Below are positions 1 to 64,000 of a stretch of 64,000 bases of DNA, one piece after another (within the stretch, counting starts at the first letter, position 1; each line of letters starts with the position of its first letter). The notes beneath the pieces were generated by a model. The model was not told the DNA's origin, did no database searches, and worked only from the letters and a program-made list of their open reading frames with translations. The DNA is from Rufibacter glacialis. GTDB taxonomy: Bacteria; Bacteroidota; Bacteroidia; Cytophagales; Hymenobacteraceae. A program made the translations under genes and the position numbers. Location: NCBI RefSeq assembly GCF_008271745.1, contig NZ_VKKZ01000020.1, forward strand, positions 248,001 to 312,000. The letters run 5' to 3'.

Positions 1-1000
1 ACTGAAGCCGTATCTGTTTGATAGTGGCCCCCAATGCTTTTCTGATCCCGATCTCCCGGGTGCGTTCGGTTACGCTCACCATCATGATGTTCATTAACCC
101 GATGGAAGCCCCCAGCAAGGTGATGAAGCCCACCAGGAAGCCTCCGGTTTTGAGGTAGCCGGTGATCTTGTTCAGGGTCTGCTCCACAGAATCGCTGCGG
201 GTGATCTCAAAGGAATCTTCCTGGCCCAGCCGGTCTTGCCGCACCTTGCGCATAATGCCCGTGGCTTCTTCCATGGCGAAGGCCAGGCTGGTGCCATTGA
301 GGATGGCGGTTTTTATCTCAAAAGTTAAAGGCGATTGGGTAGGAATCTGAGTGGCTGCCTCCAGCGGGATGATGATCCGGCGGTTACTGCCGCCACCACC
401 CAACCCGCCGCCTTCGCTTTTGATTTTGCCAATCACCTTGAACCGACGGCCCAGCATGATCAGGCTCTTGCCTTCGGGGCTCTGCTTGGGAAATAATTTA
501 TCTGCCACTTCCTCGCCAATAATGGCTACGGGGGCGCCGGATTCTATCTCCAGGCTGGAAAAAGGCCTACCCAGCTCTAAATCATAGTTCTCGTTCACCA
601 GGTAATTCTCGTCGCCCCCTATCACGCTCATGTTGGGGTTGGTTTTGATGCTGCCCGCCTTCACAGACACGTTCCCGCTTACCCAGGCAGACAAACTCAC
701 CCTGCCTTTGTCGGTCATGAGGTTCTTGTACTGCTTGGCCTGGAACTCGGTGATGTTGGGGTACACCTTGCTTTGCCGCCCGCCTTGCTGGCCACCGCTC
801 CATTTCTTCTCGATGTCAAAAGAATTAGCCCCCAAGGTGGAAAATGTGCTGGAAACCGAAGACTTAATGCCTTCAATTGCCGTTAATATTCCTACCAGAG
901 ACATAATCCCGATGGAGATAATGAGGGCCGTGAGCACCGTACGGAGCAAATTGCTCTTGATGGAGCGGAAACCTTCTTTCGTGTTTTCTAAAAGATTCAT
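1..1000 (-). CDS. MacB/FtsX-type ABC transporter permease (C-terminus cut by window edge)
   Basis: The ATG is at 1000 and the frame stays open through base 1, so about 333 residues are visible. The product is an inner-membrane permease of the MacB/LolC/FtsX class, which works with a separate ATPase in export or envelope mechanotransmission. A first membrane segment lies near residues 18-40 (LLRTVLTALIISIGIMSLVG). A periplasmic MacB core-like domain with a glycine-rich patch follows. A second hydrophobic segment comes near residues 285-310, then the family-typical cytoplasmic motif TERTREIGIRKALGAT. Family members are near 410 residues, so roughly 75 are missing. It is divergent from the gene at 1128. 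The ATPase partner is not in view and the substrate cannot be named. Confidence 0.9.
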   Translation of the reverse strand, partial: MNLLENTKEGFRSIKSNLLRTVLTALIISIGIMSLVGILTAIEGIKSSVSSTFSTLGANSFDIEKKWSGGQQGGRQSKVYPNITEFQAKQYKNLMTDKGRVSLSAWVSGNVSVKAGSIKTNPNMSVIGGDENYLVNENYDLELGRPFSSLEIESGAPVAIIGEEVADKLFPKQSPEGKSLIMLGRRFKVIGKIKSEGGGLGGGGSNRRIIIPLEAATQIPTQSPLTFEIKTAILNGTSLAFAMEEATGIMRKVRQDRLGQEDSFEITRSDSVEQTLNKITGYLKTGGFLVGFITLLGASIGLMNIMMVSVTERTREIGIRKALGATIKQIRLQ

Positions 1001-1127
1001 GTTTTCTCGGGGCCAGTACCGTTACAGACTATCTGTCGTAAAAGCGAACTCTTTCTTACTGTTATAAAAGTAATGGTTTTCCTGTTTATTGGCTGTTTTT
1101 CTTACATTCGTTCCAAACCGGTTATCA

Positions 1128-2399
1128 ATGAAGACGTTGTCCAGGATTTTCTTTCTCTTGCTGGCTTTCATGGCAGTAGCCCACTCTGGTTGGGCCTCTT
1201 ACCTGCTGCTTCCCATGGACGAAAGCCAGAAGAACCACTTAAAAGCGTATGGCATAGCCTATTGGGCCTTGCAACGGCAAGTGGAGGTTGATTGGCTATT
1301 GAATTACAAAGGCGGTGCCTTTGGGTTTAAACAGAGCAACGCGCTGGAGAACGAACTGGTGGTGCGGGGCATCAGTTACCAGTCTATTTCAGACGCGCAG
1401 TACAGCCAGATCCTTGCCCAGATTGCCGCCCCGGAGTCTAACATGGACGTGATGAAGCTGGAGAAGGCGCCAAAGATTGCGGTGTACTCGCCCAAGTCAA
1501 AACAGCCCTGGGATGATGCCGTGACCCTGGTGCTCACTTACGCTGAGATCCCCTATGATATCATCTATGACCCGGAGATCCTGGAAGACAAACTGCCGAA
1601 GTACGACTGGCTGCACCTGCACCATGAGGATTTCACGGGCCAGCACGGTAAGTTCTACACCGCCTTCCGCAACGCACCCTGGTACCTGGAGCAGAAGCGC
1701 GAGGCCGAGGCTACTGCCAAGCGGTTCGGGTATGCCAAAGTGCCCCAGCTGAAAAGTGCAGTGGCGCAGCGCATCCGGGATTTCTGCGCCGGTGGGGGCT
1801 TCATGTTCGCCATGTGTTCAGCCACGGATACCTATGACATTGCCCTGGCCGCCGTGGGTCTGGACATCACCGAAAGCATGTTTGACGGCGACCCTTCAGA
1901 CCCTCAAGCCCAGCAGAAGCTCAACTTCAACCACACCTTTGCCTTCAAGGACTTCACCCTGATCAGAGATCCATATCACCCGGAGTTCTCCAACATTGAC
2001 AATTCCCAATTAGAGCGGGGCTTGCGGGAGAACAACGACTTTTTCCAGCTCTTTACCTACTCGGCTAAGTGGGATCCCATTCCTACCATGCTCACCCAGA
2101 ACCACGTCAAAACCATTAAGGGGTTTATGGGATTAACCACTGGTTTCAAGAAAAGGCTCATTAAATCTGAGGTGGTGGTGATGGGCGAGAACAAAGCCAT
2201 TGACGAGGCCCGCTACATCCACGGCACCTTCGGAAAAGGCACCTGGACGTTCTACGGCGGCCATGACCCAGAGGACTACCAACACTTCGTGGAAGAGGAA
2301 CCCACCGACCTTTCGCTCTACCCCAACTCCCCGGGCTACCGGCTGATCCTGAACAACATCCTGTTCCCGGCGGCTAAGAAAAAGAAACAGAAGACGTAA
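1128..2399 (+). CDS. Secreted protein of unknown function with a glutamine-amidotransferase-like look
   Basis: A 423-residue protein. I chose the ATG at 1128 because a classical signal peptide starts there (MKTLSRIFFLLLAFMAVAHS, cleavage likely after GWA). Similar Bacteroidota proteins are, as I recall, often labelled asparagine synthetase B. I see neither an N-terminal catalytic Cys nor an SGGxDS ATP-pyrophosphatase loop, so I do not accept that name. The order DWLHLHHEDF, FCAGGGFMFAMCSATD and WTFYGGHDPEDY recalls class-I amidotransferase or ThuA-like folds, with the Cys/Ser turn after GGGF; this is inference. The tail is very basic (KKKKQK). A repeat array begins directly after the stop codon. 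Confidence 0.8.
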   Translation: MKTLSRIFFLLLAFMAVAHSGWASYLLLPMDESQKNHLKAYGIAYWALQRQVEVDWLLNYKGGAFGFKQSNALENELVVRGISYQSISDAQYSQILAQIAAPESNMDVMKLEKAPKIAVYSPKSKQPWDDAVTLVLTYAEIPYDIIYDPEILEDKLPKYDWLHLHHEDFTGQHGKFYTAFRNAPWYLEQKREAEATAKRFGYAKVPQLKSAVAQRIRDFCAGGGFMFAMCSATDTYDIALAAVGLDITESMFDGDPSDPQAQQKLNFNHTFAFKDFTLIRDPYHPEFSNIDNSQLERGLRENNDFFQLFTYSAKWDPIPTMLTQNHVKTIKGFMGLTTGFKKRLIKSEVVVMGENKAIDEARYIHGTFGKGTWTFYGGHDPEDYQHFVEEEPTDLSLYPNSPGYRLILNNILFPAAKKKKQKT

Positions 2400-2718
2400 T
2401 TAAATTTGGAGATGTGAAGATTTGAAGATGTGAGGATGATAAAAGAAAGAGGGGTTTAGCGGCTGTTTTCCCTAAAACAGCCGCTAAACCCCTCTTTCTT
2501 TTATGGGGAAATTATGAATTAGAGATGTAACTAGCAGCGGCTTCGCATAGATATCTTTACCTTTCGCCCACAAGATCCTTTCAGGAGGACAAGAGGGTGT
2601 GTGATTAGAAAACAGAGGCCGGCAAACAGACAGGAATACCTATCCATCTTAAGATTTCCGGATCTTCTAATTGATGAATCTGCACATCTTCAAATTTCCA
2701 AATCTACAAATTCAAAAA
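2400..2718. other. Gene-free interval packed with repeats
   Basis: It holds, in order: a short TTTGAAGAT-type array right after the upstream stop (2401-2440), a perfect 31-bp-arm hairpin (2439-2504), a copy of an AAGATCCTTTCAGGA repeat (about 2568-2592), and a second TTTGAAGAT-type array in the opposite orientation (about 2645-2718) that runs into the miaE stop. No ORF of interest is seen. Confidence 0.8.
2439..2504. terminator. Perfect 31-bp inverted repeat with 4-nt loop (bidirectional terminator)
   Basis: Arms 2439-2469 and 2474-2504 are exact reverse complements around the loop CCCT. The core GTTTAGCGGCTGTTTT belongs to the recurring hairpin family of this window. The outer A/T-rich ends give U-tracts both ways, fitting the convergent genes on either side. 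Confidence 0.8.
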
Positions 2719-3312
2719 TCAGTGAATCCGGTCCGGGCGGTGCTCCAGGTTGGCGATGATGTTAGCTTCAATTTCCAGTAGTTCCTGGAGCCGGGCGTCT
2801 ACCACTTCTTTGGGCATGTATTCCTTGGCCAGCTTCACAAAGCTCACGTAATGGCTTGCTTCTGAGACCATGAGTTCATAGTAGAACTTCTGCAGACCCT
2901 CATCTTGCAGATTCTTCCAGAGAAGCTTGAAGCGCTCGCAGGACCGGGCCTCAATGAGGGCATTCACCAGGAGATGGTCCATGAGTTGGCGTTCGCGTTT
3001 GTCGCCTTTCCTGATGTGCTTGCTCAGCTGTACCACATATTCATCGGGCCGGTTGCGGCCTAACTCGTAGCCTCGCTTCTTCAGTTCTTCCAACACCCGC
3101 TCAAAATGGCTCCATTCCTCGGCCACCAGAGCAGTCATCTCTTCCACCAGCTTGGTCTTATCGGGGTACTTCACAATTAGCGAGATGCCCGAGGTGGCGG
3201 CTTTCTGCTCACAATACGCATGATCTACCAGAATATCCTGGATGTTCATCTCCGCGATATTCACCCACCTAGGGTCAGTAGGCAATTGAAGTTTTAAGAT
3301 AGATTTAGCCAC
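2719..3312 (-). CDS. miaE: tRNA-(ms2io6A37) hydroxylase MiaE
   Basis: A 197-residue ferritin-like di-iron monooxygenase that hydroxylates the isopentenyl group of ms2i6A37 in tRNAs reading UNN codons, after MiaA and MiaB have acted. Carboxylate/histidine motifs of the four-helix bundle are visible: EEWSHFERV near residues 65-73, EARSCERF near 120, and EASHYVSF near 150. The length matches the family. The start is GTG at 3312 (GTG GCT AAA TCT); no ATG in frame would keep the N-terminus. The upstream gene on the same strand is the porin, 364 bases away behind repeat arrays. MiaB is also in this window, at 10272. Confidence 0.92.
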   Translation of the reverse strand: MAKSILKLQLPTDPRWVNIAEMNIQDILVDHAYCEQKAATSGISLIVKYPDKTKLVEEMTALVAEEWSHFERVLEELKKRGYELGRNRPDEYVVQLSKHIRKGDKRERQLMDHLLVNALIEARSCERFKLLWKNLQDEGLQKFYYELMVSEASHYVSFVKLAKEYMPKEVVDARLQELLEIEANIIANLEHRPDRIH

Positions 3313-3676
3313 TTTTTTAGATTTGAAGAGGTGAAGATTTGGAAATCTGAAGATTAGATGATTTGAAGATTAGGAAATTTGAAGATGAGGGATATGTGAA
3401 GATTTGAAAATGCAGAGTTGAGGATGTGAATTCTTGGTATGATGGGAAGGTATTATAGTCTAACAACTGTGGGCCTTCTATAAAGCTGTTGTAATCTTCT
3501 ATGGCATGAAAAAACCCTCATGCAATAGAAGAGCCTTGGTTTAGGTACTATTACCTAAAAGTAACCTTTAAATCAGACTTTCTTTCCATTTCCAATTAGC
3601 ACCTTATTCCGCCTTCCCACTTCTACCATTCTCCCTATTTTCAAATCTTCAAATCTGCACATTTTCAAATTTCCTC
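3313..3676. other. Gene-free interval bracketed by inverted TTTGAAGAT-type arrays
   Basis: The left array (about 3318-3425) has many imperfect units such as GATTTGAAGA, TTTGGAAATC and GATTTGAAAATG. The right array (about 3640-3676) reads as the reverse complement (TTCAAATCTTCAAATCT). Between them is ordinary AT-rich sequence with no ORF or terminator that I can support. Confidence 0.75.
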
Positions 3677-5629
3677 CTAATCATAGAAGTTCCACCGCAG
3701 GCCAAAGGCGAAGCTGAAGGGGTTGGCGACATATAGCGGGGTAGTGAAGTACCCTTGCTCCCAGCTGCTGATGGCGGAGTTGAGGTGGCTTACCTTCAGG
3801 AACAAGTTGATGGTCTTGATATCGGCGTTCAGGAACACGTCAAGGGTGGGGTACCGGGTGATCAGGAAATTGTTCTGGAGGTGGAACTGCTGAGTAACGG
3901 GCATGTAGCCATCGGCAAAGTAATCTGAATGCCACGTCACCTCTACCCCGGTCTGTACTTTCAAAGCTCCCTTCAAGACAGGGCCTTGCACGTACAACCT
4001 AGAATTCACGTACCATTCCGGCATTCTAATCGCGTCTCCCCCATTCACCTTGTTGTAGGCCAAGTGGTTATCCAGCACGAAAGACTTTACATTCACCCTG
4101 TACCGAAGGCCGGCCTGCACCAAGTTCAAAGAGCCATCTACCTGCGCCGGCTGCGCCCAGGCCCCTGCCATGGAATCCTGGAAGTACACGTGGTTGACCA
4201 GGTTGGTGAATTGGAGGTACCCGTTCAGGTAATGGTTCTTGTAACCGGCTTCCAAAGAGGCATTGGTTTGGGTGGCCTGCGTATTCTCAAAGTCATTTAT
4301 CCATTTGAAGTGGTTGCTGATGAACACGCGTTGCAGCAACGTAGGTGAATAAGAAGAACGGGTCTGGCGCAGCGACAGGAACCGATAGCGGGCCTCAGCA
4401 TTCAAGCGGTAATCGCCGCCGCCAATCTGCACCTCGGCGTCAGTGGTCACGTAGATATCGTTTTTTAACCGGAACTGGGCTTCACCGCCAATGAAATTAT
4501 CTGCGATGGTGCGTTTCTCCCTTTCCATGGTAGACGTAGTAACCACTTTCCCTTCCGCATCTCGAGAGAAATTGCGTCCCTCGGCCGTCACTTCATAAGA
4601 CCCGTCGCGCCGTTTGGCGTAAGCCCGGTACACAAACAGGCGGCTGTTGCCCATTACCCCGAAGGTGTTCTCAATCTGCCTGAAATAAGAATCATCATAG
4701 GTGCGGGCTGTATCCAGGCGGGCCCTTGGGTAAAATTGCAAGACAAGGCGGCTAGGTCTTCCTGAGCCTAAGGTATCATAGGGCAATTCAGTATCAGAGT
4801 ACGCATTGGTCTGCGAATTAACATCCAGGGTGTGGTAGAGCTGCAATCCGGCGCCCAGGAGCTTGTACCAATGAGTGGCATGGAAATTATTGCGTTTCTC
4901 ATCAGACACCGCATGCTGCAACCAGACCGGCTCCGATTTATAGTCAAAGAGACTATCCTGCGGCTCGCCCGGCTCTGGCCTGATGCCTCCTTGCTCTACC
5001 TGCTCATGGCTGCTCAGGTTGTAGTTGGCCATGAGTCGGTAGCGTTCGTTTTTGCTGTAATAATGGGTAAACGCCTGAAAACCGTAATGGCTCACCAACC
5101 CGTCTATGCCGCTGCCCAGACTTCCTATCTGCCGTTCAGACCCTACCCGCTCATACCCAATACCCACGTTCCAGTTAGCCGCCACATTACGCGTATGCTT
5201 GGCCCGGAAGATCTGCTCCCCTAAGGCTCCCTGTGAATAATTCAGGAAGGTGAAGGGCGATTTGGTGTCATAATACTCCATGGCGGCGGGGTTCACCGCG
5301 TACGGATCAAAGGCGTTTCGGCCTAAGCGGTTCCCCAAGGTGGTGGGCATGCGCCAGAAAAGTGGCTGTGACGCAGTGCCTATGTTGCCCAGGTTCTGTT
5401 GCAGGGTGGAGTCATAGTACCAATGCCGGAAACTGGAGAGATTGGTCAGGGAAGTATCAATACGGGAGGGCGTCAGGTTTCCCTTGAAGATATCGGCTTC
5501 ATAAAGCACCATGGTGGTGGCCGAGCCATAGATGGCCTTGGTAGAGTCGTTCAGGATCTGGGCCTCGGACTCCCCAGGAAAGCCCAGCCAAACCAGCAAA
5601 GCCGCAGCAAAAATTTTCTTACAAGTCAC
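3677..5629 (-). CDS. Putative outer-membrane porin (Porin_10 family)
   Basis: About 650 residues. A signal peptide (KKIFAAALLVWLGFPGESEA) is followed by a long beta-strand-rich protein with alternating aromatic residues and a C-terminal Phe-rich strand ending in FALRWNFYD-like sequence (FAFGLRWNFYD), as in outer-membrane barrels. Stretches such as SPFTFLNYSQGALGEQ and NWNVGIGYERVGSERQ are typical of the Bacteroidota putative porin family. No ATG lies in frame near the signal peptide. GTG at 5629 fits best, because a TACTTTTG -7 box sits at 5633-5640 and the longer reading would overlap lpxK. The substrate is unknown. Confidence 0.82.
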   Translation of the reverse strand: MTCKKIFAAALLVWLGFPGESEAQILNDSTKAIYGSATTMVLYEADIFKGNLTPSRIDTSLTNLSSFRHWYYDSTLQQNLGNIGTASQPLFWRMPTTLGNRLGRNAFDPYAVNPAAMEYYDTKSPFTFLNYSQGALGEQIFRAKHTRNVAANWNVGIGYERVGSERQIGSLGSGIDGLVSHYGFQAFTHYYSKNERYRLMANYNLSSHEQVEQGGIRPEPGEPQDSLFDYKSEPVWLQHAVSDEKRNNFHATHWYKLLGAGLQLYHTLDVNSQTNAYSDTELPYDTLGSGRPSRLVLQFYPRARLDTARTYDDSYFRQIENTFGVMGNSRLFVYRAYAKRRDGSYEVTAEGRNFSRDAEGKVVTTSTMEREKRTIADNFIGGEAQFRLKNDIYVTTDAEVQIGGGDYRLNAEARYRFLSLRQTRSSYSPTLLQRVFISNHFKWINDFENTQATQTNASLEAGYKNHYLNGYLQFTNLVNHVYFQDSMAGAWAQPAQVDGSLNLVQAGLRYRVNVKSFVLDNHLAYNKVNGGDAIRMPEWYVNSRLYVQGPVLKGALKVQTGVEVTWHSDYFADGYMPVTQQFHLQNNFLITRYPTLDVFLNADIKTINLFLKVSHLNSAISSWEQGYFTTPLYVANPFSFAFGLRWNFYD

Positions 5630-5632
5630 GTT

Positions 5633-5640
5633 CAAAAGTA
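5633..5640 (-). promoter_or_regulatory. TACTTTTG -7 box for the porin gene
   Basis: A match to TAnnTTTG read on the minus strand, inside the 3' end of the lpxK region and only 3 nt before the proposed GTG. If used, the mRNA would be leaderless or nearly so. No clear TTG -33 box is seen. Confidence 0.4.
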
Positions 5641-5645
5641 GGCAT

Positions 5646-6707
5646 TTAAATCTGAACCCGGGTAGACACCCACTCCCTGACGGTTTGGTCAAAAGAAGGG
5701 ATCTGGGCGGCAAAAGTATTGGTAATAGGCAGGAAGAAAACCGGGTGCTCCTGCCAAAGTTCTCTCAGGTTCGGTTCCTGCCACTTTACGGCGTCTTTCT
5801 GGGTCATCACAATTCCGTCGGCCCCTTCCCCTGCTGCCGCAAAGAAGCCCAGCACCTCCGCCACCCGAGCGGGGGTAACGGCCGCATGGTCAGGCCAGTC
5901 AAAGTGACGTAAAATGGTAAAACCGTTGTCTTCCAGGTGGTGCACCAGGGGCTGCGCATTGGCAATACCCGTCACCAGAACTACCCTGTTGCCTAACGTC
6001 TGTTGCCGCCCTAAAGGTACAGCCGGACCATAGACAATTTGCGAGAAGAAAATTGGAATTTCTGGGCGAGTGTACCGCCGCACCTGTTCTCTCACCTGAG
6101 CCTGCTTTTCAGCAGTAAGTTCAGCGGGGCATTTGGTCACCACCACGGCGTCGGCGCGCCGGGCTCCTGCCCGGGGTTCCCGTAACCGGCCCATGGGCAG
6201 CAGGTAATCCTGGGTGAACAAGTTTTTATATTCAGAAAGGAGCAGATAGGAAGAAGACTTCACGGCCCGGTGCTGGAACGCATCGTCCAGCAGGATCACC
6301 TCCAGGTCAGGGAAAAGTTGGAGCAAGCGCTGAATGCCCTCGGCCCTTTTCTCACTGACAGCAACGCGCACTCCCGGCAGGCTTTGGGTGTATTGGAAGG
6401 GTTCATCCCCCAGGGTATGGGCAGTAGCCGCCGCATCTGCCAACACGAAACCTTTGGTGGCGCGCTTGTACCCCCGGCTCAGGATGGCCACCTTCTTCGG
6501 CTGCAACAGCCGGGCCAGGTATTCCACCTGCGGGGTTTTGCCCGTTCCGCCCACGCTCAGGTTGCCCACGCAAACCACTGGGATCGGTGCCTGGTAGGAA
6601 GAAAAAAGACCTTTATCGTATAAAACATTGCGAAAACGCACCCCTGTGCCGTACAAAAAGGCGAACGGGGAAAGAAAGAACCGAAGGACGGGCGGCAGTG
6701 CGGGCAT
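5646..6707 (-). CDS. lpxK: Tetraacyldisaccharide 4'-kinase LpxK
   Basis: A 353-residue membrane-bound kinase that phosphorylates the 4' position of the lipid A disaccharide precursor. The N-terminal hydrophobic stretch ([16 protein letters not shown]) is the membrane helix. The P-loop [12 protein letters not shown] lies near residues 48-60, followed by ILSRGYKR and the acidic/histidine motif LLDDAFQHR characteristic of LpxK. I take the ATG at 6707, because the upstream TTG at 6716 overlaps a promoter-like box. The stop is 17 bases from the porin start on the same strand, so co-transcription is possible. It is divergent from the Nif3-like gene. Confidence 0.94.
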
Positions 6708-6713
6708 GGTCTG

Positions 6714-6721
6714 CAAAAGTA
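6714..6721 (-). promoter_or_regulatory. TACTTTTG -7 box for lpxK
   Basis: A TAnnTTTG match on the minus strand, six bases from the ATG at 6707. This implies a very short or absent leader. No convincing -33 element is seen. Confidence 0.4.
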
Positions 6722-6767
6722 CATGATTTTTGCCTTTCTTTGCCTTTACCGGCTTTAAACCTAAAAA

Positions 6768-7865
6768 ATGACCAAGATAAAAGAAGTGTTGCAGGTATTG
6801 GAGCGATACGCCCCGCCCGCCTATCAGGAATCTTATGACAATGCCCTGCTGCAGGTGGGCGACCCAGAGGCTACCGTGACCGGCGTGCTGGTCACCTTAG
6901 ACTGTACCCTGGAAGTGGTGCAGGAGGCCCTTGACCGGGGTTGTAACCTCATTGTGGCGCACCACCCCGTCATCTTCAAGCCGCTCAAGAACCTGACTGG
7001 CAAAACCCCGGTAGAACGCATCCTGCTCAAGGCCTTGCAACACCAGATCGCCATTTTTGCCTGCCACACCAACCTGGACCACGTGCACAACGGCGTCAAC
7101 CGGAAGCTCTGCGAAAAACTGGGCCTGCAGAACCCCAAGATTCTGGCCCCCAAAACGCAAATCCTCACCAAACTGGAAACCTATGTGCCCCTGGAAGACA
7201 CCGAGAAGGTCTTGGCCGCTCTGCATGCGGCGGGTGCCGGGCAGATCGGTGACTACTCAGACTGCAGCTTTCGGATAACTGGCACCGGACGGTTCACGCC
7301 CTCGGCCCAAGCCAATCCACATATAGGAGAGCCTTGCCAGACCGAGGAAACCATAGAGAACAAGATTGAGGTGGTATTCCCAGCCTTCAAGCAGGCGCAG
7401 ATCATGCGGGCGCTGCTCAAAGCCCATCCCTATGAAGAGGTGGCCCATTACCTGGTGGCGCTGGAGAACGAGAACCAGGAAGTAGGCGCGGGCATGGTGG
7501 GCGAGCTGGAGACCGCCCTTTCCGGCGAGGAGTTTACCCGCCACGTGAAGGAAAGCCTTCAGATCAGCACCTTCCGGCATACGGCCTGGCCCACAGAACC
7601 CATCAAACGGGTGGCGGTCTGCGGCGGGGCCGGCAGTTTCCTGACCCGGCAGGCCAAAGCGGCTGGTGCCCAGGTGTTCCTGACCGCTGATTTGAAGTAC
7701 CACGATTTTTTTGAAGCCACGGAGCACCTGGCCCTGGTAGACGTGGGCCATTATGAAAGCGAAGTTTATACGAAGGAGCTTTTTTATGATATACTTACGA
7801 AAACTTTTTCTAATTTTGCAGTCGAATTGGCCTTTACCCATACCAATCCAGTAAGACACAGCTAA
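6768..7865 (+). CDS. Nif3-like dinuclear metal centre protein
   Basis: A 365-residue member of the Nif3/YbgI/YqfO family of hexameric di-metal proteins. The metal ligands are visible: IVAHHPVIF near residue 65, the HTNLDHVHNG region near 98-107, and DVGHYESE near residue 328. The extra length over short YbgI proteins comes from the central PII-like insert (about residues 125-235) found in the YqfO branch. The reaction is not settled for the family; GTP cyclohydrolase-like and hydrolase roles have been proposed. It lies six bases upstream of the zinc-ribbon gene, so the two form an operon. That pairing is common in Bacteroidota. Confidence 0.9.
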   Translation: MTKIKEVLQVLERYAPPAYQESYDNALLQVGDPEATVTGVLVTLDCTLEVVQEALDRGCNLIVAHHPVIFKPLKNLTGKTPVERILLKALQHQIAIFACHTNLDHVHNGVNRKLCEKLGLQNPKILAPKTQILTKLETYVPLEDTEKVLAALHAAGAGQIGDYSDCSFRITGTGRFTPSAQANPHIGEPCQTEETIENKIEVVFPAFKQAQIMRALLKAHPYEEVAHYLVALENENQEVGAGMVGELETALSGEEFTRHVKESLQISTFRHTAWPTEPIKRVAVCGGAGSFLTRQAKAAGAQVFLTADLKYHDFFEATEHLALVDVGHYESEVYTKELFYDILTKTFSNFAVELAFTHTNPVRHS

Positions 7866-7871
7866 ATATAC

Positions 7872-8609
7872 ATGGAAAGTACTGTAGCAAGTAAGTTAGA
7901 TGCACTTCTAAGACTTCAGAGCTTAGATTCTCAATTAGACCAAATTCTACAAGTTAGAGGCGACCTACCGGAAGAGGTTCGTGACCTGGAAGATGAGATT
8001 GCCGGCTACCAAGTACGCGTGAGCAAATTTGATGAGGAGATCGCTGAACTACAGCAGTCTATTGCCAGCCGCAAGCAGGCCATCAAAGACTCTGAGAAGC
8101 TGATCAAGAAATACGAAGAGCAACAGGAGAATGTGCGTAACAACCGCGAGTTTGACGCCATCACCAAAGAAGTGGAGCTGCAGAAACTGGAAATCCAGAT
8201 CAACGAGAAGAAAATCCGCGAGGCCAATTTTCAGATAGAGCAGAAAAACCAGGACATCCAGGAAACCAAGAACCGCCTGGAAGAGCGCCAAAAAGACCTC
8301 AACACCAAGAACAGTGAGTTGCAGGTGATGGTGAACGAAAGCGAAGCCGACGAGCGCAAGCTGAACGAGGAAAAGGAAGAAGCCATCACCCACATTGAGG
8401 AACGCCTTTTGTTCGCCTACAACCGGATCCGGAAAAACGTACGTAACGGCCTGGCCGTGGTAACGGTGAAGCGTGACGCCTGCGGCGGATGTTTCAACAC
8501 TGTTCCCCCGCAACGCCAGTCAGACATCGCCTCTAAGAAAAAGATCACCGTGTGCGAGCACTGCGGCCGTATCTTAGCCGATGTTGAGCAAAAAGTAATA
8601 ACCCAATAG
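7872..8609 (+). CDS. Coiled-coil protein with C4-type zinc ribbon
   Basis: A 245-residue protein. Residues 30-175 are an almost unbroken coiled coil rich in Glu, Lys, Gln and Leu. The C-terminus carries two CxxC knuckles (CGGC near 200 and CEHCGRIL near 225) that would bind one zinc ion. This matches the DUF164/CT398-like family, which has been proposed to be a nucleic-acid- or secretion-associated adaptor, though its role is unproven. It is translated from the same message as the Nif3-like gene (6-base gap), and a hairpin terminator follows at 8631. Confidence 0.88.
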   Translation: MESTVASKLDALLRLQSLDSQLDQILQVRGDLPEEVRDLEDEIAGYQVRVSKFDEEIAELQQSIASRKQAIKDSEKLIKKYEEQQENVRNNREFDAITKEVELQKLEIQINEKKIREANFQIEQKNQDIQETKNRLEERQKDLNTKNSELQVMVNESEADERKLNEEKEEAITHIEERLLFAYNRIRKNVRNGLAVVTVKRDACGGCFNTVPPQRQSDIASKKKITVCEHCGRILADVEQKVITQ

Positions 8610-8630
8610 GTTTAAGAAAAAATCAACAGG

Positions 8631-8662
8631 AAAGGGATGGCGAAAGTCATCCCTTTTTCTTT
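8631..8662 (+). terminator. Intrinsic terminator
   Basis: AAAGGGATG and CATCCCTTT arms around GCGAAAGT, followed by TTTCTTT. It closes the Nif3/zinc-ribbon operon. Confidence 0.75.
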
Positions 8663-8795
8663 GCCTGTCTAGGTGGCCTCTGCCCTTTTACGCCATTGTA
8701 ATTCTGGGCTTGTTTTTAGGAAATCACCTCTAAAGCGTCCAATTCAAGAAAGGCTTTCCTTGGCGGCGCGGCTTAGCCAAGCCAAACAAACTGCG

Positions 8796-8803
8796 TATCT
8801 TTG
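8796..8803 (+). promoter_or_regulatory. TATCTTTG -7 promoter box
   Basis: An exact Bacteroidota TAnnTTTG element 28 bases upstream of the pabB ATG at 8832. It argues against the longer reading that starts at 8673. The -33 element is weak. Confidence 0.6.
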
Positions 8804-8831
8804 CCGCCTGTTCGTTTACCACCCATCCTCC

Positions 8832-10127
8832 ATGCGCCAGCTTTCCTTGCCCGTTGCCTCCTTGCCTCTTCCTGTCCAGCAATGGAAACAACAAGCCCTG
8901 GCGTGGGCTGAAGCGGGACACCAGGTAGTAGCCTATTATGAACCCAATGATATTCCGTACCGGCACGGCGCTTTCCAGAACCTGTTGGGCGTACGGCGGA
9001 AGGCCCAAGACCTGATCTTGTCCTGGTCGGCCCTTCAGGAAAACCTGGTTCTGCCCAGGCCCTGTCCGCTCATGGGCTACCTCACCTATGACCTTAAAAA
9101 CGGACTGGAAAAACTGCACAGTCAGCACCCAGACTACCTTGGGTTCCCGGAGCTCACCTTCTTTGCCCCTGAGACTTGGATCACCTTTTCCGCAGAGAGC
9201 ATCACCATCTCCTCCACGGTAGAAGAGCCAGAAGCGGTAGCCCAAGCCATTCTCGCCACCTCGTTTACCGGCTCTTTTTCGCAAAGCCCCATCCAAACGC
9301 AGGCCCGGGTGGCCAAGGAAGACTACCTCCAGACTGTGGAGCAACTGCGGCAGCACATCCTGGAAGGGGATGTATATGAGGTGAATTACTGCCAGGAGTT
9401 CTATGCCGAGGAGGTGCGCCTTTCTCCCCTGCCCCTGTTCTGGAAACTGAACCAGGCCTCCCCTACGCCCTTTGCAGGATTCCTTAAACTTGAAGACCGG
9501 TACCTGCTGTGCGCCAGCCCTGAACGGTTCCTGAAAAAGGAAGGGAACGTACTCATCTCCCAACCCATCAAAGGCACCATCCGGCGCGGGAACACCCCGC
9601 AGGAAGACGAACACCAACGCCAGTTGCTGGCCTCCAGCGAAAAGGAACAAGCCGAGAACATGATGATTGTGGACCTGGTGCGCAATGACCTGAACCGGGT
9701 AGCCTCCACCGGCACAGTGCAGGTAGAGGAGCTGTTTGGTCTGTACGGCTTCCGCTACGTGTGGCAGATGATCTCCACGGTAACCGGCCAGGTGCCTGAC
9801 TCCGTCTCCCCGGTGGAGGTCCTGAAAGCCACCTTCCCGATGGGTAGTATGACCGGCGCTCCTAAGATCAGGGCCCTGGAGCTGATAGAGCAATACGAAC
9901 AAACCAAGCGGGGCCTTTACTCTGGGTCACTGGGATATTTCCTGCCCAACGGCGACTTTGACTTTAACGTGGTTATCCGCAGCTTGCAGTACAACGCCCA
10001 ATCAGGCTACCTTTCCTTTGAAGTAGGCAGTGCCATCACCTATGACTCAGACCCGGAGCAGGAATACCAGGAATGCCTGCTCAAGGCCGAGGCCATCAAC
10101 CAGGTGCTCCAGAACCTACCACGGTAA
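8832..10127 (+). CDS. pabB: Chorismate-binding enzyme, aminodeoxychorismate/anthranilate synthase component I (PabB-like)
   Basis: A 431-residue protein that uses chorismate and ammonia or glutamine-derived ammonia, most likely in folate (p-aminobenzoate) synthesis. The C-terminal half is the chorismate-binding domain: QPIKGTIRRG, ENMMIVDLVRNDLNRV, FPMGSMTGAPK and SGSLGYFLPNGDFDFN. The N-terminal half is a component-I domain. PIKGT, with the Lys, is the motif seen in PabB enzymes and in the TrpE/PabB branch that uses a covalent intermediate; this favours PabB over TrpE. No trp genes and no amidotransferase subunit are near. The start is placed downstream of the TATCTTTG box. Confidence 0.85.
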   Translation: MRQLSLPVASLPLPVQQWKQQALAWAEAGHQVVAYYEPNDIPYRHGAFQNLLGVRRKAQDLILSWSALQENLVLPRPCPLMGYLTYDLKNGLEKLHSQHPDYLGFPELTFFAPETWITFSAESITISSTVEEPEAVAQAILATSFTGSFSQSPIQTQARVAKEDYLQTVEQLRQHILEGDVYEVNYCQEFYAEEVRLSPLPLFWKLNQASPTPFAGFLKLEDRYLLCASPERFLKKEGNVLISQPIKGTIRRGNTPQEDEHQRQLLASSEKEQAENMMIVDLVRNDLNRVASTGTVQVEELFGLYGFRYVWQMISTVTGQVPDSVSPVEVLKATFPMGSMTGAPKIRALELIEQYEQTKRGLYSGSLGYFLPNGDFDFNVVIRSLQYNAQSGYLSFEVGSAITYDSDPEQEYQECLLKAEAINQVLQNLPR

Positions 10128-10254
10128 TCTACCCTCGCCCTCCACCACAGGATTTCCAAAGTTTTCAGGCTCTTTTCCCCAAAAGGGTACCAAAACCCTT
10201 CGGCTGAAGGATAAAAAATAAACTGCCATTCTGTCACAAACGCGGTAATATACG

Positions 10255-10262
10255 TATCTTTG
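10255..10262 (+). promoter_or_regulatory. TATCTTTG -7 promoter box for miaB
   Basis: An exact TAnnTTTG match that overlaps a possible alternative start at 10260 and so pushes the real start to 10272 or 10281. The leader would be very short. Confidence 0.6.
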
Positions 10263-10271
10263 CGTTTTAAA

Positions 10272-11714
10272 ATGCCTTTTATGCACGCACCCATCCTGGA
10301 CTTAGACTTTATAGACAACCGTACGCCGGAACAAGCCGCCGCGTGTGACACGAAAGTTACGGTTGACTCCAACACCGGACGCCAGCGGAAGCTATATATT
10401 GAGAGTTACGGCTGCCAGATGAACTTCTCTGACAGCGAGATCGTCTCTTCCATTATGTTTGAGGCCGGCTTTGACACCACCTCAGAAGTGAACAATGCGG
10501 ACCTGGTATTGCTGAATACCTGCTCTATCCGGGAAAAAGCTGAGCAAACCGTGCGCCACCGCCTGACTCAGCTGCAGCATCTAAAGAAAAAGAAACCCGG
10601 TATGGTGGTGGGCGTGCTTGGCTGCATGGCCGAGCGCCTTAAGAAGAACCTGCTGGAAGAAGAGAAAATGGTGGACTTAGTCGTAGGTCCAGACGCGTAC
10701 CGTGATCTTCCCTCGCTCATCAATGAGGTGGACAGCGGCCAGAAAGCGGTGAATGTGCTGCTTTCCCGCGAGGAAACTTACGCTGACATCAATCCCATCC
10801 GCCTGAACAGCAACGGCGTGAGCGCCTTCGTCTCCATCATGCGGGGCTGCGACAACATGTGCTCTTTCTGCGTGGTGCCCTTCACCCGGGGCCGCGAGCG
10901 CAGCCGTGATGCCCATTCCATTGTGCGGGAAGCCCAGGAACTGGTTAACCAGGGCTACAAAGAAGTGACCCTGCTAGGCCAGAATGTGGACTCTTACAAA
11001 TGGGCTTCTGAAGATGGCACCGACCGGGTTAATTTTGCCCAACTTTTGGAAAAAGTGGCGTTAATCAGCCCAGACCTGCGGGTGCGCTTCTCTACCTCGC
11101 ACCCCAAAGACATCACAGATGACGTGTTGTACACCATGAAAAAGTACGACAACATCTGCAAATACATCCACTTACCGGCCCAAAGCGGCAACTCCCGCGT
11201 GCTGGACCTGATGAACCGCACCTATGACCGCGCCTGGTACATGGAGCGCGTAGACGCCATCCGGCGCATCTTAGGCCAGGAATGCGGCATCTCCACTGAC
11301 ATGATCGCGGGTTTCTGCTCTGAGACCGAGGAAGAGCACCAGGACACCTTGTCGCTTATTGACTACGTGCAGTATGACTACGCCTACATGTTCTTCTACT
11401 CAGAGCGCCCCGGCACATTGGCGGCCCGCAAGCTGGAAGATGACGTGCCCCTGGAAACCAAGAAGCGTCGCCTGCAGGAAATCATTGACAAGCAGCGGTT
11501 CTACTCCTATGAGCGGAACAAACTGGACGTGGGCAAAATCCACAAGGTACTGGTAGAGAACTTCTCCAAGCGGTCAGACGACATGCTCAGCGGCCGCAAT
11601 GACCAGAACAAAGTAGTGATCTTCCCAAAGATGCACTTCCAGAAAGGCGACTACGTGAACGTGCTGGTGCATGACTGCTCCGTGGGCACCTTGTTCGGGG
11701 AACCGGTTCTTTAA
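10272..11714 (+). CDS. miaB: tRNA-2-methylthio-N6-isopentenyladenosine synthase MiaB
   Basis: A 480-residue radical-SAM methylthiotransferase that adds the 2-methylthio group to i6A37 of tRNA. The three N-terminal cluster cysteines are seen in [25 protein letters not shown] and VLGCMAERL. The radical-SAM CxxxCxxC is in [18 protein letters not shown] near residue 195, and a TRAM RNA-binding domain ends the protein (about 415-480). Its length is usual for bacterial MiaB. The sigma-54 activator and lptE follow on the same strand; this order is a familiar Bacteroidota arrangement. A TTTGAAGAT-type repeat starts at the stop codon. Confidence 0.96.
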
Positions 11715-11815
11715 TTTGAAAATTTGGAGATGAGGAAATTTGCAAATGGATTTCCTCCAAAGCAGAAGCTACCTATTTCCAAATCTTCTCATTTTCAAAT
11801 CTTCAAATCTATTTC
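11713..11815. repeat. Imperfect long inverted repeat of TTTGAAGAT-type units
   Basis: The left part (11714-11753) reads TTTGAAAATTTGGAGATGAG. The right part (about 11777-11812) reads TTTCCAAATCTTCTCATTTT and TCAAATCTTCAAATC. The two halves are roughly reverse complements, so transcripts could fold into one long stem between the miaB stop and the next ATG. Confidence 0.7.
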
Positions 11816-13090
11816 ATGCGTGATATTGAAATACAGTCGGTGAAGCAGCGGTTCGGCATCATCGGGAATTCCCCTTTGCTGAACTACGCCATTCAGGTGG
11901 CCGTGCAAGTGGCTCCCACGGATATGACCGTCCTGATCAACGGGGAAAGCGGAAGCGGGAAAGAATCCTTTTCCAAGATCATCCACCACCTGAGCCCCCG
12001 CAAACACGGCCAGTTTATTGCCATCAACTGCGGCGCCATCCCTGAGGGCACCATTGACTCAGAATTGTTCGGGCATGAGAAGGGTTCCTTCACCGGGGCG
12101 CAGGAAGCCCGCAAAGGCTATTTTGAGGTCACCAACGGCGGTACCATCTTTCTGGATGAGATTGGGGAGATGCCCCTGGGCACCCAGGCCCGGCTCCTGC
12201 GGGTGCTGGAAAACGGGGAGTTCATCAAGGTAGGTTCTTCTAAAGTGCAGAAGACCGATGTGCGCGTGGTGGCCGCCACCAATGTGAATTTGATGCAGGC
12301 CGTGGAGCGCGGGAAGTTCCGTGAGGACCTGTATTACCGGTTGAACACTGTGCCCATCAGTGTGCCCCCTTTGCGGGAACGCGGAGAAGACACCCATTTG
12401 CTCTTCCGGAAGTTCGCCAGTGATTTCGCGGAAAGATACCACGTAAAGCCCATCACCCTCACCTCAGAAGCGGTGCAGGAACTGCTGCGGTACCGGTTCC
12501 CGGGCAACATCCGGCAGTTGAAGAACATCGTGGAGCAGATCTCGGTGCTGGAATACGACCGCGAGATCAGCGCTACCACCTTGCGTAAGTACCTTCCGCA
12601 GGAACAGCAAAACCAATTGCCGGCACTGTTCCACCAGCACGGGCAGGCCGAAGGCGGCAACGGCATTTCTGAACGTGACCTGCTCTACAAGGTCTTGTTT
12701 GACATGCGCAAAGACATGAATGACCTGAAGCAGGTCGTCTTTGATTTGTTGTCGCACCAGCCAGCTGACACGGAACTTCTCAAAAACAACCGGCATTTGT
12801 TTGAAGAGGTGCAGCCGTTTGAAAAACCACCCGTGTACCGCTCCCCTGAACGCCGGGATGGCTACATGCTGGCCGTAGACGAACCCGACGAGGAATACGA
12901 GGAGAAGGTGGAGGACATTTCGCATGAAACCGAGGAGGAAAGCCTTTCTCTGGAGCACAAGGAAAAGGAAATGATCCTGAAAGCGTTAAAGAAGCACGGG
13001 AACAAACGCAAATACGCCGCCAAAGACCTGGGCATCTCAGAACGCACCCTTTACCGCAAATTAAAACAATACGACCTTGAAGACCTATAA
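11816..13090 (+). CDS. Sigma-54-dependent transcriptional activator (AAA+ plus Fis-type HTH, no receiver domain)
   Basis: A 424-residue enhancer-binding protein that opens RNA polymerase-sigma-54 promoters by ATP hydrolysis. Only about 20 residues precede the AAA+ domain, so there is no response-regulator or GAF sensor. Walker A is GESGSGKE near residue 45. The sigma-54-contacting loop is GSFTGA near 88, a variant of GAFTGA. Walker B is GGTIFLDEIGEM near 110. A long Glu-rich linker precedes a C-terminal Fis-type helix-turn-helix (KYAAKDLGISERTLYRKLKQ). The last bases overlap lptE. I infer groESL as one target (see the promoter at 15964). Confidence 0.93.
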   Translation: MRDIEIQSVKQRFGIIGNSPLLNYAIQVAVQVAPTDMTVLINGESGSGKESFSKIIHHLSPRKHGQFIAINCGAIPEGTIDSELFGHEKGSFTGAQEARKGYFEVTNGGTIFLDEIGEMPLGTQARLLRVLENGEFIKVGSSKVQKTDVRVVAATNVNLMQAVERGKFREDLYYRLNTVPISVPPLRERGEDTHLLFRKFASDFAERYHVKPITLTSEAVQELLRYRFPGNIRQLKNIVEQISVLEYDREISATTLRKYLPQEQQNQLPALFHQHGQAEGGNGISERDLLYKVLFDMRKDMNDLKQVVFDLLSHQPADTELLKNNRHLFEEVQPFEKPPVYRSPERRDGYMLAVDEPDEEYEEKVEDISHETEEESLSLEHKEKEMILKALKKHGNKRKYAAKDLGISERTLYRKLKQYDLEDL

Positions 13091-13613
13091 CCCTGCCCGT
13101 TTCCTGCTTCTGCTCTGCCTGCCGTTCCTGCTGAGCGGCTGCTACTCCTTCTCTGGGGTGAACCTGTCACAGGATGTAAAAACCATCTCCATCACCAACT
13201 TCAACAACGCCTCTGGCCAGGGACCCTCTAACTTACAGCAGTTTATCACTGAGGACTTCAAAGATTACTTCCAGCGGAATACCACCTTGCGTATCCTGCC
13301 CCAGGGCGGAGACCTGCAGATTGAAGGCCAGGTGTTGAGCTACACCTTCAGCCCAGCGGCTATCCAGCGCAGCGACATCCCTACCGGCGGCAACATTGGG
13401 CTGGACCAGGCCGGTGCTAACCGCCTTACCATTGTGGTGCAGATCAACTACACAGACACCAAGAACCCCACCAACAATTTTGACCAAAGCTTCTCCGGCT
13501 TTGCCGATTTCCCTCCTTCGCTGGATATCAACCAGATAAGCCAGGCGCAGATCAGGCAAATCACAGAACGCATTATTTATAGCGTTTTTACCAAAACGGT
13601 AGCGAATTGGTAA
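13077..13613 (+). CDS. lptE: LptE-like LPS-assembly lipoprotein
   Basis: A 178-residue predicted outer-membrane lipoprotein. A signal peptide with lipobox LLSGC (Cys near residue 22) is followed by YSFSGVNLSQDVKTISITNF, the recognisable opening of Bacteroidota LptE-like proteins, and a beta-rich domain with an FITEDFKDYFQRNTTLRI segment. With LptD it would insert lipopolysaccharide into the outer leaflet. The start codon is TTG at 13077, 14 bases inside the sigma-54 activator gene, which suggests translational coupling. No ATG in frame would keep the lipobox. Confidence 0.85.
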   Translation: MKTYNPARFLLLLCLPFLLSGCYSFSGVNLSQDVKTISITNFNNASGQGPSNLQQFITEDFKDYFQRNTTLRILPQGGDLQIEGQVLSYTFSPAAIQRSDIPTGGNIGLDQAGANRLTIVVQINYTDTKNPTNNFDQSFSGFADFPPSLDINQISQAQIRQITERIIYSVFTKTVANW

Positions 13614-13614
13614 G

Positions 13615-13622
13615 TATCTTTG
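13615..13622 (+). promoter_or_regulatory. TATCTTTG -7 promoter box
   Basis: An exact TAnnTTTG directly after the lptE stop, about 100 bases upstream of the next ATG. A hairpin lies just downstream of the expected start point. Confidence 0.5.
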
Positions 13623-13631
13623 CAGCCCCAT

Positions 13632-13664
13632 AAAGGCACTGAAAAGAAAAATTTCAGTGCCTTT
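13632..13664 (+). terminator. 13-bp-arm hairpin, possible weak terminator or leader structure
   Basis: Arms AAAGGCACTGAAA and TTTCAGTGCCTTT are exact complements around AGAAAAA. Only a short T run follows (TTTATC). It lies after lptE and inside the leader expected from the box at 13615. Confidence 0.55.
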
Positions 13665-13723
13665 ATCATCTACTATCCTTATAAAGAGTAATTTGTCTGT
13701 GTCTTACCCAAGGCCAGGCTACA

Positions 13724-15340
13724 ATGAGTTCCATGAACAAAGCGGCATTTCTAAATATTGTACGGCAGGTAGCCCCTATCCAGGACCAGGAAGTAGATGA
13801 CCTGGAACGGTTGGTGGTGTCTTTCCCCTACTGCCAAACCGCCCACGTTCTCCTGGCCAAAGCCGCCCATGACCGCGGCAGCATGCTGTCCACTCAAAAG
13901 CTGCGGCGGGCTGCTGCCCACGTGTCTAACCGGCAACTGCTCAAACAACTGGTATATGCTTACCCGGCACTGGAAGAAGCCCCTGTTCTGCCGCAAGAAC
14001 AAATAATGGAGCAGGAACCAGCCCCACCACCCGTTTCTGAGCCTTTTACTGAAAATCAGCCTTTAAACGCCCCGGAGGAAACGGAGGAAGAACTCCTTCT
14101 AACCTCCACTGAGGCCTTGGAACCTACTGCGCCTGCCCTTTCCTTGGCAGAACCGGAAGTAGAGGAACAACCCCTGGTAGCGGAAGAAATAGATGAGCCA
14201 GCGGTTGCTCAAGAATTTGAAGAAGCGCCGGTTCAGGAACCCATGGAGTTGCTTCCGGTGCTAGAAGAAACAGAGGAAGAAGAGACCACTGAAGACCTTA
14301 CAGCTTTAGAAGAACAAGATCTGATGTTGCCGGCCCCCGCCGAAGAGGAAATCCTGGTAGAGGAACTTCCCCTGGAAGAACCTTTGGCAGAGGAGGCAGA
14401 AGCATCTTATTCTGATTTGACCTCTTTTCCTGAAAACAACTCTGAAACAGCAGTAGAAGAGACTTTTGTGGAGGAAGAGGATATCGAGTTGCCAGAAGAT
14501 ATTTCCTTATCTGAGGAAGAAGACAACCTGGATGAGCTGTTGGAACTGATTCAGATCAACAGCCTTTCCACCTTCAACCTTCCTTACCCCAGCGTTGATC
14601 TGAGCCACGAGGAAATCATCTCTGAGCTGACTTCTGGCATCAACAACAGGGAGCAGGAAACCGAGGAGGAAATTATCCTTCCCATCAACACAGACTCCAA
14701 CTTGCCGGCTCAGGTGAAGGCGCTCGTTGCCCCTGAGGAAGACCCGGGCCTCAGCGCTTACCTGCAGATCGCGGAGCTGGATTCCTTGTATGACACCTCT
14801 GGCTATGAGTTCCCTACGCTTAAATTGCCCGAAGTGCCCTCCCCCGCTTCAGATGCTGATAACGCCCAGGATCCTTACCTATCCATCTTCACCCAGAACA
14901 ATCTGGCGTACTGGATGGGCTCCAGCCGTTTAGGGGAAAGCATCCAGTTGAAAGATGACCTTACCTCTGCCACGCCGTTCTACTTCCAGCCAGAACTGAT
15001 TCTGGAGCACGTGAAAGGCAAAGCCGAGCCCGCTCCCGCCCCAGACGTAGCGCCTATGGCTAAACTGGACCAGCAACTGGACATCATCAACCAGTTCCTG
15101 AAGACCACGCCCAAGCGCAAGACCCTGGCAAACGCCCAACTCACCCTGGAGCCGCAGGAAGATCTTTCGGCCAAAAGCTCTAAGATCAAAAAGACGCTGG
15201 TGTCTGAAAACCTGGCCCTCATCTTCATTAAACAGGGAAAGGGTAAGAAGGCCGTCAAAATTTATGAACAACTTATAGTGAAGTTTCCCGAAAAAAAGAG
15301 TTACTTTGCTGAACAAATTGAAAAATTAAGAAACGAATAA
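13724..15340 (+). CDS. Acidic protein of unknown function with helical ends
   Basis: A 538-residue protein I cannot name. Residues 1-90 are helical (AFLNIVRQVAPIQDQEVDDL, then an FPYCQTAHVLLAKAAHDRGS-like helix pair). Residues 95-300 are a very acidic Pro/Glu-rich, probably disordered linker. The C-terminus (about 440-538) is again helical and ends in AVKIYEQLIVKFPEKKSYFA, which looks like a single tetratricopeptide-type unit. No signal peptide is seen, so it is probably cytoplasmic. It sits between lptE and secG with a 7-base gap to secG, an arrangement I recall as conserved in Cytophagales. A role near envelope biogenesis or secretion is only a guess. Confidence 0.8.
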   Translation: MSSMNKAAFLNIVRQVAPIQDQEVDDLERLVVSFPYCQTAHVLLAKAAHDRGSMLSTQKLRRAAAHVSNRQLLKQLVYAYPALEEAPVLPQEQIMEQEPAPPPVSEPFTENQPLNAPEETEEELLLTSTEALEPTAPALSLAEPEVEEQPLVAEEIDEPAVAQEFEEAPVQEPMELLPVLEETEEEETTEDLTALEEQDLMLPAPAEEEILVEELPLEEPLAEEAEASYSDLTSFPENNSETAVEETFVEEEDIELPEDISLSEEEDNLDELLELIQINSLSTFNLPYPSVDLSHEEIISELTSGINNREQETEEEIILPINTDSNLPAQVKALVAPEEDPGLSAYLQIAELDSLYDTSGYEFPTLKLPEVPSPASDADNAQDPYLSIFTQNNLAYWMGSSRLGESIQLKDDLTSATPFYFQPELILEHVKGKAEPAPAPDVAPMAKLDQQLDIINQFLKTTPKRKTLANAQLTLEPQEDLSAKSSKIKKTLVSENLALIFIKQGKGKKAVKIYEQLIVKFPEKKSYFAEQIEKLRNE

Positions 15341-15347
15341 TCCAATT

Positions 15348-15737
15348 ATGTACATTGCTCTGATCAGCGTAATTCTTTTCCTGTGCGTGCTGTTGGTTCT
15401 GGTGGTCTTGTCTCAGAACTCAAAAGGCGGCGGATTGTCCAGCCAGTTTGGCGGCGGCGGCACCAGCCAATTAATGGGCGTGAAACGTACCGGTGACCTT
15501 CTGGAGAAGTTAACCTGGGGCTTCGCGATCGGAATCATTGTATTGACCTTGGCTTCCCATACCATTGTCTCAGACGGCGCTGCCGATAACCGTACCATCA
15601 ACGAGCAGCGTGCTGGCCAAGCGGCTCCCGCTCCTGCCCCTGCTGCTCCGGCTATCCCGCAACAGAATGCAGCCCCTGCTGGCGCGGCCACTCCGGCCCC
15701 AGCTACCCCGGCTCCTACTGCTGACTCAGCGAATTAA
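15348..15737 (+). CDS. secG: Protein translocase subunit SecG
   Basis: A 129-residue inner-membrane protein of the SecYEG channel. Two membrane segments are visible: residues 3-22 (IALISVILFLCVLLVLVVLS) and about 52-70 (LTWGFAIGIIVLTLASHT). Between them is the conserved loop NSKGGGLSSQFGGGGTSQ. The C-terminal 50 residues are an Ala/Pro-rich tail, longer than in E. coli SecG and common in this phylum. The gene follows the acidic unknown protein by 7 bases and ends at a strong terminator. Confidence 0.92.
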   Translation: MYIALISVILFLCVLLVLVVLSQNSKGGGLSSQFGGGGTSQLMGVKRTGDLLEKLTWGFAIGIIVLTLASHTIVSDGAADNRTINEQRAGQAAPAPAPAAPAIPQQNAAPAGAATPAPATPAPTADSAN

Positions 15738-15767
15738 TAAAAGCCGATACAGACAACCCTTTGTTGG

Positions 15768-15800
15768 AGTCCGGGCCTTAAGTGGCCCGGACTTTTTTTT
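15768..15800 (+). terminator. Intrinsic terminator of secG
   Basis: AGTCCGGGCC and GGCCCGGACT arms around TTAAGT, followed by eight Ts. Confidence 0.9.
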
Positions 15801-15849
15801 GCCCCGTTCCCTGGCGGTTTTGCCAAAAGAAGGCTCTAAACGCACATTT

Positions 15850-15900
15850 TGACAGTTTCTGAACTGACAAAATTAAAGCCGTCCTGACCATCCGTGTCAG
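15850..15900 (+). promoter_or_regulatory. Cluster of TGACA/CTGAC repeats, candidate activator-binding sites
   Basis: TTGACAG (15849-15855), CTGACA (15864-15869), and CTGAC-N7-GTCAG (15884-15900, an exact inverted repeat). The cluster lies 65-115 bases upstream of the -24 element, the usual distance for enhancer sites of sigma-54 activators. Confidence 0.5.
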
Positions 15901-15963
15901 GGAAAACACAGGGTTTTCCTTGTTCTGAGGGTGGAAAGCGGCAAGTTTGGCAGGAAACGGGAG

Positions 15964-15980
15964 TTGGCACAAGAATCGCT
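15964..15980 (+). promoter_or_regulatory. Sigma-54 (-24/-12) promoter upstream of groES
   Basis: TTGGCAC (15964-15970) and TCGCT (15976-15980). The invariant GG (15966-15967) and GC (15978-15979) are separated by exactly 10 bases, as sigma-54 requires. One mismatch (TCGCT for TTGCT) lies in the -12 box. No TAnnTTTG box is evident nearby. Confidence 0.6.
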
Positions 15981-16053
15981 AATAGGGATACCAACCCCGG
16001 TAGGCTTGCTGCCGGGCATTATCGTTAACTTAATCTAATTTTATAACAACCCT

Positions 16054-16344
16054 ATGGCCTTAGATCTAAAACCATTGGCAGACAGAGTAATCGTGTTACC
16101 TGCTGCGGCTGAAGAAAAAACCAAATCTGGTATCATCATTCCGGACACTGCCAAAGAAAAACCACAACGCGGCGAAGTAGTTGCCGTTGGAGAAGGAAAA
16201 ATCTCCGATCAAGGTGTTTTAGTAAAGTCACAGTTGAAAGTTGGCGATCAAGTGCTGTATGGCAAATATGCCGGCACAGAGATCTCGTTAGATGGCGCTG
16301 ACTACCTGATCATGCGGGAGTCTGACATCCTGGCGGTTCTTTAA
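16054..16344 (+). CDS. groES: Co-chaperonin GroES
   Basis: A 96-residue GroES, the heptameric lid of the GroEL folding chamber. It opens with [20 protein letters not shown] and has the mobile-loop region [19 protein letters not shown] near residues 23-41, then a C-terminal [13 protein letters not shown]. The length and start are as expected. groEL follows after 44 bases, giving the standard bicistronic operon. Control by a sigma-54 promoter upstream is inferred. Confidence 0.97.
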
Positions 16345-16388
16345 TCTTTATTTTTCTTAATCTCAACCATAATCTATCATAAGAAACT

Positions 16389-18032
16389 ATGGCATCTAAA
16401 AACATCACTTTCGACGTAGAAGCGCGCAATAAGATCAAAAAAGGCGTGGACACACTGGCGAACGCCGTGAAAGTAACTTTAGGCCCAAAAGGCCGCAACG
16501 TAATCATCGACAAGAAATTCGGTGCTCCTAGCATCACCAAAGACGGTGTTACCGTTGCCAAAGAAATTGAACTGAAAGACGCCGTGGAAAACATGGGCGC
16601 TCAGTTAGTGAAAGAAGTAGCTTCCAAAACCGCTGACATGGCTGGTGACGGTACTACCACTGCCACCGTTTTGGCCCAAGCTATTTACACAGCCGGTTCT
16701 AAAAACGTAGCGGCCGGTGCCAACCCAATGGACCTGAAGCGCGGTATTGACAAAGCCGTTTCTAAAGTAGTGGCTAACCTGAAGGAGCAGTCTAAGAAGA
16801 TCGAGAACTCTTCTGAGATCGCCCAGGTAGGTACTATCTCTGCCAACAACGACAGCGAAATTGGGCAGATGATCGCCGATGCCATGGACAAAGTGGGCAA
16901 AGACGGTGTGATCACGGTAGAAGAAGCCAAAGGTACAGAGACCGAGGTGAAAACCGTAGAAGGTATGCAGTTTGACCGCGGTTACCTGTCTCCTTACTTC
17001 GTGACCAACCCAGAGAAAATGGAAGCTGAGTTTGAGAACGCTTACATTTTGATCTACGATAAGAAAGTTTCTACCATGAAAGAATTGCTTCCGGTATTGG
17101 AGCAAGTGGTACAAACTGGCAAAGCCTTGGTGATCATCTCTGAAGACGTAGACGGCGAAGCCCTTGCTACCCTGGTAGTAAACAAACTGCGTGGATCCTT
17201 GAAAATCGCGGCGGTGAAAGCCCCAGGTTTCGGTGACCGCCGTAAAGCCATGTTGGAAGACATCGCTATCCTGACGGGTGGTACGGTGATCTCTGAAGAG
17301 CGTGGTTACAAACTGGACAACGCTACTCTTGAGTACTTAGGTCAGGCGGAACGCATCATCATTGACAAAGACAATACTACTATTGTGAATGGTCGTGGTG
17401 AGAAAGACGGTATCACTGCCCGCGTGAACGAGATCAAGTCTCAGATAGAGAAAACTACCTCTGACTATGACAGAGAGAAACTGCAAGAGCGTTTGGCTAA
17501 ATTATCTGGCGGGGTTGCTATCCTTTACATTGGTGCCTCTACTGAGGTAGAAATGAAAGAGAAGAAAGACCGCGTAGATGATGCCTTGCACGCAACCAGA
17601 GCTGCCGTAGAAGAAGGTATTGTAGCTGGTGGTGGTGTGGCCTTGATCAGAGCTATTGATGCCCTGAACGATGTTGAGACCCGCAACGAAGACGAGAAAA
17701 CCGGGGTGCAGATCATCCGCACGGCGCTGGAGTCTCCTCTGAGAACCATTGTGGCCAACGCCGGTGGCGAAGGTTCAGTGATTGTAAATGAAGTACGTGC
17801 CGGTAAAGCCGACTTCGGTTACAACGCCCGCGACGACAAGTTTGAGAACATGTTCGCCGCTGGTATCATTGACCCAACCAAAGTAACCCGTCTGGCCCTG
17901 GAGAACGCTGCCTCTGTAGCCTCTCTGTTGCTGACCACAGAATGTGTGATCGCTGACGAGCCTGAAGAAGGTGGCGCCGGTGCCGGTGGCGGAATGCCAG
18001 GCGGTATGGGCGGCATGGGTGGCATGATGTAA
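16389..18032 (+). CDS. groEL: Chaperonin GroEL
   Basis: A 547-residue 60-kDa chaperonin that folds proteins in an ATP-driven double ring in the cytoplasm. Diagnostic segments are [18 protein letters not shown], the nucleotide-binding [15 protein letters not shown] near residue 85, the apical [20 protein letters not shown], and [10 protein letters not shown] near 455. The C-terminus is the flexible [14 protein letters not shown] tail. Codon use is strongly biased, as expected for a highly expressed gene. A rho-independent terminator follows at once. Confidence 0.98.
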
Positions 18033-18058
18033 TCAGCCCCTCAGCGTCTGCTGAACAT

Positions 18059-18097
18059 AAAAAGGCCCGGTGCGTTTGCACCGGGCCTTTTGTTTTT
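18059..18097 (+). terminator. Intrinsic terminator of groESL
   Basis: AAAAGGCCCGGTGC and GCACCGGGCCTTTT arms around GTTT, followed by a T-rich tail. Confidence 0.92.
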
Positions 18098-18161
18098 AGT
18101 GCCTTTGGCCGGAAGCGGGAAAACCTCCTGCTTTCAGCAAAAGAAGCTAAAAACAACTGCC

Positions 18162-18755
18162 TTACTTCACCAGCTTGATTTTGATCTTGATGTCATGGGG
18201 GGCCGTTTCATCTCCGCCAAAATAAGGGTACAGTTGATACCCTTTCCCCTCCCCGGTACAGGCGCGGGCGTGTTCTACGGCGGCATTCCCTACTTGGTAG
18301 ATGTACTTGGAGTCTGTTAAGGTAAGCATGCAGGTGTAGGTCTTGTTGAGGTCTATGGCCGTAATGAAGGTGGAGGTGTTCTTGCCGCCGTTGTAGGAAT
18401 AGGCATGCAATTCCAGCCGGTTCTGGTACCACCGCCAGGCAAAGCGGGCGCTGTTCTCATGGTGGAACGTGCTGCAGTCAGACATACCGTACAGTTTGTT
18501 GATGTCAGCTTGGTTGCCTGGGTCTTTGGTGGCATAGATGGCCGTAGAATCAAACCGCACCTCAAACTTTATGGAATTGGTTTTCACCATCACAAAAGGA
18601 TTGGTGGTTTCATGGCCGCCAGATTTGATGGAGTACGTGGTACCTTCTTCTACAATGGGTTCTTGGGGCTTTACGGCATCTTCTACTACTTCACAGGACA
18701 GGAACAAGAAGGGCATTACGGCGAGTAATGTGATTTTTTTAATAAAGGGTTGCAT
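18162..18755 (-). CDS. Lipoprotein of unknown function
   Basis: A 197-residue predicted lipoprotein. The N-terminal hydrophobic segment ends in the lipobox LFLSC with the modified Cys near residue 21. The mature part is beta-rich, has several aromatic residues and a pair of Cys (SDCSTF and RACTGEG) that could form a disulphide, and ends in HDIKIKIKLVK. I recognise no family. It probably sits in the outer membrane or faces the periplasm. It converges on groEL across the groEL terminator and shares no operon with GH25 on its other side. Confidence 0.75.
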   Translation of the reverse strand: MQPFIKKITLLAVMPFLFLSCEVVEDAVKPQEPIVEEGTTYSIKSGGHETTNPFVMVKTNSIKFEVRFDSTAIYATKDPGNQADINKLYGMSDCSTFHHENSARFAWRWYQNRLELHAYSYNGGKNTSTFITAIDLNKTYTCMLTLTDSKYIYQVGNAAVEHARACTGEGKGYQLYPYFGGDETAPHDIKIKIKLVK

Positions 18756-18872
18756 GGGTTTAGATTAGTTGAAGCAATTTAGGAAACTTCAATCACTCTA
18801 AATGCCCTATTCCCTTGATTATATATAACTTACAAAAGATTCAATTTTAAGTGTAATTATACAAATCAAAGA

Positions 18873-19715
18873 CTACGGCGTGTCTGGCTCGTAGCACAGG
18901 TTGTACAAATCCTCCATGGTGCCATTGAAGACGTTCAAATCCAGGTGGCCTTTCACCCCTTCTAACCGGCCGTGTTCCGTATGTTGCCAGAACGCCCATT
19001 TGCTGTTGGCCAGCAAGTGGTTTTCTTTGGGATTATAATGCGCAATCCACAGCGGATAGTCATCAAAATACCCCGCCAGGTGCTGCTCATAAAAGGCGTA
19101 ATTGGTATAGATGATGGGCTTAAGGTCATACGCCTCTTCTACCATGTCCAGCCACAGCTGTACCCCTGCCCGTATCTCCTCATCAGATTGGTGGTTCGTC
19201 ACTTCCACGTCCAGCACCGGGGGCAGGTCTCCGGCTTCCAGCTTTACCTTTTTCAAAAAGTTCCGGGCCTGGCTTTCAGCGTCCCGCGCAGGCAGGAAAA
19301 AGTGATAGGCGCCTCTCAGTACGTCGTGTTTCTTCGCCTGGCGCCAGTGCCGGTTAAAGTACTTGTCCTGGTGCGTGATGCCTTCAGAAGCCTTGATGAA
19401 AACGAATTTAATGTGTTGGGCTTTCACAGCTTTCCAGTCTACCTGCCGCTGATGGTGGGATATATCCAGGCCCTTGACCTCATACCCCGCGGGATTCAAG
19501 GCAGTCAAGGTATTGGTCTGCGTAGCCTCTTCTATGGTATGCCGAAGATACGCCAGCCTGCCGCCTTCCTTGAAATACTCTATCCCCAGGCAAAGCACCA
19601 GAAACCCGCCTATCCCAAAAGACAAGGGCTTCCACCAGGTGCCGCCAGATGCCTGCTTTTTGCGGGGACCTGTTTTTCCTGCTCGCTTACGGGGGGCAAC
19701 GGGTGTTTTTCTCAT
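18873..19715 (-). CDS. GH25 family lysozyme (1,4-beta-N-acetylmuramidase)
   Basis: A 280-residue protein. The basic N-terminus (KTPVAPRKRAGKTGPRKKQA) is followed by one membrane anchor (about residues 32-48), so the catalytic domain should face the periplasm. The GH25 signature is complete: YEVKGLDISHHQ near residue 75, FIKASEG, GAYHFF, PPVLDVE with the catalytic Asp/Glu near 165, and IIYTNYAF. The usual product is cleaved peptidoglycan, either for cell-wall remodelling or as a lytic enzyme. It is downstream of the peptide transporter on the same strand, but a terminator lies between them. Confidence 0.92.
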   Translation of the reverse strand: MRKTPVAPRKRAGKTGPRKKQASGGTWWKPLSFGIGGFLVLCLGIEYFKEGGRLAYLRHTIEEATQTNTLTALNPAGYEVKGLDISHHQRQVDWKAVKAQHIKFVFIKASEGITHQDKYFNRHWRQAKKHDVLRGAYHFFLPARDAESQARNFLKKVKLEAGDLPPVLDVEVTNHQSDEEIRAGVQLWLDMVEEAYDLKPIIYTNYAFYEQHLAGYFDDYPLWIAHYNPKENHLLANSKWAFWQHTEHGRLEGVKGHLDLNVFNGTMEDLYNLCYEPDTP

Positions 19716-19802
19716 ATCCCTACCGGGGAAGTAAAGGTTTGGGCATGGCTTTCTAGCCTCCTACAAATTTACCAATTCTTTTGGCACCTGAGGAACCTCC
19801 AC

Positions 19803-19838
19803 AAAAAAGCCTTTGCCACAGATGTGGCAAAGGCTTTT
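19803..19838 (-). terminator. Intrinsic terminator of the peptide transporter gene
   Basis: AAAAGCCTTTGCCACA and TGTGGCAAAGGCTTTT are exact 16-base arms with a 2-base centre. Reading on the minus strand it is followed by Ts. Confidence 0.85.
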
Positions 19839-19858
19839 GAAAATTAAAGGAAAAGCAA

Positions 19859-21448
19859 TTAGTGGATGCCGTGCATTTTCTTTTTCAAGGTGCCGTTTAG
19901 GGCCAGCATGATCAGACCTGCTACAATAGGCATGGCCGTGAAGATCAGGAAGAAGATGGTAATGGAGTACTGCTCCGTAATGTGGTCAATGAAGCTACCG
20001 GTCAAACCAGCTAGGTAATTTGCCACGAAGTTGGCGATAAACCAGATCCCGAACATCAGGCCTACCAGCCTGGCAGGGGAAAGCTTGCTCACGTAGGAAA
20101 GCCCTACCGGAGAAACGCACAGCTCCCCCAAAGTATGGAACAGATAGGCCAGAATAAGCCACACCATGCTCACGGAGGCAGTTTTTGCCCCTTGTGGGAT
20201 GGAAAGCCCGCCGTAGGCCAGGATACCGAACCCGATGCCCAGCAGGAACAGACCCAACGCGAACTTCACCGGCCCTGAGGGGTTCAGTTTACTCTCCCAG
20301 ATTTTAGAGAAAATAGGGGCCAGGGAAATGATGAAGAAGGAATTCAGGATCTGGAACCAGGAAGCGGGTACCTCGGTGGCATCCGCAGAGAACTCCTTGT
20401 TCAACATCCAGATGATGATTCCCCAGATAATAAGGAAACTGGAACCCAGGAACAGGTTGGAGATGGGAATCTTCTTGTAGGTCTGGCGGAAGAGGTTCCA
20501 GAGCACATAAGTCAGGATGAGCATAGGGACCACCACCAGAAGGGCATTCACCCACTTGAAGATGGTGGCACTGCTTCCTTCCAGCACCCGGTTGGTGTAA
20601 TCATTGGCGAAGATGGTCATGGAACCGCCCGCCTGTTCAAAGGCCATCCAGAAAAAGATAGTGAAGAACGCCAGTACCGAGATCACGATAATCCGGTCCC
20701 GCACCACATTAGCCGGCTCCTCTGCCTCCTTCTCGGCTGCCTTCACAGAGGCGTCGTTGTTGAGGATATGTTTAGGCCCCAGCCCAATTTTACCGAACAG
20801 GTTCTTGGAGAAGGCGAACTGCAGCATCCCGAAGAACATGAAGATACCGGCCAGTCCGAAACCATAGCTCCAGCCCACTTTCTCACCAATATAACCGCAC
20901 AGCAGAATCCCCAGGAAGGCCCCGGAGTTGATGCCCATGTAGAAGATAGTGTAGGCCGCGTCTTTCTTTGCGGGGTTCTTGGTATACAACTGCCCTACCA
21001 TAGAAGAGATATTGGGTTTGAACAACCCGTTCCCCAGAATGATAAGCCCTAAGCCAACGTAAAAGAAGAACTCGGTTTCCACGGCCATGCTGGCGTGGCC
21101 CAAGGTCATTAAAAGAGCACCTATGATAATGGCCATCCGGTATCCCAGGAACTTATCGGCAATGAAACCGCCCACAATGGGGGTCAGGTACACCAGACCG
21201 GTGTAAATCCCATACAGGCGCAGGGCCTCGTCCCTTTCCCAGGCCCAGCCGCCTTTCACCAGCGAGGAGGTCAGGAAAAGCACAAAAAGTGCCCGCATTC
21301 CGTAGTAGCTAAAACGCTCCCACATTTCGGTGAAGAACAAAACAAACAGCCCCGGAGGGTGCCCATTGTCAATCTCTACCGGATGTTCTCCGTATGGAAT
21401 GTTGTGCTTGCTGACGTTGTCAGAAAGCGGATGGTCTTTTTCAGACAT
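19859..21448 (-). CDS. Proton-coupled oligopeptide (POT/PTR) transporter
   Basis: A 529-residue inner-membrane transporter of the major facilitator superfamily with about 14 predicted membrane segments. It imports di- and tripeptides with protons. The PTR2 signature ExxERFxYYG is present as EMWERFSYYGMRALFVLF near residue 40. A second PTR signature region, GNGLFKPNISSMVGQLY, lies near 138. The C-terminal half has LCVSPVGLSYVSKLSPARLV, also typical of the family. It stands alone on the minus strand with its own terminator. Confidence 0.93.
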   Translation of the reverse strand: MSEKDHPLSDNVSKHNIPYGEHPVEIDNGHPPGLFVLFFTEMWERFSYYGMRALFVLFLTSSLVKGGWAWERDEALRLYGIYTGLVYLTPIVGGFIADKFLGYRMAIIIGALLMTLGHASMAVETEFFFYVGLGLIILGNGLFKPNISSMVGQLYTKNPAKKDAAYTIFYMGINSGAFLGILLCGYIGEKVGWSYGFGLAGIFMFFGMLQFAFSKNLFGKIGLGPKHILNNDASVKAAEKEAEEPANVVRDRIIVISVLAFFTIFFWMAFEQAGGSMTIFANDYTNRVLEGSSATIFKWVNALLVVVPMLILTYVLWNLFRQTYKKIPISNLFLGSSFLIIWGIIIWMLNKEFSADATEVPASWFQILNSFFIISLAPIFSKIWESKLNPSGPVKFALGLFLLGIGFGILAYGGLSIPQGAKTASVSMVWLILAYLFHTLGELCVSPVGLSYVSKLSPARLVGLMFGIWFIANFVANYLAGLTGSFIDHITEQYSITIFFLIFTAMPIVAGLIMLALNGTLKKKMHGIH

Positions 21449-21603
21449 AAAGTGAAGGTTTAATTGTTGGTTGTTTTGAAGAGTCTGGTACTCCTATAAA
21501 AGGTAAATATATCATAATAGCCGCAGATGGACAAACTTCCCCCCTTGGGGAAGGGATTGGAAGAATCTTTCATCTATAATGATAACATACGTTAGTTTTT
21601 TTA

Positions 21604-21611
21604 TAGATTTG
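21604..21611 (+). promoter_or_regulatory. TAGATTTG -7 promoter box for pckA
   Basis: A TAnnTTTG match 60 bases before the first in-frame ATG, in an AT-rich leader. Confidence 0.5.
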
Positions 21612-21670
21612 CAAACCGAAGTTCAATTCCTTCCTTCCATTTTGAATTTTTAAAAATAAAAGCTTCCTTT

Positions 21671-23284
21671 ATGAAAGAAATTGGCAAGAAGTCAAGCACT
21701 ATGGATTTATCAAGCCTAGGTATCACAACAGCAAAAGAGATCCTCTGGAATCTTTCACCGGCGGAGTTAGTGGAAGAGGCTCTCAAGAACGGCGAAGGGT
21801 ATTTAACGGATACCGGGGCCCTTATGTGCGACACGGGTGCCTTCACCGGCCGGTCTCCCAAAGACAGGTATGTGGTGCGCGATGCTGAGACAGAGCAATC
21901 TGTGTGGTGGGGCGATGTGAACATTGCTTATGACCCGGCCAAATTTGAAGCTTTGTACCAAAAGATGCTGGCCCACCTGGCCAACTGCAAACTATACGTG
22001 CGTGATGCCTATGCCGGCGCTCACCCAGAGTACCGCCTCAACCTGCGCATTGTCAACACCCAGGCCTGGCATAACCTCTTCTGCTATAACATGTTCCTGC
22101 GGCTATCAGAAGAAGACCTTCAAACCCAGATAGCAGATTTCACCATCATCAACGCCCCCGAGTTTGTGGCTGATCCCGCCGTGGACGGAACCAGACAACC
22201 CAACTTCGCCATCATCAACTTTAGCCGCAAGATGATTTTGATTGGCGGCACGGGCTACGCCGGCGAAATGAAGAAGGGAATCTTCTCAGTGTTGAACTAC
22301 CTGTTGCCCCACAAACGGAACACCCTGTCCATGCACTGCTCTGCTAACGTGGGCCAAGACGGGGACACTGCTATTTTCTTCGGATTGTCCGGTACCGGTA
22401 AAACCACCCTTTCGGCTGATCCTAACCGCGGGCTTATTGGCGACGACGAGCACGGCTGGACCGAAGACAGCGTCTTTAATTTTGAAGGTGGCTGCTACGC
22501 AAAAGTCATTGACCTTACCCGCGAGAAAGAACCTCAGATCTGGGATGCCATCCGGTTTGGGGCGATCGTGGAGAATACCAGATTCATACCCGGCACCCGC
22601 ACCGTAGACTACACAAACAAAACTGTCACAGAAAACACCCGTACCGCTTACCCCATTAACCACATTGACAATGCCATTGAGCCGTCCCGCGCAGACATCC
22701 CTAAGAACATCTTCTTTTTGACCGCTGATGCCTTTGGCGTGTTGCCTCCTATCTCGCGGCTGAACAAGTGCCAGGCCATGTACCACTTCATCTCTGGGTA
22801 TACCGCCAAAGTAGCCGGCACAGAGGTAGGTGTGACCGAACCTCAGACGACTTTTTCGGCTTGTTTCGGGGCGGCGTTCCTTCCTTTGCACCCTACCACC
22901 TACGCAGAGATGCTGGGCAAGAAAATGACCGAGAACAATGTGAACGTGTGGCTGGTGAACACCGGCTGGACAGGCGGGGTGTATGGCGTTGGTTCCCGCA
23001 TGAAACTGGGCTATACCCGGGCCATGATCACCGCGGCCTTGAACGGCGAACTGCAGAATGTCGCCTTCAGCAAACATCCGGTATTTGGCGTTGAAATTCC
23101 TGCCTCCTGCCCTAATGTGCCAACTGAGATCCTGAACCCGCGCAACACCTGGTCAGACAAAGAGGCGTATGACAGCAAGGCCAATGACCTGGCTAAGTCC
23201 TTTATTAAGAACTTCAGCAAGTACGCAGATTATGCAAACAAAGAGATATTGGCCGGCGCCCCAGAAGTGGCAGTAGAGGCCTAA
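21671..23284 (+). CDS. pckA: Phosphoenolpyruvate carboxykinase (ATP)
   Basis: A 537-residue cytoplasmic enzyme that converts oxaloacetate and ATP to phosphoenolpyruvate, the first step of gluconeogenesis. Visible hallmarks are the early GRSPKDRYVV, MHCSANVG near residue 220, the P-loop GLSGTGKTTLSADP near 238, and the metal-binding GDDEHGW just after it. The length is that of ATP-type enzymes; GTP-type PCK proteins are longer and different. An alternative ATG at 21701 would remove ten residues and fits the family N-terminus equally well. It stands alone between a TAGATTTG promoter box and a terminator. Confidence 0.97.
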   Translation: MKEIGKKSSTMDLSSLGITTAKEILWNLSPAELVEEALKNGEGYLTDTGALMCDTGAFTGRSPKDRYVVRDAETEQSVWWGDVNIAYDPAKFEALYQKMLAHLANCKLYVRDAYAGAHPEYRLNLRIVNTQAWHNLFCYNMFLRLSEEDLQTQIADFTIINAPEFVADPAVDGTRQPNFAIINFSRKMILIGGTGYAGEMKKGIFSVLNYLLPHKRNTLSMHCSANVGQDGDTAIFFGLSGTGKTTLSADPNRGLIGDDEHGWTEDSVFNFEGGCYAKVIDLTREKEPQIWDAIRFGAIVENTRFIPGTRTVDYTNKTVTENTRTAYPINHIDNAIEPSRADIPKNIFFLTADAFGVLPPISRLNKCQAMYHFISGYTAKVAGTEVGVTEPQTTFSACFGAAFLPLHPTTYAEMLGKKMTENNVNVWLVNTGWTGGVYGVGSRMKLGYTRAMITAALNGELQNVAFSKHPVFGVEIPASCPNVPTEILNPRNTWSDKEAYDSKANDLAKSFIKNFSKYADYANKEILAGAPEVAVEA

Positions 23285-23311
23285 GACTTTAATTATTTCC
23301 TTCACCTTATT

Positions 23312-23344
23312 AAAGCCTTCCACCCTGTGGAGGGCTTTTTTTAT
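23312..23344 (+). terminator. Intrinsic terminator of pckA
   Basis: AAGCC-TTCCAC and GTGGA-GGGCTT arms, followed by seven Ts. Confidence 0.8.
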
Positions 23345-23373
23345 TTCAGCACCCACCCTGCCTGAATTTGCCG

Positions 23374-23381
23374 TATTTTTG
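23374..23381 (+). promoter_or_regulatory. TATTTTTG -7 promoter box for rsmE
   Basis: A TAnnTTTG match 26 bases before the ATG at 23408. Confidence 0.55.
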
Positions 23382-23407
23382 GGAAACCAGCCTAAAATTA
23401 AATCGCT

Positions 23408-24121
23408 ATGCACCTCTTCTTCACCCCAGACCTGCTACCATCAGATACCTCCTATACCTTGTCTGAGGAAGAGTCGAAGCACTGCACGCGGGTGCTTCGG
23501 CTGGGTCAGGGAGACGCCGTTACCTTGATAGATGGCCAAGGCGGAATGTTTGAAGCACAGATTGCGGAGCCAAACCCTAAGAAGACTAAAATCAGCATCT
23601 TACGTCACCACGCAGAATACCAGAAACGACCTTACCAGATCCATGTGGCCGTAGCGCCCACCAAGAACATGGACCGGATGGAGTGGTTCGTGGAGAAGGC
23701 CGTGGAAATGGGTATTGATGAGATCACCTTCCTGCAATGCGCCCGCTCTGAGCGCAAGAACCTGAACCTGGAGCGCCAGGTGAAAATTGCAGTGAGCGCC
23801 ATGAAACAGTCCATGAAAGCGTACCTGCCTACCCTGCACCCCTTGACCCGCTATGCAGATTTCCTGCAGCGCCCGCTTCAGGGGCAGCGGTTCATTGCGC
23901 ATCTGGTGGAGGGACAGGAACGCCAATCCTTGGCAAAAAGCATCACCGCACCTGATACCTACACTATATTAATAGGCCCCGAAGGAGATTTCAGCCCCGA
24001 GGAGGTAGCGCAGGCCTTGCAGGCTGGTTTTAAACCCGTTACCTTAGGCCAAAGCCGGTTACGGACCGAGACGGCTGCCTTAGCGGCGTGCCATACCATC
24101 CATGTCTTGTTAGACGTTTAA
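23408..24121 (+). CDS. rsmE: 16S rRNA (uracil-1498-N3)-methyltransferase RsmE
   Basis: A 237-residue SPOUT-class methyltransferase that methylates N3 of U1498 in the 30S decoding centre. The N-terminal PUA-like domain has LSEEESKHCTRVLRLGQGD. The C-terminal trefoil-knot motifs are ILIGPEGDFSPEEV near residue 190 and VTLGQSRLRTETAALAA near 215, both diagnostic of RsmE. The length is usual. The DUF4159 gene follows after 27 bases and is probably co-transcribed. Confidence 0.95.
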   Translation: MHLFFTPDLLPSDTSYTLSEEESKHCTRVLRLGQGDAVTLIDGQGGMFEAQIAEPNPKKTKISILRHHAEYQKRPYQIHVAVAPTKNMDRMEWFVEKAVEMGIDEITFLQCARSERKNLNLERQVKIAVSAMKQSMKAYLPTLHPLTRYADFLQRPLQGQRFIAHLVEGQERQSLAKSITAPDTYTILIGPEGDFSPEEVAQALQAGFKPVTLGQSRLRTETAALAACHTIHVLLDV

Positions 24122-24148
24122 GGTTTACAGCTTCTTTTCAGAAAATCC

Positions 24149-24814
24149 ATGCAAAAACGGTTTCTTCTCCTGTGTTTCCTGGTGGTGTTGGGTGCCTCTC
24201 AGGCCTGGGCGCAGCGCCCCAGTTTCAAAATCGCGCGCCTCAAATACGGCGGCGGTGGTGACTGGTATTCAAATAAAACCTCCTTGCCCAACCTCATCTC
24301 TTTCTGTAACCGTGAACTGAAGGCGAACATCGCACCGCAGGAGGAAACCGTGGAGCCAGGCAGCCCAGAAATGCTGGACTATCCGTTCGTGCATATGACC
24401 GGGCACGGCAACGTCATCTTCACCGAGGCAGAGGTGCAGAACCTACGCAAATACCTCACCGGCGGCGGTTTCCTGCACATTGATGACAACTACGGGCTGG
24501 ATAAATTCGCGCGGCGCGAGATGAAGAAAGTCTTCCCGGAGTTGGACTTTATAGAACTGCCGTACAACCACCCTGTCTACCACCAGAAGTTTGATTTTCC
24601 CAGAGGCCTTCCCAAGATTCATGAGCACGACAATAAGCCGGCTCAAGGTTTTGGCATCATCTACCAAGGCCGCTTGGTTTGCTTTTATTCTTATGAGAGT
24701 GACTTAGGCAACGGCTGGGAAGACCAGTCGGTGCACAATGACCCCATAGAGAAACACCAGGCTGCTTTGCGCATGGGAGCCAATTTGGTGTCTTATGCGT
24801 TGACAAACTTTTAA
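24149..24814 (+). CDS. Secreted DUF4159 protein
   Basis: A 221-residue exported protein: a signal peptide (KRFLLLCFLVVLGASQAWA) followed by one DUF4159 domain. The fold is thought to be related to class-I glutamine amidotransferases. Here VHMTGHGNVIFTEAEVQNL and LRKYLTGGGFLHIDDNYG form the expected core, but no catalytic Cys stands in the usual turn, so enzymatic activity is doubtful. Full-length relatives are often the C-terminal part of larger membrane proteins encoded near MoxR and DUF58 genes; this one is stand-alone. The ATG is preceded by TTTTCAGAAAAT, a half-site of the hairpin family in this window. Confidence 0.85.
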   Translation: MQKRFLLLCFLVVLGASQAWAQRPSFKIARLKYGGGGDWYSNKTSLPNLISFCNRELKANIAPQEETVEPGSPEMLDYPFVHMTGHGNVIFTEAEVQNLRKYLTGGGFLHIDDNYGLDKFARREMKKVFPELDFIELPYNHPVYHQKFDFPRGLPKIHEHDNKPAQGFGIIYQGRLVCFYSYESDLGNGWEDQSVHNDPIEKHQAALRMGANLVSYALTNF

Positions 24815-24974
24815 AAGTCTTTTCTTTCACCTGCCTTTCATTTTTAGGCTTGTTTTCTGAAAAGGCCTTTAAAACACATTTGCCTGCGCCCTCCGGTGGC
24901 GAGAGGCTAAGGTATATTGACAAAGTAAGTGGTATGTTCAAAATCCGTAGGGAACCGGAGGCAAAGAAGCTAAT

Positions 24975-25171
24975 GGCGGAGACACTCGCAGGTCCTCCGG
25001 ACACTCCGAGGTCTTATGAGAAGGCATGGTCGGTTCGCTCACCTTCTTTAATTAGAAAACCATACCTGGAAATTTCTTTCTAAGAGGCAAAAATCACAAA
25101 CTTCTACCTACTGCAATACTGCCAACTCAAAAGACCTTGGAGTGTCCGGAGGACCTGCGAGTGTCTCCGCC
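24975..25171. repeat. 40-bp inverted repeat pair around a 117-bp spacer
   Basis: The left arm is 24975-25014 and the right arm 25132-25171. They are reverse complements with one mismatch; the shared core is CACTCGCAGGTCCTCCGGAC. The spacer is AT-richer and has no ORF. The element could be a small non-autonomous mobile element or form a long stem in RNA. Confidence 0.75.
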
Positions 25172-25272
25172 ACTTACCTGCGTTTTGAGCCTCTTTTCCT
25201 TAAACAGCGCCAAAAACCCTTCCTGCTTTTTACTCCCTTGAATAAGGTTGCGGAACTGAAATCTCTTTTTTG

Positions 25273-25280
25273 TATTTTTG
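25273..25280 (+). promoter_or_regulatory. TATTTTTG -7 promoter box for smc
   Basis: A TAnnTTTG match 26 bases before the ATG at 25306. It argues against a start at 25270. Confidence 0.5.
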
Positions 25281-25305
25281 GTGTGGAGGTCAGACTATCT
25301 GGCCC

Positions 25306-28300
25306 ATGTGTATGGAATTAGCAAGATTAGAGATCAAGGGCTTCAAGAGTTTCGGCGACAAAGTCACTATTAACTTTGACAGCGGCATTACTGGGATTGT
25401 GGGGCCTAACGGGTGCGGGAAATCCAATATCGTGGATGCCATCCGGTGGGTGCTGGGCGAGCAGAAGACGCGGAACCTGCGCTCCGACAAGATGGAGAGC
25501 GTGATTTTCAACGGCACCAAGAACCGGAAGCCGCAGCAGATGGCCGAGGTGTCGCTCACGTTCAACAACAACAAAGGCATCCTGCCCACCGAGTACTCCC
25601 AGGTGACCATCACCCGCCGCTACTACCGGTCCGGAGAAAGTGAATACCTGCTCAACAACGTCACCTGCCGTCTCAAAGACATCAACGATCTGTTCCTGGA
25701 CACGGGCATTGGCTCTGACTCGTACGCCATCATCGAACTAAAGATGGTGGACGATATTCTCACGGACAAGGACAACTCGCGCCGGAATCTGTTTGAGGAG
25801 GCTGCCGGAATCTCTAAATTCAAAGTACGCAAGAAACAGACGCTCAAAAAACTGGAGGAAACCGATGCCGACCTGGAGCGCGTGGAAGACGTGCTGTTTG
25901 AGATTGGCAAGAACCTCAAAAGCCTGGAACGCCAGGCAAAAACCGCGGAGCGCTACCTCCACCTCAAAGACGAATACAAGAAACTAAGCCTGGAATACGC
26001 CCGCCGCAACATAGGCCACCACCAGGAGGCTTTGGAGCGGCTGGAAAACGAACTCAAGAAGGAAACCGACCGCAAGGGCTCCTACTCTGAGGAACTGGCG
26101 ATGTTGGAAGATACCCTGCAGGAACAGAAGACCCTTTTAGACCGCACCCAGCACGAACTGCAGAACAAGCAGAAAGAAGTCAATGACCACACCGGCCAAC
26201 TGCGCCAACTGGAGAACGACATCAAGCTGAAAAGCGAGCGGAACCTGTACCTGCAGGAGCGCGTGCGAACCTTGCACACCCAAATAAACCAGGACACCAC
26301 CAACATCAGCCAAACGGAGAACAGCCTGGGCCAGCTACAGAACGACCTGGAGCAGATCCAGGAAGAGTTACTCATTTCTGAGGAGCAGCTGGGGTTGACC
26401 AAAAAGGAACTGGAGCATGTAAACCAGCAGAAAGCCGAGCTGCAGAAAGAACTGCAGGAAAAAACCATGGCCCAGCGCCAGGTGCAGAACGAGGCCTTCA
26501 CGGTGAACAAAAGCATTGAGATTACGCAGGTTCAGATGCAGAGCCACCGTATGGAGCTGGAGCGCCTGCAGCAGATGGAAGGCCACGAAAACGAGATCGC
26601 GCAGCAGCACGAATCGGCGTTAGCCGAAACCAGGATCTTGTTGGAAGAAGCCCAGGAAAATCTGGCGGAGCTGCAGGAAGCAGAAAACGAGCTTCGGGCG
26701 GAGATGGTCAAAACCGAGGAGACGCTGCACGAGTTACGCCAGCAGCTCATTGACCTGAACCGCGAGCACGACGCCAAGAAGAACCAGTACCACCTGATGA
26801 AGTCTCTGGTAGACAACCTGGAGGGTTTCCCTGAGGCCATCAAATTCCTCTACAAAGAAGAGAACTGGAAAAAACCGGCCCCGCTCCTCTCTGATATCAT
26901 CTCCTGCGACCCCGAGTACAAGAACCTCATTGAGACCTACCTGGAGCCGTACATGAATTTCTTCGTGGTAGACACGCCGCATGAAGCCGTGGAGGCCATT
27001 GACTTACTAAAAGAGCAGAACCAGGGCCGGGCAAGTTTCATCATCCTCTCAGAGGTGGAGGAAATGGAAATCCCGGATACCCTCAGCACTCCCAAATACA
27101 AAGCCGCTCTGGAAGTAGTAGCCGCTGAGGAGAAGTACCACTCCCTGCTGCGCTTCATGCTCAGCGAAGTGTATTTAACCGATACCGCTGACACCGAACT
27201 GTTCCTCAGCGACGGCCGCACCTATATTACTACGGATGGTTCAGCGATCAAAAAACCCCTGAGCTTGTCCGGGGGATCCGTGGGCTTGTTTGACGGCAAC
27301 CGCCTGGGCCGAAAACAGAACCTGGAGAAACTAGCCGAAGAACTGGAAACTCTGCAGGAAGAGCAGGATAAGCTGAAAGTGAAGATCACTACCCTGCAGC
27401 AGGTGCTGCAGAACCAAAAGGAAAGCACCCAGCAGGAACAGATAAGGGTACAGGAGCGCGACATCAACCACCTGCAGCAGGAGTTGGTAAGCCACAAGGT
27501 ACGGTATGAGCAGTTCCTCTTGAACCAGCAGAACCAGGCCTCCAAGAAAGACGAGTTATTCGAGAAAATTCAGGAACTAGGCGATAAACTGGCGGACCTG
27601 ATGCCGGATGCTGAAAGCAAGAACCTGGCCCTGAAAAGCTATGAACAGGAGCTGGCCGGTTTAACGCAGGTTCTGGAAAAACAGAATGAAATCATCTCGG
27701 AGGTCAGCGGCATTTTCAATCAGGAGAACATCAAGTTCCACCAGCTCAAAAACCGGCTACAGAGCATCCAACAGGAATTGGCTTACAAGCAGAAGACGGT
27801 CATGAACCACCAGGAGCGCCTGGTGCAACTGCAAGACGAGTTAAGCCGCGCCGAAGACGAGACCGTTTCGTTGGACCAGTTTGTGGAAGACCAGAACCAC
27901 CTTTTAGAGGAAGGCATGGTAGCCCGCAAGGAAATGGCCCGGGAGTTGGACGAGATTGAGAAAGCCTATTTTTCTTTGCGCGGCGAGATTGACGAGAAAG
28001 AGAAAAACATTAGAGAACTGCAGCGCAAAAAGCAGAACACCGACGAGGTATTCCAGTCCATGAACCAGGCCATCACAGATACCCGCATCAAGTTGGTGTC
28101 GGTGATTGAGCGCCTCTCGGCGGAGTTCAACATGAACCCCGAAGATTTAACCGAGGCCCCTACCGAGAAGCTGGACATCAGCAACGAGGAGCTGAGCCAG
28201 CAGGTACAAACGGTGAAACAGAAGCTGGAGAACATCGGTCCGGTGAACCCCATGGCCGCCGAGGCGTACCAGGAAATTGATACCCGCAACCAGTTCATCC

Positions 28301-28872
28301 TGACCCAGAAGAACGACTTGCTGGATGCTAAGAACCAATTGCTAGACACCATCGCGGAAATTGACACCGTGGCCAAGGAGAAGTACCTCACTGCCTTTGA
28401 CCAGATCAAGGACAACTTCATGCGGGTGTTCCGGTCGCTCTTCTCAGATGAAGATACCTGTGACCTGTACATCGCGGACCCCAGCAACCCGCTGGAGTCG
28501 AAGATCGAGATCATGGCCCGCCCCAAAGGCAAGCGCCCGCTCACCATCAACCAGCTTTCGGGTGGGGAGAAAACCTTGACGGCCATTTCGCTCCTATTCG
28601 CTATTTACCTGCTCAAGCCCGCGCCGTTCTGTATCTTTGACGAGGTAGATGCGCCGCTGGACGATGCCAACATTGACAAGTTCAACAACATCGTGAAGAA
28701 GTTTTCCCATGACTCGCAATTTATTGTGGTCACGCACAACAAACGCACCATGGTTTCCACGGATGTGATCTACGGCATCACCATGCTGGAGGTAGGCGTG
28801 TCAAGGGTAATCCCGGTAGACCTCCGCGACCTGGCCCCAGAACCAGAAACCCGAGCCGCCTTGTCTGCTTAG
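25306..28872 (+). CDS. smc: Chromosome segregation ATPase SMC
   Basis: About 1188 residues, the full length of a bacterial SMC. The N-terminal head has Walker A in GIVGPNGCGKSNIVDAIRWV near residue 35. Two long coiled coils (about 170-500 and 680-1010) flank a hinge near 520-660. The C-terminal head has the ABC signature INQLSGGEKTLTAISLLF and Walker B CIFDEVDAPLDDANI. It loads on DNA with ScpA/ScpB to condense and resolve sister chromosomes; neither partner is in the window. The start at 25306 (MCMELARLEIKGF) or 25312 (MELARL) follows the TATTTTTG box. Confidence 0.97.
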   Translation: MCMELARLEIKGFKSFGDKVTINFDSGITGIVGPNGCGKSNIVDAIRWVLGEQKTRNLRSDKMESVIFNGTKNRKPQQMAEVSLTFNNNKGILPTEYSQVTITRRYYRSGESEYLLNNVTCRLKDINDLFLDTGIGSDSYAIIELKMVDDILTDKDNSRRNLFEEAAGISKFKVRKKQTLKKLEETDADLERVEDVLFEIGKNLKSLERQAKTAERYLHLKDEYKKLSLEYARRNIGHHQEALERLENELKKETDRKGSYSEELAMLEDTLQEQKTLLDRTQHELQNKQKEVNDHTGQLRQLENDIKLKSERNLYLQERVRTLHTQINQDTTNISQTENSLGQLQNDLEQIQEELLISEEQLGLTKKELEHVNQQKAELQKELQEKTMAQRQVQNEAFTVNKSIEITQVQMQSHRMELERLQQMEGHENEIAQQHESALAETRILLEEAQENLAELQEAENELRAEMVKTEETLHELRQQLIDLNREHDAKKNQYHLMKSLVDNLEGFPEAIKFLYKEENWKKPAPLLSDIISCDPEYKNLIETYLEPYMNFFVVDTPHEAVEAIDLLKEQNQGRASFIILSEVEEMEIPDTLSTPKYKAALEVVAAEEKYHSLLRFMLSEVYLTDTADTELFLSDGRTYITTDGSAIKKPLSLSGGSVGLFDGNRLGRKQNLEKLAEELETLQEEQDKLKVKITTLQQVLQNQKESTQQEQIRVQERDINHLQQELVSHKVRYEQFLLNQQNQASKKDELFEKIQELGDKLADLMPDAESKNLALKSYEQELAGLTQVLEKQNEIISEVSGIFNQENIKFHQLKNRLQSIQQELAYKQKTVMNHQERLVQLQDELSRAEDETVSLDQFVEDQNHLLEEGMVARKEMARELDEIEKAYFSLRGEIDEKEKNIRELQRKKQNTDEVFQSMNQAITDTRIKLVSVIERLSAEFNMNPEDLTEAPTEKLDISNEELSQQVQTVKQKLENIGPVNPMAAEAYQEIDTRNQFILTQKNDLLDAKNQLLDTIAEIDTVAKEKYLTAFDQIKDNFMRVFRSLFSDEDTCDLYIADPSNPLESKIEIMARPKGKRPLTINQLSGGEKTLTAISLLFAIYLLKPAPFCIFDEVDAPLDDANIDKFNNIVKKFSHDSQFIVVTHNKRTMVSTDVIYGITMLEVGVSRVIPVDLRDLAPEPETRAALSA

Positions 28873-28902
28873 GGTCTGACTTAGGAAAATTTTATTTATA
28901 CT

Positions 28903-28964
28903 AACGCCTCTGCCGTTTAAGGCTTGTTTCTTGAAAACGAGCTTTAAACGGCAGAGGCGTTTTT
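28903..28964 (+). terminator. Long terminator hairpin of smc (hairpin-family member)
   Basis: The outer arm AACGCCTCTGCCGTTTAA pairs with TTAAACGGCAGAGGCGTT. The inner part is GGCTTGTTTCTTGAAAACGAGC, split here as GGCTTGTTT and AAAACGAGC. A T-tract follows. Confidence 0.85.
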
Positions 28965-29259
28965 GTTAAAAAGATGGTGGTGGCTGAAAGAAAGTGATTG
29001 GAAGAGAAATCAGTTCTTAATCAGAAAACTTGCTCACCAACAATTTTCTTACCCTTGCGGTATTTCTTTGAATTCACTTCTTCTATATTACTTCAAATGG
29101 AAGATGCCTGGCATAAGACTGCCTAGCTCTTGCCATTGCTTCCCTTTTGCCACATCTTCCTTCCTACCCCTTCCCTAATTTAATTCCTTGACTTCCTCCT
29201 GCCGCTTCTTCTTCTTCTCTTCCTACCCTATCCTCTTTTAAATTAATTGCTCTCCAACG

Positions 29260-29354
29260 TTTGTCATCTTGGAAAAGATCTTGTGGGCGAACAGTAGTAG
29301 CAGTTCACCAAAGCTTTTCTAGTTCAGTCACAAGATCCTTTCAGGATGACAAAA
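29260..29354. repeat. Inverted repeat pair of the AAGATCCTTTCAGGATGAC family
   Basis: The left arm TTTGTCATCTTGGAAAAGAT... (29260-29285) and the right arm CACAAGATCCTTTCAGGATG... (29329-29354) are imperfect reverse complements around a 43-base spacer. A related single copy lies at about 2568-2592. It looks like a small dispersed palindromic element. Confidence 0.65.
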
Positions 29355-29460
29355 GTGGTTTAATTGCATCATCTTTCAGGGTGATATGCTGGTTTGGTTG
29401 GAGCATCTTTCTGGAATTTTGGTTGGTTTGTTAAATCCAGTTTGTGCCAATCGCTTATTT

Positions 29461-29495
29461 GTTGTTGTTGTTGTTGTTGTTGTTGGTGGTGGTGG
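29461..29495 (+). repeat. GTT/GGT trinucleotide microsatellite
   Basis: About eight GTT units followed by about four GGT units. It is not inside a credible gene. Confidence 0.85.
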
Positions 29496-29639
29496 TTTAT
29501 TTGTGCCCTTCATTAAGGTAAGCCTTGTAGAGTTTGGGCAACCTCAAGGGATTGCCCCTTTGTTGGTTTGTTTAAGCAACCTCTTTTCCTGTTACAAGAA
29601 ACCTTTTTCCCCTTATTAGGGCACAACGCATTTTGAGCC

Positions 29640-29667
29640 GTAGAGACAAGGCATGCCTTGTCTCTAC
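29640..29667. repeat. Perfect 28-bp palindrome
   Basis: GTAGAGACAAGGCA joined to its exact complement. A degenerate relative is at 52818-52845. Palindromes opening with GTAGAGAC are, as I recall, dispersed in cyanobacterial and some Bacteroidota genomes. Confidence 0.8.
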
Positions 29668-29765
29668 ATTATTGTTCCAACACTGGTGAGGGAAGGGGCA
29701 TTGTCTTTTTTCTTTTTCAGGAAATGGTTCTTCAGAAATCTTTTGGCTCTTCCTTTAAAAACAAA

Positions 29766-29809
29766 AAGTGTTTAGGGCCTGTTTTCAAGAAAGCAGGCCC
29801 TAAACACTT
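29766..29809. terminator. Terminator hairpin of the acyltransferase gene (hairpin-family member)
   Basis: AAGTGTTTAGGGCCTG and CAGGCCCTAAACACTT are exact 16-base arms around a TTTTCAAGAAAG centre. It lies 22 bases past the acyltransferase stop. Confidence 0.8.
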
Positions 29810-29830
29810 GAAACTTCCCTATTAGTTGGC

Positions 29831-30379
29831 TTATCTCACTCCCTGGCTTGGGAATTTTGGGGTAACGGTGCGGTAGAAGTCCAGGATCTTGACCATGTCG
29901 GCTTCAAAGTCTCCGGTGGGGTGAATAGTAGGCCCTATGCCGGCTTCTTTTTTGGCGTAGTCCAGGTAGCCTAGTAGAATAGGCACCCCGGCTTGCACCG
30001 CGGTATGGTAGAATCCTTTTTTCCAACGGGGTTGGTACTTGCGGGTTCCCTCAGGGGTGACCATCATCACCATTTCGTCGTATTCTTTGAAAAGGTCAAC
30101 CATGGCAGCTACCAGGTTGTTGTTCTTCTTCCGGTCTACGGGCACGGCTCCCATAGACTTGAGTAAGGCGCCCATTGGAAAGAAAAAGGCCTCCTTTTTT
30201 ATGGTGAGCTTCACGGGCACATCCATGAGGTAAAAAGCGGCCCTGGCGTACACAAAATCCCAGTTACTGGTGTGGGGCGCGGCTATCATGATGGCTTGTT
30301 TAATACCAGGTGGCATGGAGCCCTTTAACTTCCACCCACTCACTTTGAAGATGACCTTTGCTAATGCCTTTCCAAACAT
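29831..30379 (-). CDS. 1-acyl-sn-glycerol-3-phosphate acyltransferase-like protein
   Basis: A 182-residue acyltransferase of the PlsC superfamily, probably acting on phospholipid or an unusual membrane-lipid precursor at the inner membrane. The HX4D catalytic motif is AAPHTSNWDFVYA near residue 38. The acyl-acceptor motif is TPEGTRKYQPRWKKGFY near 108, in place of FPEGTR. The protein is shorter than PlsC (about 240 residues) and lacks an obvious N-terminal membrane anchor. This short Bacteroidota type is widespread; its exact acceptor is unknown. Confidence 0.87.
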   Translation of the reverse strand: MFGKALAKVIFKVSGWKLKGSMPPGIKQAIMIAAPHTSNWDFVYARAAFYLMDVPVKLTIKKEAFFFPMGALLKSMGAVPVDRKKNNNLVAAMVDLFKEYDEMVMMVTPEGTRKYQPRWKKGFYHTAVQAGVPILLGYLDYAKKEAGIGPTIHPTGDFEADMVKILDFYRTVTPKFPSQGVR

Positions 30380-30410
30380 AATGTTGACTTGGTTCGAAGG
30401 ACAATATTAC

Positions 30411-30439
30411 AAAAAAACCAGCCTTCCAGCTGGTTTTCC
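30411..30439 (-). terminator. Intrinsic terminator of the barrel gene
   Basis: AAACCAGC and GCTGGTTT arms; reading on the minus strand a run of seven Ts follows. Confidence 0.8.
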
Positions 30440-30456
30440 TTTATAATATCCCTGAA

Positions 30457-31077
30457 TTACCTGGGGGCTAATTTGAATTTGCGTTCCCTGAAAAGATATA
30501 CCTGCATCCCCACATTGACTGATGGCCCCCACTCTGTCAGTTTCCGGTTGTTTTCAGCGGGTCTTTTTTCCTGGTAATAAGAAAACAACAAGGCGGGCTC
30601 TACGGCTACCTTGGGATTGATGAAAATGGCATAGCCTACTCCTCCTTTGTATTCCGCAATATCTGTTTTGGCTGCCCCGGGCCGGTTATTGATTCCTACT
30701 ACGGCACTTCCCTCGCCAAATATCCCGTTTCTCAGATAATACCGGGCAAAGGGTCCGGCTAGAAGATTGGTAGACTGTACCGGCATTTGACCGGAGAGTT
30801 CTTCTTTAGAATGGAAGATGGTGGCTTTGGCTCCTACCGCTACATTGCCCAGCACGAAGTAACCTACTTTAGCATCCAGGTCTGCCTGTTGCCGATGCCC
30901 GGAGACGGGCTCCCCCACACTGGTGATATTGATCCGTTTGTAGGATCCGGAGAGGCTCCCCCCTACCATTAAGGTGCGCTGGAAAATTTTAGTAGGCACC
31001 AGCGTACCCCGGTTCTCCTGTGCGTTCACCTGCTGGAAAGGTAACAGAAGAAGGCTTAAGTAGAGCAACTTTCTCAT
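30457..31077 (-). CDS. Outer-membrane beta-barrel protein
   Basis: A 206-residue protein with a signal peptide (RKLLYLSLLLLPFQQVNA) and about eight amphipathic strands, alternating as in small barrels: LMVGGSLSGSYKRINIT, AKVGYFVLGNVAVGAK, LLAGPFARYYLR and YAIFINPKVAVEPALLFSY. It ends in MQVYLFRERKFKLAPR, with an aromatic-rich last strand. It matches the general Bacteroidota outer-membrane beta-barrel class, with no specific function visible. The gene is monocistronic by its own terminator. Confidence 0.82.
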   Translation of the reverse strand: MRKLLYLSLLLLPFQQVNAQENRGTLVPTKIFQRTLMVGGSLSGSYKRINITSVGEPVSGHRQQADLDAKVGYFVLGNVAVGAKATIFHSKEELSGQMPVQSTNLLAGPFARYYLRNGIFGEGSAVVGINNRPGAAKTDIAEYKGGVGYAIFINPKVAVEPALLFSYYQEKRPAENNRKLTEWGPSVNVGMQVYLFRERKFKLAPR

Positions 31078-31169
31078 ATAGTCATTTTAAAGGTTTGGGA
31101 GCCTCACGATGGCTTATACGAGAACGCTAAAAAATAAAATTAATTATTCAAGTTAAGTGATAGGATAAT

Positions 31170-31952
31170 TTATATAGCCCCGGTTGTTTTACCAGCAGAA
31201 GCAAGCGCTTTTAATTCCGCCGCCAACTCCATAGTGTATTCATACCCAATAACATACATTTCCATTGCCCTTTTCAGGTCATAGATATGGAAATTCACTA
31301 GTTGAGGAGGCTCTAAGAGAATAGTACAATAGGAGACTCTGGCTAGCACATTGGCATGCAAGGCCAGATGGAAGATTCTCTCGGTCACCTGCCTGATACT
31401 GTTGATATCAGCGTGGTATAAGGTAGGATTGACATGCACCCCAATGATGCTGTCGCACTCCCCGGTTAGGCATTCCACCGGCAGGTTGTTCACAATGCCT
31501 CCGTCTACCAACAACCGTTTTCCCTGCTGGCTGGGCTTGAACAAGACCGGCACCGCCGAGGAGGCTTTCAAGGCATCCACCAAAGAGCCTTTGGTAAAAT
31601 AGACCGTACTGCCCTCCACCAGATCCAGGGCGGAGATAATGAGTTTCACCGGCAACTCTTCAAAGGTGCGGTCTTTCAGATGTTCCTCAAAAATAGAATG
31701 CAGGGCCTGGGTATGAAGAATGCCTTTGTTCAAAGCCGGTCTAAAAAACCTGGGCAAAGGGAGGTCATTCACCAGCTCCAGGATCTGGGGCGGCGAAAAA
31801 CCAGCCGCAAAAAAGGCTCCCATAATGGCACCCGAGGAAACCCCGGAAATAGCATGGATGGGCACCCCTAATTCCTGCAGGGCTTGCAAAACTCCTAAAT
31901 GAGCTACTCCCCGGGCAGCCCCCCCAGACAAACAAAGACCAATCTTCTGCAT
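31170..31952 (-). CDS. Patatin-like phospholipase
   Basis: A 260-residue serine lipid acyl hydrolase. The patatin oxyanion-hole motif is LSGGAARGVAHLGVLQAL near residue 8. The nucleophile elbow GVSSG carries Ser near residue 40, and the catalytic Asp is in VDGGIVNNLPVE near 150. It has no signal peptide, so it is probably cytoplasmic or peripheral to the inner membrane. It is separated from the MBL-fold gene by a single base on the same strand, so the two are translationally coupled. The lipid substrate is unknown. Confidence 0.92.
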   Translation of the reverse strand: MQKIGLCLSGGAARGVAHLGVLQALQELGVPIHAISGVSSGAIMGAFFAAGFSPPQILELVNDLPLPRFFRPALNKGILHTQALHSIFEEHLKDRTFEELPVKLIISALDLVEGSTVYFTKGSLVDALKASSAVPVLFKPSQQGKRLLVDGGIVNNLPVECLTGECDSIIGVHVNPTLYHADINSIRQVTERIFHLALHANVLARVSYCTILLEPPQLVNFHIYDLKRAMEMYVIGYEYTMELAAELKALASAGKTTGAI

Positions 31953-31953
31953 G

Positions 31954-32802
31954 CTAGAGGGCAGAGAAAGGAAATACCTGGTCTACCCGTACGCCTTTGT
32001 CAGTGTGCTTCACGGTGCAACACTCATTTTGCGCGTCATGCTCAAAGAACAATACCCATTGCTCATCGGCGGCCTGGTTCAGGAACCTCTCCTTTTCTTC
32101 CATGGTGAGCAACGGCCGTGTATCATAGCCCATCACGTAAGGCAACGGAATATGGGTAGCCGAAGGCAGAAGGTCAGCGACAAAGCACACGGTGCGGCCT
32201 TTGTACTGCAGCCGCGGAATCATCATCTTATCAGTATGACCATCTACGTAGGTAACGTCAAAGCCGGGCAGCAGGGACTCTTGACCAGGGGCCAGGAACT
32301 CCAACTGTCCACTTTCCTGAATAGGCAGGATGTTCTCCTTCAGGAAACTGGCTTTCTCCCTGGGGTTGGGTTGAGTAGCCCATTGCCAATGGTCCTGGTT
32401 GCTCCAGTACCTGGCATTGGGGAAAACCGTTTCCAGGGACTGGCCGTCTTTCCCGTACCGCACGGATCCGCCGCAGTGGTCAAAATGCAGGTGGGTCAGA
32501 AATACATCTGTGATGTCGGCATGGCCGAAACCGGCTTGGCGCAAGGACTTCTCCAAACTGTCATCGCCGTGCAGGTAATAATGGCTGAAGAATTTGGCGT
32601 CCTGCTTGTCCCCTATCCCGTTGTCAATCAACACCAGCCGGTCTCCGGTTTCTACCAACAGGCACCGCATGGCCCAGGTGCAGAGGTTGTTCTCATCTGC
32701 CGGGTTGCTGCGTTGCCAGAGGGACTTGGGTACCACGCCAAACATGGCGCCGCCGTCTAGTTTGAAATTACCGGTGGGAATGGGGTATAAGGTCAAGGCC
32801 AT
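31954..32802 (-). CDS. MBL-fold metallo-hydrolase (lactonase-like)
   Basis: A 282-residue metallo-beta-lactamase-fold enzyme. The metal-binding motif HxHxDH is present as LTHLHFDHCGGSVRY near residue 108. Later ligands are VDGHTDKMM near 190 and the C-terminal FFEHDAQNEC near 258. Its overall layout (LIDNGIGDKQDAKF early, no signal peptide) resembles quorum-quenching lactonase and alkylsulfatase-like MBL proteins, but the substrate cannot be told. It forms a two-gene unit with the patatin gene. Confidence 0.9.
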   Translation of the reverse strand: MALTLYPIPTGNFKLDGGAMFGVVPKSLWQRSNPADENNLCTWAMRCLLVETGDRLVLIDNGIGDKQDAKFFSHYYLHGDDSLEKSLRQAGFGHADITDVFLTHLHFDHCGGSVRYGKDGQSLETVFPNARYWSNQDHWQWATQPNPREKASFLKENILPIQESGQLEFLAPGQESLLPGFDVTYVDGHTDKMMIPRLQYKGRTVCFVADLLPSATHIPLPYVMGYDTRPLLTMEEKERFLNQAADEQWVLFFEHDAQNECCTVKHTDKGVRVDQVFPFSAL

Positions 32803-32845
32803 GCCTGCTTTTTAAGGTGTTTTAGAAAAAGGGCCAGGAAATGGG

Positions 32846-33793
32846 TTACTCCTGGACCACGCCCATCTCCCCGAATTTCTCAATGCGTTGCATGATCCGG
32901 TCTTCAGGGGCAATAGCCTCTAACTCTTCCAGGGTAGAAAGGATTTTTTTCTGGAGCGTCTTGATCATCTTCTCCGGATTCACGTGGGCTCCTCCCAATG
33001 GCTCCTTGATGATGCCGTCTACCAGTTTATTTCCTAACATGTCTTTGGCAGTGAGCTTGAGTGCTTCAGCGGCTTGTTCTTTGTAGTTCCAGCTGCGCCA
33101 TAGAATAGAGGAGCAGGATTCAGGAGAGATCACCGAGTACCAGGTATTCTCCAGCATGAACACGCGGTCTCCGATGCCAATACCCAAAGCACCGCCAGAG
33201 GCTCCCTCTCCTATGATAATGCAGATCACGGGCACCTTGAGCATGAACATTTCCTTCAGGTTGCGGGCAATGGCTTCTCCCTGGCCCCGCTCTTCGGCTT
33301 CCAATCCTGGGAAAGCACCTGGGGTATCTATAAAGGTGACAATGGGTTTGTTGAACTTTTCAGCTAATTTCATCAGCCGGAGCGCCTTGCGGTACCCCTC
33401 TGGGTTGGCCATCCCGAAATTGCGGAACTGCCGCTCTTTGGTGTTGCGTCCCTTCTGTTGGCCAATGAACATGACCGTCTTGCCATCTATATCGCCAAAA
33501 CCACCCACCATAGCCTTGTCATCGCGCACATTGCGATCCCCGTGGAGTTCCACAAAGGAGGTAGTGAGCCCTTTGATGTAATCTAAGGTGTACGGCCGCT
33601 CAATGTGACGGGAGAGTTGTACCCGCTGCCACCGGGTCAGGTTGGCATAGGTTTCTTTTTTCAGCGCCTTTATCTTTTCTTCCAAGGAGATGACTGCCTC
33701 ACTTACGTCTACCTGGCTTTCAGAAGCCAGTTTTTTCATTTCGGCTAGTTTCCCTTCAAGGGAAGCAATGGGTTGTTCAAAATCTAACAGCAT
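32846..33793 (-). CDS. accA: Acetyl-CoA carboxylase carboxyltransferase subunit alpha
   Basis: A 315-residue subunit of the carboxyltransferase that, with AccD, moves the carboxyl group from biotin to acetyl-CoA to make malonyl-CoA for fatty acid synthesis. The N-terminus is the usual helical lead ([20 protein letters not shown]). The crotonase-like core has [35 protein letters not shown] and [15 protein letters not shown], all strongly AccA. The length matches E. coli AccA. It lies 43 bases upstream of the MBL gene on the same strand, with a degenerate hairpin-family copy between. Confidence 0.97.
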
Positions 33794-34027
33794 AGTTATG
33801 CCCCTTACGTTTAGCTAAAGTGTGACTACAAAGGTAAACGAAACTTGCAAAGTTTTGTAGAATGAGTTTTTTCAAGTTTTAGATGAAATTTTTTGGTTTG
33901 AGAATGAACCCGTTACCCTCACCAAAGCTTTTCTTTTGGCCTTTTTTAGGGGTTCCTGTTGTGTGGTAAAGTTCTTCCCCCCATATTTGCATCATCAAAC
34001 GGGGACAATAGGTCTCCGGAAGAAGTT

Positions 34028-34101
34028 GGTCCGGTAGTTCAGTTGGTTAGAATGCCGCCCTGTCACGGCGGAGGTCGCGGGTTCGAGTCCCGTCCGGACC
34101 G
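34028..34101 (+). tRNA. tRNA-Asp (anticodon GTC)
   Basis: 74 bases. The acceptor stem GGTCCGG pairs with CCGGACC, the D-loop is AGTTCAGTTGGTTAG, and the anticodon loop CTGTCAC carries GTC in a GCCGC/GCGGC-type stem. The T-arm is GCGGGTTCGAGTCCCGT. The CCA end is not encoded. A terminator follows. Confidence 0.97.
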
Positions 34102-34108
34102 CAGTAAG

Positions 34109-34147
34109 GAAAAGCCCTTTCGCTCTCAAGCGGACGGGCTTTTTTGT
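34109..34147 (+). terminator. Intrinsic terminator of the first tRNA-Asp
   Basis: AAGCCC-TTT-CGCT and AGCG-GAC-GGGCTT arms, then TTTTTG. Confidence 0.85.
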
Positions 34148-34627
34148 TTTAGGCTTTCTTACCTGCCCCTGCTCCCTCAAGGTGCAACACCTTACCCCGC
34201 CCTTCCTTTCCATGGAGCCTCTTCTGTTCCTATCCCTTAGAACTAAAACCACTTGGACGGGAGATTTTGATAGACTGCTTTGCCCTCTCCTGCTTTCTGG
34301 ATTCTATTTAGAACCTTTTTTAGCTAAAACAGGCCATAAATCAAGGCCAACGGCAATTTTTAAAGAAGGTTACATTTTCTATAAAAAGTCTAATACCTTA
34401 TACTAACAGGCGTTTGCTTCATTTTTTGGGCCTTTCCGTAAAATTTTCCCGCAATCAAATAAAATCCAGGCACAGGATAAGAATTAAACCTGTACCTTTA
34501 TAGCCAAATAATACAGCTTTAAGAATACACGTTCAACAGCTATTTTCAATACCGTTGCTGATCATCTTCTTTTCCTGCTTATTGGACAAAACGGATTTAA
34601 ATCACTACCAGAGCCTTTCTGAATTTT
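34148..34627. other. Gene-free interval between tRNA-Asp and a small gene
   Basis: AT-rich, with a degenerate hairpin-family sequence near 34315-34345 and a weak TACCTTTA box near 34492 that may serve the gene at 34628. Nothing else is recognisable. Confidence 0.5.
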
Positions 34628-34957
34628 ATGGAAAATAAAGAGAAAAGTCTGAACGACTTACAGGAGATTCTGGAAAGATTAGAGACGCTGCATCCTGAGG
34701 ACCCACAAACCACCTCTTTGGTGCTGGATTACCTGCATGATGCGCTGGACGTTTTCCGGTTCCTTTTCAGGAACGGGTATACAGAGGAACAGCCCAGCCA
34801 CGTGATCAATTACTGCATCATGAAATTGGAGTTTGCAAAAAAGCAGATTGAGAATGATGATGTAGAAGAAGGCCTTAAATTCACTAAATCGGTTATCATG
34901 TTCTTTCTAAAGGAGATAGCCATAGAAGCCGCCGCCGAACAGGCAGAAAATCTTTAA
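34628..34957 (+). CDS. Small helical protein of unknown function
   Basis: A 109-residue protein I do not recognise. It is acidic and almost entirely helical, with heptad-like stretches (LNDLQEILERLETLHPED, then VLDYLHDALDVFRFLFRNGY and IMKLEFAKKQIENDDVEEGL). It has no signal peptide or metal motif and ends in KEIAIEAAAEQAENL. It is the only gene between two duplicated tRNA-Asp copies. It could be a small regulatory or adaptor protein; nothing in the sequence decides this. A clean ATG and good coding character support a real gene. Confidence 0.7.
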   Translation: MENKEKSLNDLQEILERLETLHPEDPQTTSLVLDYLHDALDVFRFLFRNGYTEEQPSHVINYCIMKLEFAKKQIENDDVEEGLKFTKSVIMFFLKEIAIEAAAEQAENL

Positions 34958-35073
34958 AAAGTTCCTGCATCTGACATTTTTTTTCACGATCCTGAAGATT
35001 TCTATTGCACCGTAAAATTTAATCCTACATATTTGCAGCATCAAACGGGGACAATAGGTCTCCGGAGGAAGTT

Positions 35074-35147
35074 GGTCCGGTAGTTCAGTTGGTTAGAATG
35101 CCGCCCTGTCACGGCGGAGGTCGCGGGTTCGAGTCCCGTCCGGACCG
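35074..35147 (+). tRNA. tRNA-Asp (anticodon GTC), second copy
   Basis: Identical in all 74 bases to the tRNA at 34028, with the same anticodon GTC and no encoded CCA. Confidence 0.97.
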
Positions 35148-35154
35148 CAGTAAG

Positions 35155-35193
35155 GAAAAGCCCTTTCGCTCTCAAGCGGACGGGCTTTTTTGT
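35155..35193 (+). terminator. Intrinsic terminator of the second tRNA-Asp
   Basis: Identical to the terminator after the first copy. Confidence 0.85.
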
Positions 35194-35604
35194 TTTCTCC
35201 CTCTTCTGTTCACCTAGGAGACCTTTCATTTATTAGCTACTTAATCATCTATGGACCTCCCTTTCTTAAAAGATGAATGATCTCGCTAATCACCGCCTCT
35301 TTGACCTACATCCAACGGGAAGGCTTTCTCAGTAGGCATTGAAGCTTCTTAGCCTAGCCAATTACTTAAGAAGCAAATACCCACTATTTAATCCCTGTTG
35401 AATAAGGAAAGGGTTGCTTCTCATGGTACACCCTACTGTCTTAGCACCGCAAATTGTTTTTCCAGGCAAGGCTGATCTACTCCTTATATTATATAAGGAG
35501 TAGATCAGCCTTTTTTGCTCTTTTTTAATTACCTAGTACCGGGTAATTATCTGGACTGACAACTACCTAAAAGACCAAGGGGTAATTGGCCGCACCATCA
35601 TCCC
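35194..35604. other. Gene-free interval with an orphan terminator
   Basis: No ORF is supported. The only clear element is the strong hairpin with a T-tract at 35468-35518, which has no annotated transcript to end because the tRNA has its own terminator. Confidence 0.6.
35468..35518 (+). terminator. Strong orphan rho-independent terminator
   Basis: AAGGCTGATCTACTCCTTAT pairs with the reverse complement ending at 35512, and six Ts follow. The T-tract is on the plus strand only. Confidence 0.85.
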
Positions 35605-36036
35605 TCATCCTGGGGAAGGCGAATAACTATCAAAGCTTCCGTCTGAATACAGGAGCATCACAGTTACTAAGGTTTTCTTCGGCTCTTTGCCAAGTTCAGG
35701 GTTTTCATCAGCCGCATCACTTAGATTGGCCTTGCCTTCTGCCCCCGCCTCATTTTTACCAGATTGTATAGAAATTTGGTTCCCTTGTCTTTTGGCTGAA
35801 GCTAGTGGGCGAGAACTGTTGTCTATGAGCATCTCTCCTTCGCCAGTAATCAACCAGCCCGGAGATACCTCCGGAAACCGCTGAATAATTTTCTGCACCA
35901 CCTCCAAGCTAGCCTTGTTGCGGGCAGAAAGAATATGGCTCATCACCGGCCTTGCTACGCTGATCTCGTCCGCGAAGGCAGTTGGGCCTAAATCAGCCCA
36001 ATGGATCAAATCAGTAATCCTTGTTAATAGATCCAT
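35605..36036 (-). CDS. XRE-family (Cro/CI-like) helix-turn-helix regulator
   Basis: A 143-residue DNA-binding protein. The N-terminal HTH covers about residues 5-60: LGPTAFADEISVARPVMSHI and then LSARNKASLEVVQKIIQRFP, ending in the typical VSPGWLITGEGEM. The C-terminal half is low in order (Ser, Lys, Glu, Asp-rich) and closes in VTVMLLYSDGSFDSYSPS. It has no peptidase domain, so it is not a LexA/CI-type self-cleaving repressor. A TACATTTG -7 box lies upstream at 36090-36097 on the minus strand. Palindromic ACAATTGT sites between it and a rightward box suggest autoregulation (inference). Confidence 0.85.
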   Translation of the reverse strand: MDLLTRITDLIHWADLGPTAFADEISVARPVMSHILSARNKASLEVVQKIIQRFPEVSPGWLITGEGEMLIDNSSRPLASAKRQGNQISIQSGKNEAGAEGKANLSDAADENPELGKEPKKTLVTVMLLYSDGSFDSYSPSPG

Positions 36037-36089
36037 ATCAGAAGTAAATTAGAAATAAACACAAAAATAAATTTTTCAAATATTGGCAC

Positions 36090-36097
36090 CAAATGTA
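36090..36097 (-). promoter_or_regulatory. TACATTTG -7 promoter box for the XRE gene
   Basis: An exact TAnnTTTG on the minus strand, 54 bases from the ATG at 36036. Confidence 0.5.
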
Positions 36098-36141
36098 AAT
36101 AAATAATTTAATTAACATTTGTTGTATGAATTAAAAATATA

Positions 36142-36372
36142 ACAATTGTGAATAAATTGTTTAGTTTACATTTATTTATTCAGAAACAATTGATAACTTT
36201 CTTTTACCTTCAATTGGTCTCTTCACTCTTCCATAAGGGTCTAATTTATTCTAGCACATTTAATCTATTCTATGGCCAATAGGCAAATCACTGGCTATCA
36301 ATATAATCATATCTAAAAACAGCCATACATTCTTAGAACAATTGTAAACTAGGCCATTATTTACAATTGTAA
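36142..36372. promoter_or_regulatory. Four ACAATTG-type palindromic sites, candidate operators
   Basis: ACAATTGT at 36142-36149, ACAATTGA at 36186-36193, ACAATTGT at 36338-36345, and TTACAATTGTAA (a perfect 12-base palindrome) at 36361-36372. The last site ends 10 bases before the TATATTTG box at 36383, a repressor-like position. In such AT-rich DNA some chance matches are expected. Confidence 0.4.
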
Positions 36373-36382
36373 TTTCATTCCC

Positions 36383-36390
36383 TATATTTG
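36383..36390 (+). promoter_or_regulatory. TATATTTG -7 promoter box, divergent from XRE
   Basis: An exact TAnnTTTG match 19 bases before the ATG of the small ORF at 36410. No clear -33 TTG at the standard spacing. Confidence 0.4.
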
Positions 36391-36409
36391 TCTATCCTAT
36401 AGAGATAAC

Positions 36410-36604
36410 ATGGGATTGCCTCCTTTTCTGCTGGTGAAAGGAAAGTTTAAATGGGACCGGCATAAAACACCACCCTTGCCATCCTTAGTAAGAATCACAA
36501 GAGAGGCCATTTTTGGTGTAGGAAAATTAGAAGCTGAAACAAAAGCGCACCATTTTAAGAATTTCACTTCTATAGGATTCGTGTCGTGTCGAAAGGAAGA
36601 ATGA
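36410..36604 (+). CDS. Doubtful 64-residue ORF, divergent from XRE
   Basis: A 64-residue basic ORF (MGLPPFLLVKGKFKWDRHKT...). It has no recognised family. Its only support is position: it follows a TATATTTG box and palindromic sites next to the XRE gene. Against it, the opposite strand is also open, and its first bases (CCTCCTTTTCTG, GGTGAAAGGA) resemble intergenic repeats that I recall from Bacteroidota, so it may be non-coding. Confidence 0.2.
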   Translation: MGLPPFLLVKGKFKWDRHKTPPLPSLVRITREAIFGVGKLEAETKAHHFKNFTSIGFVSCRKEE

Positions 36605-36651
36605 TCAAGCAATTAAAAACCAGCATGAGACTCTAAGGCCCCAATTTATAT

Positions 36652-36689
36652 TTGTCTGAATCTCTTCTTCTTGTCTGAATCTCTTCTTC
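36652..36689 (+). repeat. Tandem duplication of a 19-bp unit
   Basis: Two exact head-to-tail copies of TTGTCTGAATCTCTTCTTC. A second small repeat, TTATGGTAATGCAGA at 36695 and 36713, follows. Confidence 0.85.
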
Positions 36690-37368
36690 CCTGATTATGG
36701 TAATGCAGATGTTTATGGTAATGCAGAAGAACCAGAACGCTATTCTGTAGGAAGTAGGACTATGGCTTAATCGTTTTTAGTCTGCCATAAACTTTCTTAT
36801 TGAGCTGCGGCTGTCAAGGAAATTTGGAACCACGAAGAGTTCCCCTTTTCTGGACAACTTCAACTGCCAGTAAGGACGGTCTTTTACTTGAATTTATTTC
36901 TTATTCACTCAGTGGGGTTGGGAGGTTTTGAATAATTGAGTTAAAAAAAGAGGTTTAGTTTTCCTTTTGCATTTCAACGGGAAGAAAACAGGCAGAAACG
37001 AATGATCGAGTTGATAGAAGTTTCTTCCTTGCCTCCACTAAATAAGGGATTCACTTAAGAGTTAATCTACAAATTTGGTGACGGAGATAGAAGACTACTT
37101 AGTAGAATGAACAAATGATAGGAGCTTAGTGGCCACCCTCAGCACCTGCAGGACCCTAGACTGTGTTTGTCCATCCTTTACCTAGCAAAGTTTTATTTCG
37201 GGCCTAATACAGCCCTTCCATCTAATTTTACTTGCTTCATTAACCCTCTAAGCAGGCAGCTGCCATTGTTAGCCCACTGCCTCTGAGAACAGGCAGAAAC
37301 AGTTTTAAAACTAGCTCTATATTCCACCTCCTCTTTCCTGCATTCACTACCATACGACCTAAAAGCAG

Positions 37369-37406
37369 AAGCCCCCTATGCTTAGAAATCTAAGCATAGG
37401 GGGCTT
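37369..37406 (-). terminator. Terminator hairpin of the L,D-transpeptidase gene
   Basis: AAGCCCCCTATGCTTAGA and its exact complement around AA, 28 bases past the stop codon. The T-tract is weak. Confidence 0.75.
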
Positions 37407-37434
37407 GCCAAAAGAGGAACAAAAAGGTGCTTGT

Positions 37435-39108
37435 TTATCTAAAATAGGCCATTTCTAAATCACGGTCATGGTTGTAGATATCATCCCGGAAATGAACGGC
37501 CCCGTTCTTATCTACCCAGGCGGTGAAGTACACAATATACACCGGTACCTTAGCCGATAGGTTGACGTACTTTTCCTGGCCTCCGTGCATGGCCGCATTG
37601 ATAGCCGATGGTGTCCATTGCTTCTGGTCCTTCAGAAGGTACTGGGTCAACTCAAACGGCTTCTCAATCCTGATACAGCCGTGGCTGAAGCCCCGCTCTG
37701 TTTGGTTGAACAAATGGTCAGAAGGGGTGTCATGCAGGTACACGTTGTGTTCATTGGGGAAAATGAACTTCACAAACCCAAGTGGGTTCTTGCTTCCTGG
37801 CCGTTGCCGCACCCTGTATTTGAATTTTTCGTCTACAGAATGCCAATCCACTGAAGAAGGAGACATTACCTCTACTTTGTTGTTGCCAATGTCTTTCACC
37901 AATTCCATGTCATTGGAGGCAAGGTAGTTGGGGTTGCGGGCCTGGGCCGGGGCGATTTCCTCCGCCAGAATCTGAGCCGTTACGTTCCAATAAGGATAGA
38001 ACACAATGTACTCCATCTTGTCACTGAAAACCGGGGTAGCGTGCATTTCTTTCCCCACCACCACTTTCATGTTCATGACCTCATTCCCCTTCTCATACAC
38101 ATGCAGCATGTACTCCGGGATGTTGATGAACACGTATTTGTCTTCAAATTTTTTGGGTACCCAGCGCCAACGCTCCATGTTGATGATGATCTGGTCAATT
38201 CTTTGCTCAATGGGTACGTTCATGACCCGCAGGGTTTCACCCCCCACTACGCCATCTGGCTTTAAGCCGTGCCGAACCTGGAAGGCTTTTACGGCCGAGG
38301 CCAGAGCGTCATCATAGACCAGGCTTTGCGGGGCATTGGCCGCCGGTGCACCCAGCATGCGGTGCCGCAGGGTAACCACTGCCTGAGCAGAATCTCCGGG
38401 TTTCAGCATTTTAGTAGCCAACTCCACCTTGGGCCACCCGCCTTTCTGCTTGGCCTCGCGGTATTGTTTCAGGGCCTGGCGCAACCGGATATAATCAGGG
38501 TGCAAGGCCTCAAACTCATAGTACGGATAGCGGCTCTCCCGCTCTTTCAGAATGGTTTGCAGGGCTTTGTGCAGCTTGATCTTGTTTTTCTTCACCTCCC
38601 ACTCAATGCTCTCAATGCTACGGGGGTCAACCGTTCCGCGGTAGAAATCATTGGCGTACTTGAAATAGGAGGCGGTGAGGGTCACATCAAGCTCCTCCTG
38701 CAGTTTATGGCGCACTGAATCATCCTTGGCCTGCTCCAGGGTCTGGATCATCTGCTTCAGGTTCCGGCGGTCATAGTCCTGCGGGTTTAAGCCTTCTTCA
38801 TGGGCTTTGTTTAGGACCTCCATAAATTTGAATGCCTGGGGCACCAGTTCCCCGTTCTTAAACCAGGCAAAGCGGTACTGCCGCTCGCGGTAGAACAGTT
38901 TCATGAGGTCCAGGTGCTTTTTGAAATCTGGGTCCTGTTTTGTAAATGTGACTACGTATACACTGTCTGTCTGCTGGGGAAATTCTTTGGCATTCGCCAG
39001 CGCCACCTTTTTTTGCTGCTTGTCACCTGACTTGGCGCAAGCCGAAACCAGCACCAAGAGAACCAAGCTTAGCAGAAAAAGAGGAAAAATAGGTTTATTT
39101 AACTTCAT
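37435..39108 (-). CDS. L,D-transpeptidase (YcbB/LdtD-like) lipoprotein
   Basis: A 557-residue envelope enzyme. The ATG at 39108 opens a lipoprotein signal (PIFPLFLLSLVLLVLVSAC, lipobox VSAC). The domains in order are a helical scaffold (about 60-230), a peptidoglycan-binding-type repeat (VKAFQVRHGLKPDGVVGGET near 270-290) and the YkuD catalytic domain. The catalytic SHGCIRIEKP, with the nucleophilic Cys, is near residue 480. It would form 3-3 peptide cross-links or anchor proteins to peptidoglycan. The longer reading from 39222 would bury the signal peptide and is rejected. Confidence 0.93.
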   Translation of the reverse strand: MKLNKPIFPLFLLSLVLLVLVSACAKSGDKQQKKVALANAKEFPQQTDSVYVVTFTKQDPDFKKHLDLMKLFYRERQYRFAWFKNGELVPQAFKFMEVLNKAHEEGLNPQDYDRRNLKQMIQTLEQAKDDSVRHKLQEELDVTLTASYFKYANDFYRGTVDPRSIESIEWEVKKNKIKLHKALQTILKERESRYPYYEFEALHPDYIRLRQALKQYREAKQKGGWPKVELATKMLKPGDSAQAVVTLRHRMLGAPAANAPQSLVYDDALASAVKAFQVRHGLKPDGVVGGETLRVMNVPIEQRIDQIIINMERWRWVPKKFEDKYVFINIPEYMLHVYEKGNEVMNMKVVVGKEMHATPVFSDKMEYIVFYPYWNVTAQILAEEIAPAQARNPNYLASNDMELVKDIGNNKVEVMSPSSVDWHSVDEKFKYRVRQRPGSKNPLGFVKFIFPNEHNVYLHDTPSDHLFNQTERGFSHGCIRIEKPFELTQYLLKDQKQWTPSAINAAMHGGQEKYVNLSAKVPVYIVYFTAWVDKNGAVHFRDDIYNHDRDLEMAYFR

Positions 39109-39387
39109 AAGGGTTGTTCCTGAATTTGAGGTGTGGTACTTATACTTAATCCGGGGTAAAAAGTTAAATCCTTCTAAGCCCCTAAAATTGGAGAAATCAT
39201 ATATGGTGACTTCTGCGATCAAAGTCCGGGTTTAAATCATTCAAAGTCTCAAATAGTATGCCGATAGAGGGAGAAGAGCAGAACAATTATCCAGATAAAA
39301 GGTTTTTTTCTTCTCCATTTTTACTAATCAACGCTGGTCACTTAGCTCCAACTCTGCTTTATTAAACAAACCCAACCTGTAACTAAA

Positions 39388-41184
39388 ATGGATTATAGCC
39401 ACAATTCCCCTGCCTCTTACCCTAAAGACCCGCACAGTTTCGCTGATCCTGCGGTGGCCCGCATCACCCACGTTGACTGGACCCTGGAGGTCGATTTTCA
39501 GCTGAAGAAGATAAGGGGCCAAGGCACCTACTTCGTTCATCACCAGGGGGCTCCTGAACTGGTCCTGGACTGCCATCACCTCCTGATCAAGAGTATCAGA
39601 CTAGACGATTCAGAATCTGAAGTGCCCGTTACCTTAACCCCAGAGAAACCTTTCCTGGGTCAGGGCCTGCTGATTCCTTTAGTGCCCAACACCCAAAAAG
39701 TGCACCTCGCCTTTGAAACCACGGCGGCCGCAGCGGCCTTGCAGTGGCTGGAGCCTTCGCAAACGGCGGGCAAGAAAGAGCCATTCCTGTTCACCCAGTC
39801 CCAGGCGATCTTGGCCCGCACCTGGCTGCCCTGCCAGGACAGCCCCAGCATTCGGTTTACCTACACCGCCCAGGTGAAGGTGCCCCCGCATCTGTTGCCG
39901 CTCATGAGCGCCACCAATCCCCAGGAGAAAAATGCCAGCGGCACCTATTTCTTTAAGATGGAGGAGCCTATTCCCTCTTACCTGCTGTCTCTGGCCGTTG
40001 GCGACCTGGCCTTTTCGCCCGTGGGCGAGCGCTGCGGGGTGTATGCCGAGCCTGCCACCCTGGCGGCGGCCGCTGATGAGTTTGCTGATACCGAGAAGAT
40101 GCTGCTGGCGGCGGAGAGCCTGTATGGTCCTTACCAATGGGGCCGGTATGATCTGCTGGTGCTTCCGCCTAGTTTTCCGTTTGGCGGCATGGAAAACCCT
40201 AAACTCACCTTCGCCACCCCCACCATCATTGCTGGCGACCGGTCATTGACCAGCCTGGTGGCCCATGAGCTGGCGCATTCCTGGTCGGGGAACCTGGTCA
40301 CCAATGCCACCTGGAATGACTTCTGGCTCAACGAGGGCTTCACCGTCTATTTTGAGCGCCGCATTATGGAAGCCTTGTATGGCCGGGATTATGCGGAGAT
40401 GCTACATACCCTGGGGTACCAGGACCTGTTGCACACCCTGGACGAACTGAAGCACGCCCCTCAGGACACCTGCCTTGAATTGAACCTGGGGAACCGCGAT
40501 CCCGACGAAGGACTCACTGAAATCGCCTATGAGAAAGGCAACCTGTTTCTGCGCCAGATAGAAAAATTAGTGGGCCGCGATGAGTTTGACGCCTTTGTAA
40601 ACCTGTATTTCAGCACCTTCCAATTCACCTCCATGGACACGGCTTCTTTTGAGCGGTTTCTGGAAAAAGAGCTTTTAAACGGGAAGGAGGACCTGAAACA
40701 GAAGCTGCAACCCGCCACCTGGATCCATACCCCTGGCATCCCGGCTGGCACGCCGGCCCCAGAGTCCATCCTTTTCAAGAAAGTGAGCCAGGAACTGCAC
40801 CGGTGGCAACAAGGTACCCAAGCGGCGGAACTCTCTTCCCAAGGCTGGAGCACCCATGAATGGTTATTTTTCCTGAGCAATTTAGCCAAGACTTTAAAGA
40901 CCCAGCAACTGGCGGAGCTGGACAGCACCTTTCATTTCACATCCTCCGGCAACGCAGAGATCCAGGCAGAATGGTTCAAACATGCCATTCGCCACCACTA
41001 CCGCCCTGCTTTTGCCGCCCTGGAGGAGTTTCTGGTGCGGGTAGGCCGCCGGAAGTTCCTGTTACCGCTCTACAAAGCTTTGCTGCAAACCCCGGAAGGC
41101 ACCGCCATAGCCAAGGATATCTACCAGAAAGCCCGCCCCAATTACCATGCGGTGTCCACTAACTCTTTAGATGCTCTTTTGTAA
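39388..41184 (+). CDS. M1 family zinc aminopeptidase (leukotriene A4 hydrolase-like)
   Basis: A 598-residue metallopeptidase. The substrate-binding GxMEN motif is FGGMENPKLTFATP near residue 268. The zinc site HEXXH-X18-E is VAHELAHSWSGNLVTN and WLNEGFTVYFER near residues 290-320. The C-terminal helical domain (about 470-598) matches the leukotriene A4 hydrolase-type repeat. It has no signal peptide, so it is probably cytoplasmic. It removes N-terminal residues from peptides. It has its own strong terminator shared with the converging DUF892 gene. Confidence 0.94.
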   Translation: MDYSHNSPASYPKDPHSFADPAVARITHVDWTLEVDFQLKKIRGQGTYFVHHQGAPELVLDCHHLLIKSIRLDDSESEVPVTLTPEKPFLGQGLLIPLVPNTQKVHLAFETTAAAAALQWLEPSQTAGKKEPFLFTQSQAILARTWLPCQDSPSIRFTYTAQVKVPPHLLPLMSATNPQEKNASGTYFFKMEEPIPSYLLSLAVGDLAFSPVGERCGVYAEPATLAAAADEFADTEKMLLAAESLYGPYQWGRYDLLVLPPSFPFGGMENPKLTFATPTIIAGDRSLTSLVAHELAHSWSGNLVTNATWNDFWLNEGFTVYFERRIMEALYGRDYAEMLHTLGYQDLLHTLDELKHAPQDTCLELNLGNRDPDEGLTEIAYEKGNLFLRQIEKLVGRDEFDAFVNLYFSTFQFTSMDTASFERFLEKELLNGKEDLKQKLQPATWIHTPGIPAGTPAPESILFKKVSQELHRWQQGTQAAELSSQGWSTHEWLFFLSNLAKTLKTQQLAELDSTFHFTSSGNAEIQAEWFKHAIRHHYRPAFAALEEFLVRVGRRKFLLPLYKALLQTPEGTAIAKDIYQKARPNYHAVSTNSLDALL

Positions 41185-41196
41185 TAATAAGGACTT

Positions 41197-41244
41197 AAAC
41201 GCAGTACAGCCCGCCTGAAGAATCGGGCGGGCTGTACTGCGTTT
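41197..41244. terminator. Bidirectional terminator
   Basis: AAACGCAGTACAGCCCGCC and its exact complement (41226-41244) around a 10-base loop, with A and T runs outside. It lies between two convergent genes. Confidence 0.88.
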
Positions 41245-41256
41245 TCTAAGGAAGGA

Positions 41257-41751
41257 TCAATGGTTCTCCGCTCTCCGGTTCACGGCGGTTTCCGCGATCA
41301 TGGTCAGCTTCTCATCGGTCATTTTCTCCTCGTTCAGGATCTCTTTCAAGTGGTTCAGCACATCTGTGTGCCCCAGGAATTTGGCATAGGTACAAGCGGT
41401 GCCGTAACCGGCGATTTCATAATGCTCTACCCGCTGGGCGCAGGCAATGATGCCGGCATCCATCACTTCAGGGTCGGCGTCATGTTGCATGAAGGCTTTG
41501 GCTTCTTTCAAGATACCTTCCATGGCCATGCATTTCTCGCCGTCGCCGCTGATGCCCAACACCTGAAAGCATTGCTCCAGCCGTTGAATCTGCTGCTGGG
41601 TTTCCCGCATGTGGGTTTCCAGGGCGTTGGCCAGCTCTGGGCTAGAAACCATCTCCATCATTTCCGGCATCGCCTTCATCAACTGCTGCTCGGCGTTATA
41701 TAGGTCCTTCATTTGGTGGAGGAACAGGTCATTCAAGGATGTTAATTTCAT
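41257..41751 (-). CDS. DUF892 ferritin-like protein (YciE/YciF type)
   Basis: A 164-residue four-helix protein of the DUF892 family. It opens with the family signature LNDLFLHQMKDLYNAEQQL, followed by METHMRETQQQIQRLEQCF-like helices and IIACAQRVEHYEIAGYGTA. Acidic and histidine residues fit a di-metal centre, but activity in the family is not established. Relatives are induced by stress in enterobacteria. It is monocistronic and converges on the aminopeptidase gene. Confidence 0.92.
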   Translation of the reverse strand: MKLTSLNDLFLHQMKDLYNAEQQLMKAMPEMMEMVSSPELANALETHMRETQQQIQRLEQCFQVLGISGDGEKCMAMEGILKEAKAFMQHDADPEVMDAGIIACAQRVEHYEIAGYGTACTYAKFLGHTDVLNHLKEILNEEKMTDEKLTMIAETAVNRRAENH

Positions 41752-42081
41752 AGCTATCTAATTTGGTTAAAAATGCTTTGGGTAAACCTGTTTTCTAAAG
41801 GCAAGGCCTTGGGAACTGGCTTATACAATTAACCTTACCGGCGAGGAGGTATCCAGCTGAAGTGAAGCTGGGAGACCCTTATTTCTGACAAATGACCTCT
41901 CTTTCCTTATCGCTTTCCTAAACAGGTAGGGTTTACCTTCTATACGGTGCCTTACCCGGGTAGTTTAAATGAATCCAGAAGAATCTGGACTATTTTGGTG
42001 AACTGGCAACGGAGTGGGCAGCATCACCTGTAAGCCCGTATAAACTCCTACTTTTGCAGAACAGGATAATTTTACGCATAC
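41752..42081. other. Gene-free divergent interval
   Basis: 330 bases between the DUF892 gene and the cyanophycinase gene. A degenerate hairpin-family sequence lies near 41783-41800. I see no exact TAnnTTTG box on either strand and no other structure. Confidence 0.5.
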
Positions 42082-42966
42082 ATGACCAAATTTGAGCAGG
42101 CTCCCAAAGGCATTCTCATCGCCGTGGGCGGAAACGAAGACAAAGGCACCTACCCTCGCGCAAAAAAGCAGTTCCACCTGAATTTCTTTGAGTTAGGCAT
42201 CCTGAAAAGGATCATTGACGAGATGGGCGGTCCTGAGGCCCGGGTGGAAGTGATCACCACCGCCTCTATGATTCCCGAAGAGTTGGGTGCGCTCTATCTC
42301 CACGCGTTCCAGGTTCTGGGATGCAAACAGGTCAAGGTTTTAGACATAAGGGAGGAAGCCGATGCCTTGAAACCAGAAAAACTGGAGCGGTTGCGGCAGG
42401 CCTCGGGGGTCATGTTCACGGGGGGCGACCAGTCCCGCCTGTTCCAGATCTTCTCCGGCACCGCTTTTCACCAGATCCTGCTGGACCGCTACCGCCATGA
42501 GGAAGGTTTTGTCATTGCCGGCACCAGCGCCGGGGCCATGGCCATGTCAGACATCATGATCCAGGGGGGCAGCAGCAGCCGGTCTTTGCTGAAAGGGTCT
42601 GTGAAGCTGGACCGGGGCCTGGCTTTCCAGGAAAATGTGATCTTTGACTCGCATTTTGTAAAAAGAGGCCGTTTTGGCCGCTTGATGGAAGCCGTGGCCA
42701 CGCACCCCTTCAAGATTGGCATTGGCTTAGGCGAAGACACCGGTGTTCTGATCAGCCAGGGCCACCTGATTGAGACCATCGGCTCAAACCTGGTTATTGT
42801 GGTAGACGGCCACCACATCCAACACAGCAACGCCTCCTACGCCGCCCCGGGCACCCCGCTTTCCATTGAGAACCTGCGGGTGCACGTGTTGGCCTTCGGA
42901 AATTTCTATGATATAAGAGAGCGGAAATTTTACGTGGGTCAGAAGGTTCACCAACCAGAGGAATAG
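42082..42966 (+). CDS. cphB: Cyanophycinase
   Basis: A 294-residue serine peptidase of family S51 that cuts the storage polymer cyanophycin (poly-Asp with Arg side chains) to beta-Asp-Arg dipeptides. The nucleophile elbow is IAGTSAGAMAMSD near residue 152. Earlier features are ILIAVGGNEDKG, EVITTASMIPEE and FTGGDQSRLFQIF, all typical. The length is that of cytoplasmic enzymes, and no signal peptide is present. The next gene on the opposite strand, an isoaspartyl peptidase, would finish the breakdown. A cyanophycin synthetase is not in the window. Confidence 0.94.
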   Translation: MTKFEQAPKGILIAVGGNEDKGTYPRAKKQFHLNFFELGILKRIIDEMGGPEARVEVITTASMIPEELGALYLHAFQVLGCKQVKVLDIREEADALKPEKLERLRQASGVMFTGGDQSRLFQIFSGTAFHQILLDRYRHEEGFVIAGTSAGAMAMSDIMIQGGSSSRSLLKGSVKLDRGLAFQENVIFDSHFVKRGRFGRLMEAVATHPFKIGIGLGEDTGVLISQGHLIETIGSNLVIVVDGHHIQHSNASYAAPGTPLSIENLRVHVLAFGNFYDIRERKFYVGQKVHQPEE

Positions 42967-43249
42967 ATTAGCTTGGTTTGCGGCTTCCTTCTCAAAATCA
43001 AGCCCAAAACCGGATGTCTTGGAAAATAGCCTATCCTAAAACCTAAAGGCATTGATTGCCTGCAAAAAGTTTAATTCATCCCCCACCGATACCTCCGTTT
43101 AGGTCCTCTTTTATGATTTTAATAGCCAACGGAAGGAGTGGTTCAACAAGCCTTCATTAGCGCCCAAAAGATACTGGCTGCAAGAAAATTTGCATCAAAG
43201 GCATTCCCTCTTTTAGACCTAAATGGCTGATGCGTTGGCTTGGGAAAGT

Positions 43250-44191
43250 TTACTCCTGGTAGATGGCTACTTCCGGCTCCTTCCCTGCTACCCAAGCCCC
43301 ACGGTACATGCCCTCTGAGTTGAACGGCAAAGCGATTTCCCCGGTAGCGCTCACCGCCACTAAACCGCCTTCTCCCCCATGCTCCTTCAGTTTTTTATGC
43401 ACCACCAGCGCAGAAGCATTTGCCAAAGACAGCCCTTTGTACTCCATGAGGCACGAGATGTCATAGGCCACCACGTAGCGCATGAAGAATTCGCCGTGGC
43501 CGGTGCAGGAAACGGCGCAGGTACGGTTATTGGCATAGGTACCAGCCCCAATAATGGGGGAATCCCCAATCCGGTTGAAGTTCTTGTTCGTCATGCCGCC
43601 CGTGGAGGTAGCGGCCGCCAGGTTGCCGTGCACGTCCAGGGCTACCGCGCCCACGGTGCCAAACTTCTTCTCCCTCGTTTCTGAGTGGTCCAGCATGTAG
43701 GTATCAGAATCCCGCAGGGCCAGCCATTGGTCATGGCGCTGCTGGGTAAAGAAGTAGGCATCGGGCTCAAAGGCGATGCCGTGGTTGCGGGCAAATTCCT
43801 CGGCCCCGTGCTGGCACAGGAACACGTGGTCTGAGTGGTGCAGCACCTGGTTGGCCAGTTGAATGGGGTTGCGAACGTTCCTGACCCCGGTCACGGCACC
43901 CGCCGCCAGGGTTTTCCCGCACATGATGGCGGCATCCATCTCATGCTTCCCCTGCTTGTTGAACACCGAGCCCCGCCCGGCATTAAAGAGGGGACAGTCT
44001 TCCAGAACCACCACCGTGGCTTCCACGGCCTGCAGGGCGTCTCCTCCCTGTTTCAATATCTGGTAGCCGGTGTGCAGCGCCTGCTCCAGGGCCTGACGGT
44101 ATTGATGGTCTTGTTCAAGGGTGAGGGAGGCTCTGGTAATGGTGCCGGCCCCGCCGTGCAAGGCCAGGGCAAAGGGGTGTTGTTTGTCCAT
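43250..44191 (-). CDS. iaaA: Isoaspartyl peptidase / L-asparaginase (Ntn hydrolase)
   Basis: A 313-residue plant-type asparaginase that is made as a precursor and cleaves itself before a catalytic Thr. The processing site is KFGTVGAVALDVHGN, Thr near residue 172. Upstream are LALHGGAGTI and FNAGRGSVFNKQGKHEMDA; downstream GDSPIIGAGTYANN and CTGHGEFFMR form the substrate pocket. It hydrolyses beta-aspartyl dipeptides. Sitting tail to tail with cyanophycinase, it probably converts beta-Asp-Arg to aspartate and arginine (inference). No export signal is present. Confidence 0.94.
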   Translation of the reverse strand: MDKQHPFALALHGGAGTITRASLTLEQDHQYRQALEQALHTGYQILKQGGDALQAVEATVVVLEDCPLFNAGRGSVFNKQGKHEMDAAIMCGKTLAAGAVTGVRNVRNPIQLANQVLHHSDHVFLCQHGAEEFARNHGIAFEPDAYFFTQQRHDQWLALRDSDTYMLDHSETREKKFGTVGAVALDVHGNLAAATSTGGMTNKNFNRIGDSPIIGAGTYANNRTCAVSCTGHGEFFMRYVVAYDISCLMEYKGLSLANASALVVHKKLKEHGGEGGLVAVSATGEIALPFNSEGMYRGAWVAGKEPEVAIYQE

Positions 44192-44332
44192 AGTGGTGGT
44201 TTTGCGGCCGAATGAGGAAGGGGGAAGCCAGCCGCCACATCGGCTTGGGCCGTACTGTGGCTTGCTACAGAAGCGGATAGACCGTTGATAAATTTAAGTC
44301 CATCTGCGGGAATCTTCACCTCCTATTCTTTG

Positions 44333-44340
44333 TATATTTG
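44333..44340 (+). promoter_or_regulatory. TATATTTG -7 promoter box for the DUF3127 gene
   Basis: An exact TAnnTTTG match 37 bases before the ATG at 44378. It lies inside the longer reading from 44285 and so excludes it. Confidence 0.6.
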
Positions 44341-44377
44341 TAGAGTTTACTTTACTAATCTAATAAAATTATCACCT

Positions 44378-44764
44378 ATGTCTTTTGATGTACAGGGAAG
44401 ATTGCACGAAATCTTTGACGAAACCCAAGTGAGCGAAAAATTCCGGAAACGCGAATTCGTTCTGGAGATCCCCGACGGCTCTTATACGCAGTATGCCAAG
44501 TTTCAGCTTACCCAAGACAAGTGCGGTATTCTTGACAACTATAAAACAGGCGATGAAGTAAAAGTGGCGTTCAACCTGAGCGGGAAACCCTTCACCAAGA
44601 ACGGCACCACCATGTACTTCACCAACCTGCAGGCTTGGAGAGTAGAGCACGCCAGCAACGCGGGCTCCCAGCCACAGGCGTCAGGAAACCCCTATGCCCA
44701 GCAGCCGGTAAAATCCAGCTCGTCTTTCATCAGCGATGACATGGACAATGACCTTCCTTTCTAA
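44378..44764 (+). CDS. DUF3127 protein with an SSB-like acidic tail
   Basis: A 128-residue protein. Residues 1-90 form the DUF3127 domain, beta-rich and compatible with an OB fold: EVSEKFRKREFVLEI-like strand (VSEKFRKREFVLEIPDG), FQLTQDKCGILDNY, and VKVAFNLSGKPF. A Gln/Pro/Ser-rich linker follows. The last residues are DDMDNDLPF, close to the MDFDDDIPF tip by which SSB recruits repair and replication proteins. The family has no assigned function that I know of. The tail suggests single-stranded nucleic-acid binding (inference). A terminator follows. Confidence 0.88.
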   Translation: MSFDVQGRLHEIFDETQVSEKFRKREFVLEIPDGSYTQYAKFQLTQDKCGILDNYKTGDEVKVAFNLSGKPFTKNGTTMYFTNLQAWRVEHASNAGSQPQASGNPYAQQPVKSSSSFISDDMDNDLPF

Positions 44765-44789
44765 GGAAACCTTTTCTTAGCAATCATAG

Positions 44790-44818
44790 AATGCGGCCTC
44801 TCTGGGGCCGCATTTTTT
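44790..44818 (+). terminator. Intrinsic terminator of the DUF3127 gene
   Basis: AATGCGGCC and GGCCGCATT arms, followed by a run of Ts. Confidence 0.85.
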
Positions 44819-44907
44819 ATGGCCCCACTTAAAACCGGAGGGAAGACAGCGAAAAGTGCAAGTTTTCCGTAGTGCCCTTATCCGGTCACCCTGGAGTAGA
44901 AGCGCAC

Positions 44908-45765
44908 ATGACACCTAACACTGAAGAAGACAAGACCATCCTGATCACCGGCGCCAGTTCGGGCATAGGCAAAGCCACCGCTGAGGCCCTGGCCCGGCAT
45001 GGGCACCAACTAATTTTGGTATGCCGCAACCAGCAAAGAGGCCAGCAGGCCCTAACCGAGATCCAGCAGAAGAACCCGCAGGCGCGGCTCCACCTTTTCC
45101 TGGCTGATTTATCCTCGCTGCAGGAGGTGCGCCGGCTGGCCGAGGAACTGCAACCGGCGTTTCCGGTCATTGACGTCCTGATCAACAACGCGGGCCTTAT
45201 TCCGGGCTATTTTGAAACCACCCCAGACGGCTTTGAGGTAGCCTGGGCCACGAACCACCTGGCGCCTTTCCTGCTCACCAACCTGTTAATGGACCAATTG
45301 CTGGCCTCTGAACAAGGCCGGGTCATCAATGTCAGCTCAGAAGCCCATCGCCTGGGCCAGATAGATTTTGAGCATGCCGGCAAACCCCAGAAATACAGCG
45401 CCATCACGGCGTACGCCGATTCCAAGCTGGCCAACATCCATTTCACTTATGAACTGGCCCGTCGAACTGAGTTCACGAACCTGACGGTCAACTGCCTGCA
45501 CCCAGGCATCATTGCCTCGGGGTTTGGGAGAAACAGCAATTTCTTTATCCGCCACTTCTTCCGTTTAAGCCGCTTTTTCATGAAATCGCCCGCAAAAGGC
45601 GCCCAGACCTCTGTATACTTGGCCACCTCGCCGTACGTTAAGTTGGTAAGCGGAAAATACTTCAAGAATAGCCAGCAGGTAAAATCTGCCGCAGATTCTT
45701 ATAATTTCCATATTGCGCGCCGGCTATGGGACATCAGCGCCGAGCAGACCGGATTTAACGCCTAG
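44908..45765 (+). CDS. Short-chain dehydrogenase/reductase
   Basis: A 285-residue NAD(P)-dependent oxidoreductase. The cofactor motif TGxxxGxG is ILITGASSGIGKATAEAL near residue 10. NNAG is INNAGLIPGY near 88. The catalytic Ser is in INVSSEAHRLG, and Tyr/Lys in YADSKLANIHF near 165. This layout is that of retinol-dehydrogenase/WW-oxidoreductase-like SDRs; the substrate is unknown. I chose the second ATG (44908) because the P-loop then sits at the usual distance; 44872 would add 12 residues. Confidence 0.9.
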   Translation: MTPNTEEDKTILITGASSGIGKATAEALARHGHQLILVCRNQQRGQQALTEIQQKNPQARLHLFLADLSSLQEVRRLAEELQPAFPVIDVLINNAGLIPGYFETTPDGFEVAWATNHLAPFLLTNLLMDQLLASEQGRVINVSSEAHRLGQIDFEHAGKPQKYSAITAYADSKLANIHFTYELARRTEFTNLTVNCLHPGIIASGFGRNSNFFIRHFFRLSRFFMKSPAKGAQTSVYLATSPYVKLVSGKYFKNSQQVKSAADSYNFHIARRLWDISAEQTGFNA

Positions 45766-45801
45766 TTTTCAGGAAACACCCTTAAATCAGCCCGCTTTTT
45801 T

Positions 45802-46425
45802 ATGCAGGAAATGTACTTGTTGATCCTTCAGGGGGAAAGCGAGGTTCTGGAATTCAAAAAGACCATCACCCATCCCGCCCGTATTGCCCGCACCCTGGTT
45901 TCGTTTGCCAATACCCGCGGCGGGCAGATTCTGGTGGGCGTGCAGGATGATGGCAGTATCTGTGGCGTAGACCCTGAGGAGGAGAAATACTCCTTAGACC
46001 TGGCCATCCACTCTTTCTGTGACCCGCCGGTGCAGGTGATCTACCAAGAGGTGGAAATGGACGAGGGGACCGTCCTGAAAGTGATTATCCCGGAAAGCGC
46101 TGCTAAACCCCACCTGGCCAAGGTCAAGGAAGACGACTGGCGCAGTTACATCCGGGTGAAAGACGAAAGCGTGCAGACAAGCAAACTGGTGGAGAAGTCC
46201 CTCACCCTGGAACCCGCCACCGAGACCCTGGAAGAAAAAGTAGACCACCAGCAGCAGCGCATTCTGGAGCTTCTGAAAAAATACCGCAAACTCACCCTTA
46301 AAGATTTCACGCAAATGGCCAATCTGTCAAAGCAACGGGCCAAGCGGTTGTTGGTCTACATGGTGCTGCAAGGCCAGGTTCGCCTGCACGACAAGGAAAA
46401 GGAGCCGTTCTATACCTTGAGCTAA
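45802..46425 (+). CDS. AlbA/Schlafen-type ATP-binding domain protein with winged helix
   Basis: A 207-residue protein. Residues 10-125 are an AlbA_2 (Schlafen AlbA) domain: EVLEFKKTITHPARIARTLV, then FANTRGGQILVGVQDDGSI with the conserved GG-I/L-VGV core, and later SYIRVKDES. Residues 145-207 look like a winged helix (ILELLKKYRKLTLKDFTQMA and ANLSKQRAKRLLVYMVLQGQ). Such proteins are usually called putative DNA binders or transcription regulators. It has no phage or defence gene beside it. The ORF ends 7 bases from a converging small ORF. Confidence 0.88.
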   Translation: MQEMYLLILQGESEVLEFKKTITHPARIARTLVSFANTRGGQILVGVQDDGSICGVDPEEEKYSLDLAIHSFCDPPVQVIYQEVEMDEGTVLKVIIPESAAKPHLAKVKEDDWRSYIRVKDESVQTSKLVEKSLTLEPATETLEEKVDHQQQRILELLKKYRKLTLKDFTQMANLSKQRAKRLLVYMVLQGQVRLHDKEKEPFYTLS

Positions 46426-46432
46426 CATCTAC

Positions 46433-46618
46433 TCAGGGCCACCGGAACAGAAAAGCAGCTGGTGTGGCCTCCTCTACTTCTTTTGCCGCCGCCTGATAGG
46501 AAATAGTTTTTTCTATCTTTTCCTGATGCTGCTCCAGGGCCATTTGGCCTTCAACATCAAAAAATGCTGTGGCCCAGCCTATTGCCCCACCTATCCCCAA
46601 CATAAATAAGAATTTCAT
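46433..46618 (-). CDS. Small predicted membrane protein
   Basis: A 61-residue ORF with one hydrophobic N-terminal segment (FLFMLGIGGAIGWATAFF) and a charged helical remainder (EGQMALEQHQEKIEKTISYQ). I know no family. It lies 44 bases downstream of the ABC permease on the same strand and could be an accessory part of that exporter. A degenerate hairpin-family sequence precedes its ATG. It could also be a chance ORF. Confidence 0.45.
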   Translation of the reverse strand: MKFLFMLGIGGAIGWATAFFDVEGQMALEQHQEKIEKTISYQAAAKEVEEATPAAFLFRWP

Positions 46619-46662
46619 AACAGCGTGTTAGTAACCTGTTTTTAGAAAAATAAGCCATAAAC

Positions 46663-47439
46663 CTACTGGATCTGCCTTCGGCAGGAATCCCACAACCCCA
46701 ACGCAAACAAGCCAAGGCTGCCTACCAGGCTGTACCACATCTGCGGCACAAAAAATTCGGTAGTGCGGGCGCTAAACGCCGCCGAAGCGAAATAGGTCCA
46801 ACTGTACGGGTAATAGCCAATATGCTCCCACCGGGACCCGATGAGGAAGGCCATGGTGAACAGGATACCCAAGCCAATGCTGAGGGCAATGCTCTTACAC
46901 CTGAAACAGAGGCAGAACTGAAGCGTGAAAACGAAGAGAGAGGCCACCAGAATCCGGAAGATTGCCAGCGTGATTTCCTGCTCATGATGGTACTTCTGAA
47001 AGCCCAGTTCCGGCCGAAGCAAACCCAGAAAGTATCCGCCCACCAACAGACCAACCCAGAAGGTGACAAAACTCAAGACCACCAACCCCAACACCAGCAG
47101 GTACTTGTTCAGAAACACCGACCATTTTGGAACGGGCTGTGTGTACAGCTGCTTCCAACCGCCTGATTGATGCTCAGTGCCGTTCACCAAAGCGGTCAGC
47201 AAGGCCAGAAACAAGGGCAACAATAATTGGGAAGTGGCCAAAAAGTTATTGGTGGCCCAGAAGAACCAAGGGTCAGAACCAGGCTTAAGCAGCAGGTGTC
47301 CTTTGAAAAAGAAAACCAGAAATGTCATGCTCACAATGGAAAGCGGCGCCAGCAAAGACAGCCACAAGGCCCAGGTGTGTTTCAGTTTCAATGCTTCCGC
47401 AGAAACCCCGCGGCCAAGATAGGTAGTAATGGTGCTCAT
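46663..47439 (-). CDS. ABC-2 type transporter permease
   Basis: A 258-residue inner-membrane protein with about six hydrophobic segments: LWLSLLAPLSIVSMTFLVFF, FLATSQLLLPLFLALLTALV, LLVLGLVVLSFVTFWVGLLV, then three more towards the C-terminus. This is the layout of bacitracin/lantibiotic-export type permeases. I place the start at 47439, 4 bases after the ATPase stop, rather than at 47490, so the genes do not overlap. With the ATPase it forms a two-component exporter. The divergent LytS/LytTR genes probably control it (inference). Confidence 0.88.
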   Translation of the reverse strand: MSTITTYLGRGVSAEALKLKHTWALWLSLLAPLSIVSMTFLVFFFKGHLLLKPGSDPWFFWATNNFLATSQLLLPLFLALLTALVNGTEHQSGGWKQLYTQPVPKWSVFLNKYLLVLGLVVLSFVTFWVGLLVGGYFLGLLRPELGFQKYHHEQEITLAIFRILVASLFVFTLQFCLCFRCKSIALSIGLGILFTMAFLIGSRWEHIGYYPYSWTYFASAAFSARTTEFFVPQMWYSLVGSLGLFALGLWDSCRRQIQ

Positions 47440-47443
47440 AGGA

Positions 47444-48403
47444 TTAGGCTGGAAGAATGGAAAAGGAAAGAGAGTTGACAGGCTCAGCAACCTGGGGCTC
47501 GGTTAAGGAAAGGAAAACCTCTTCCAGGCTTTGGGCGGCATAAGACAAACCAGACACAGAAACCCCACCCAGCACCAGCAATTGATTCAGATGGGCCGCC
47601 TCCTCTTTTTCCTGCACCGCTACGCGAAGCCGTTGTTTCTTGCTGGAGATAATCTGGTACCCGTTGGCAAGCAGAAGCTCCCTGGCCAGTAGCAGGTTAT
47701 CTACTTCCACCTCCAGCGTGGAGGCTGAAAGCGCGGTCTGCTGCAATTGCTCTACCCTCCCCTGAAACCGGAGCAGCCCTTTATCCAGAATGCCCACGTG
47801 GGTCACGGTTTTCTCTATTTCGCTGAGCAAATGACTGGAGAGGAAGATCGTTTTCCCGTGTTCCTGGTTCAGCTCCTTTAGAAGCTCCCGCATTTCCCTG
47901 ATGCCGCTGGGGTCAAGGCCGTTGGTGGGTTCATCCAAGATCAAAAGCTCCGGGTCAGAGAGCAGCGCGAGCGCAATGCCTAACCGCTGGCACATGCCCA
48001 GGGAATAGTGCTTCACCGGCCGGTGGGCGTCTTGCTGAAGCCGCACAATCTCCAATACTTGGTTTATCCGCTTCTTCTCCAGACCCAGCATCCTTCTTGC
48101 TACTTCCAGGTTGTCTTTCCCGGAAAGATGGCGGTACAGGCTGGGGGTCTCAATCATTGCCCCCACCCGTTGCAAAATGGGCACCCGGTGCCTGACAAAC
48201 GCCTGCCCGAAAAGCTCAACGGTTCCGGCGGCTGGTTTCAGCAAGCCCAGCAACAACCGGATGGTGGTGGTTTTGCCGGCCCCGTTTGGTCCCAGAAACC
48301 CATAGATGCTGCCTTTCGGGACCTCCAGGTTCAACCCCTGCAGGATTTGCAGGGAACCATAGTGGTAGGTGAGCTGATGGGTAGAAATGAGAGGTGCGGT
48401 CAT
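47444..48403 (-). CDS. ABC transporter ATP-binding protein
   Basis: A 319-residue ATPase. Walker A is GFLGPNGAGKTTTIRLLLGL near residue 38, the Q-loop follows, the ABC signature is HYSLGMCQRLGIALAL near 133, and Walker B is PELLILDEPTNGLDPSGI near 155; the switch His is in FLSSHLLSEI. A C-terminal extension of about 90 residues is typical of bacitracin/lantibiotic-resistance-type ATPases. The start MTAPLIST at 48403 is preferred over an upstream in-frame codon. It is coupled with the permease that follows. Confidence 0.94.
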   Translation of the reverse strand: MTAPLISTHQLTYHYGSLQILQGLNLEVPKGSIYGFLGPNGAGKTTTIRLLLGLLKPAAGTVELFGQAFVRHRVPILQRVGAMIETPSLYRHLSGKDNLEVARRMLGLEKKRINQVLEIVRLQQDAHRPVKHYSLGMCQRLGIALALLSDPELLILDEPTNGLDPSGIREMRELLKELNQEHGKTIFLSSHLLSEIEKTVTHVGILDKGLLRFQGRVEQLQQTALSASTLEVEVDNLLLARELLLANGYQIISSKKQRLRVAVQEKEEAAHLNQLLVLGGVSVSGLSYAAQSLEEVFLSLTEPQVAEPVNSLSFSILPA

Positions 48404-48607
48404 GGTGTTGTGCTTAGGTTGTATCAAATGAAATGCTTCCTGGGCCGACCTGCAACTAAACTATATCAACCCCTCCTTCCTCTGGACCAACTCCTGCTTT
48501 GTCCCCCTGAACCTGTTCGTCGATGGTATGGACCGCTTGGTCTAGTTCCTGCCGCTTCTCTACTGAAAGCTCCCTGGTTTCAGTAGTTTTGGGTTCGTTT
48601 CAGAAAA

Positions 48608-49660
48608 ATGATGAAAAAACTACTGTCGGTTCTGCTACACGTCCTCCTGTGGCTGGCGCTCCTTTCCTTCTCCCTATGGGTCCATTTCAACCTAGACCAA
48701 AAACAGGTCCCCTGGACCTGGGTAGCTTTGGATGTGGCGCAGACCTTCGCTTTCCATCTGGCCTTGTTCTATTTCAATTGGTTTGTGCTTTTACCCCGCC
48801 TGCTGGCCAAAGGCAACGTAGCCGCCTACGCCTTGGCCGTGGTGACTACCTTAGTAGTTTTTGCCGCCGTTAGAAGCCCTATAGAGATCTTCCAGAATAA
48901 GAAACAGGCTAGCAGAGACCCTAAATTCGCGGAGCAGCTTACGAGACACCCAGGGCAATTGGACTATAAAAACGTGATGATTCCGTTGCTGGTCATGGGC
49001 ATCATGAACGTGTTCCTGAGTTCCGCCCTGAAAGTTACCGGAGATTACCTGCGCACCGAACGCCGCCGCAAGGAACTGGAACTTCAGCAGGCCACCACCG
49101 AGTTAGAATTACTCAAGGCGCAGGTAAATCCCCACTTTTTATTCAACACGTTAAACAACTTATATTCATTGGCTTACCAGGGATCTCCCTCTACCGCTGA
49201 CGCCATTATGAAGCTCTCCCTTCTGCTACGGTACCAGCTCTATGAAACCGATGCCCAGTTGGTACCGCTGGCGCGCGAAGTGGAACACCTGCACCATTTA
49301 CTGGACCTGCACCGGCTGCGGCTCACCAATCCCTCCTTACTGGGTTTACAGGTGAAGGGAGAAACAGGTCAGGTTTCTGTTCCGCCTATGTTGCTGATGC
49401 CGCTGGTGGAGAACATGTTCAAGCATGGCCTTACCTCGGCGCCCATGCAGGTGCAGGTAACCGTAGAGAACGGCACCCTTACCTTCACCACCCACAACCG
49501 CCTCAAAACCGGCACTAATCCTGAAAGAACGTTTGGCGGCATTGGTTTGCAGAACCTGAAGCGACGGTTGGAGCTCCTCTACCCCAACGCCCATTCTTTC
49601 TCCACCCAGCAACAAGACCAGGAATTTACCGCTACCCTCACCTTGACCAGGCTGTCTTAA
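48608..49660 (+). CDS. LytS-type sensor histidine kinase
   Basis: A 350-residue membrane kinase. Four hydrophobic segments fill residues 1-150 (first LLSVLLHVLLWLALLSFSLW). A short coiled coil leads to the His_kinase domain with the phosphorylated His in QVNPHFLFNTLNNLYSLA near residue 178. The ATP-binding domain has LLMPLVENMFKHGL and GGIGLQNLKRRLELLY. There is no periplasmic sensor domain, as in LytS/YehU relatives. The response regulator follows after 17 bases, and an ABC exporter is divergently transcribed. Confidence 0.94.
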   Translation: MMKKLLSVLLHVLLWLALLSFSLWVHFNLDQKQVPWTWVALDVAQTFAFHLALFYFNWFVLLPRLLAKGNVAAYALAVVTTLVVFAAVRSPIEIFQNKKQASRDPKFAEQLTRHPGQLDYKNVMIPLLVMGIMNVFLSSALKVTGDYLRTERRRKELELQQATTELELLKAQVNPHFLFNTLNNLYSLAYQGSPSTADAIMKLSLLLRYQLYETDAQLVPLAREVEHLHHLLDLHRLRLTNPSLLGLQVKGETGQVSVPPMLLMPLVENMFKHGLTSAPMQVQVTVENGTLTFTTHNRLKTGTNPERTFGGIGLQNLKRRLELLYPNAHSFSTQQQDQEFTATLTLTRLS

Positions 49661-49677
49661 ACCCCTACCTTCACCAG

Positions 49678-50406
49678 ATGCAACTGACCTGCCTCGCCAT
49701 TGATGATGAACCCCTCGCGCTGGACCTCATGCGCTCCTACATCAGCAAGATCCCGTTCCTGAAGCTGGTGCAGACCTGCTCCAGCGCCCTGGAAGCCCTG
49801 CCCCTTCTGCAGCAGCAACCCATTGACCTGCTGTTCCTGGACATTGAGATGCCCGAGATCACCGGCGTTCAGTTTGCCCAATCCCTCTCGCATAGGCCCG
49901 CCATCATTTTCACCACCGCCTATCCGCAGTACGCGCTGGATGGCTTCACTTTAGACGCCGTAGATTACCTGCTCAAGCCCATCCCCTTTGACCGGTTCTT
50001 CAAGGCCGTGAACAAAGTCTATGAGCGAACCCAACGGCAGCCAGTCTTACCGGCCTCTTTCTTGCCCCCCACCACCCCACCGGACAACGAGGATTTCATT
50101 TTTGTAAAAGCCGATTATAAAACTCTGAGGGTAAACCTGAGAGACATCCTCTTCATTGAAGGCCTCAAGGATTACGTGATCATCCACACGCTTACCCGTA
50201 AGATCATCACGCTGTTATCTATGAACAAGATCATGGAGAAACTGCCGGAGCAAGAGTTCACCCGCGTGCATAAATCGTATATTGTGGCATTGTCGCACAT
50301 TGAAAGCATTGAGAAGGGCCGCATTAAAATCAAGGATCAGGAGGTCCCCATTGGCGACAGCTACCGGGACCATTTCATGCGGGGGGTGGAGAGTAAGAAT
50401 ATTTAG
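49678..50406 (+). CDS. LytTR-type response regulator
   Basis: A 242-residue regulator. The receiver domain has CLAIDDEPLALDLM at the start, the phosphorylated Asp in LLFLDIEMPEITG near residue 57, and Lys in YLLKPIPFDRF near 105. The C-terminal LytTR DNA-binding domain begins FIFVKADYKTLRVNLRDI, then FIEGLKDYVIIHT. It is the partner of the kinase just upstream. The divergent ABC genes are the obvious candidate targets (inference). A 7-bp tandem repeat begins at its stop codon. Confidence 0.95.
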   Translation: MQLTCLAIDDEPLALDLMRSYISKIPFLKLVQTCSSALEALPLLQQQPIDLLFLDIEMPEITGVQFAQSLSHRPAIIFTTAYPQYALDGFTLDAVDYLLKPIPFDRFFKAVNKVYERTQRQPVLPASFLPPTTPPDNEDFIFVKADYKTLRVNLRDILFIEGLKDYVIIHTLTRKIITLLSMNKIMEKLPEQEFTRVHKSYIVALSHIESIEKGRIKIKDQEVPIGDSYRDHFMRGVESKNI

Positions 50407-50454
50407 TTCTGAGTCTTGAGTTCTGAGTCTTGTGTCCTGAGTCTGGGGTCTTGA
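50406..50454 (+). repeat. Tandem heptamer array (GTCTTGA/GTTCTGA type), 7 units
   Basis: Seven imperfect 7-base units starting within the stop codon of the response regulator gene. The same unit type forms the longer array at 55881-55978. Confidence 0.88.
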
Positions 50455-50654
50455 GACCATCATTAAGAGTAGACTATGCCAAGGCGGGTCAATTTTCTAA
50501 AGAGGCGACTTAAAGGAGCTCTGCTTATTTCCATCGTGTGTCTGTTACGTTGAGGAATCTTAGAGGTAGTTTTTCTAAAACCAGGGCTGTACCAGACTTT
50601 AATAATTAAAAAAACAAGCGTTCGTACGGTAAACCAACATTAGGGGGAAACCTG

Positions 50655-50662
50655 TATCTTTG
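50655..50662 (+). promoter_or_regulatory. TATCTTTG -7 promoter box for dapA
   Basis: An exact TAnnTTTG match 31 bases before the ATG at 50693. It overlaps the upstream alternative start at 50660 and so rules it out. Confidence 0.6.
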
Positions 50663-50692
50663 GCGCAGCAAAAATTCATCAAACGTACAGAC

Positions 50693-51571
50693 ATGCAAGC
50701 ATTAAGAGGAACAGGTGTGGCCTTGGTAACTCCTTTCAAAGCCGACCTTTCCGTTGACCTGGAAGCCTTTGGCCGGTTAATAGATTTTAATATAGACAAT
50801 GGCATTGATTACCTGGTAGTGAACGGAACCACAGGTGAGTCGGTGACCACTTCCCCAGAGGAAAGAGCCCAACTGCTGGCCTTCGCGAAAGAACGGGTGG
50901 CGGGTCGCAAGCCCCTGGTGTACGGCCTAGGCAGCAATGACACCCAGTACGTACTGGAGCAGATAAAGCAACTGGACTTCACCGGCGTAGATGCCCTGCT
51001 CTCGGTTTGCCCCTATTATAATAAACCTTCGCAGGAAGGGGTGTTCCTGCATTACACCGCCATTGCCGATGCCTCTCCGGTTCCGGTTATCCTGTACAAC
51101 GTGCCCGGTCGCACGGGCATCAACATGACTGTCGCCACTACCCTGCGGCTTGCCCAGCACCCTAACATCATCGGGACCAAAGATGCTTGTGGCAACATGG
51201 AACAATACATGCAACTGCTGGAGGAGAGGCCGGAAGGGTTCCTGATCATCAGCGGTGATGACATGCATACGGTTCCAGTGATCGCCGTGGGTGGCGACGG
51301 CATCATTTCGGTGTTGGCCAATGCCTTCCCGGAGCGCTTCAGCCGGATGACCCGTCTGGCTTTGGACGGGAACTTCAAGGAAGCGGGTGCTTTGCAACGC
51401 TCCTTCGGTAGAATCAACCCGCTCATGTATGAGGAAGCCAACCCGGTGGGCGTGAAACTGGCCCTTCAACTGGCCGGCATCTGTGACCCGTACGTGCGCC
51501 TTCCGCTGGCTCCTGCTTCCCAGAGTCTGGTACAACGTATTCAGGAAGCTGCGGCTCCCCTGTTCCAATAA
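50693..51571 (+). CDS. dapA: 4-hydroxy-tetrahydrodipicolinate synthase
   Basis: A 292-residue class-I aldolase of lysine and diaminopimelate synthesis that condenses pyruvate with aspartate semialdehyde. Visible features are LRGTGVALVTPF at the start, VVNGTTGESVTTS near residue 42, the catalytic Tyr in PYYNKPSQEGVF near 130, and the Schiff-base Lys in IGTKDACGNMEQ near 160. The length is normal. No other lysine genes are in the window. The secreted hydrolase follows after 31 bases and may be read through. Confidence 0.96.
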   Translation: MQALRGTGVALVTPFKADLSVDLEAFGRLIDFNIDNGIDYLVVNGTTGESVTTSPEERAQLLAFAKERVAGRKPLVYGLGSNDTQYVLEQIKQLDFTGVDALLSVCPYYNKPSQEGVFLHYTAIADASPVPVILYNVPGRTGINMTVATTLRLAQHPNIIGTKDACGNMEQYMQLLEERPEGFLIISGDDMHTVPVIAVGGDGIISVLANAFPERFSRMTRLALDGNFKEAGALQRSFGRINPLMYEEANPVGVKLALQLAGICDPYVRLPLAPASQSLVQRIQEAAAPLFQ

Positions 51572-51602
51572 TTGCTTTTTTAGGCTCCTTTTCAGAAAAC
51601 AG

Positions 51603-52562
51603 ATGAAAAAAAGACTGCTTACCTGGGCGCTTTCCAGCCTGCTGCTAGGGCCCTTGGCCTCCGCCCAAACCATGGCCCCGGCCCCTGGTTCTCCCTTAGA
51701 GCTGATTTCTGAAAAGGCCCCCTTAAAAGGCACGCTGCTCCTGCCCGTCAGTCAAAAACCGGTGCCGGTGGTGTTGCTGATTTCCGGTTCTGGCCCCACA
51801 GACCGGGATGGCAACAACCCGGCCATGAAAAACAACAGCCTGAAAATGGTGGCCGAGGCCCTGCAAGCCCAGGGAATCGCTTCCGTCAGGTATGACAAGC
51901 GCGGCATTGCCGAAAGCACGGCCGCGGCCGTCTCTGAGTTTGACCTTCGGTTTGACCACTACGTGCAGGATGCCGCTGCATGGGTGCAGAAACTAAAAGA
52001 GGACAAACGATTCAGCAAGGTGGTGGTTTTGGGCCACAGCGAAGGTTCCCTCATTGGGATGATGGCTGCCCGCCAGGCCAAGGCTGATGGCTTCATTTCA
52101 GTGGCCGGTGTTGGCCAAACGGCCGACCAAGTCATCCGGGAACAACTGCAGGCGCAGCCCCAGCAGGTAAAAGACGCGGCCTTCCCTATCCTGGACCAAC
52201 TGGCCCAAGGCAAGGCGGTGACCGAGGTGAATCCCATGTTGGCCGCCTTGTTCAGACCCAGTGTGCAGCCCTACCTCATCTCCTGGTTTAAACAAGACCC
52301 TCAAGCCGAGCTTCGGAAACTCACTGTTCCAGTTCTGCTGGTGCAAGGCACCCAGGATCTACAGGTAAGTCGGCAGGAAGTCCAGTTACTAGCCGCTGCC
52401 TCGCCCAAGAGCAAACTGGTGGAGATAGAGAACATGAACCACGTGCTCAAAGAAACCACCCCTGACCGTACCGCAAACTTCAGTACCTATGCCAACCCCA
52501 CGCTTCCCTTGGCACCCCCATTAATGCCGGCAGTAGTGGCCTTCGTGAAGTCAATAAAGTAG
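51603..52562 (+). CDS. Secreted alpha/beta hydrolase
   Basis: A 319-residue exported esterase-like protein. I start it at 51603, where a clean signal peptide begins (KKRLLTWALSSLLLGPLASA). An LISGSGPTDRDGNNP motif supplies the oxyanion-hole region near residue 60. The nucleophile elbow is VLGHSEGSLIG near 145, and the acid and His lie in VLLVQGTQDLQV and MNHVLKE. This is the Bacteroidota lysophospholipase/YqiA-like class with unknown substrate. The codons from 51483 overlap dapA in another frame and are not used. A strong hairpin follows the stop. Confidence 0.9.
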   Translation: MKKRLLTWALSSLLLGPLASAQTMAPAPGSPLELISEKAPLKGTLLLPVSQKPVPVVLLISGSGPTDRDGNNPAMKNNSLKMVAEALQAQGIASVRYDKRGIAESTAAAVSEFDLRFDHYVQDAAAWVQKLKEDKRFSKVVVLGHSEGSLIGMMAARQAKADGFISVAGVGQTADQVIREQLQAQPQQVKDAAFPILDQLAQGKAVTEVNPMLAALFRPSVQPYLISWFKQDPQAELRKLTVPVLLVQGTQDLQVSRQEVQLLAAASPKSKLVEIENMNHVLKETTPDRTANFSTYANPTLPLAPPLMPAVVAFVKSIK

Positions 52563-52571
52563 ATTATTTAA

Positions 52572-52630
52572 TAGCAGAATCCTGTTTTGGGGCCATTACA
52601 TCAAATTGGGCCCAAAACAGGATTCTGCTA
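52572..52630. terminator. 20-bp-arm hairpin after the hydrolase gene
   Basis: TAGCAGAATCCTGTTTTGGG and its exact complement at 52611-52630, with an additional GGCC/GGGCC pairing inside. It has weak T-tracts. Confidence 0.7.
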
Positions 52631-52768
52631 TCATAGGAATCGCCATAGCCTACTCCAATGGTTCTAAAGGTACCTCCATGCCTTTTTGTTTCCGTAGCTT
52701 TTTGTAGGAACGAAATTAACTTCTGCCCATTAAAAATATAGAAAGATGAGAAGGGGTGGCTGAGAAAA

Positions 52769-52845
52769 GACAATGGGTAAGAGACAAGGCAATGGGTAAG
52801 AGACAAAGAAATGCGAAAGAGACAAGGCGGTGCCGTTGTCTCTAC
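52769..52845 (+). repeat. Direct repeats of a ~19-bp unit merging into a GTAGAGAC-type palindrome
   Basis: Units GACAATGGGTAAGA, GACAAGGCAATGGGTAAGA and GACAAAGAAATGCGAAAGA follow each other. The last runs into AGAGACAAGGCGGTGCCGTT, whose ends pair as AGAGACAA/TTGTCTCT (52818-52843). Confidence 0.6.
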
Positions 52846-53237
52846 AGGGGGCATCATTACCGTTTCCGCTACTTTTTCCTGTTCCAGTCTTTCCCGAGCG
52901 CGCCTCGCTTTTGGCCCTAGATAGGCGGTTCCTAAGAGAAATAGACAGGTCAGGCCGAAAGGGCAGTGCGAGAGGGGAAGACGGGGCCTCGCGGCCGTGA
53001 GCGCTCGGAGAGTAGCTATGGAAAGGCCAAGCATAAGGGCCTCGCAGACAGCGCCCGCCACGCCAGCCATGGCAAAAGGCATGCACTTAGCAGCCATAGG
53101 TGAAACAAGTAGTAGGGAGCCGCAGTTTTGGTTGTTGGTGAGAACACCAACAACGGCGAGTCTATTTTGAAGCTCTTTCTCAAAAAGAAGACTCTAAACA
53201 GGCAGTAGTTGGGAAAATACTGGTGAACCTGCCAAAA

Positions 53238-53975
53238 TTACCACCCACTCGTCAAAACATCAGCAATGTGCAAGACTTTGATAGGTTTGCCTTGCTTCTT
53301 GCTATAGGCCTCCAGGTGCATGAGGCAACTGGTGTCAGTGGACACGATGTATTCGGCACCGGTGCTGAGGGCGTTTTCTACTTTCTGTTCGGCCATGGCC
53401 ACTGAGATGGATTCAAATTTAGCCGCAAAGGTACCGCCGAACCCGCAGCAGGTTTCGGTTTCCTGCATTTCAGCCAGCTGAAGGCCTTCCACCATGTCTA
53501 GTAAGCGGCGGGGGCCTTCTTTGATACCGCATTCGCGCAGGGCGCTGCAGGAATCATGGTAGGTTACTTTGGCATCCAGGCGGGCGCCGGGAATCTCCTT
53601 TACCTGCAGCACATCCGTCAGGAATTCAGTCAGTTCCAGCACCTTGCGCTCCATGGTGCGGTACCGGGTGAAGTTAGAGGAAGTCACAAAGATGTTGGAG
53701 TAGGCATTTCTGATCATACCCACGCAGGAGGCCGAAGGCGCCACGATATAGTCACTGTCTTCTGAGGAGAAGTCTTCCAGGAATTTATCTGCCACCTGGC
53801 GGCATTCATTCTGGAAGCCTGCATTATAAGCCGGCTGTCCGCAGCAGGTTTGGTTTGTGTTGTAGCGCACCGTGCAGCCCAGGGCCTCTAAAAGCTTTAC
53901 CATGTTCCAGGCGGTCTGCGGAAACAACTGGTCAATGAAACAGGGGATAAAAATATCTACTACCGGCTGTGGCAT
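53238..53975 (-). CDS. (Fe-S)-binding oxidoreductase subunit, LutA/YkgE-like
   Basis: A 245-residue cytoplasmic protein with two CCG-type cysteine-rich domains: QTCCGQPAYNAGF near residue 45 and ETCCGFGGTFAAKF near 180. Other Cys-containing motifs are FIPCFIDQLFP near residue 10 and YHDSCSALRECGI near 138. This is the heterodisulfide-reductase-like LutA/GlpC-C class used in lactate or glycolate oxidation. LutB and LutC partners are not next to it here. It lies 11 bases downstream of the HMG-CoA lyase gene. The start is set at 53975 (MPQPVVDIF); the longer frame would overlap that gene. Confidence 0.9.
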   Translation of the reverse strand: MPQPVVDIFIPCFIDQLFPQTAWNMVKLLEALGCTVRYNTNQTCCGQPAYNAGFQNECRQVADKFLEDFSSEDSDYIVAPSASCVGMIRNAYSNIFVTSSNFTRYRTMERKVLELTEFLTDVLQVKEIPGARLDAKVTYHDSCSALRECGIKEGPRRLLDMVEGLQLAEMQETETCCGFGGTFAAKFESISVAMAEQKVENALSTGAEYIVSTDTSCLMHLEAYSKKQGKPIKVLHIADVLTSGW

Positions 53976-53986
53976 CTGGTTTAATA

Positions 53987-54835
53987 CTACGAATGGAAAA
54001 CGTGGGTTGCCTGGGTCAAGGACCGCGAAAGCGCCTCTTGGTTCAGGTTCAAAGGTACGCCTTTCTCCTGTAAATAGGAGAGCATTTTCTCGGTTGGCAT
54101 GTTGCCCACCAAGTCGTCTTTGGCCATGGGGCAACCGCCATAGCCCAGCAGGGCCCCGTCCATGCGGCGGCAACCGCTCTCGTAGGCGGCTTCCACCTTC
54201 TCGCGCCAGGTAGCGGGACTGGTATGCAAATGCGCCCCAAACTCTATCTGCGGAAAGGCCGGGATTAGGGTAGAGAAAAGGGCTTTGATGGTCTCAGGGG
54301 TAGAAACCCCGATGGTATCTGACAAAGAGATGGTCTTGATGGCCAGATTGTCTAACTTGTAGGTCATCTCCCCTGCCAGAGCGGGCTCCCAGGGCTCACC
54401 GTAGGGGTTCCCGAACCCCATGGAAAGGTACAGCACCAACTCTTTGTGGTGTTGCTGGCACAGGTCCTGCATCTGGGCCACCTCATCCAGCGCCTCGGCA
54501 ATGCTTTTGTTTGTGTTGCGCCGCTGAAACTCTTCAGACAGCGACAAAGGGAACCCGATGTACCGGATGGCTTCCTGCCCGGCGGCCTGCTGGGCGCCCC
54601 GCACATTGGCCACAATAGCCAGTAATTTAGTCTGGGTGCGTGAGGTATCCAGTTGCGCCAGCACCTCAGCGGTGTCCTGCATCTGCGGAATGGCTTTGGG
54701 GGAAACGTAAGAGCCAAAATCCAGGGAATCAAATCCCACTTCCAGCAAAGTTTGCAGGTACTGCACTTTGGTTGGGGTGGGTACAAACGCCGACAAACCC
54801 TGCATGGCATCACGGGGGCACTCTATTATTTTCAT
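53987..54835 (-). CDS. Hydroxymethylglutaryl-CoA lyase
   Basis: A 282-residue TIM-barrel enzyme of the DRE-TIM family that splits HMG-CoA into acetyl-CoA and acetoacetate at the end of leucine breakdown. The N-terminal IIECPRDAMQG holds the family Arg-Asp pair. HLHTSPATW near residue 200 gives the metal-binding histidines. The C-terminal active-site motif is LLGYGGCPMAKDDLVGN near 233, with the catalytic Cys in GGCP. Its length is right for the bacterial enzyme. It is the first gene of a probable two-gene operon with the LutA-like gene. No other leucine-breakdown gene is nearby. Confidence 0.92.
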   Translation of the reverse strand: MKIIECPRDAMQGLSAFVPTPTKVQYLQTLLEVGFDSLDFGSYVSPKAIPQMQDTAEVLAQLDTSRTQTKLLAIVANVRGAQQAAGQEAIRYIGFPLSLSEEFQRRNTNKSIAEALDEVAQMQDLCQQHHKELVLYLSMGFGNPYGEPWEPALAGEMTYKLDNLAIKTISLSDTIGVSTPETIKALFSTLIPAFPQIEFGAHLHTSPATWREKVEAAYESGCRRMDGALLGYGGCPMAKDDLVGNMPTEKMLSYLQEKGVPLNLNQEALSRSLTQATHVFHS

Positions 54836-55253
54836 AGGTTCAAGGTTTAGTTTAGGAACGCTGCATTTTACCGCAGCCGCAAGCTTCTTCCAGCAGTACG
54901 AAAACGCTCAATGTAATGCCTCCGTTATGTCAGAAAATTAGGACAGATCACCCACTCCTACACAACTAAAGGAATCCAGATGACTCACTAAGTACTTTTA
55001 AAAATAGCTCAGTAATATTCTTACACCCTTGTCTTTTTGGTTTTTACGACAACTCATCGACATTTACACTTAATTACTAAGTCAATTCAGGCGAATAAAA
55101 ACACCTAGCTCTCAGGGCTAAGCCTTTTTGGCTGGTTTTTCTTAAACTAGATCATACCTCTATCTTTGGAAGGTAATTTTTAGAAGAACCTGCCAGACAT
55201 AAAAAGCATGGCAGGCCTTTTGAACAGTTCAGCCACTCTCACAATATTACTAA
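54836..55253. other. Gene-free divergent interval
   Basis: AT-rich. A degenerate hairpin-family sequence (TTTTTGGCTGGTTTTTCTTA, 55127-55146) and the TATCTTTG box for the glycosylase gene (55161-55168) are the only features seen. Confidence 0.5.
55161..55168 (+). promoter_or_regulatory. TATCTTTG -7 promoter box for the DNA glycosylase gene
   Basis: An exact TAnnTTTG match, with an 85-base leader before the ATG at 55254. Confidence 0.55.
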
Positions 55254-55880
55254 ATGGGAAATTCACATGCCGCTTTATTTACCCGGGACCCGAAGTTGCA
55301 CCTCCTGGTACAGCAAGCTGATTCTCTTACTGAAAATGGAGCGCCTAAACCCATTTATGAGGCCTTATTGAGTTCGGTGATTTCCCAGCAATTGTCGGTG
55401 AAGGCGGCGGCTACCATCAAAGCCCGGTTTATGCCCCTTTTTCCGGAAAACTACCCAGATCCAGCCTTGGTGCTGGCTACTCCTCAGGAGCAATTGCGTG
55501 CGGTGGGGCTATCCTGGCAGAAAATAGGCTACCTCCAGAACCTAGCCCAGCACAAGGCCTCGGGCCATTTGGAAGACACAGAATTGGCCCATTTACCAGA
55601 TGAGGAACTGATTTCCCGCCTCACCCTAATCAAAGGAATTGGCCGCTGGACCGCGGAGATGATCCTGATGTTCGCCCTGGACCGGCCAGATGTGATGCCC
55701 GTAGATGACCTGGGGATCTACAATGCCATGAAACGTCTCCATGGATTCTCAGAAACCGGCAAGGCCGCTAAATCCAGGATGCTAGAACTTTCTCAGGCTT
55801 GGCGGCCCCACCGCACCCTCGCCTGCCGGTACCTGTGGCAATCGCTCAACAATGCACCTTTAAAGAGTGCTGAGGGTTAA
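55254..55880 (+). CDS. DNA-3-methyladenine glycosylase (HhH-GPD, AlkA-like)
   Basis: A 208-residue repair enzyme that removes alkylated purines. The HhH-GPD core is complete: SSVISQQLSVKAAATIKARF near residue 45, the helix-hairpin-helix LIKGIGRWTAEMIL near 125, and the catalytic Asp in MPVDDLGIYNAMKRL near 148. The protein lacks the N-terminal TATA-box-like domain of E. coli AlkA and matches the short class found in many bacteria. No iron-sulfur Cys cluster is present, so it is not Nth or MutY. A 14-unit heptamer repeat starts immediately after the stop codon. Confidence 0.93.
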   Translation: MGNSHAALFTRDPKLHLLVQQADSLTENGAPKPIYEALLSSVISQQLSVKAAATIKARFMPLFPENYPDPALVLATPQEQLRAVGLSWQKIGYLQNLAQHKASGHLEDTELAHLPDEELISRLTLIKGIGRWTAEMILMFALDRPDVMPVDDLGIYNAMKRLHGFSETGKAAKSRMLELSQAWRPHRTLACRYLWQSLNNAPLKSAEG

Positions 55881-55978
55881 GTCCTGGGTCATGAGTCCTG
55901 AGTCCTGAGTCCTGAGTCCTGAGTCCTGAGTTCTGAGTCCTGAGTTCTGAGTCCTGAGTCTTGAGTCTTGAGTCTTGG
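55881..55978 (+). repeat. Tandem heptamer array (GTCCTGA), 14 units
   Basis: Fourteen consecutive 7-base units, the core five being exact GTCCTGA and the rest one or two changes away (GTTCTGA, GTCTTGA). It begins on the base after TAA of the glycosylase gene. Confidence 0.95.
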
Positions 55979-56035
55979 GACCCAGTTGTTGATTAAGCGT
56001 TTATGGGCTGAAAATCCAGAAATAGCCCAAAAATG

Positions 56036-56953
56036 TTACCGCACTTTCTGCCGCTTGATTAGATAGGCTTGTAATACTTTATCAATGGGTTCGCGCAGGT
56101 CCACGGAAACCAAGTCAATGCGGTATTGGCCGCAGCGCAACTTTAGCTCTTCTTTGAACTGGCGCATGGCCTTGACATATTCTTCCCTGATCTCTGCGGG
56201 CTGCACCTTTATTTTCTCGCCGTTCTCCAGCCCATGGAACATGAAGGGCTTGTCTGGGAAATGGAATTCCTCTTCTGTTTCAGCATGCGTGAAATGGAAC
56301 AGCAACACTTCATGCTGCTGGTGGCGCAGGTGTTGCAGGGCGAGGAAAATTTCATCCAACTGCTCGTATTGGCTCAGTAAATCACTGAAAAGAATGACCA
56401 ATGACCGCTTGGGTAACTGCTGGGCAATGTGGTGCAGCATGGCGGCGACCCGGGTCTCTTTCTGCGGCGGCGCCGGTTTCTGCAGTTGCTGTTGCAAGGC
56501 CAGCAGCAGGGTATGCAGGTGCGCCCCGGTGGATTTAATGGGCGTCTGCATCTCAATCTGGTCGGAGAAGGTGGTCAGTCCCACCGCATCCCGTTGTTTC
56601 TGCAGAAGGGTGGCAATGGCGGCGGCACTCAAGACGGCGTACGCCAGCTTGCCGTAATTGTGGGTGGGGTAATACATAGAGCCAGACACGTCCAGGATCA
56701 GCTGGCAGCGCAGGTTCGTCTCTTCTTCATACCGCTTCACAAAAAGCTTCTCCGTGCGGGCAAAAACTTTCCAGTCCATATGGCGGGTGCTTTCTCCGGT
56801 GTTGTAGAGCCGGTGCTCAGAGAATTCCACTGAGAAGCCGTGGTACGGCGACTTGTGCAAACCCGTGATAAACCCTTCCACCAGGCGCTTGGCCAGAAAC
56901 TCCAGGTTCTGGATGTTGCGCACACTGTCTAAATCAACGGTTATTCTGCTCAT
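56036..56953 (-). CDS. DUF58 domain protein (von Willebrand A-like)
   Basis: A 305-residue protein. The DUF58 core (HRLYNTGESTRHMDWKVFAR near residue 55) is followed by a vWA-like fold with the MIDAS-like LILDVSGSMYYPTHN near 90 and LVILFSDLLSQYEQL near 185. Such proteins usually accompany MoxR ATPases in envelope or metalloenzyme assembly, but no MoxR gene is next to it here. No signal peptide or membrane segment is seen in this copy. Function is unknown beyond this. Confidence 0.9.
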   Translation of the reverse strand: MSRITVDLDSVRNIQNLEFLAKRLVEGFITGLHKSPYHGFSVEFSEHRLYNTGESTRHMDWKVFARTEKLFVKRYEEETNLRCQLILDVSGSMYYPTHNYGKLAYAVLSAAAIATLLQKQRDAVGLTTFSDQIEMQTPIKSTGAHLHTLLLALQQQLQKPAPPQKETRVAAMLHHIAQQLPKRSLVILFSDLLSQYEQLDEIFLALQHLRHQQHEVLLFHFTHAETEEEFHFPDKPFMFHGLENGEKIKVQPAEIREEYVKAMRQFKEELKLRCGQYRIDLVSVDLREPIDKVLQAYLIKRQKVR

Positions 56954-57408
56954 GCGGTACTAGGTACGTGGTGAATTCGAAAGGTCTTGAATATTCTACT
57001 ATGGCACGCTTTTTTACTCCTGCTTTTACCAAAACGCAAGATAAACAGCAACAGATCAAAGGCCCCTCTTTTTATTTGCTTTTCCTATTAATGGGTTCCA
57101 GAATGCCTAATGAGTTCCGCTTGAACTAGATGATTAGTTTTGAAAAACATACCAAGAAAGGACTAACCACCAACGGCCTTGGTTTTTAGTGTATAATTAA
57201 AAAAAAAGGCGCTAAATGAAGTTTCTGTTCTGGTGATCACCGGCAAAAGACAGAGGCTAAGGAAGAATTGATTTATTCCATTGTCCATTTGGTCATTACA
57301 AACATTAGTACATTCTAATTTACCTATTAAAATTAACAGTAAAAATTTTTAGATCTGGATCACTTGCTTTAAATTGGCTACTTCAAATAAATAAGTAACC
57401 TTCAAGTT
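56954..57408. other. Gene-free divergent interval
   Basis: 455 bases, strongly AT-rich towards the right. I see no terminator, RNA gene or repeat in it, and no exact TAnnTTTG box. Confidence 0.5.
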
Positions 57409-57744
57409 ATGGTGGAAGAGAACAACGACAAAGCAGAAATCTACTCGCAGAGAGTAAGGGCAGGAAAGCGCACCTATTTCTTTGATGTAAAATCTACTCG
57501 CTCCAATGATTATTACCTGACCATCACGGAGAGCAAGAGAAAATTCAAAGATGACAACTACTCTTACGAGAAGCACAAGATTTTCTTGTACAAAGAAGAC
57601 TTTGCCAAGTTCCTGGAAGCGTTGCAGGATACCGTCAACCATGTGAAAGGTGAGTTATTGTCTGAAGAAGCATTAGCAGAACTGGAGCGCCTGGAGCACG
57701 CTGAATCTGAAGCGGCCGTGGATGAAGAACTCAAGTGGGAATAA
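57409..57744 (+). CDS. DUF3276 / PUR-domain nucleic-acid-binding protein
   Basis: A 111-residue member of the Bacteroidota DUF3276 family, whose fold is related to eukaryotic Pur-alpha. The domain runs from about residue 10 to 80: IYSQRVRAGKRTYFFDVKST, then DYYLTITESKRKF and HKIFLYKEDFAKFLEALQD. The C-terminus is a short acidic helix (LSEEALAELERLEHAE). A single-stranded nucleic-acid-binding role follows from the family (borrelial relatives bind DNA and RNA). It has its own terminator. Confidence 0.92.
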   Translation: MVEENNDKAEIYSQRVRAGKRTYFFDVKSTRSNDYYLTITESKRKFKDDNYSYEKHKIFLYKEDFAKFLEALQDTVNHVKGELLSEEALAELERLEHAESEAAVDEELKWE

Positions 57745-57765
57745 CCCCTGCTCCTATTTCTCCTC

Positions 57766-57793
57766 AAGCTCATGCCTCGCGTGAGCTTTTTTT
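57766..57793 (+). terminator. Intrinsic terminator of the DUF3276 gene
   Basis: AAGCTCA and TGAGCTT arms, followed by seven Ts. Confidence 0.85.
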
Positions 57794-58078
57794 ATGCCTG
57801 CAAGGCCCCGTTTTCATTCCTTTTCCAGGAAAGGAGGACAAAAACTGCCTGGGTTCCTTTTCTATCATAAGGCCGTTTTTCCATAACCTCTCCTCTTCGC
57901 CTGATATCTCCCACCACAGATGTAGGGTAATAAAAAAAAGGGAAGACACTGCTGCGAAGGTGCCCTGTTGTTACAGAGTTACCACGCTACGGGGGCTGCT
58001 GTTTTAGGGCTTGTTTTTAGGAACAGACCTTAAATCGGCCTCCCCTTTCCTCTCCTTCAAGAATACCGGCAGAATTTG

Positions 58079-58086
58079 TATCTTTG
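58079..58086 (+). promoter_or_regulatory. TATCTTTG -7 promoter box for ychF
   Basis: An exact TAnnTTTG match with a 92-base leader to the ATG at 58179. Confidence 0.6.
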
Positions 58087-58178
58087 CGGCCGTTTACCAG
58101 GTTCGTTCCCTCCTTTTACTGGAGAGTGGCAGCCTGAACGCATCTTCATTCATCTGACTTTAGACCAACCTTATATTT

Positions 58179-59276
58179 ATGGGACTTCGTTGTGGAATAG
58201 TGGGATTGCCAAACGTAGGTAAATCTACGCTGTTCAATGCCTTGTCAAATGCCAAAGCCGAATCGGCTAACTACCCTTTCTGTACTATTGAACCCAACGT
58301 GGGCGTGATCACAGTGCCAGATGAGCGGCTGCAGATCCTGGAGGAGCTGGTGCACCCAGAGCGGGTATTGCCAACCGTTATGGAATTCGTGGACATTGCC
58401 GGCCTGGTGAAGGGCGCCAGCAAAGGCGAAGGTCTGGGCAATAAGTTCCTGGCCAATATCCGGGAGGTAGATGCCATCATCCATGTGGTGCGCTGCTTTG
58501 ACGATCCCAACATTGTGCACGTGGCGGGTGGCGTAGACCCTGTTTTTGACAAAGACGTGATAGACACCGAGCTTCAGCTGAAAGACCTGGAGTCTATTGA
58601 TAAGAAAATTGCCAAGGTAGAGCGCACTGCCAAATCAGGAGACGCCAAGGCCAAGAAAGAATTCGCGAGCCTGCAGCGCTTCAAGCAGCACCTGGAGAGC
58701 GGCAAGAATGCCCGTTCCCTGGAGGTCACCGAGGAAGACCTGGAATCAGTGGAAGACCTGCAACTGCTTACCATTAAGCCGGTGATCTACGTGGCCAACG
58801 TAGACGAGGAATCCATCCTGACCGGGAACAAGTTCCTGGAAGCCCTCAAAGAGCACGTGAAAGAAGAGAACGCCCAGGTGGTGGTTATCTCCGCGGCCAT
58901 TGAAGAGCAGATCGCCGATTTCACTGAGCCGGAAGAGAAAGAAATGTTCCTGGCAGAATACGGCCTCAAGGAATCCGGCCTGAACCAGCTTATCAAAGCC
59001 TCTTACTACCTGCTGGACCTGGTCACCTATTTCACCGCCGGGGTAAAAGAAGTGCGGGCCTGGACCATCCGGAAAGGCTGGAAAGCGCCTCAGGCCGCCG
59101 GTGTCATCCACACCGACTTTGAGAAGGGTTTCATCAGAGCGGAGGTGATCAAGCTCAAAGACTACATGGAGTATAAAACCGAGGCTAAAATCAAAGAAGC
59201 CGGTAAAATGGCCCTGGAAGGAAAAGACTACGTGGTGCAGGATGGAGACATCATGCACTTCCGGTTCAATGTGTAA
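58179..59276 (+). CDS. ychF: Ribosome-associated ATPase YchF (OLA1 family)
   Basis: A 365-residue P-loop protein of the Obg family that prefers ATP over GTP and associates with ribosomes. Walker A is [20 protein letters not shown] near residue 8. The switch/G3 motif [17 protein letters not shown] lies near 70, and the G4 position NVDEES replaces NKxD, the basis of ATP preference. A coiled-coil insert (about 125-170) and a C-terminal TGS domain (about 280-363) complete the usual architecture. It is monocistronic with its own promoter and terminator. Confidence 0.97.
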
Positions 59277-59300
59277 TTTGAACCTTTATCCAATACTGAG

Positions 59301-59331
59301 AAAGGAGGGCTGTAAGGCTCTCCTTTTTTTT
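59301..59331 (+). terminator. Intrinsic terminator of ychF
   Basis: AAGGAG and CTCCTT arms around a GGCTGTAAGGCT centre, with a run of eight Ts. Confidence 0.75.
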
Positions 59332-59556
59332 GGCCCCCACCTTATTTCATTTCAGGCCAAAATATCTCTTTTTTCTTGAGGAGAAAGGAAGCTTTACCTG
59401 GCCAACAACGTAAAAAGATTAAAATTTATTATACCTATTTTACTCATTTTGTGGTAGTTACACAATCTACCGGCTACTTTTTGATCATGAAAGGCAACAT
59501 TTTATCGAAAAACCTGTAAATATGTGCAGATTACTATATTTCAACTCTCAAAAACT

Positions 59557-61050
59557 ATGAAAAAAACCCTACTTAAGGCTTCTGTACTCAGCGCCATGCT
59601 GCTGTCTATGGTGGCCCCCACAGAATCAAAAGCCCAATCGGCGGACAGGCCCTGGGGCTTATCACTCTATGGTAGCGCCAACCAGGCCCGGACGAACATA
59701 AGAAATGATATCTGGGACATGAGTAATTCATCTTGGGGTGGTGGTCTAGGCATCAACAGATACTTGTCACCATCTTTTGATGCAACATTGCAGTTAAACT
59801 ACTTCAACCTGAAGCAGGAGGCAAACAATGTTACTTACAACGTAACTGGATTTGGACGCGGAAGATTTGACAATGAAGTTGGAACCGCCAACCTCGGATT
59901 TAAACTGAAGCTGAACAACGGCAAGATCCTGAGTGAAACTGCTTTCCTGCAGCCTTACCTGATCGCCGGAATTGGTGCCCAGTATGCCAGCGTGGAAGCG
60001 TATCTTCCAGTAGCCAGACCAGGCGGAACCAATGAGTTCAAGTATGACGAAGGAATGCTTCGCATGAACTACATGGGAGGTGCCGGTATCGGTTTCAAGA
60101 TCACAGAAGGCATCAGCCTTTTTGCACAGACAACCTTGAACTACCCCTCTACCAACCTGCTTGATGGTATCTCCCCTGCCGGTTCAGATGAGTTGAACGA
60201 CCGTTACCTGCAGCACCAGTTCGGTCTTTCCTTCGGGTTAGGCAAAGCCAAAGACACAGACGGTGACGGTGTTTCTGATCGCCGCGACAAATGCCCTGAC
60301 ACCCCTGCTGGCGTACAGGTAGACAAAGCCGGTTGCCCATTAGACGGTGACGGTGACGGAGTTCCGGATTACCAAGACAAATGTCCTACTGAAGCTGGTA
60401 CTGCCGCTTTGGAAGGCTGCCCAGACAAAGACGGTGATGGTGTTCGTGACTCTGAAGATGAGTGCCCAGACCAAGCCGGTCCAGCAGCAACCAGAGGCTG
60501 TCCAGATGCAGACGGTGACGGTGTTGCTGACAAAAACGACACTTGCCCTAACACTCCAGCCGGAACCCGCGTGGATGCCAGCGGTTGCCCAGTTGTAGTT
60601 GACCGTGACGGTGATGGCGTGAACGATGATGTAGACCGTTGCCCAGATGTTGCCGGTTCTGCCGCTAACATGGGTTGCCCAGCCTTAGACGTGGAAGACA
60701 GCACTTACATGGCCCGTGTTCCTAAGATTGAGTTTGAGTTCAACAGAGCAGTTCTGAAGAAAACCTCTTACCCAACTCTGGACAGAATGTCAACTATGTT
60801 GTCTAAGTATCCGCACTACAACCTGCGTATCTCTGGCCACGCTGACCACATTGGTTCAAACGAGTACAACCAGGAGCTTTCTGTTCGCAGAGCTGACGCT
60901 GCCAAGTCTTACTTGACCAACACCAAAGGAGTAGCTTCTGACCGTATCATCACCGAAGGATTCGGCGAAGAGCGTCCAGTTGCCCCTAACACCACCAACG
61001 CCGGCCGCGCTAGAAACCGCCGCGCTGAGTTCCGTCTCTTCATCCAGTAA
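59557..61050 (+). CDS. OmpA-family outer-membrane protein with thrombospondin type-3 repeats
   Basis: A 497-residue envelope protein. A signal peptide (KKTLLKASVLSAMLLSMVAP) leads to an eight-strand beta-barrel (about 25-230). A calcium-binding linker of about five type-3 repeats (DTDGDGVSDRRDKCPDTPAG and similar) covers about 235-380. The C-terminal OmpA domain (about 390-497) has ISGHADHIGSNEYNQELSVR and RIITEGFGEERPVA, which bind peptidoglycan. It anchors the outer membrane to the wall. Codon bias suggests strong expression. The start at 59557 is chosen for the signal peptide. A perfect palindromic terminator follows. Confidence 0.95.
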   Translation: MKKTLLKASVLSAMLLSMVAPTESKAQSADRPWGLSLYGSANQARTNIRNDIWDMSNSSWGGGLGINRYLSPSFDATLQLNYFNLKQEANNVTYNVTGFGRGRFDNEVGTANLGFKLKLNNGKILSETAFLQPYLIAGIGAQYASVEAYLPVARPGGTNEFKYDEGMLRMNYMGGAGIGFKITEGISLFAQTTLNYPSTNLLDGISPAGSDELNDRYLQHQFGLSFGLGKAKDTDGDGVSDRRDKCPDTPAGVQVDKAGCPLDGDGDGVPDYQDKCPTEAGTAALEGCPDKDGDGVRDSEDECPDQAGPAATRGCPDADGDGVADKNDTCPNTPAGTRVDASGCPVVVDRDGDGVNDDVDRCPDVAGSAANMGCPALDVEDSTYMARVPKIEFEFNRAVLKKTSYPTLDRMSTMLSKYPHYNLRISGHADHIGSNEYNQELSVRRADAAKSYLTNTKGVASDRIITEGFGEERPVAPNTTNAGRARNRRAEFRLFIQ

Positions 61051-61072
61051 CGGATCTATTGAGATAGGTTAG

Positions 61073-61102
61073 AAAATGCCCGGTCAGCTGACCGGGCATT
61101 TT
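61073..61102. terminator. Perfect 30-bp palindromic terminator
   Basis: AAAATGCCCGGTCAG joined to its exact complement, followed by further Ts. It ends the ompA-type gene. Confidence 0.9.
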
Positions 61103-61130
61103 TAGTTTAAGGCAGTTTTACTGAAAACAC

Positions 61131-61679
61131 ATGGAAAAACAACAGCAACCCGAGGTATGGTTAAGAGGCCCCGTACCTGCTATTCCACCGCTTCTGCAAC
61201 CGGTAGCCCATGCGCTGCTACAGGCCCGGGAAGAAGTGCAACGGCATTTAGCCCGGTTTCCTGAGCACCTCCTATGGGAACGGCCCGCCAACCTGGCTTC
61301 CGTAGGATTCCACCTGCAACACCTGACTGGGGTCTTAGACCGGCTGTTTACGTACGCCCAGGGCGAGCAATTATTTCCTCAGGCGCTGGCTTACCTTAAA
61401 GCCGAAGGAGTTGCCCCCGGCCCTGAAACCACGGTACAAACGTTGGTGGTGGCATTCCACCGGCAGGTGGATCAGGCTTTGGAGCAGTTAAAAGCGACCA
61501 GGGAACAAACCTTGCTAGAAACCAGGGGCGTAGGCCGGGCTCAGATTCCTTCCACGGTCTTAGGCCTTCTCTTCCACGCCGCGGAACACACCCAACGGCA
61601 CGTGGGGCAACTGCTGGTCACTGCCCGTATTCTGGAGGCTGGAATGGGGATACCAGAGACCAATGAAAACCAACCTTAA
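61131..61679 (+). CDS. DinB/YfiT-like four-helix protein
   Basis: A 182-residue DinB-superfamily protein, a metal-dependent fold that includes thiol transferases such as mycothiol and bacillithiol enzymes. Probable metal-binding histidines are in VGFHLQHLTGVLDRLF near residue 65 and LLFHAAEHTQRHVGQLL near 150. No signal peptide is present. Substrate and role are not known for this subgroup. Its ATG is preceded by AGGCAGTTTTACTGAAAACA, a half-site of the hairpin family. Confidence 0.87.
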   Translation: MEKQQQPEVWLRGPVPAIPPLLQPVAHALLQAREEVQRHLARFPEHLLWERPANLASVGFHLQHLTGVLDRLFTYAQGEQLFPQALAYLKAEGVAPGPETTVQTLVVAFHRQVDQALEQLKATREQTLLETRGVGRAQIPSTVLGLLFHAAEHTQRHVGQLLVTARILEAGMGIPETNENQP

Positions 61680-61684
61680 AAAGT

Positions 61685-61747
61685 AAACGCCTCTTAAAAA
61701 GAAATGCCTGGACCATTTGCCCAGGCATTTCTTTTTAAGAGGCGTTT
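61685..61747. terminator. Bidirectional terminator with perfect 27-bp arms
   Basis: The left arm 61685-61711 (AAACGCCTCTTAAAAAGAAA...) and the right arm 61721-61747 are exact complements around a 9-base loop. It lies between two convergent genes. Confidence 0.9.
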
Positions 61748-61771
61748 TAGGTAAAACGGCCTTGAAACAGG

Positions 61772-63934
61772 CTAGTTGTAATCTGGCAGCGTGCTGTAGG
61801 TTTCCCCGTATTCCAGCATCTGTTGCGTGAAGTTGTCTGGGTACACCAGCAGCACATCCACAATTTTACCATCCTTCACTACCGGGGTGAGTTTAGGTTG
61901 GATAAAGCCGTTGTATGGAGCTATGTTCAGCTTGCTGTACCGTTGCAACACTTCCTTGTGCAGGGCCTGGTCTACCTTTACGCCGTACGTCTCCACCAGT
62001 TTCTCAGCGGCTTTGAAGTCTCCCTCTGAAGTGATGCGCTGGGTTTCGCGCAGCAGTTGCCCGAAGAGCTCGCGCAGCTTGGCATAGTCATGCACCTTGA
62101 AATAGGTTTTGCCGTCTTTGGTCACCCGCTCAATCACGTTGTCTTTCTTGCCTTTCTCATAGGCCCAGCCCGCTACCATCTGGCGGTTGCGCATGTGGTC
62201 TTCCTCTATCACCTCGCCGGGCGCTAATCGGGATAATTGGGTCATCAACCCATTCCGGATGTAGGCATCATACTCGGCTTTGCCCACCTCCAATGAAGGC
62301 ATCACGCCAATTTCCACTAGCTTGGGATCCATCACATAGTACAGGGCCACCAGGTCAGCGCGGCCTTCTTCCATGGTGCTGGCGTAGTTTTTCAGGGTCT
62401 GCTTAGGCGTACCCACGCCAGGGTTGATCTGGCCAGAGGCGTGCCCGATGACCTCGTGCATGTCGGTGTGGAGGTCGCTGGCCAGGGAGCCGTATTTCTT
62501 GGCCCGGTCAATCTCTTCCTGGCTGAAAGCGAACTCCGTTAAGGCACTGCCCCCTGTGTTCGCCGATTCATTGTAGGCATGTACAATGTTGCCCAGGTTC
62601 ACCGATTTGGAGCCGTGCTCTTTCCTGATCCAGTTCGCATTGGGAAGGTTAATGCCAATCGGAGTAGCCGGAGCAGCATCGCCGCTTTCTACCACGGTGG
62701 TGATCACCTTGGCCGTGATGCCCACCACGTTCTTTTTCTTGTGCTGCGGCAGCAAGGGTGAGTTGTCTTCAAACCACTGGGCCTGGTCCCCTATGGCCTT
62801 GATGCGTTTGGTGGCTTCCACGTCTTTGAAAGACACCACAGACTCAAAGGAGCCTTTCAAGCCCAGGGGGTCATCATACACTTCAATAAAGCCGTTTACC
62901 ACATCAATCTGCGAATCCACGTCCTGCACCCAGGCAATGTTGTATTCATCAAACGTCTTCAGGTCGCCGGTGCGATAGAAGTCTACCAGTTTCTGGAGGG
63001 CCAGGCGCTGCTTGTCGTTCTCGGCCACCATTACGGCTTTCTCCAGCCAGAAGATAATGCGTTGGATGGCCGGGCCGTACATGCCGTCACTTTTCCAGAC
63101 TTTCTCCACCACCTGGCCGTTTTCTTTCACCACCTTGGAATTGAGGCCATGCGACACCGGGCGCGGATCGTTCTTCACGTCCTTTTTGGCGTAGAACGCT
63201 TCTACCTCTTTCTGGCTCACGCCTTCATAGAAGTTCACCGCTGAGGTTTTAATCAAATCTTCGCCCGAAGCTTTGTTCACCTGCTTCGCGTCTAACTTAG
63301 GGTCAAACAAGACGGGGGTGATCCACTTGATGAAGGTCTCTACGGTCTCGCCTTTCTGCAAAGGCAGCCGGTTGGCGGGCACTTTCCTGATGGAAGCCGC
63401 CAAGAAGTCCTGGCTGAACTCGGGCAGCATCTTGTTGGCCGAATAGTGGTGGTGGATGCCATTGGCAAACCATACCCTTTTGGTATAAACCATGAACTTC
63501 TCCCAGTCCGGTGAGGTGGAGCGGTCACGCTTGTTCTGGACAATGGCGTCCAAGGTTCTCCGGATGCGCAGGTTGTGCTTGTAGTTCTGGTCATAGATAA
63601 TGTCACGACCCGACAAAGCGGCTTCATACAGGTAGTACAGCAGTTCCTTTTGCTTGGCGGTCAGGTTGTCAAAGCCAGGCACCTGGTAGCGAAGAATGCG
63701 AAGATCAGCAAACTGCTCGGTTACATACTTGAAATCGGGGTTAGGCGTGATCACCTGCGGCGGTGAAACCTGGGTGGCGCTTATTGTCTCCTGGTTCCGC
63801 ACGATGCTGGCTTCGCCGGGCATCATGGTTTTGGCGGGTGCCGGAGATGTGGTGGCCGTGGTTTTCTTCGTGCAGCTGCTGGCCAGCAAAGACGCCAGCA
63901 ACAGCGCCGAAGCAGCTATTGGGGTGTTTTTCAT
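61772..63934 (-). CDS. M49 (dipeptidyl-peptidase III) family zinc metallopeptidase, lipoprotein
   Basis: A 720-residue peptidase. The start at 63934 gives a lipoprotein signal (ASALLLASLLASSC, Cys near residue 21). The zinc motif HEXXGH is MHEVIGHASGQ near residue 515, with the second ligand in MEEGRADLVALYYV near 545; these two motifs define family M49. It releases dipeptides from peptide N-termini. Unlike the cytoplasmic DPP III it carries an export signal, as in Bacteroidota relatives. Upstream TACTTTTA and TTTG boxes with 20-base spacing fit a promoter. Confidence 0.94.
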   Translation of the reverse strand: MKNTPIAASALLLASLLASSCTKKTTATTSPAPAKTMMPGEASIVRNQETISATQVSPPQVITPNPDFKYVTEQFADLRILRYQVPGFDNLTAKQKELLYYLYEAALSGRDIIYDQNYKHNLRIRRTLDAIVQNKRDRSTSPDWEKFMVYTKRVWFANGIHHHYSANKMLPEFSQDFLAASIRKVPANRLPLQKGETVETFIKWITPVLFDPKLDAKQVNKASGEDLIKTSAVNFYEGVSQKEVEAFYAKKDVKNDPRPVSHGLNSKVVKENGQVVEKVWKSDGMYGPAIQRIIFWLEKAVMVAENDKQRLALQKLVDFYRTGDLKTFDEYNIAWVQDVDSQIDVVNGFIEVYDDPLGLKGSFESVVSFKDVEATKRIKAIGDQAQWFEDNSPLLPQHKKKNVVGITAKVITTVVESGDAAPATPIGINLPNANWIRKEHGSKSVNLGNIVHAYNESANTGGSALTEFAFSQEEIDRAKKYGSLASDLHTDMHEVIGHASGQINPGVGTPKQTLKNYASTMEEGRADLVALYYVMDPKLVEIGVMPSLEVGKAEYDAYIRNGLMTQLSRLAPGEVIEEDHMRNRQMVAGWAYEKGKKDNVIERVTKDGKTYFKVHDYAKLRELFGQLLRETQRITSEGDFKAAEKLVETYGVKVDQALHKEVLQRYSKLNIAPYNGFIQPKLTPVVKDGKIVDVLLVYPDNFTQQMLEYGETYSTLPDYN

Positions 63935-63959
63935 AAAATACGGTAGAATCATTTCTGGA

Positions 63960-63991
63960 TAAAAGTACTCAATTACCCAGTGGATGGCAAA
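63960..63991 (-). promoter_or_regulatory. Promoter of the M49 peptidase gene
   Basis: On the minus strand TTTG (63988-63991), a 20-base spacer, then TACTTTTA (63960-63967, one mismatch to TAnnTTTG). The spacing fits the Bacteroidota -33/-7 consensus. Confidence 0.5.
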
Positions 63992-64000
63992 AACCGCACC

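Follow-up and report, generated by a model that had tools for sequence, protein, structure and literature searches.

The stretch of DNA analysed here (the window) comprises 64,000 nucleotides of the 5.3-Mb genome of Rufibacter glacialis. A series of features on its + strand runs from the gene for a candidate sigma-54 activator through lptE, a gene for a 538-aa protein with no Pfam match, secG and a terminator-like hairpin to groES and groEL. The features of the locus, with their conservation in 16 genomes of the genus where this was determined, are as follows.

11816..13090, + strand: candidate activator, with an AAA+ sigma-54 interaction domain from residue 15, the loop GSFTGA, a Fis-type HTH at residues 379-419 and no receiver
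15766..15795, + strand: terminator-like hairpin 3' of secG, which separates secG from groES
15864..15869, + strand: CTGACA, outer half of a conserved pair; CTG[AC]CA lies at -101/-102 from TGGCA in 15/16 genus genomes
15884..15900, + strand: CTGAC-N7-GTCAG, left half not conserved
15895..15900, + strand: TGTCAG, inner half of the conserved pair; TG[TG]CAG lies at -69 to -71 in 16/16 genus genomes
15948..15953, + strand: TGGCAG, promoter-proximal, 17 bp before TGGCA in 16/16 genus genomes
15964..15981, + strand: sigma-54-type promoter TTGGCACAAGAATCGCTA, with the -24 GG at 15966-15967 and the -12 GC at 15978-15979
15991, + strand: predicted transcription start, 12 nt past the -12 C, placed by spacing
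15996..16016, + strand: hairpin in the predicted groES leader, conserved in part only
16054..16344, + strand: groES
16389..18032, + strand: groEL, recognized from its translation; adjoins groES in 45/80 loci (tblastn)

Some observations concern the groES leader and coding region themselves. The predicted leader hairpin (15996-16016) is GC-rich, with a folding energy of -15.1 kcal/mol (z -1.87), and only parts of it are kept in the genus. Three Rfam matches were obtained, all sub-threshold, and were taken as chance. Six of the 16 genus genomes have a 95-aa form of groES, which is 66-69% identical overall to that of the window, strongly divergent over the first two thirds and near-identical over the last ~30 residues. 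It sits behind the same promoter architecture as the window groES, and its coding part appears to be a mosaic replacement.

A first-pass annotation of this DNA had described a TTGGCAC-N5-TCGCT element with GG and GC 10 bases apart upstream of groES. The element is there: TTGGCACAAGAATCGCT occupies positions 15964-15980 of the + strand, occurs once in the window, has the GG-N10-GC arrangement and begins 90 nt 5' of groES. Set against the TGGCAC-N5-TTGC context of sigma-54 promoters, it has the 10-bp spacing and a single mismatch, in the -12 box (TCGC). Intergenic shuffles equalled its sigma-54 score in 14/2000 cases on the + strand and in 34/2000 on either strand, and eight other places in the 64-kb window score at least as high. 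Evidence from the window alone is thus moderate; the case is much stronger because the promoter is conserved in the genus and in the class.

Lack of conservation of the GG-N10-GC pair in relatives had been named beforehand as a result that would speak against this promoter. The pair is kept, with GC at -13/-12, in 16/16 genus genomes, and at the 18 promoter bases a mean of 0.91 of these genomes share the letter of the window, versus 0.43 for the rest of 15830-16019. In the 76 groES regions first fetched, TGGCAH-N7-G was found no more than 200 nt from the start in 76/76 (first-order Markov control: mean 2.4, maximum 7), and when the last TGGCAH was picked without requiring the G, position +13 was still G in 75/76; these are counts over related regions and hence non-independent events, the set including the genome studied here, two regions with identical upstream letters, apparently from one species, and many close relatives. 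The mismatch in the -12 box had been raised as a caution. It is real. When the 76 regions are aligned on TGGCAH-N7-G, the -13 G is fixed by the search pattern itself, and the next position holds A in 53%, C in 32%, T in 16% and G in none, percentages that include one row aligned on the wrong site of its two. A base other than C stands at -12 in 68% of the regions, and this points to a -12 box that may be loose in these organisms.

A second sample consisted of 80 genomes hand-picked for spread over families and for HrcA status; groES was found in 79, giving 84 regions. In class Bacteroidia, TGGCAH-N7-G was present in 31/36 regions, corresponding to 31/35 genomes, and the count restricted to 30-160 nt was likewise 31/36 (control: mean 1.1, maximum 4). 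The four class genomes of 35 that lack the strict pattern all belong to family f5, and in two of them GG-N10-GC is retained while the -24 box differs at one position, as judged by eye. Outside the class, HrcA-bearing genomes had the strict pattern in 2/28 regions, both ~185 nt away, and in 0/28 at 30-160 nt; regions from genomes with no HrcA match had it in 5/20 (f13, 3/3; f52, 1/1; and one far site in f24). A relaxed pattern was matched by 15/20 of the regions outside the class without HrcA (control: mean 0.5, maximum 3) versus 1/28 of the HrcA-bearing ones. Family f24, which lies outside the class, has its own version, TGG[CT]AC-N6-TGC, at 30-160 nt before groES in 10/12 regions (control: mean 0.03, maximum 1), a pattern that is descriptive, having been written after three of the twelve regions were inspected, and that is met by only 1/36 class regions. 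Family f39 has neither CIRCE nor a sigma-54-type pattern before groES, and in family f21 a -24-like box is present but the -13 G is not. One f21 region (L215, outside the class, no HrcA match) contains TTTGGCACG, again without a -13 G at the usual spacing.

The absence of HrcA and CIRCE, also claimed in the first-pass annotation, holds: HrcA has no match in this genome, and no CIRCE element (TTAGCACTC-N9-GAGTGCTAA, up to 3 mismatches) occurs in the window; neither component of HrcA/CIRCE control was found for groESL here. HrcA was found in 220/392 genomes drawn from the phylum, all of them outside the class; the 105 class genomes within this draw gave 0 matches, and family f24 has no member among the 220 positives. 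CIRCE (at least 15 of 18 bases) was found in 0/36 class groES regions. Outside the class it precedes groES in 24/24 sampled HrcA-bearing genomes, that is, in 24/28 regions, the other four being second copies, and in 1/20 regions from genomes without an HrcA match, that one from a 220-contig draft. Fisher tests gave p ~1e-10 and ~1e-13, values that are too small given the kinship of the genomes. Within the sample the split is clean: CIRCE accompanies HrcA, and promoters of sigma-54 type occur where HrcA was not found, in the class itself and in three or more families outside it.

The genome has one copy of RpoN (E 3.7e-56), which carries ARRTVAKYR, and RpoN was detected in 388/392 phylum genomes. 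The four genomes without it were considered as natural knock-outs and set aside: all have strong sigma-54 activator hits, three are HrcA-positive, and the missing RpoN looks like the result of assembly gaps. In one of these four (G512), groES is preceded by no CIRCE and by no match to the strict promoter pattern.

Five proteins of this genome are strong matches to PF00158, and only the one encoded at 11816-13090 lacks a receiver. Three of the other four have Pfam receivers, and the fourth (L115) starts like a receiver, as judged by eye. The G-x-FTGA loop is kept only by the 11816-13090 protein and by L112, which has GAFTGA and no Pfam HTH match. L113, L115 and L116, all encoded outside the window, have the altered sigma-54 contact loops GSFTSA, GAFTDA and GAFTDA, respectively; loops of this type would no longer work on sigma-54.

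The 11816-13090 protein has the parts of a sigma-54 activator, namely a PF00158 domain (E 2.5e-68) with the loop GSFTGA and a PF02954 helix-turn-helix at 379-419, and it has no Pfam receiver match. It is 92% identical to its counterpart in Rufibacter immobilis and 72-75% identical to those of Hymenobacter. Among 110 activator proteins (that of the window included, one other dropped), the loop reads GSFTGA in 50 and GAFTGA in 50, and 10 have neither. Orthologs were found in 35/35 class genomes of the second sample (E <= 1e-123), in 29/35 as a single alignment extending at least to residue 420; in three of the orthologs listed, the aligned part contains one in-frame stop. Outside the class, stretches reaching at least residue 420 were found in 19/21 genomes without HrcA and in 5/24 with it, which is an association of activator relatives with the absence of HrcA, not exclusivity. 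Of 80 activator loci, lptE is present in 70, secG in 53 and groES in 46, some loci being too short to show them. In the second sample the activator lies within 5 kb of groES in 16/35 class genomes and is unlinked in 19/35. The earlier proposal that a receiver-less activator controls the chaperonin thus stands as regards the gene, which exists, lacks a receiver, occurs in 35/35 class genomes and is often near groES; the control itself is inferred only. On these grounds the protein would be the best candidate for binding the sites upstream of groES.

A few kilobases before the activator, at 7872-8609, lies a gene for a zinc-ribbon protein (PF02591) of the FlgZ/HP0958 family, which in Helicobacter pylori protects RpoN (PMC3372290). 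A PF02591 protein was found in just 2/80 activator loci, with flanks of up to 6 kb.

The cluster of short sequences described earlier upstream of groES was found in its place, with CTGAC at 15864 and 15884, GTCAG at 15896 and TGACA at 15850 and 15865; three CTGAC/GTCAG sites were reached in 6/2000 intergenic shuffles. Conservation in the genus divides the cluster. The mean share of identical letters in the 16 genomes is 0.97 for CTGACA at 15864-15869, 0.98 for TGTCAG at 15895-15900 and 0.98 for TGGCAG at 15948-15953, a site that the earlier description had not included, and it falls to 0.16 for the CTGAC half at 15884 and 0.28 for 15848-15854, which holds the first TGACA. The CTGAC-N7-GTCAG palindrome is therefore private to this genome and has to be given up as a shared element. 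Some of the other proposed sites are likewise private; the motif is better written as CTGACA / TG[TG]CAG, and its sites are unevenly present over the class. The conserved outer pair, CTGACA-N25-TGTCAG, measures 31 bp from start to start in the window, and a further CTG[AC]CA lies at -36/-37 from TGGCA in 11/16 genus genomes. The distances between sites appear to be near whole helical turns, and the proximal site is nearer to the promoter than activator sites usually are.

Beyond the genus, TG[TG]CAG at -17 was found in 40/76 groES regions over the phylum, and TG[TGA]CAG at -18 to -16 in 50/76. The 36 class regions contain 59 TG[TG]CAG/CTG[AC]CA sites (control: mean 6.5, maximum 14), and the 28 regions of HrcA-bearing genomes contain 5 (control: 4.6). 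Forward TG[TG]CAG is absent from 12/36 class regions, in a further 4 its sole occurrence is at the start codon, and the class regions without it include genomes with an adjacent activator. Because the sites are so unevenly present over the class, our confidence in the combined statement and in its class-wide reading, both given below, is reduced.

The first-pass annotation had proposed scanning the genome for the same signals before other chaperone genes. dnaK matched: TTGGCACATGTCTTGTT lies 69 nt before it and is preceded by TGACATTGTGTCA, which, as judged from the sequence, makes it the same promoter type as before groES in this genome. There was no overall excess, though, as a scan with TTGGCAYRNNNNNYGHW gave 27 hits versus 23 in the reversed control; 7/27 hits fall outside ORFs of at least 100 aa, those of groES and dnaK included. 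A tight pattern, TGKCAG-N10-12-TGGCAYR-N6-G, found the groES region in 16/16 genus genomes and dnaK in three, and two of its hits in this genome lie inside ORFs. The arrangement with TG[TG]CAG before the -24 box of dnaK is thereby seen in three further genus genomes, cases that were found by the pattern itself and are not an unbiased sample. Two other TTGGCAY sites of this genome (L154 and L174, outside the window), neither of them within a long ORF, precede ORFs of unknown function by 69 nt and 41 nt.

Taken together, these comparisons make it very likely that groESL is under the control of sigma-54 and not of HrcA/CIRCE. The earlier claim of a sigma-54 promoter in place of CIRCE gains from the conservation of the promoter, from the CIRCE/sigma-54 split in the sampled phylum and from a published map of transcription starts in a related family. 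In the mechanism that we propose, sigma-54 RNA polymerase would transcribe groESL from 15964-15981, with a start near 15991, and would be held there in a closed complex, pending remodelling by an AAA+ activator. The likeliest activator is the receiver-less 11816-13090 protein, which would act as an oligomer on the CTGACA / TG[TG]CAG sites at ~15864-15953; as it has no receiver, its output probably depends on a partner or on its own level, in the manner of PspF. To the whole statement, a sigma-54 promoter together with a stand-alone activator acting on these sites, we give a probability of roughly 0.6, and activation of groESL by this protein through these sites is, taken by itself, likewise fairly probable. 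The pairing of activator and sites, like any control by stress, is inferred, and control of the activator by a partner protein, perhaps as chaperone feedback, is speculation. The wider reading, in which one receiver-less activator acting through CTGACA / TG[TG]CAG is the dedicated chaperone regulator of class Bacteroidia in the place of HrcA/CIRCE, activation through sigma-54 having replaced repression as HrcA was lost, has in our view slightly less than an even chance.

Other explanations would keep part of this scheme. The promoter may depend on sigma-54 and yet respond to one or more other activators, such as the receiver-bearing L112, the upstream sites then being those of that protein or of a separate regulator. 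L112 keeps GAFTGA, orthologs of the 11816-13090 protein are unlinked to groES in more than half of the class genomes (19/35), and distinct activators have been suggested for different sigma-54 clusters (PMC9723704); the class-wide presence of the stand-alone activator, its frequent adjacency to groES and the lack of a Pfam HTH match in L112 nevertheless make this explanation unlikely. Somewhat better placed, although still only tentative, is an arrangement in which a sigma-54 stress promoter is combined with a weak constitutive promoter elsewhere, such that loss of rpoN would lower groESL expression and not abolish it. The constant need for groES and groEL fits such an arrangement. Sigma-54 promoters are paired with other promoters on other operons, e.g. 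the remF-sprF operon (PMC9723704), and this offers a precedent; against it, the search of groES regions with the sigma-A pattern revealed no conserved second promoter.

That search bears more directly on the reading in which the housekeeping sigma factor (Bacteroidetes sigma-A, TTTG-N19-TAnnTTTG) drives groESL and the TGGCA elements are sites of a repressor or activator. Exact TTTG-N17-23-TAnnTTTG was found in 4/112 groES regions (control: mean 0.7, maximum 3) and matches with one mismatch in 17/112 (control: 11.1, maximum 18), a small signal in its favor, but the site is absent from nearly all groES regions, none is consistent, and no exact TAnnTTTG occurs in the 331 nt examined upstream of the window groES. 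The spacing from -24 to -13 is conserved over the class, and the published starts in a relative fit sigma-54 (PMC9723704). We regard transcription by sigma-A as highly improbable.

The promoter type is not new, as it is already known in a relative. In Flavobacterium psychrophilum, 5' ends mapped by RNA-seq revealed a motif, SM4, that was read there as sigma-54 and that precedes groES-groEL, lon, dnaK, grpE-dnaJ, htpG, skp and clpB (PMC9723704). The available part of that report mentions three PF00158 proteins and assigns none of them to promoters, and its main text has no match to the strings CTGAC or TGTCA. An in-silico survey of sigma-54 in Bacteroidota, published in 2025, found predicted promoters enriched on the GroEL, GroES, DnaK, DnaJ, GrpE and IbpA groups, and cites PMC2780778 for the sigma-54 dependence of GroES in Bacteroides thetaiotaomicron (PMC12316311). 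The survey differs from the present work in being prediction only and, in its available text, assigns no activator or site and draws no contrast with HrcA. The available text of PMC3162934 yielded nothing on groE or on Bacteroidetes, and in the open-licence literature we found no assignment of an activator or site to these promoters and no contrast with the loss of HrcA. What we suggest as new is the nearby activator candidate and its candidate binding sites. The control of folding machines in Bacteroidota is little known, and to it are added a named activator candidate, an architecture of sites with fixed spacing in one genus and the CIRCE/sigma-54 split; with these in hand, laboratory strains can readily be tested by gene removal and footprinting.

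The arrangement resembles known systems to different degrees. HrcA/CIRCE, as seen in other lineages of Bacteroidota, has the same target operon, groESL, but works through a repressor and an inverted repeat that were not found here. The candidate activator is like PspF-type activators in that its AAA+ part can be aligned with structures of PspF and of the NtrC family, it has no receiver and it carries a Fis-type HTH; it is unlike them in that a variable stretch of ~110 residues, which includes a conserved segment at ~286-305, separates AAA+ from HTH, and it falls below both PspF equivalog cut-offs (TIGR02974, 264.2 versus 443.55 bits; NF008622, 216.5 versus 529). A close counterpart is F. psychrophilum, of the same class, where groES-groEL and dnaK also stand behind -24/-12 promoters and where the locus tags (activator 0733, lptE 0732, groES 0729, groEL 0728) suggest the same neighbourhood (PMC9723704). 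It belongs to a different family from Rufibacter, a different motif, SM5, is given there for the activator-lptE unit, and its 5' ends were mapped, whereas the start given here is predicted (PMC9723704).
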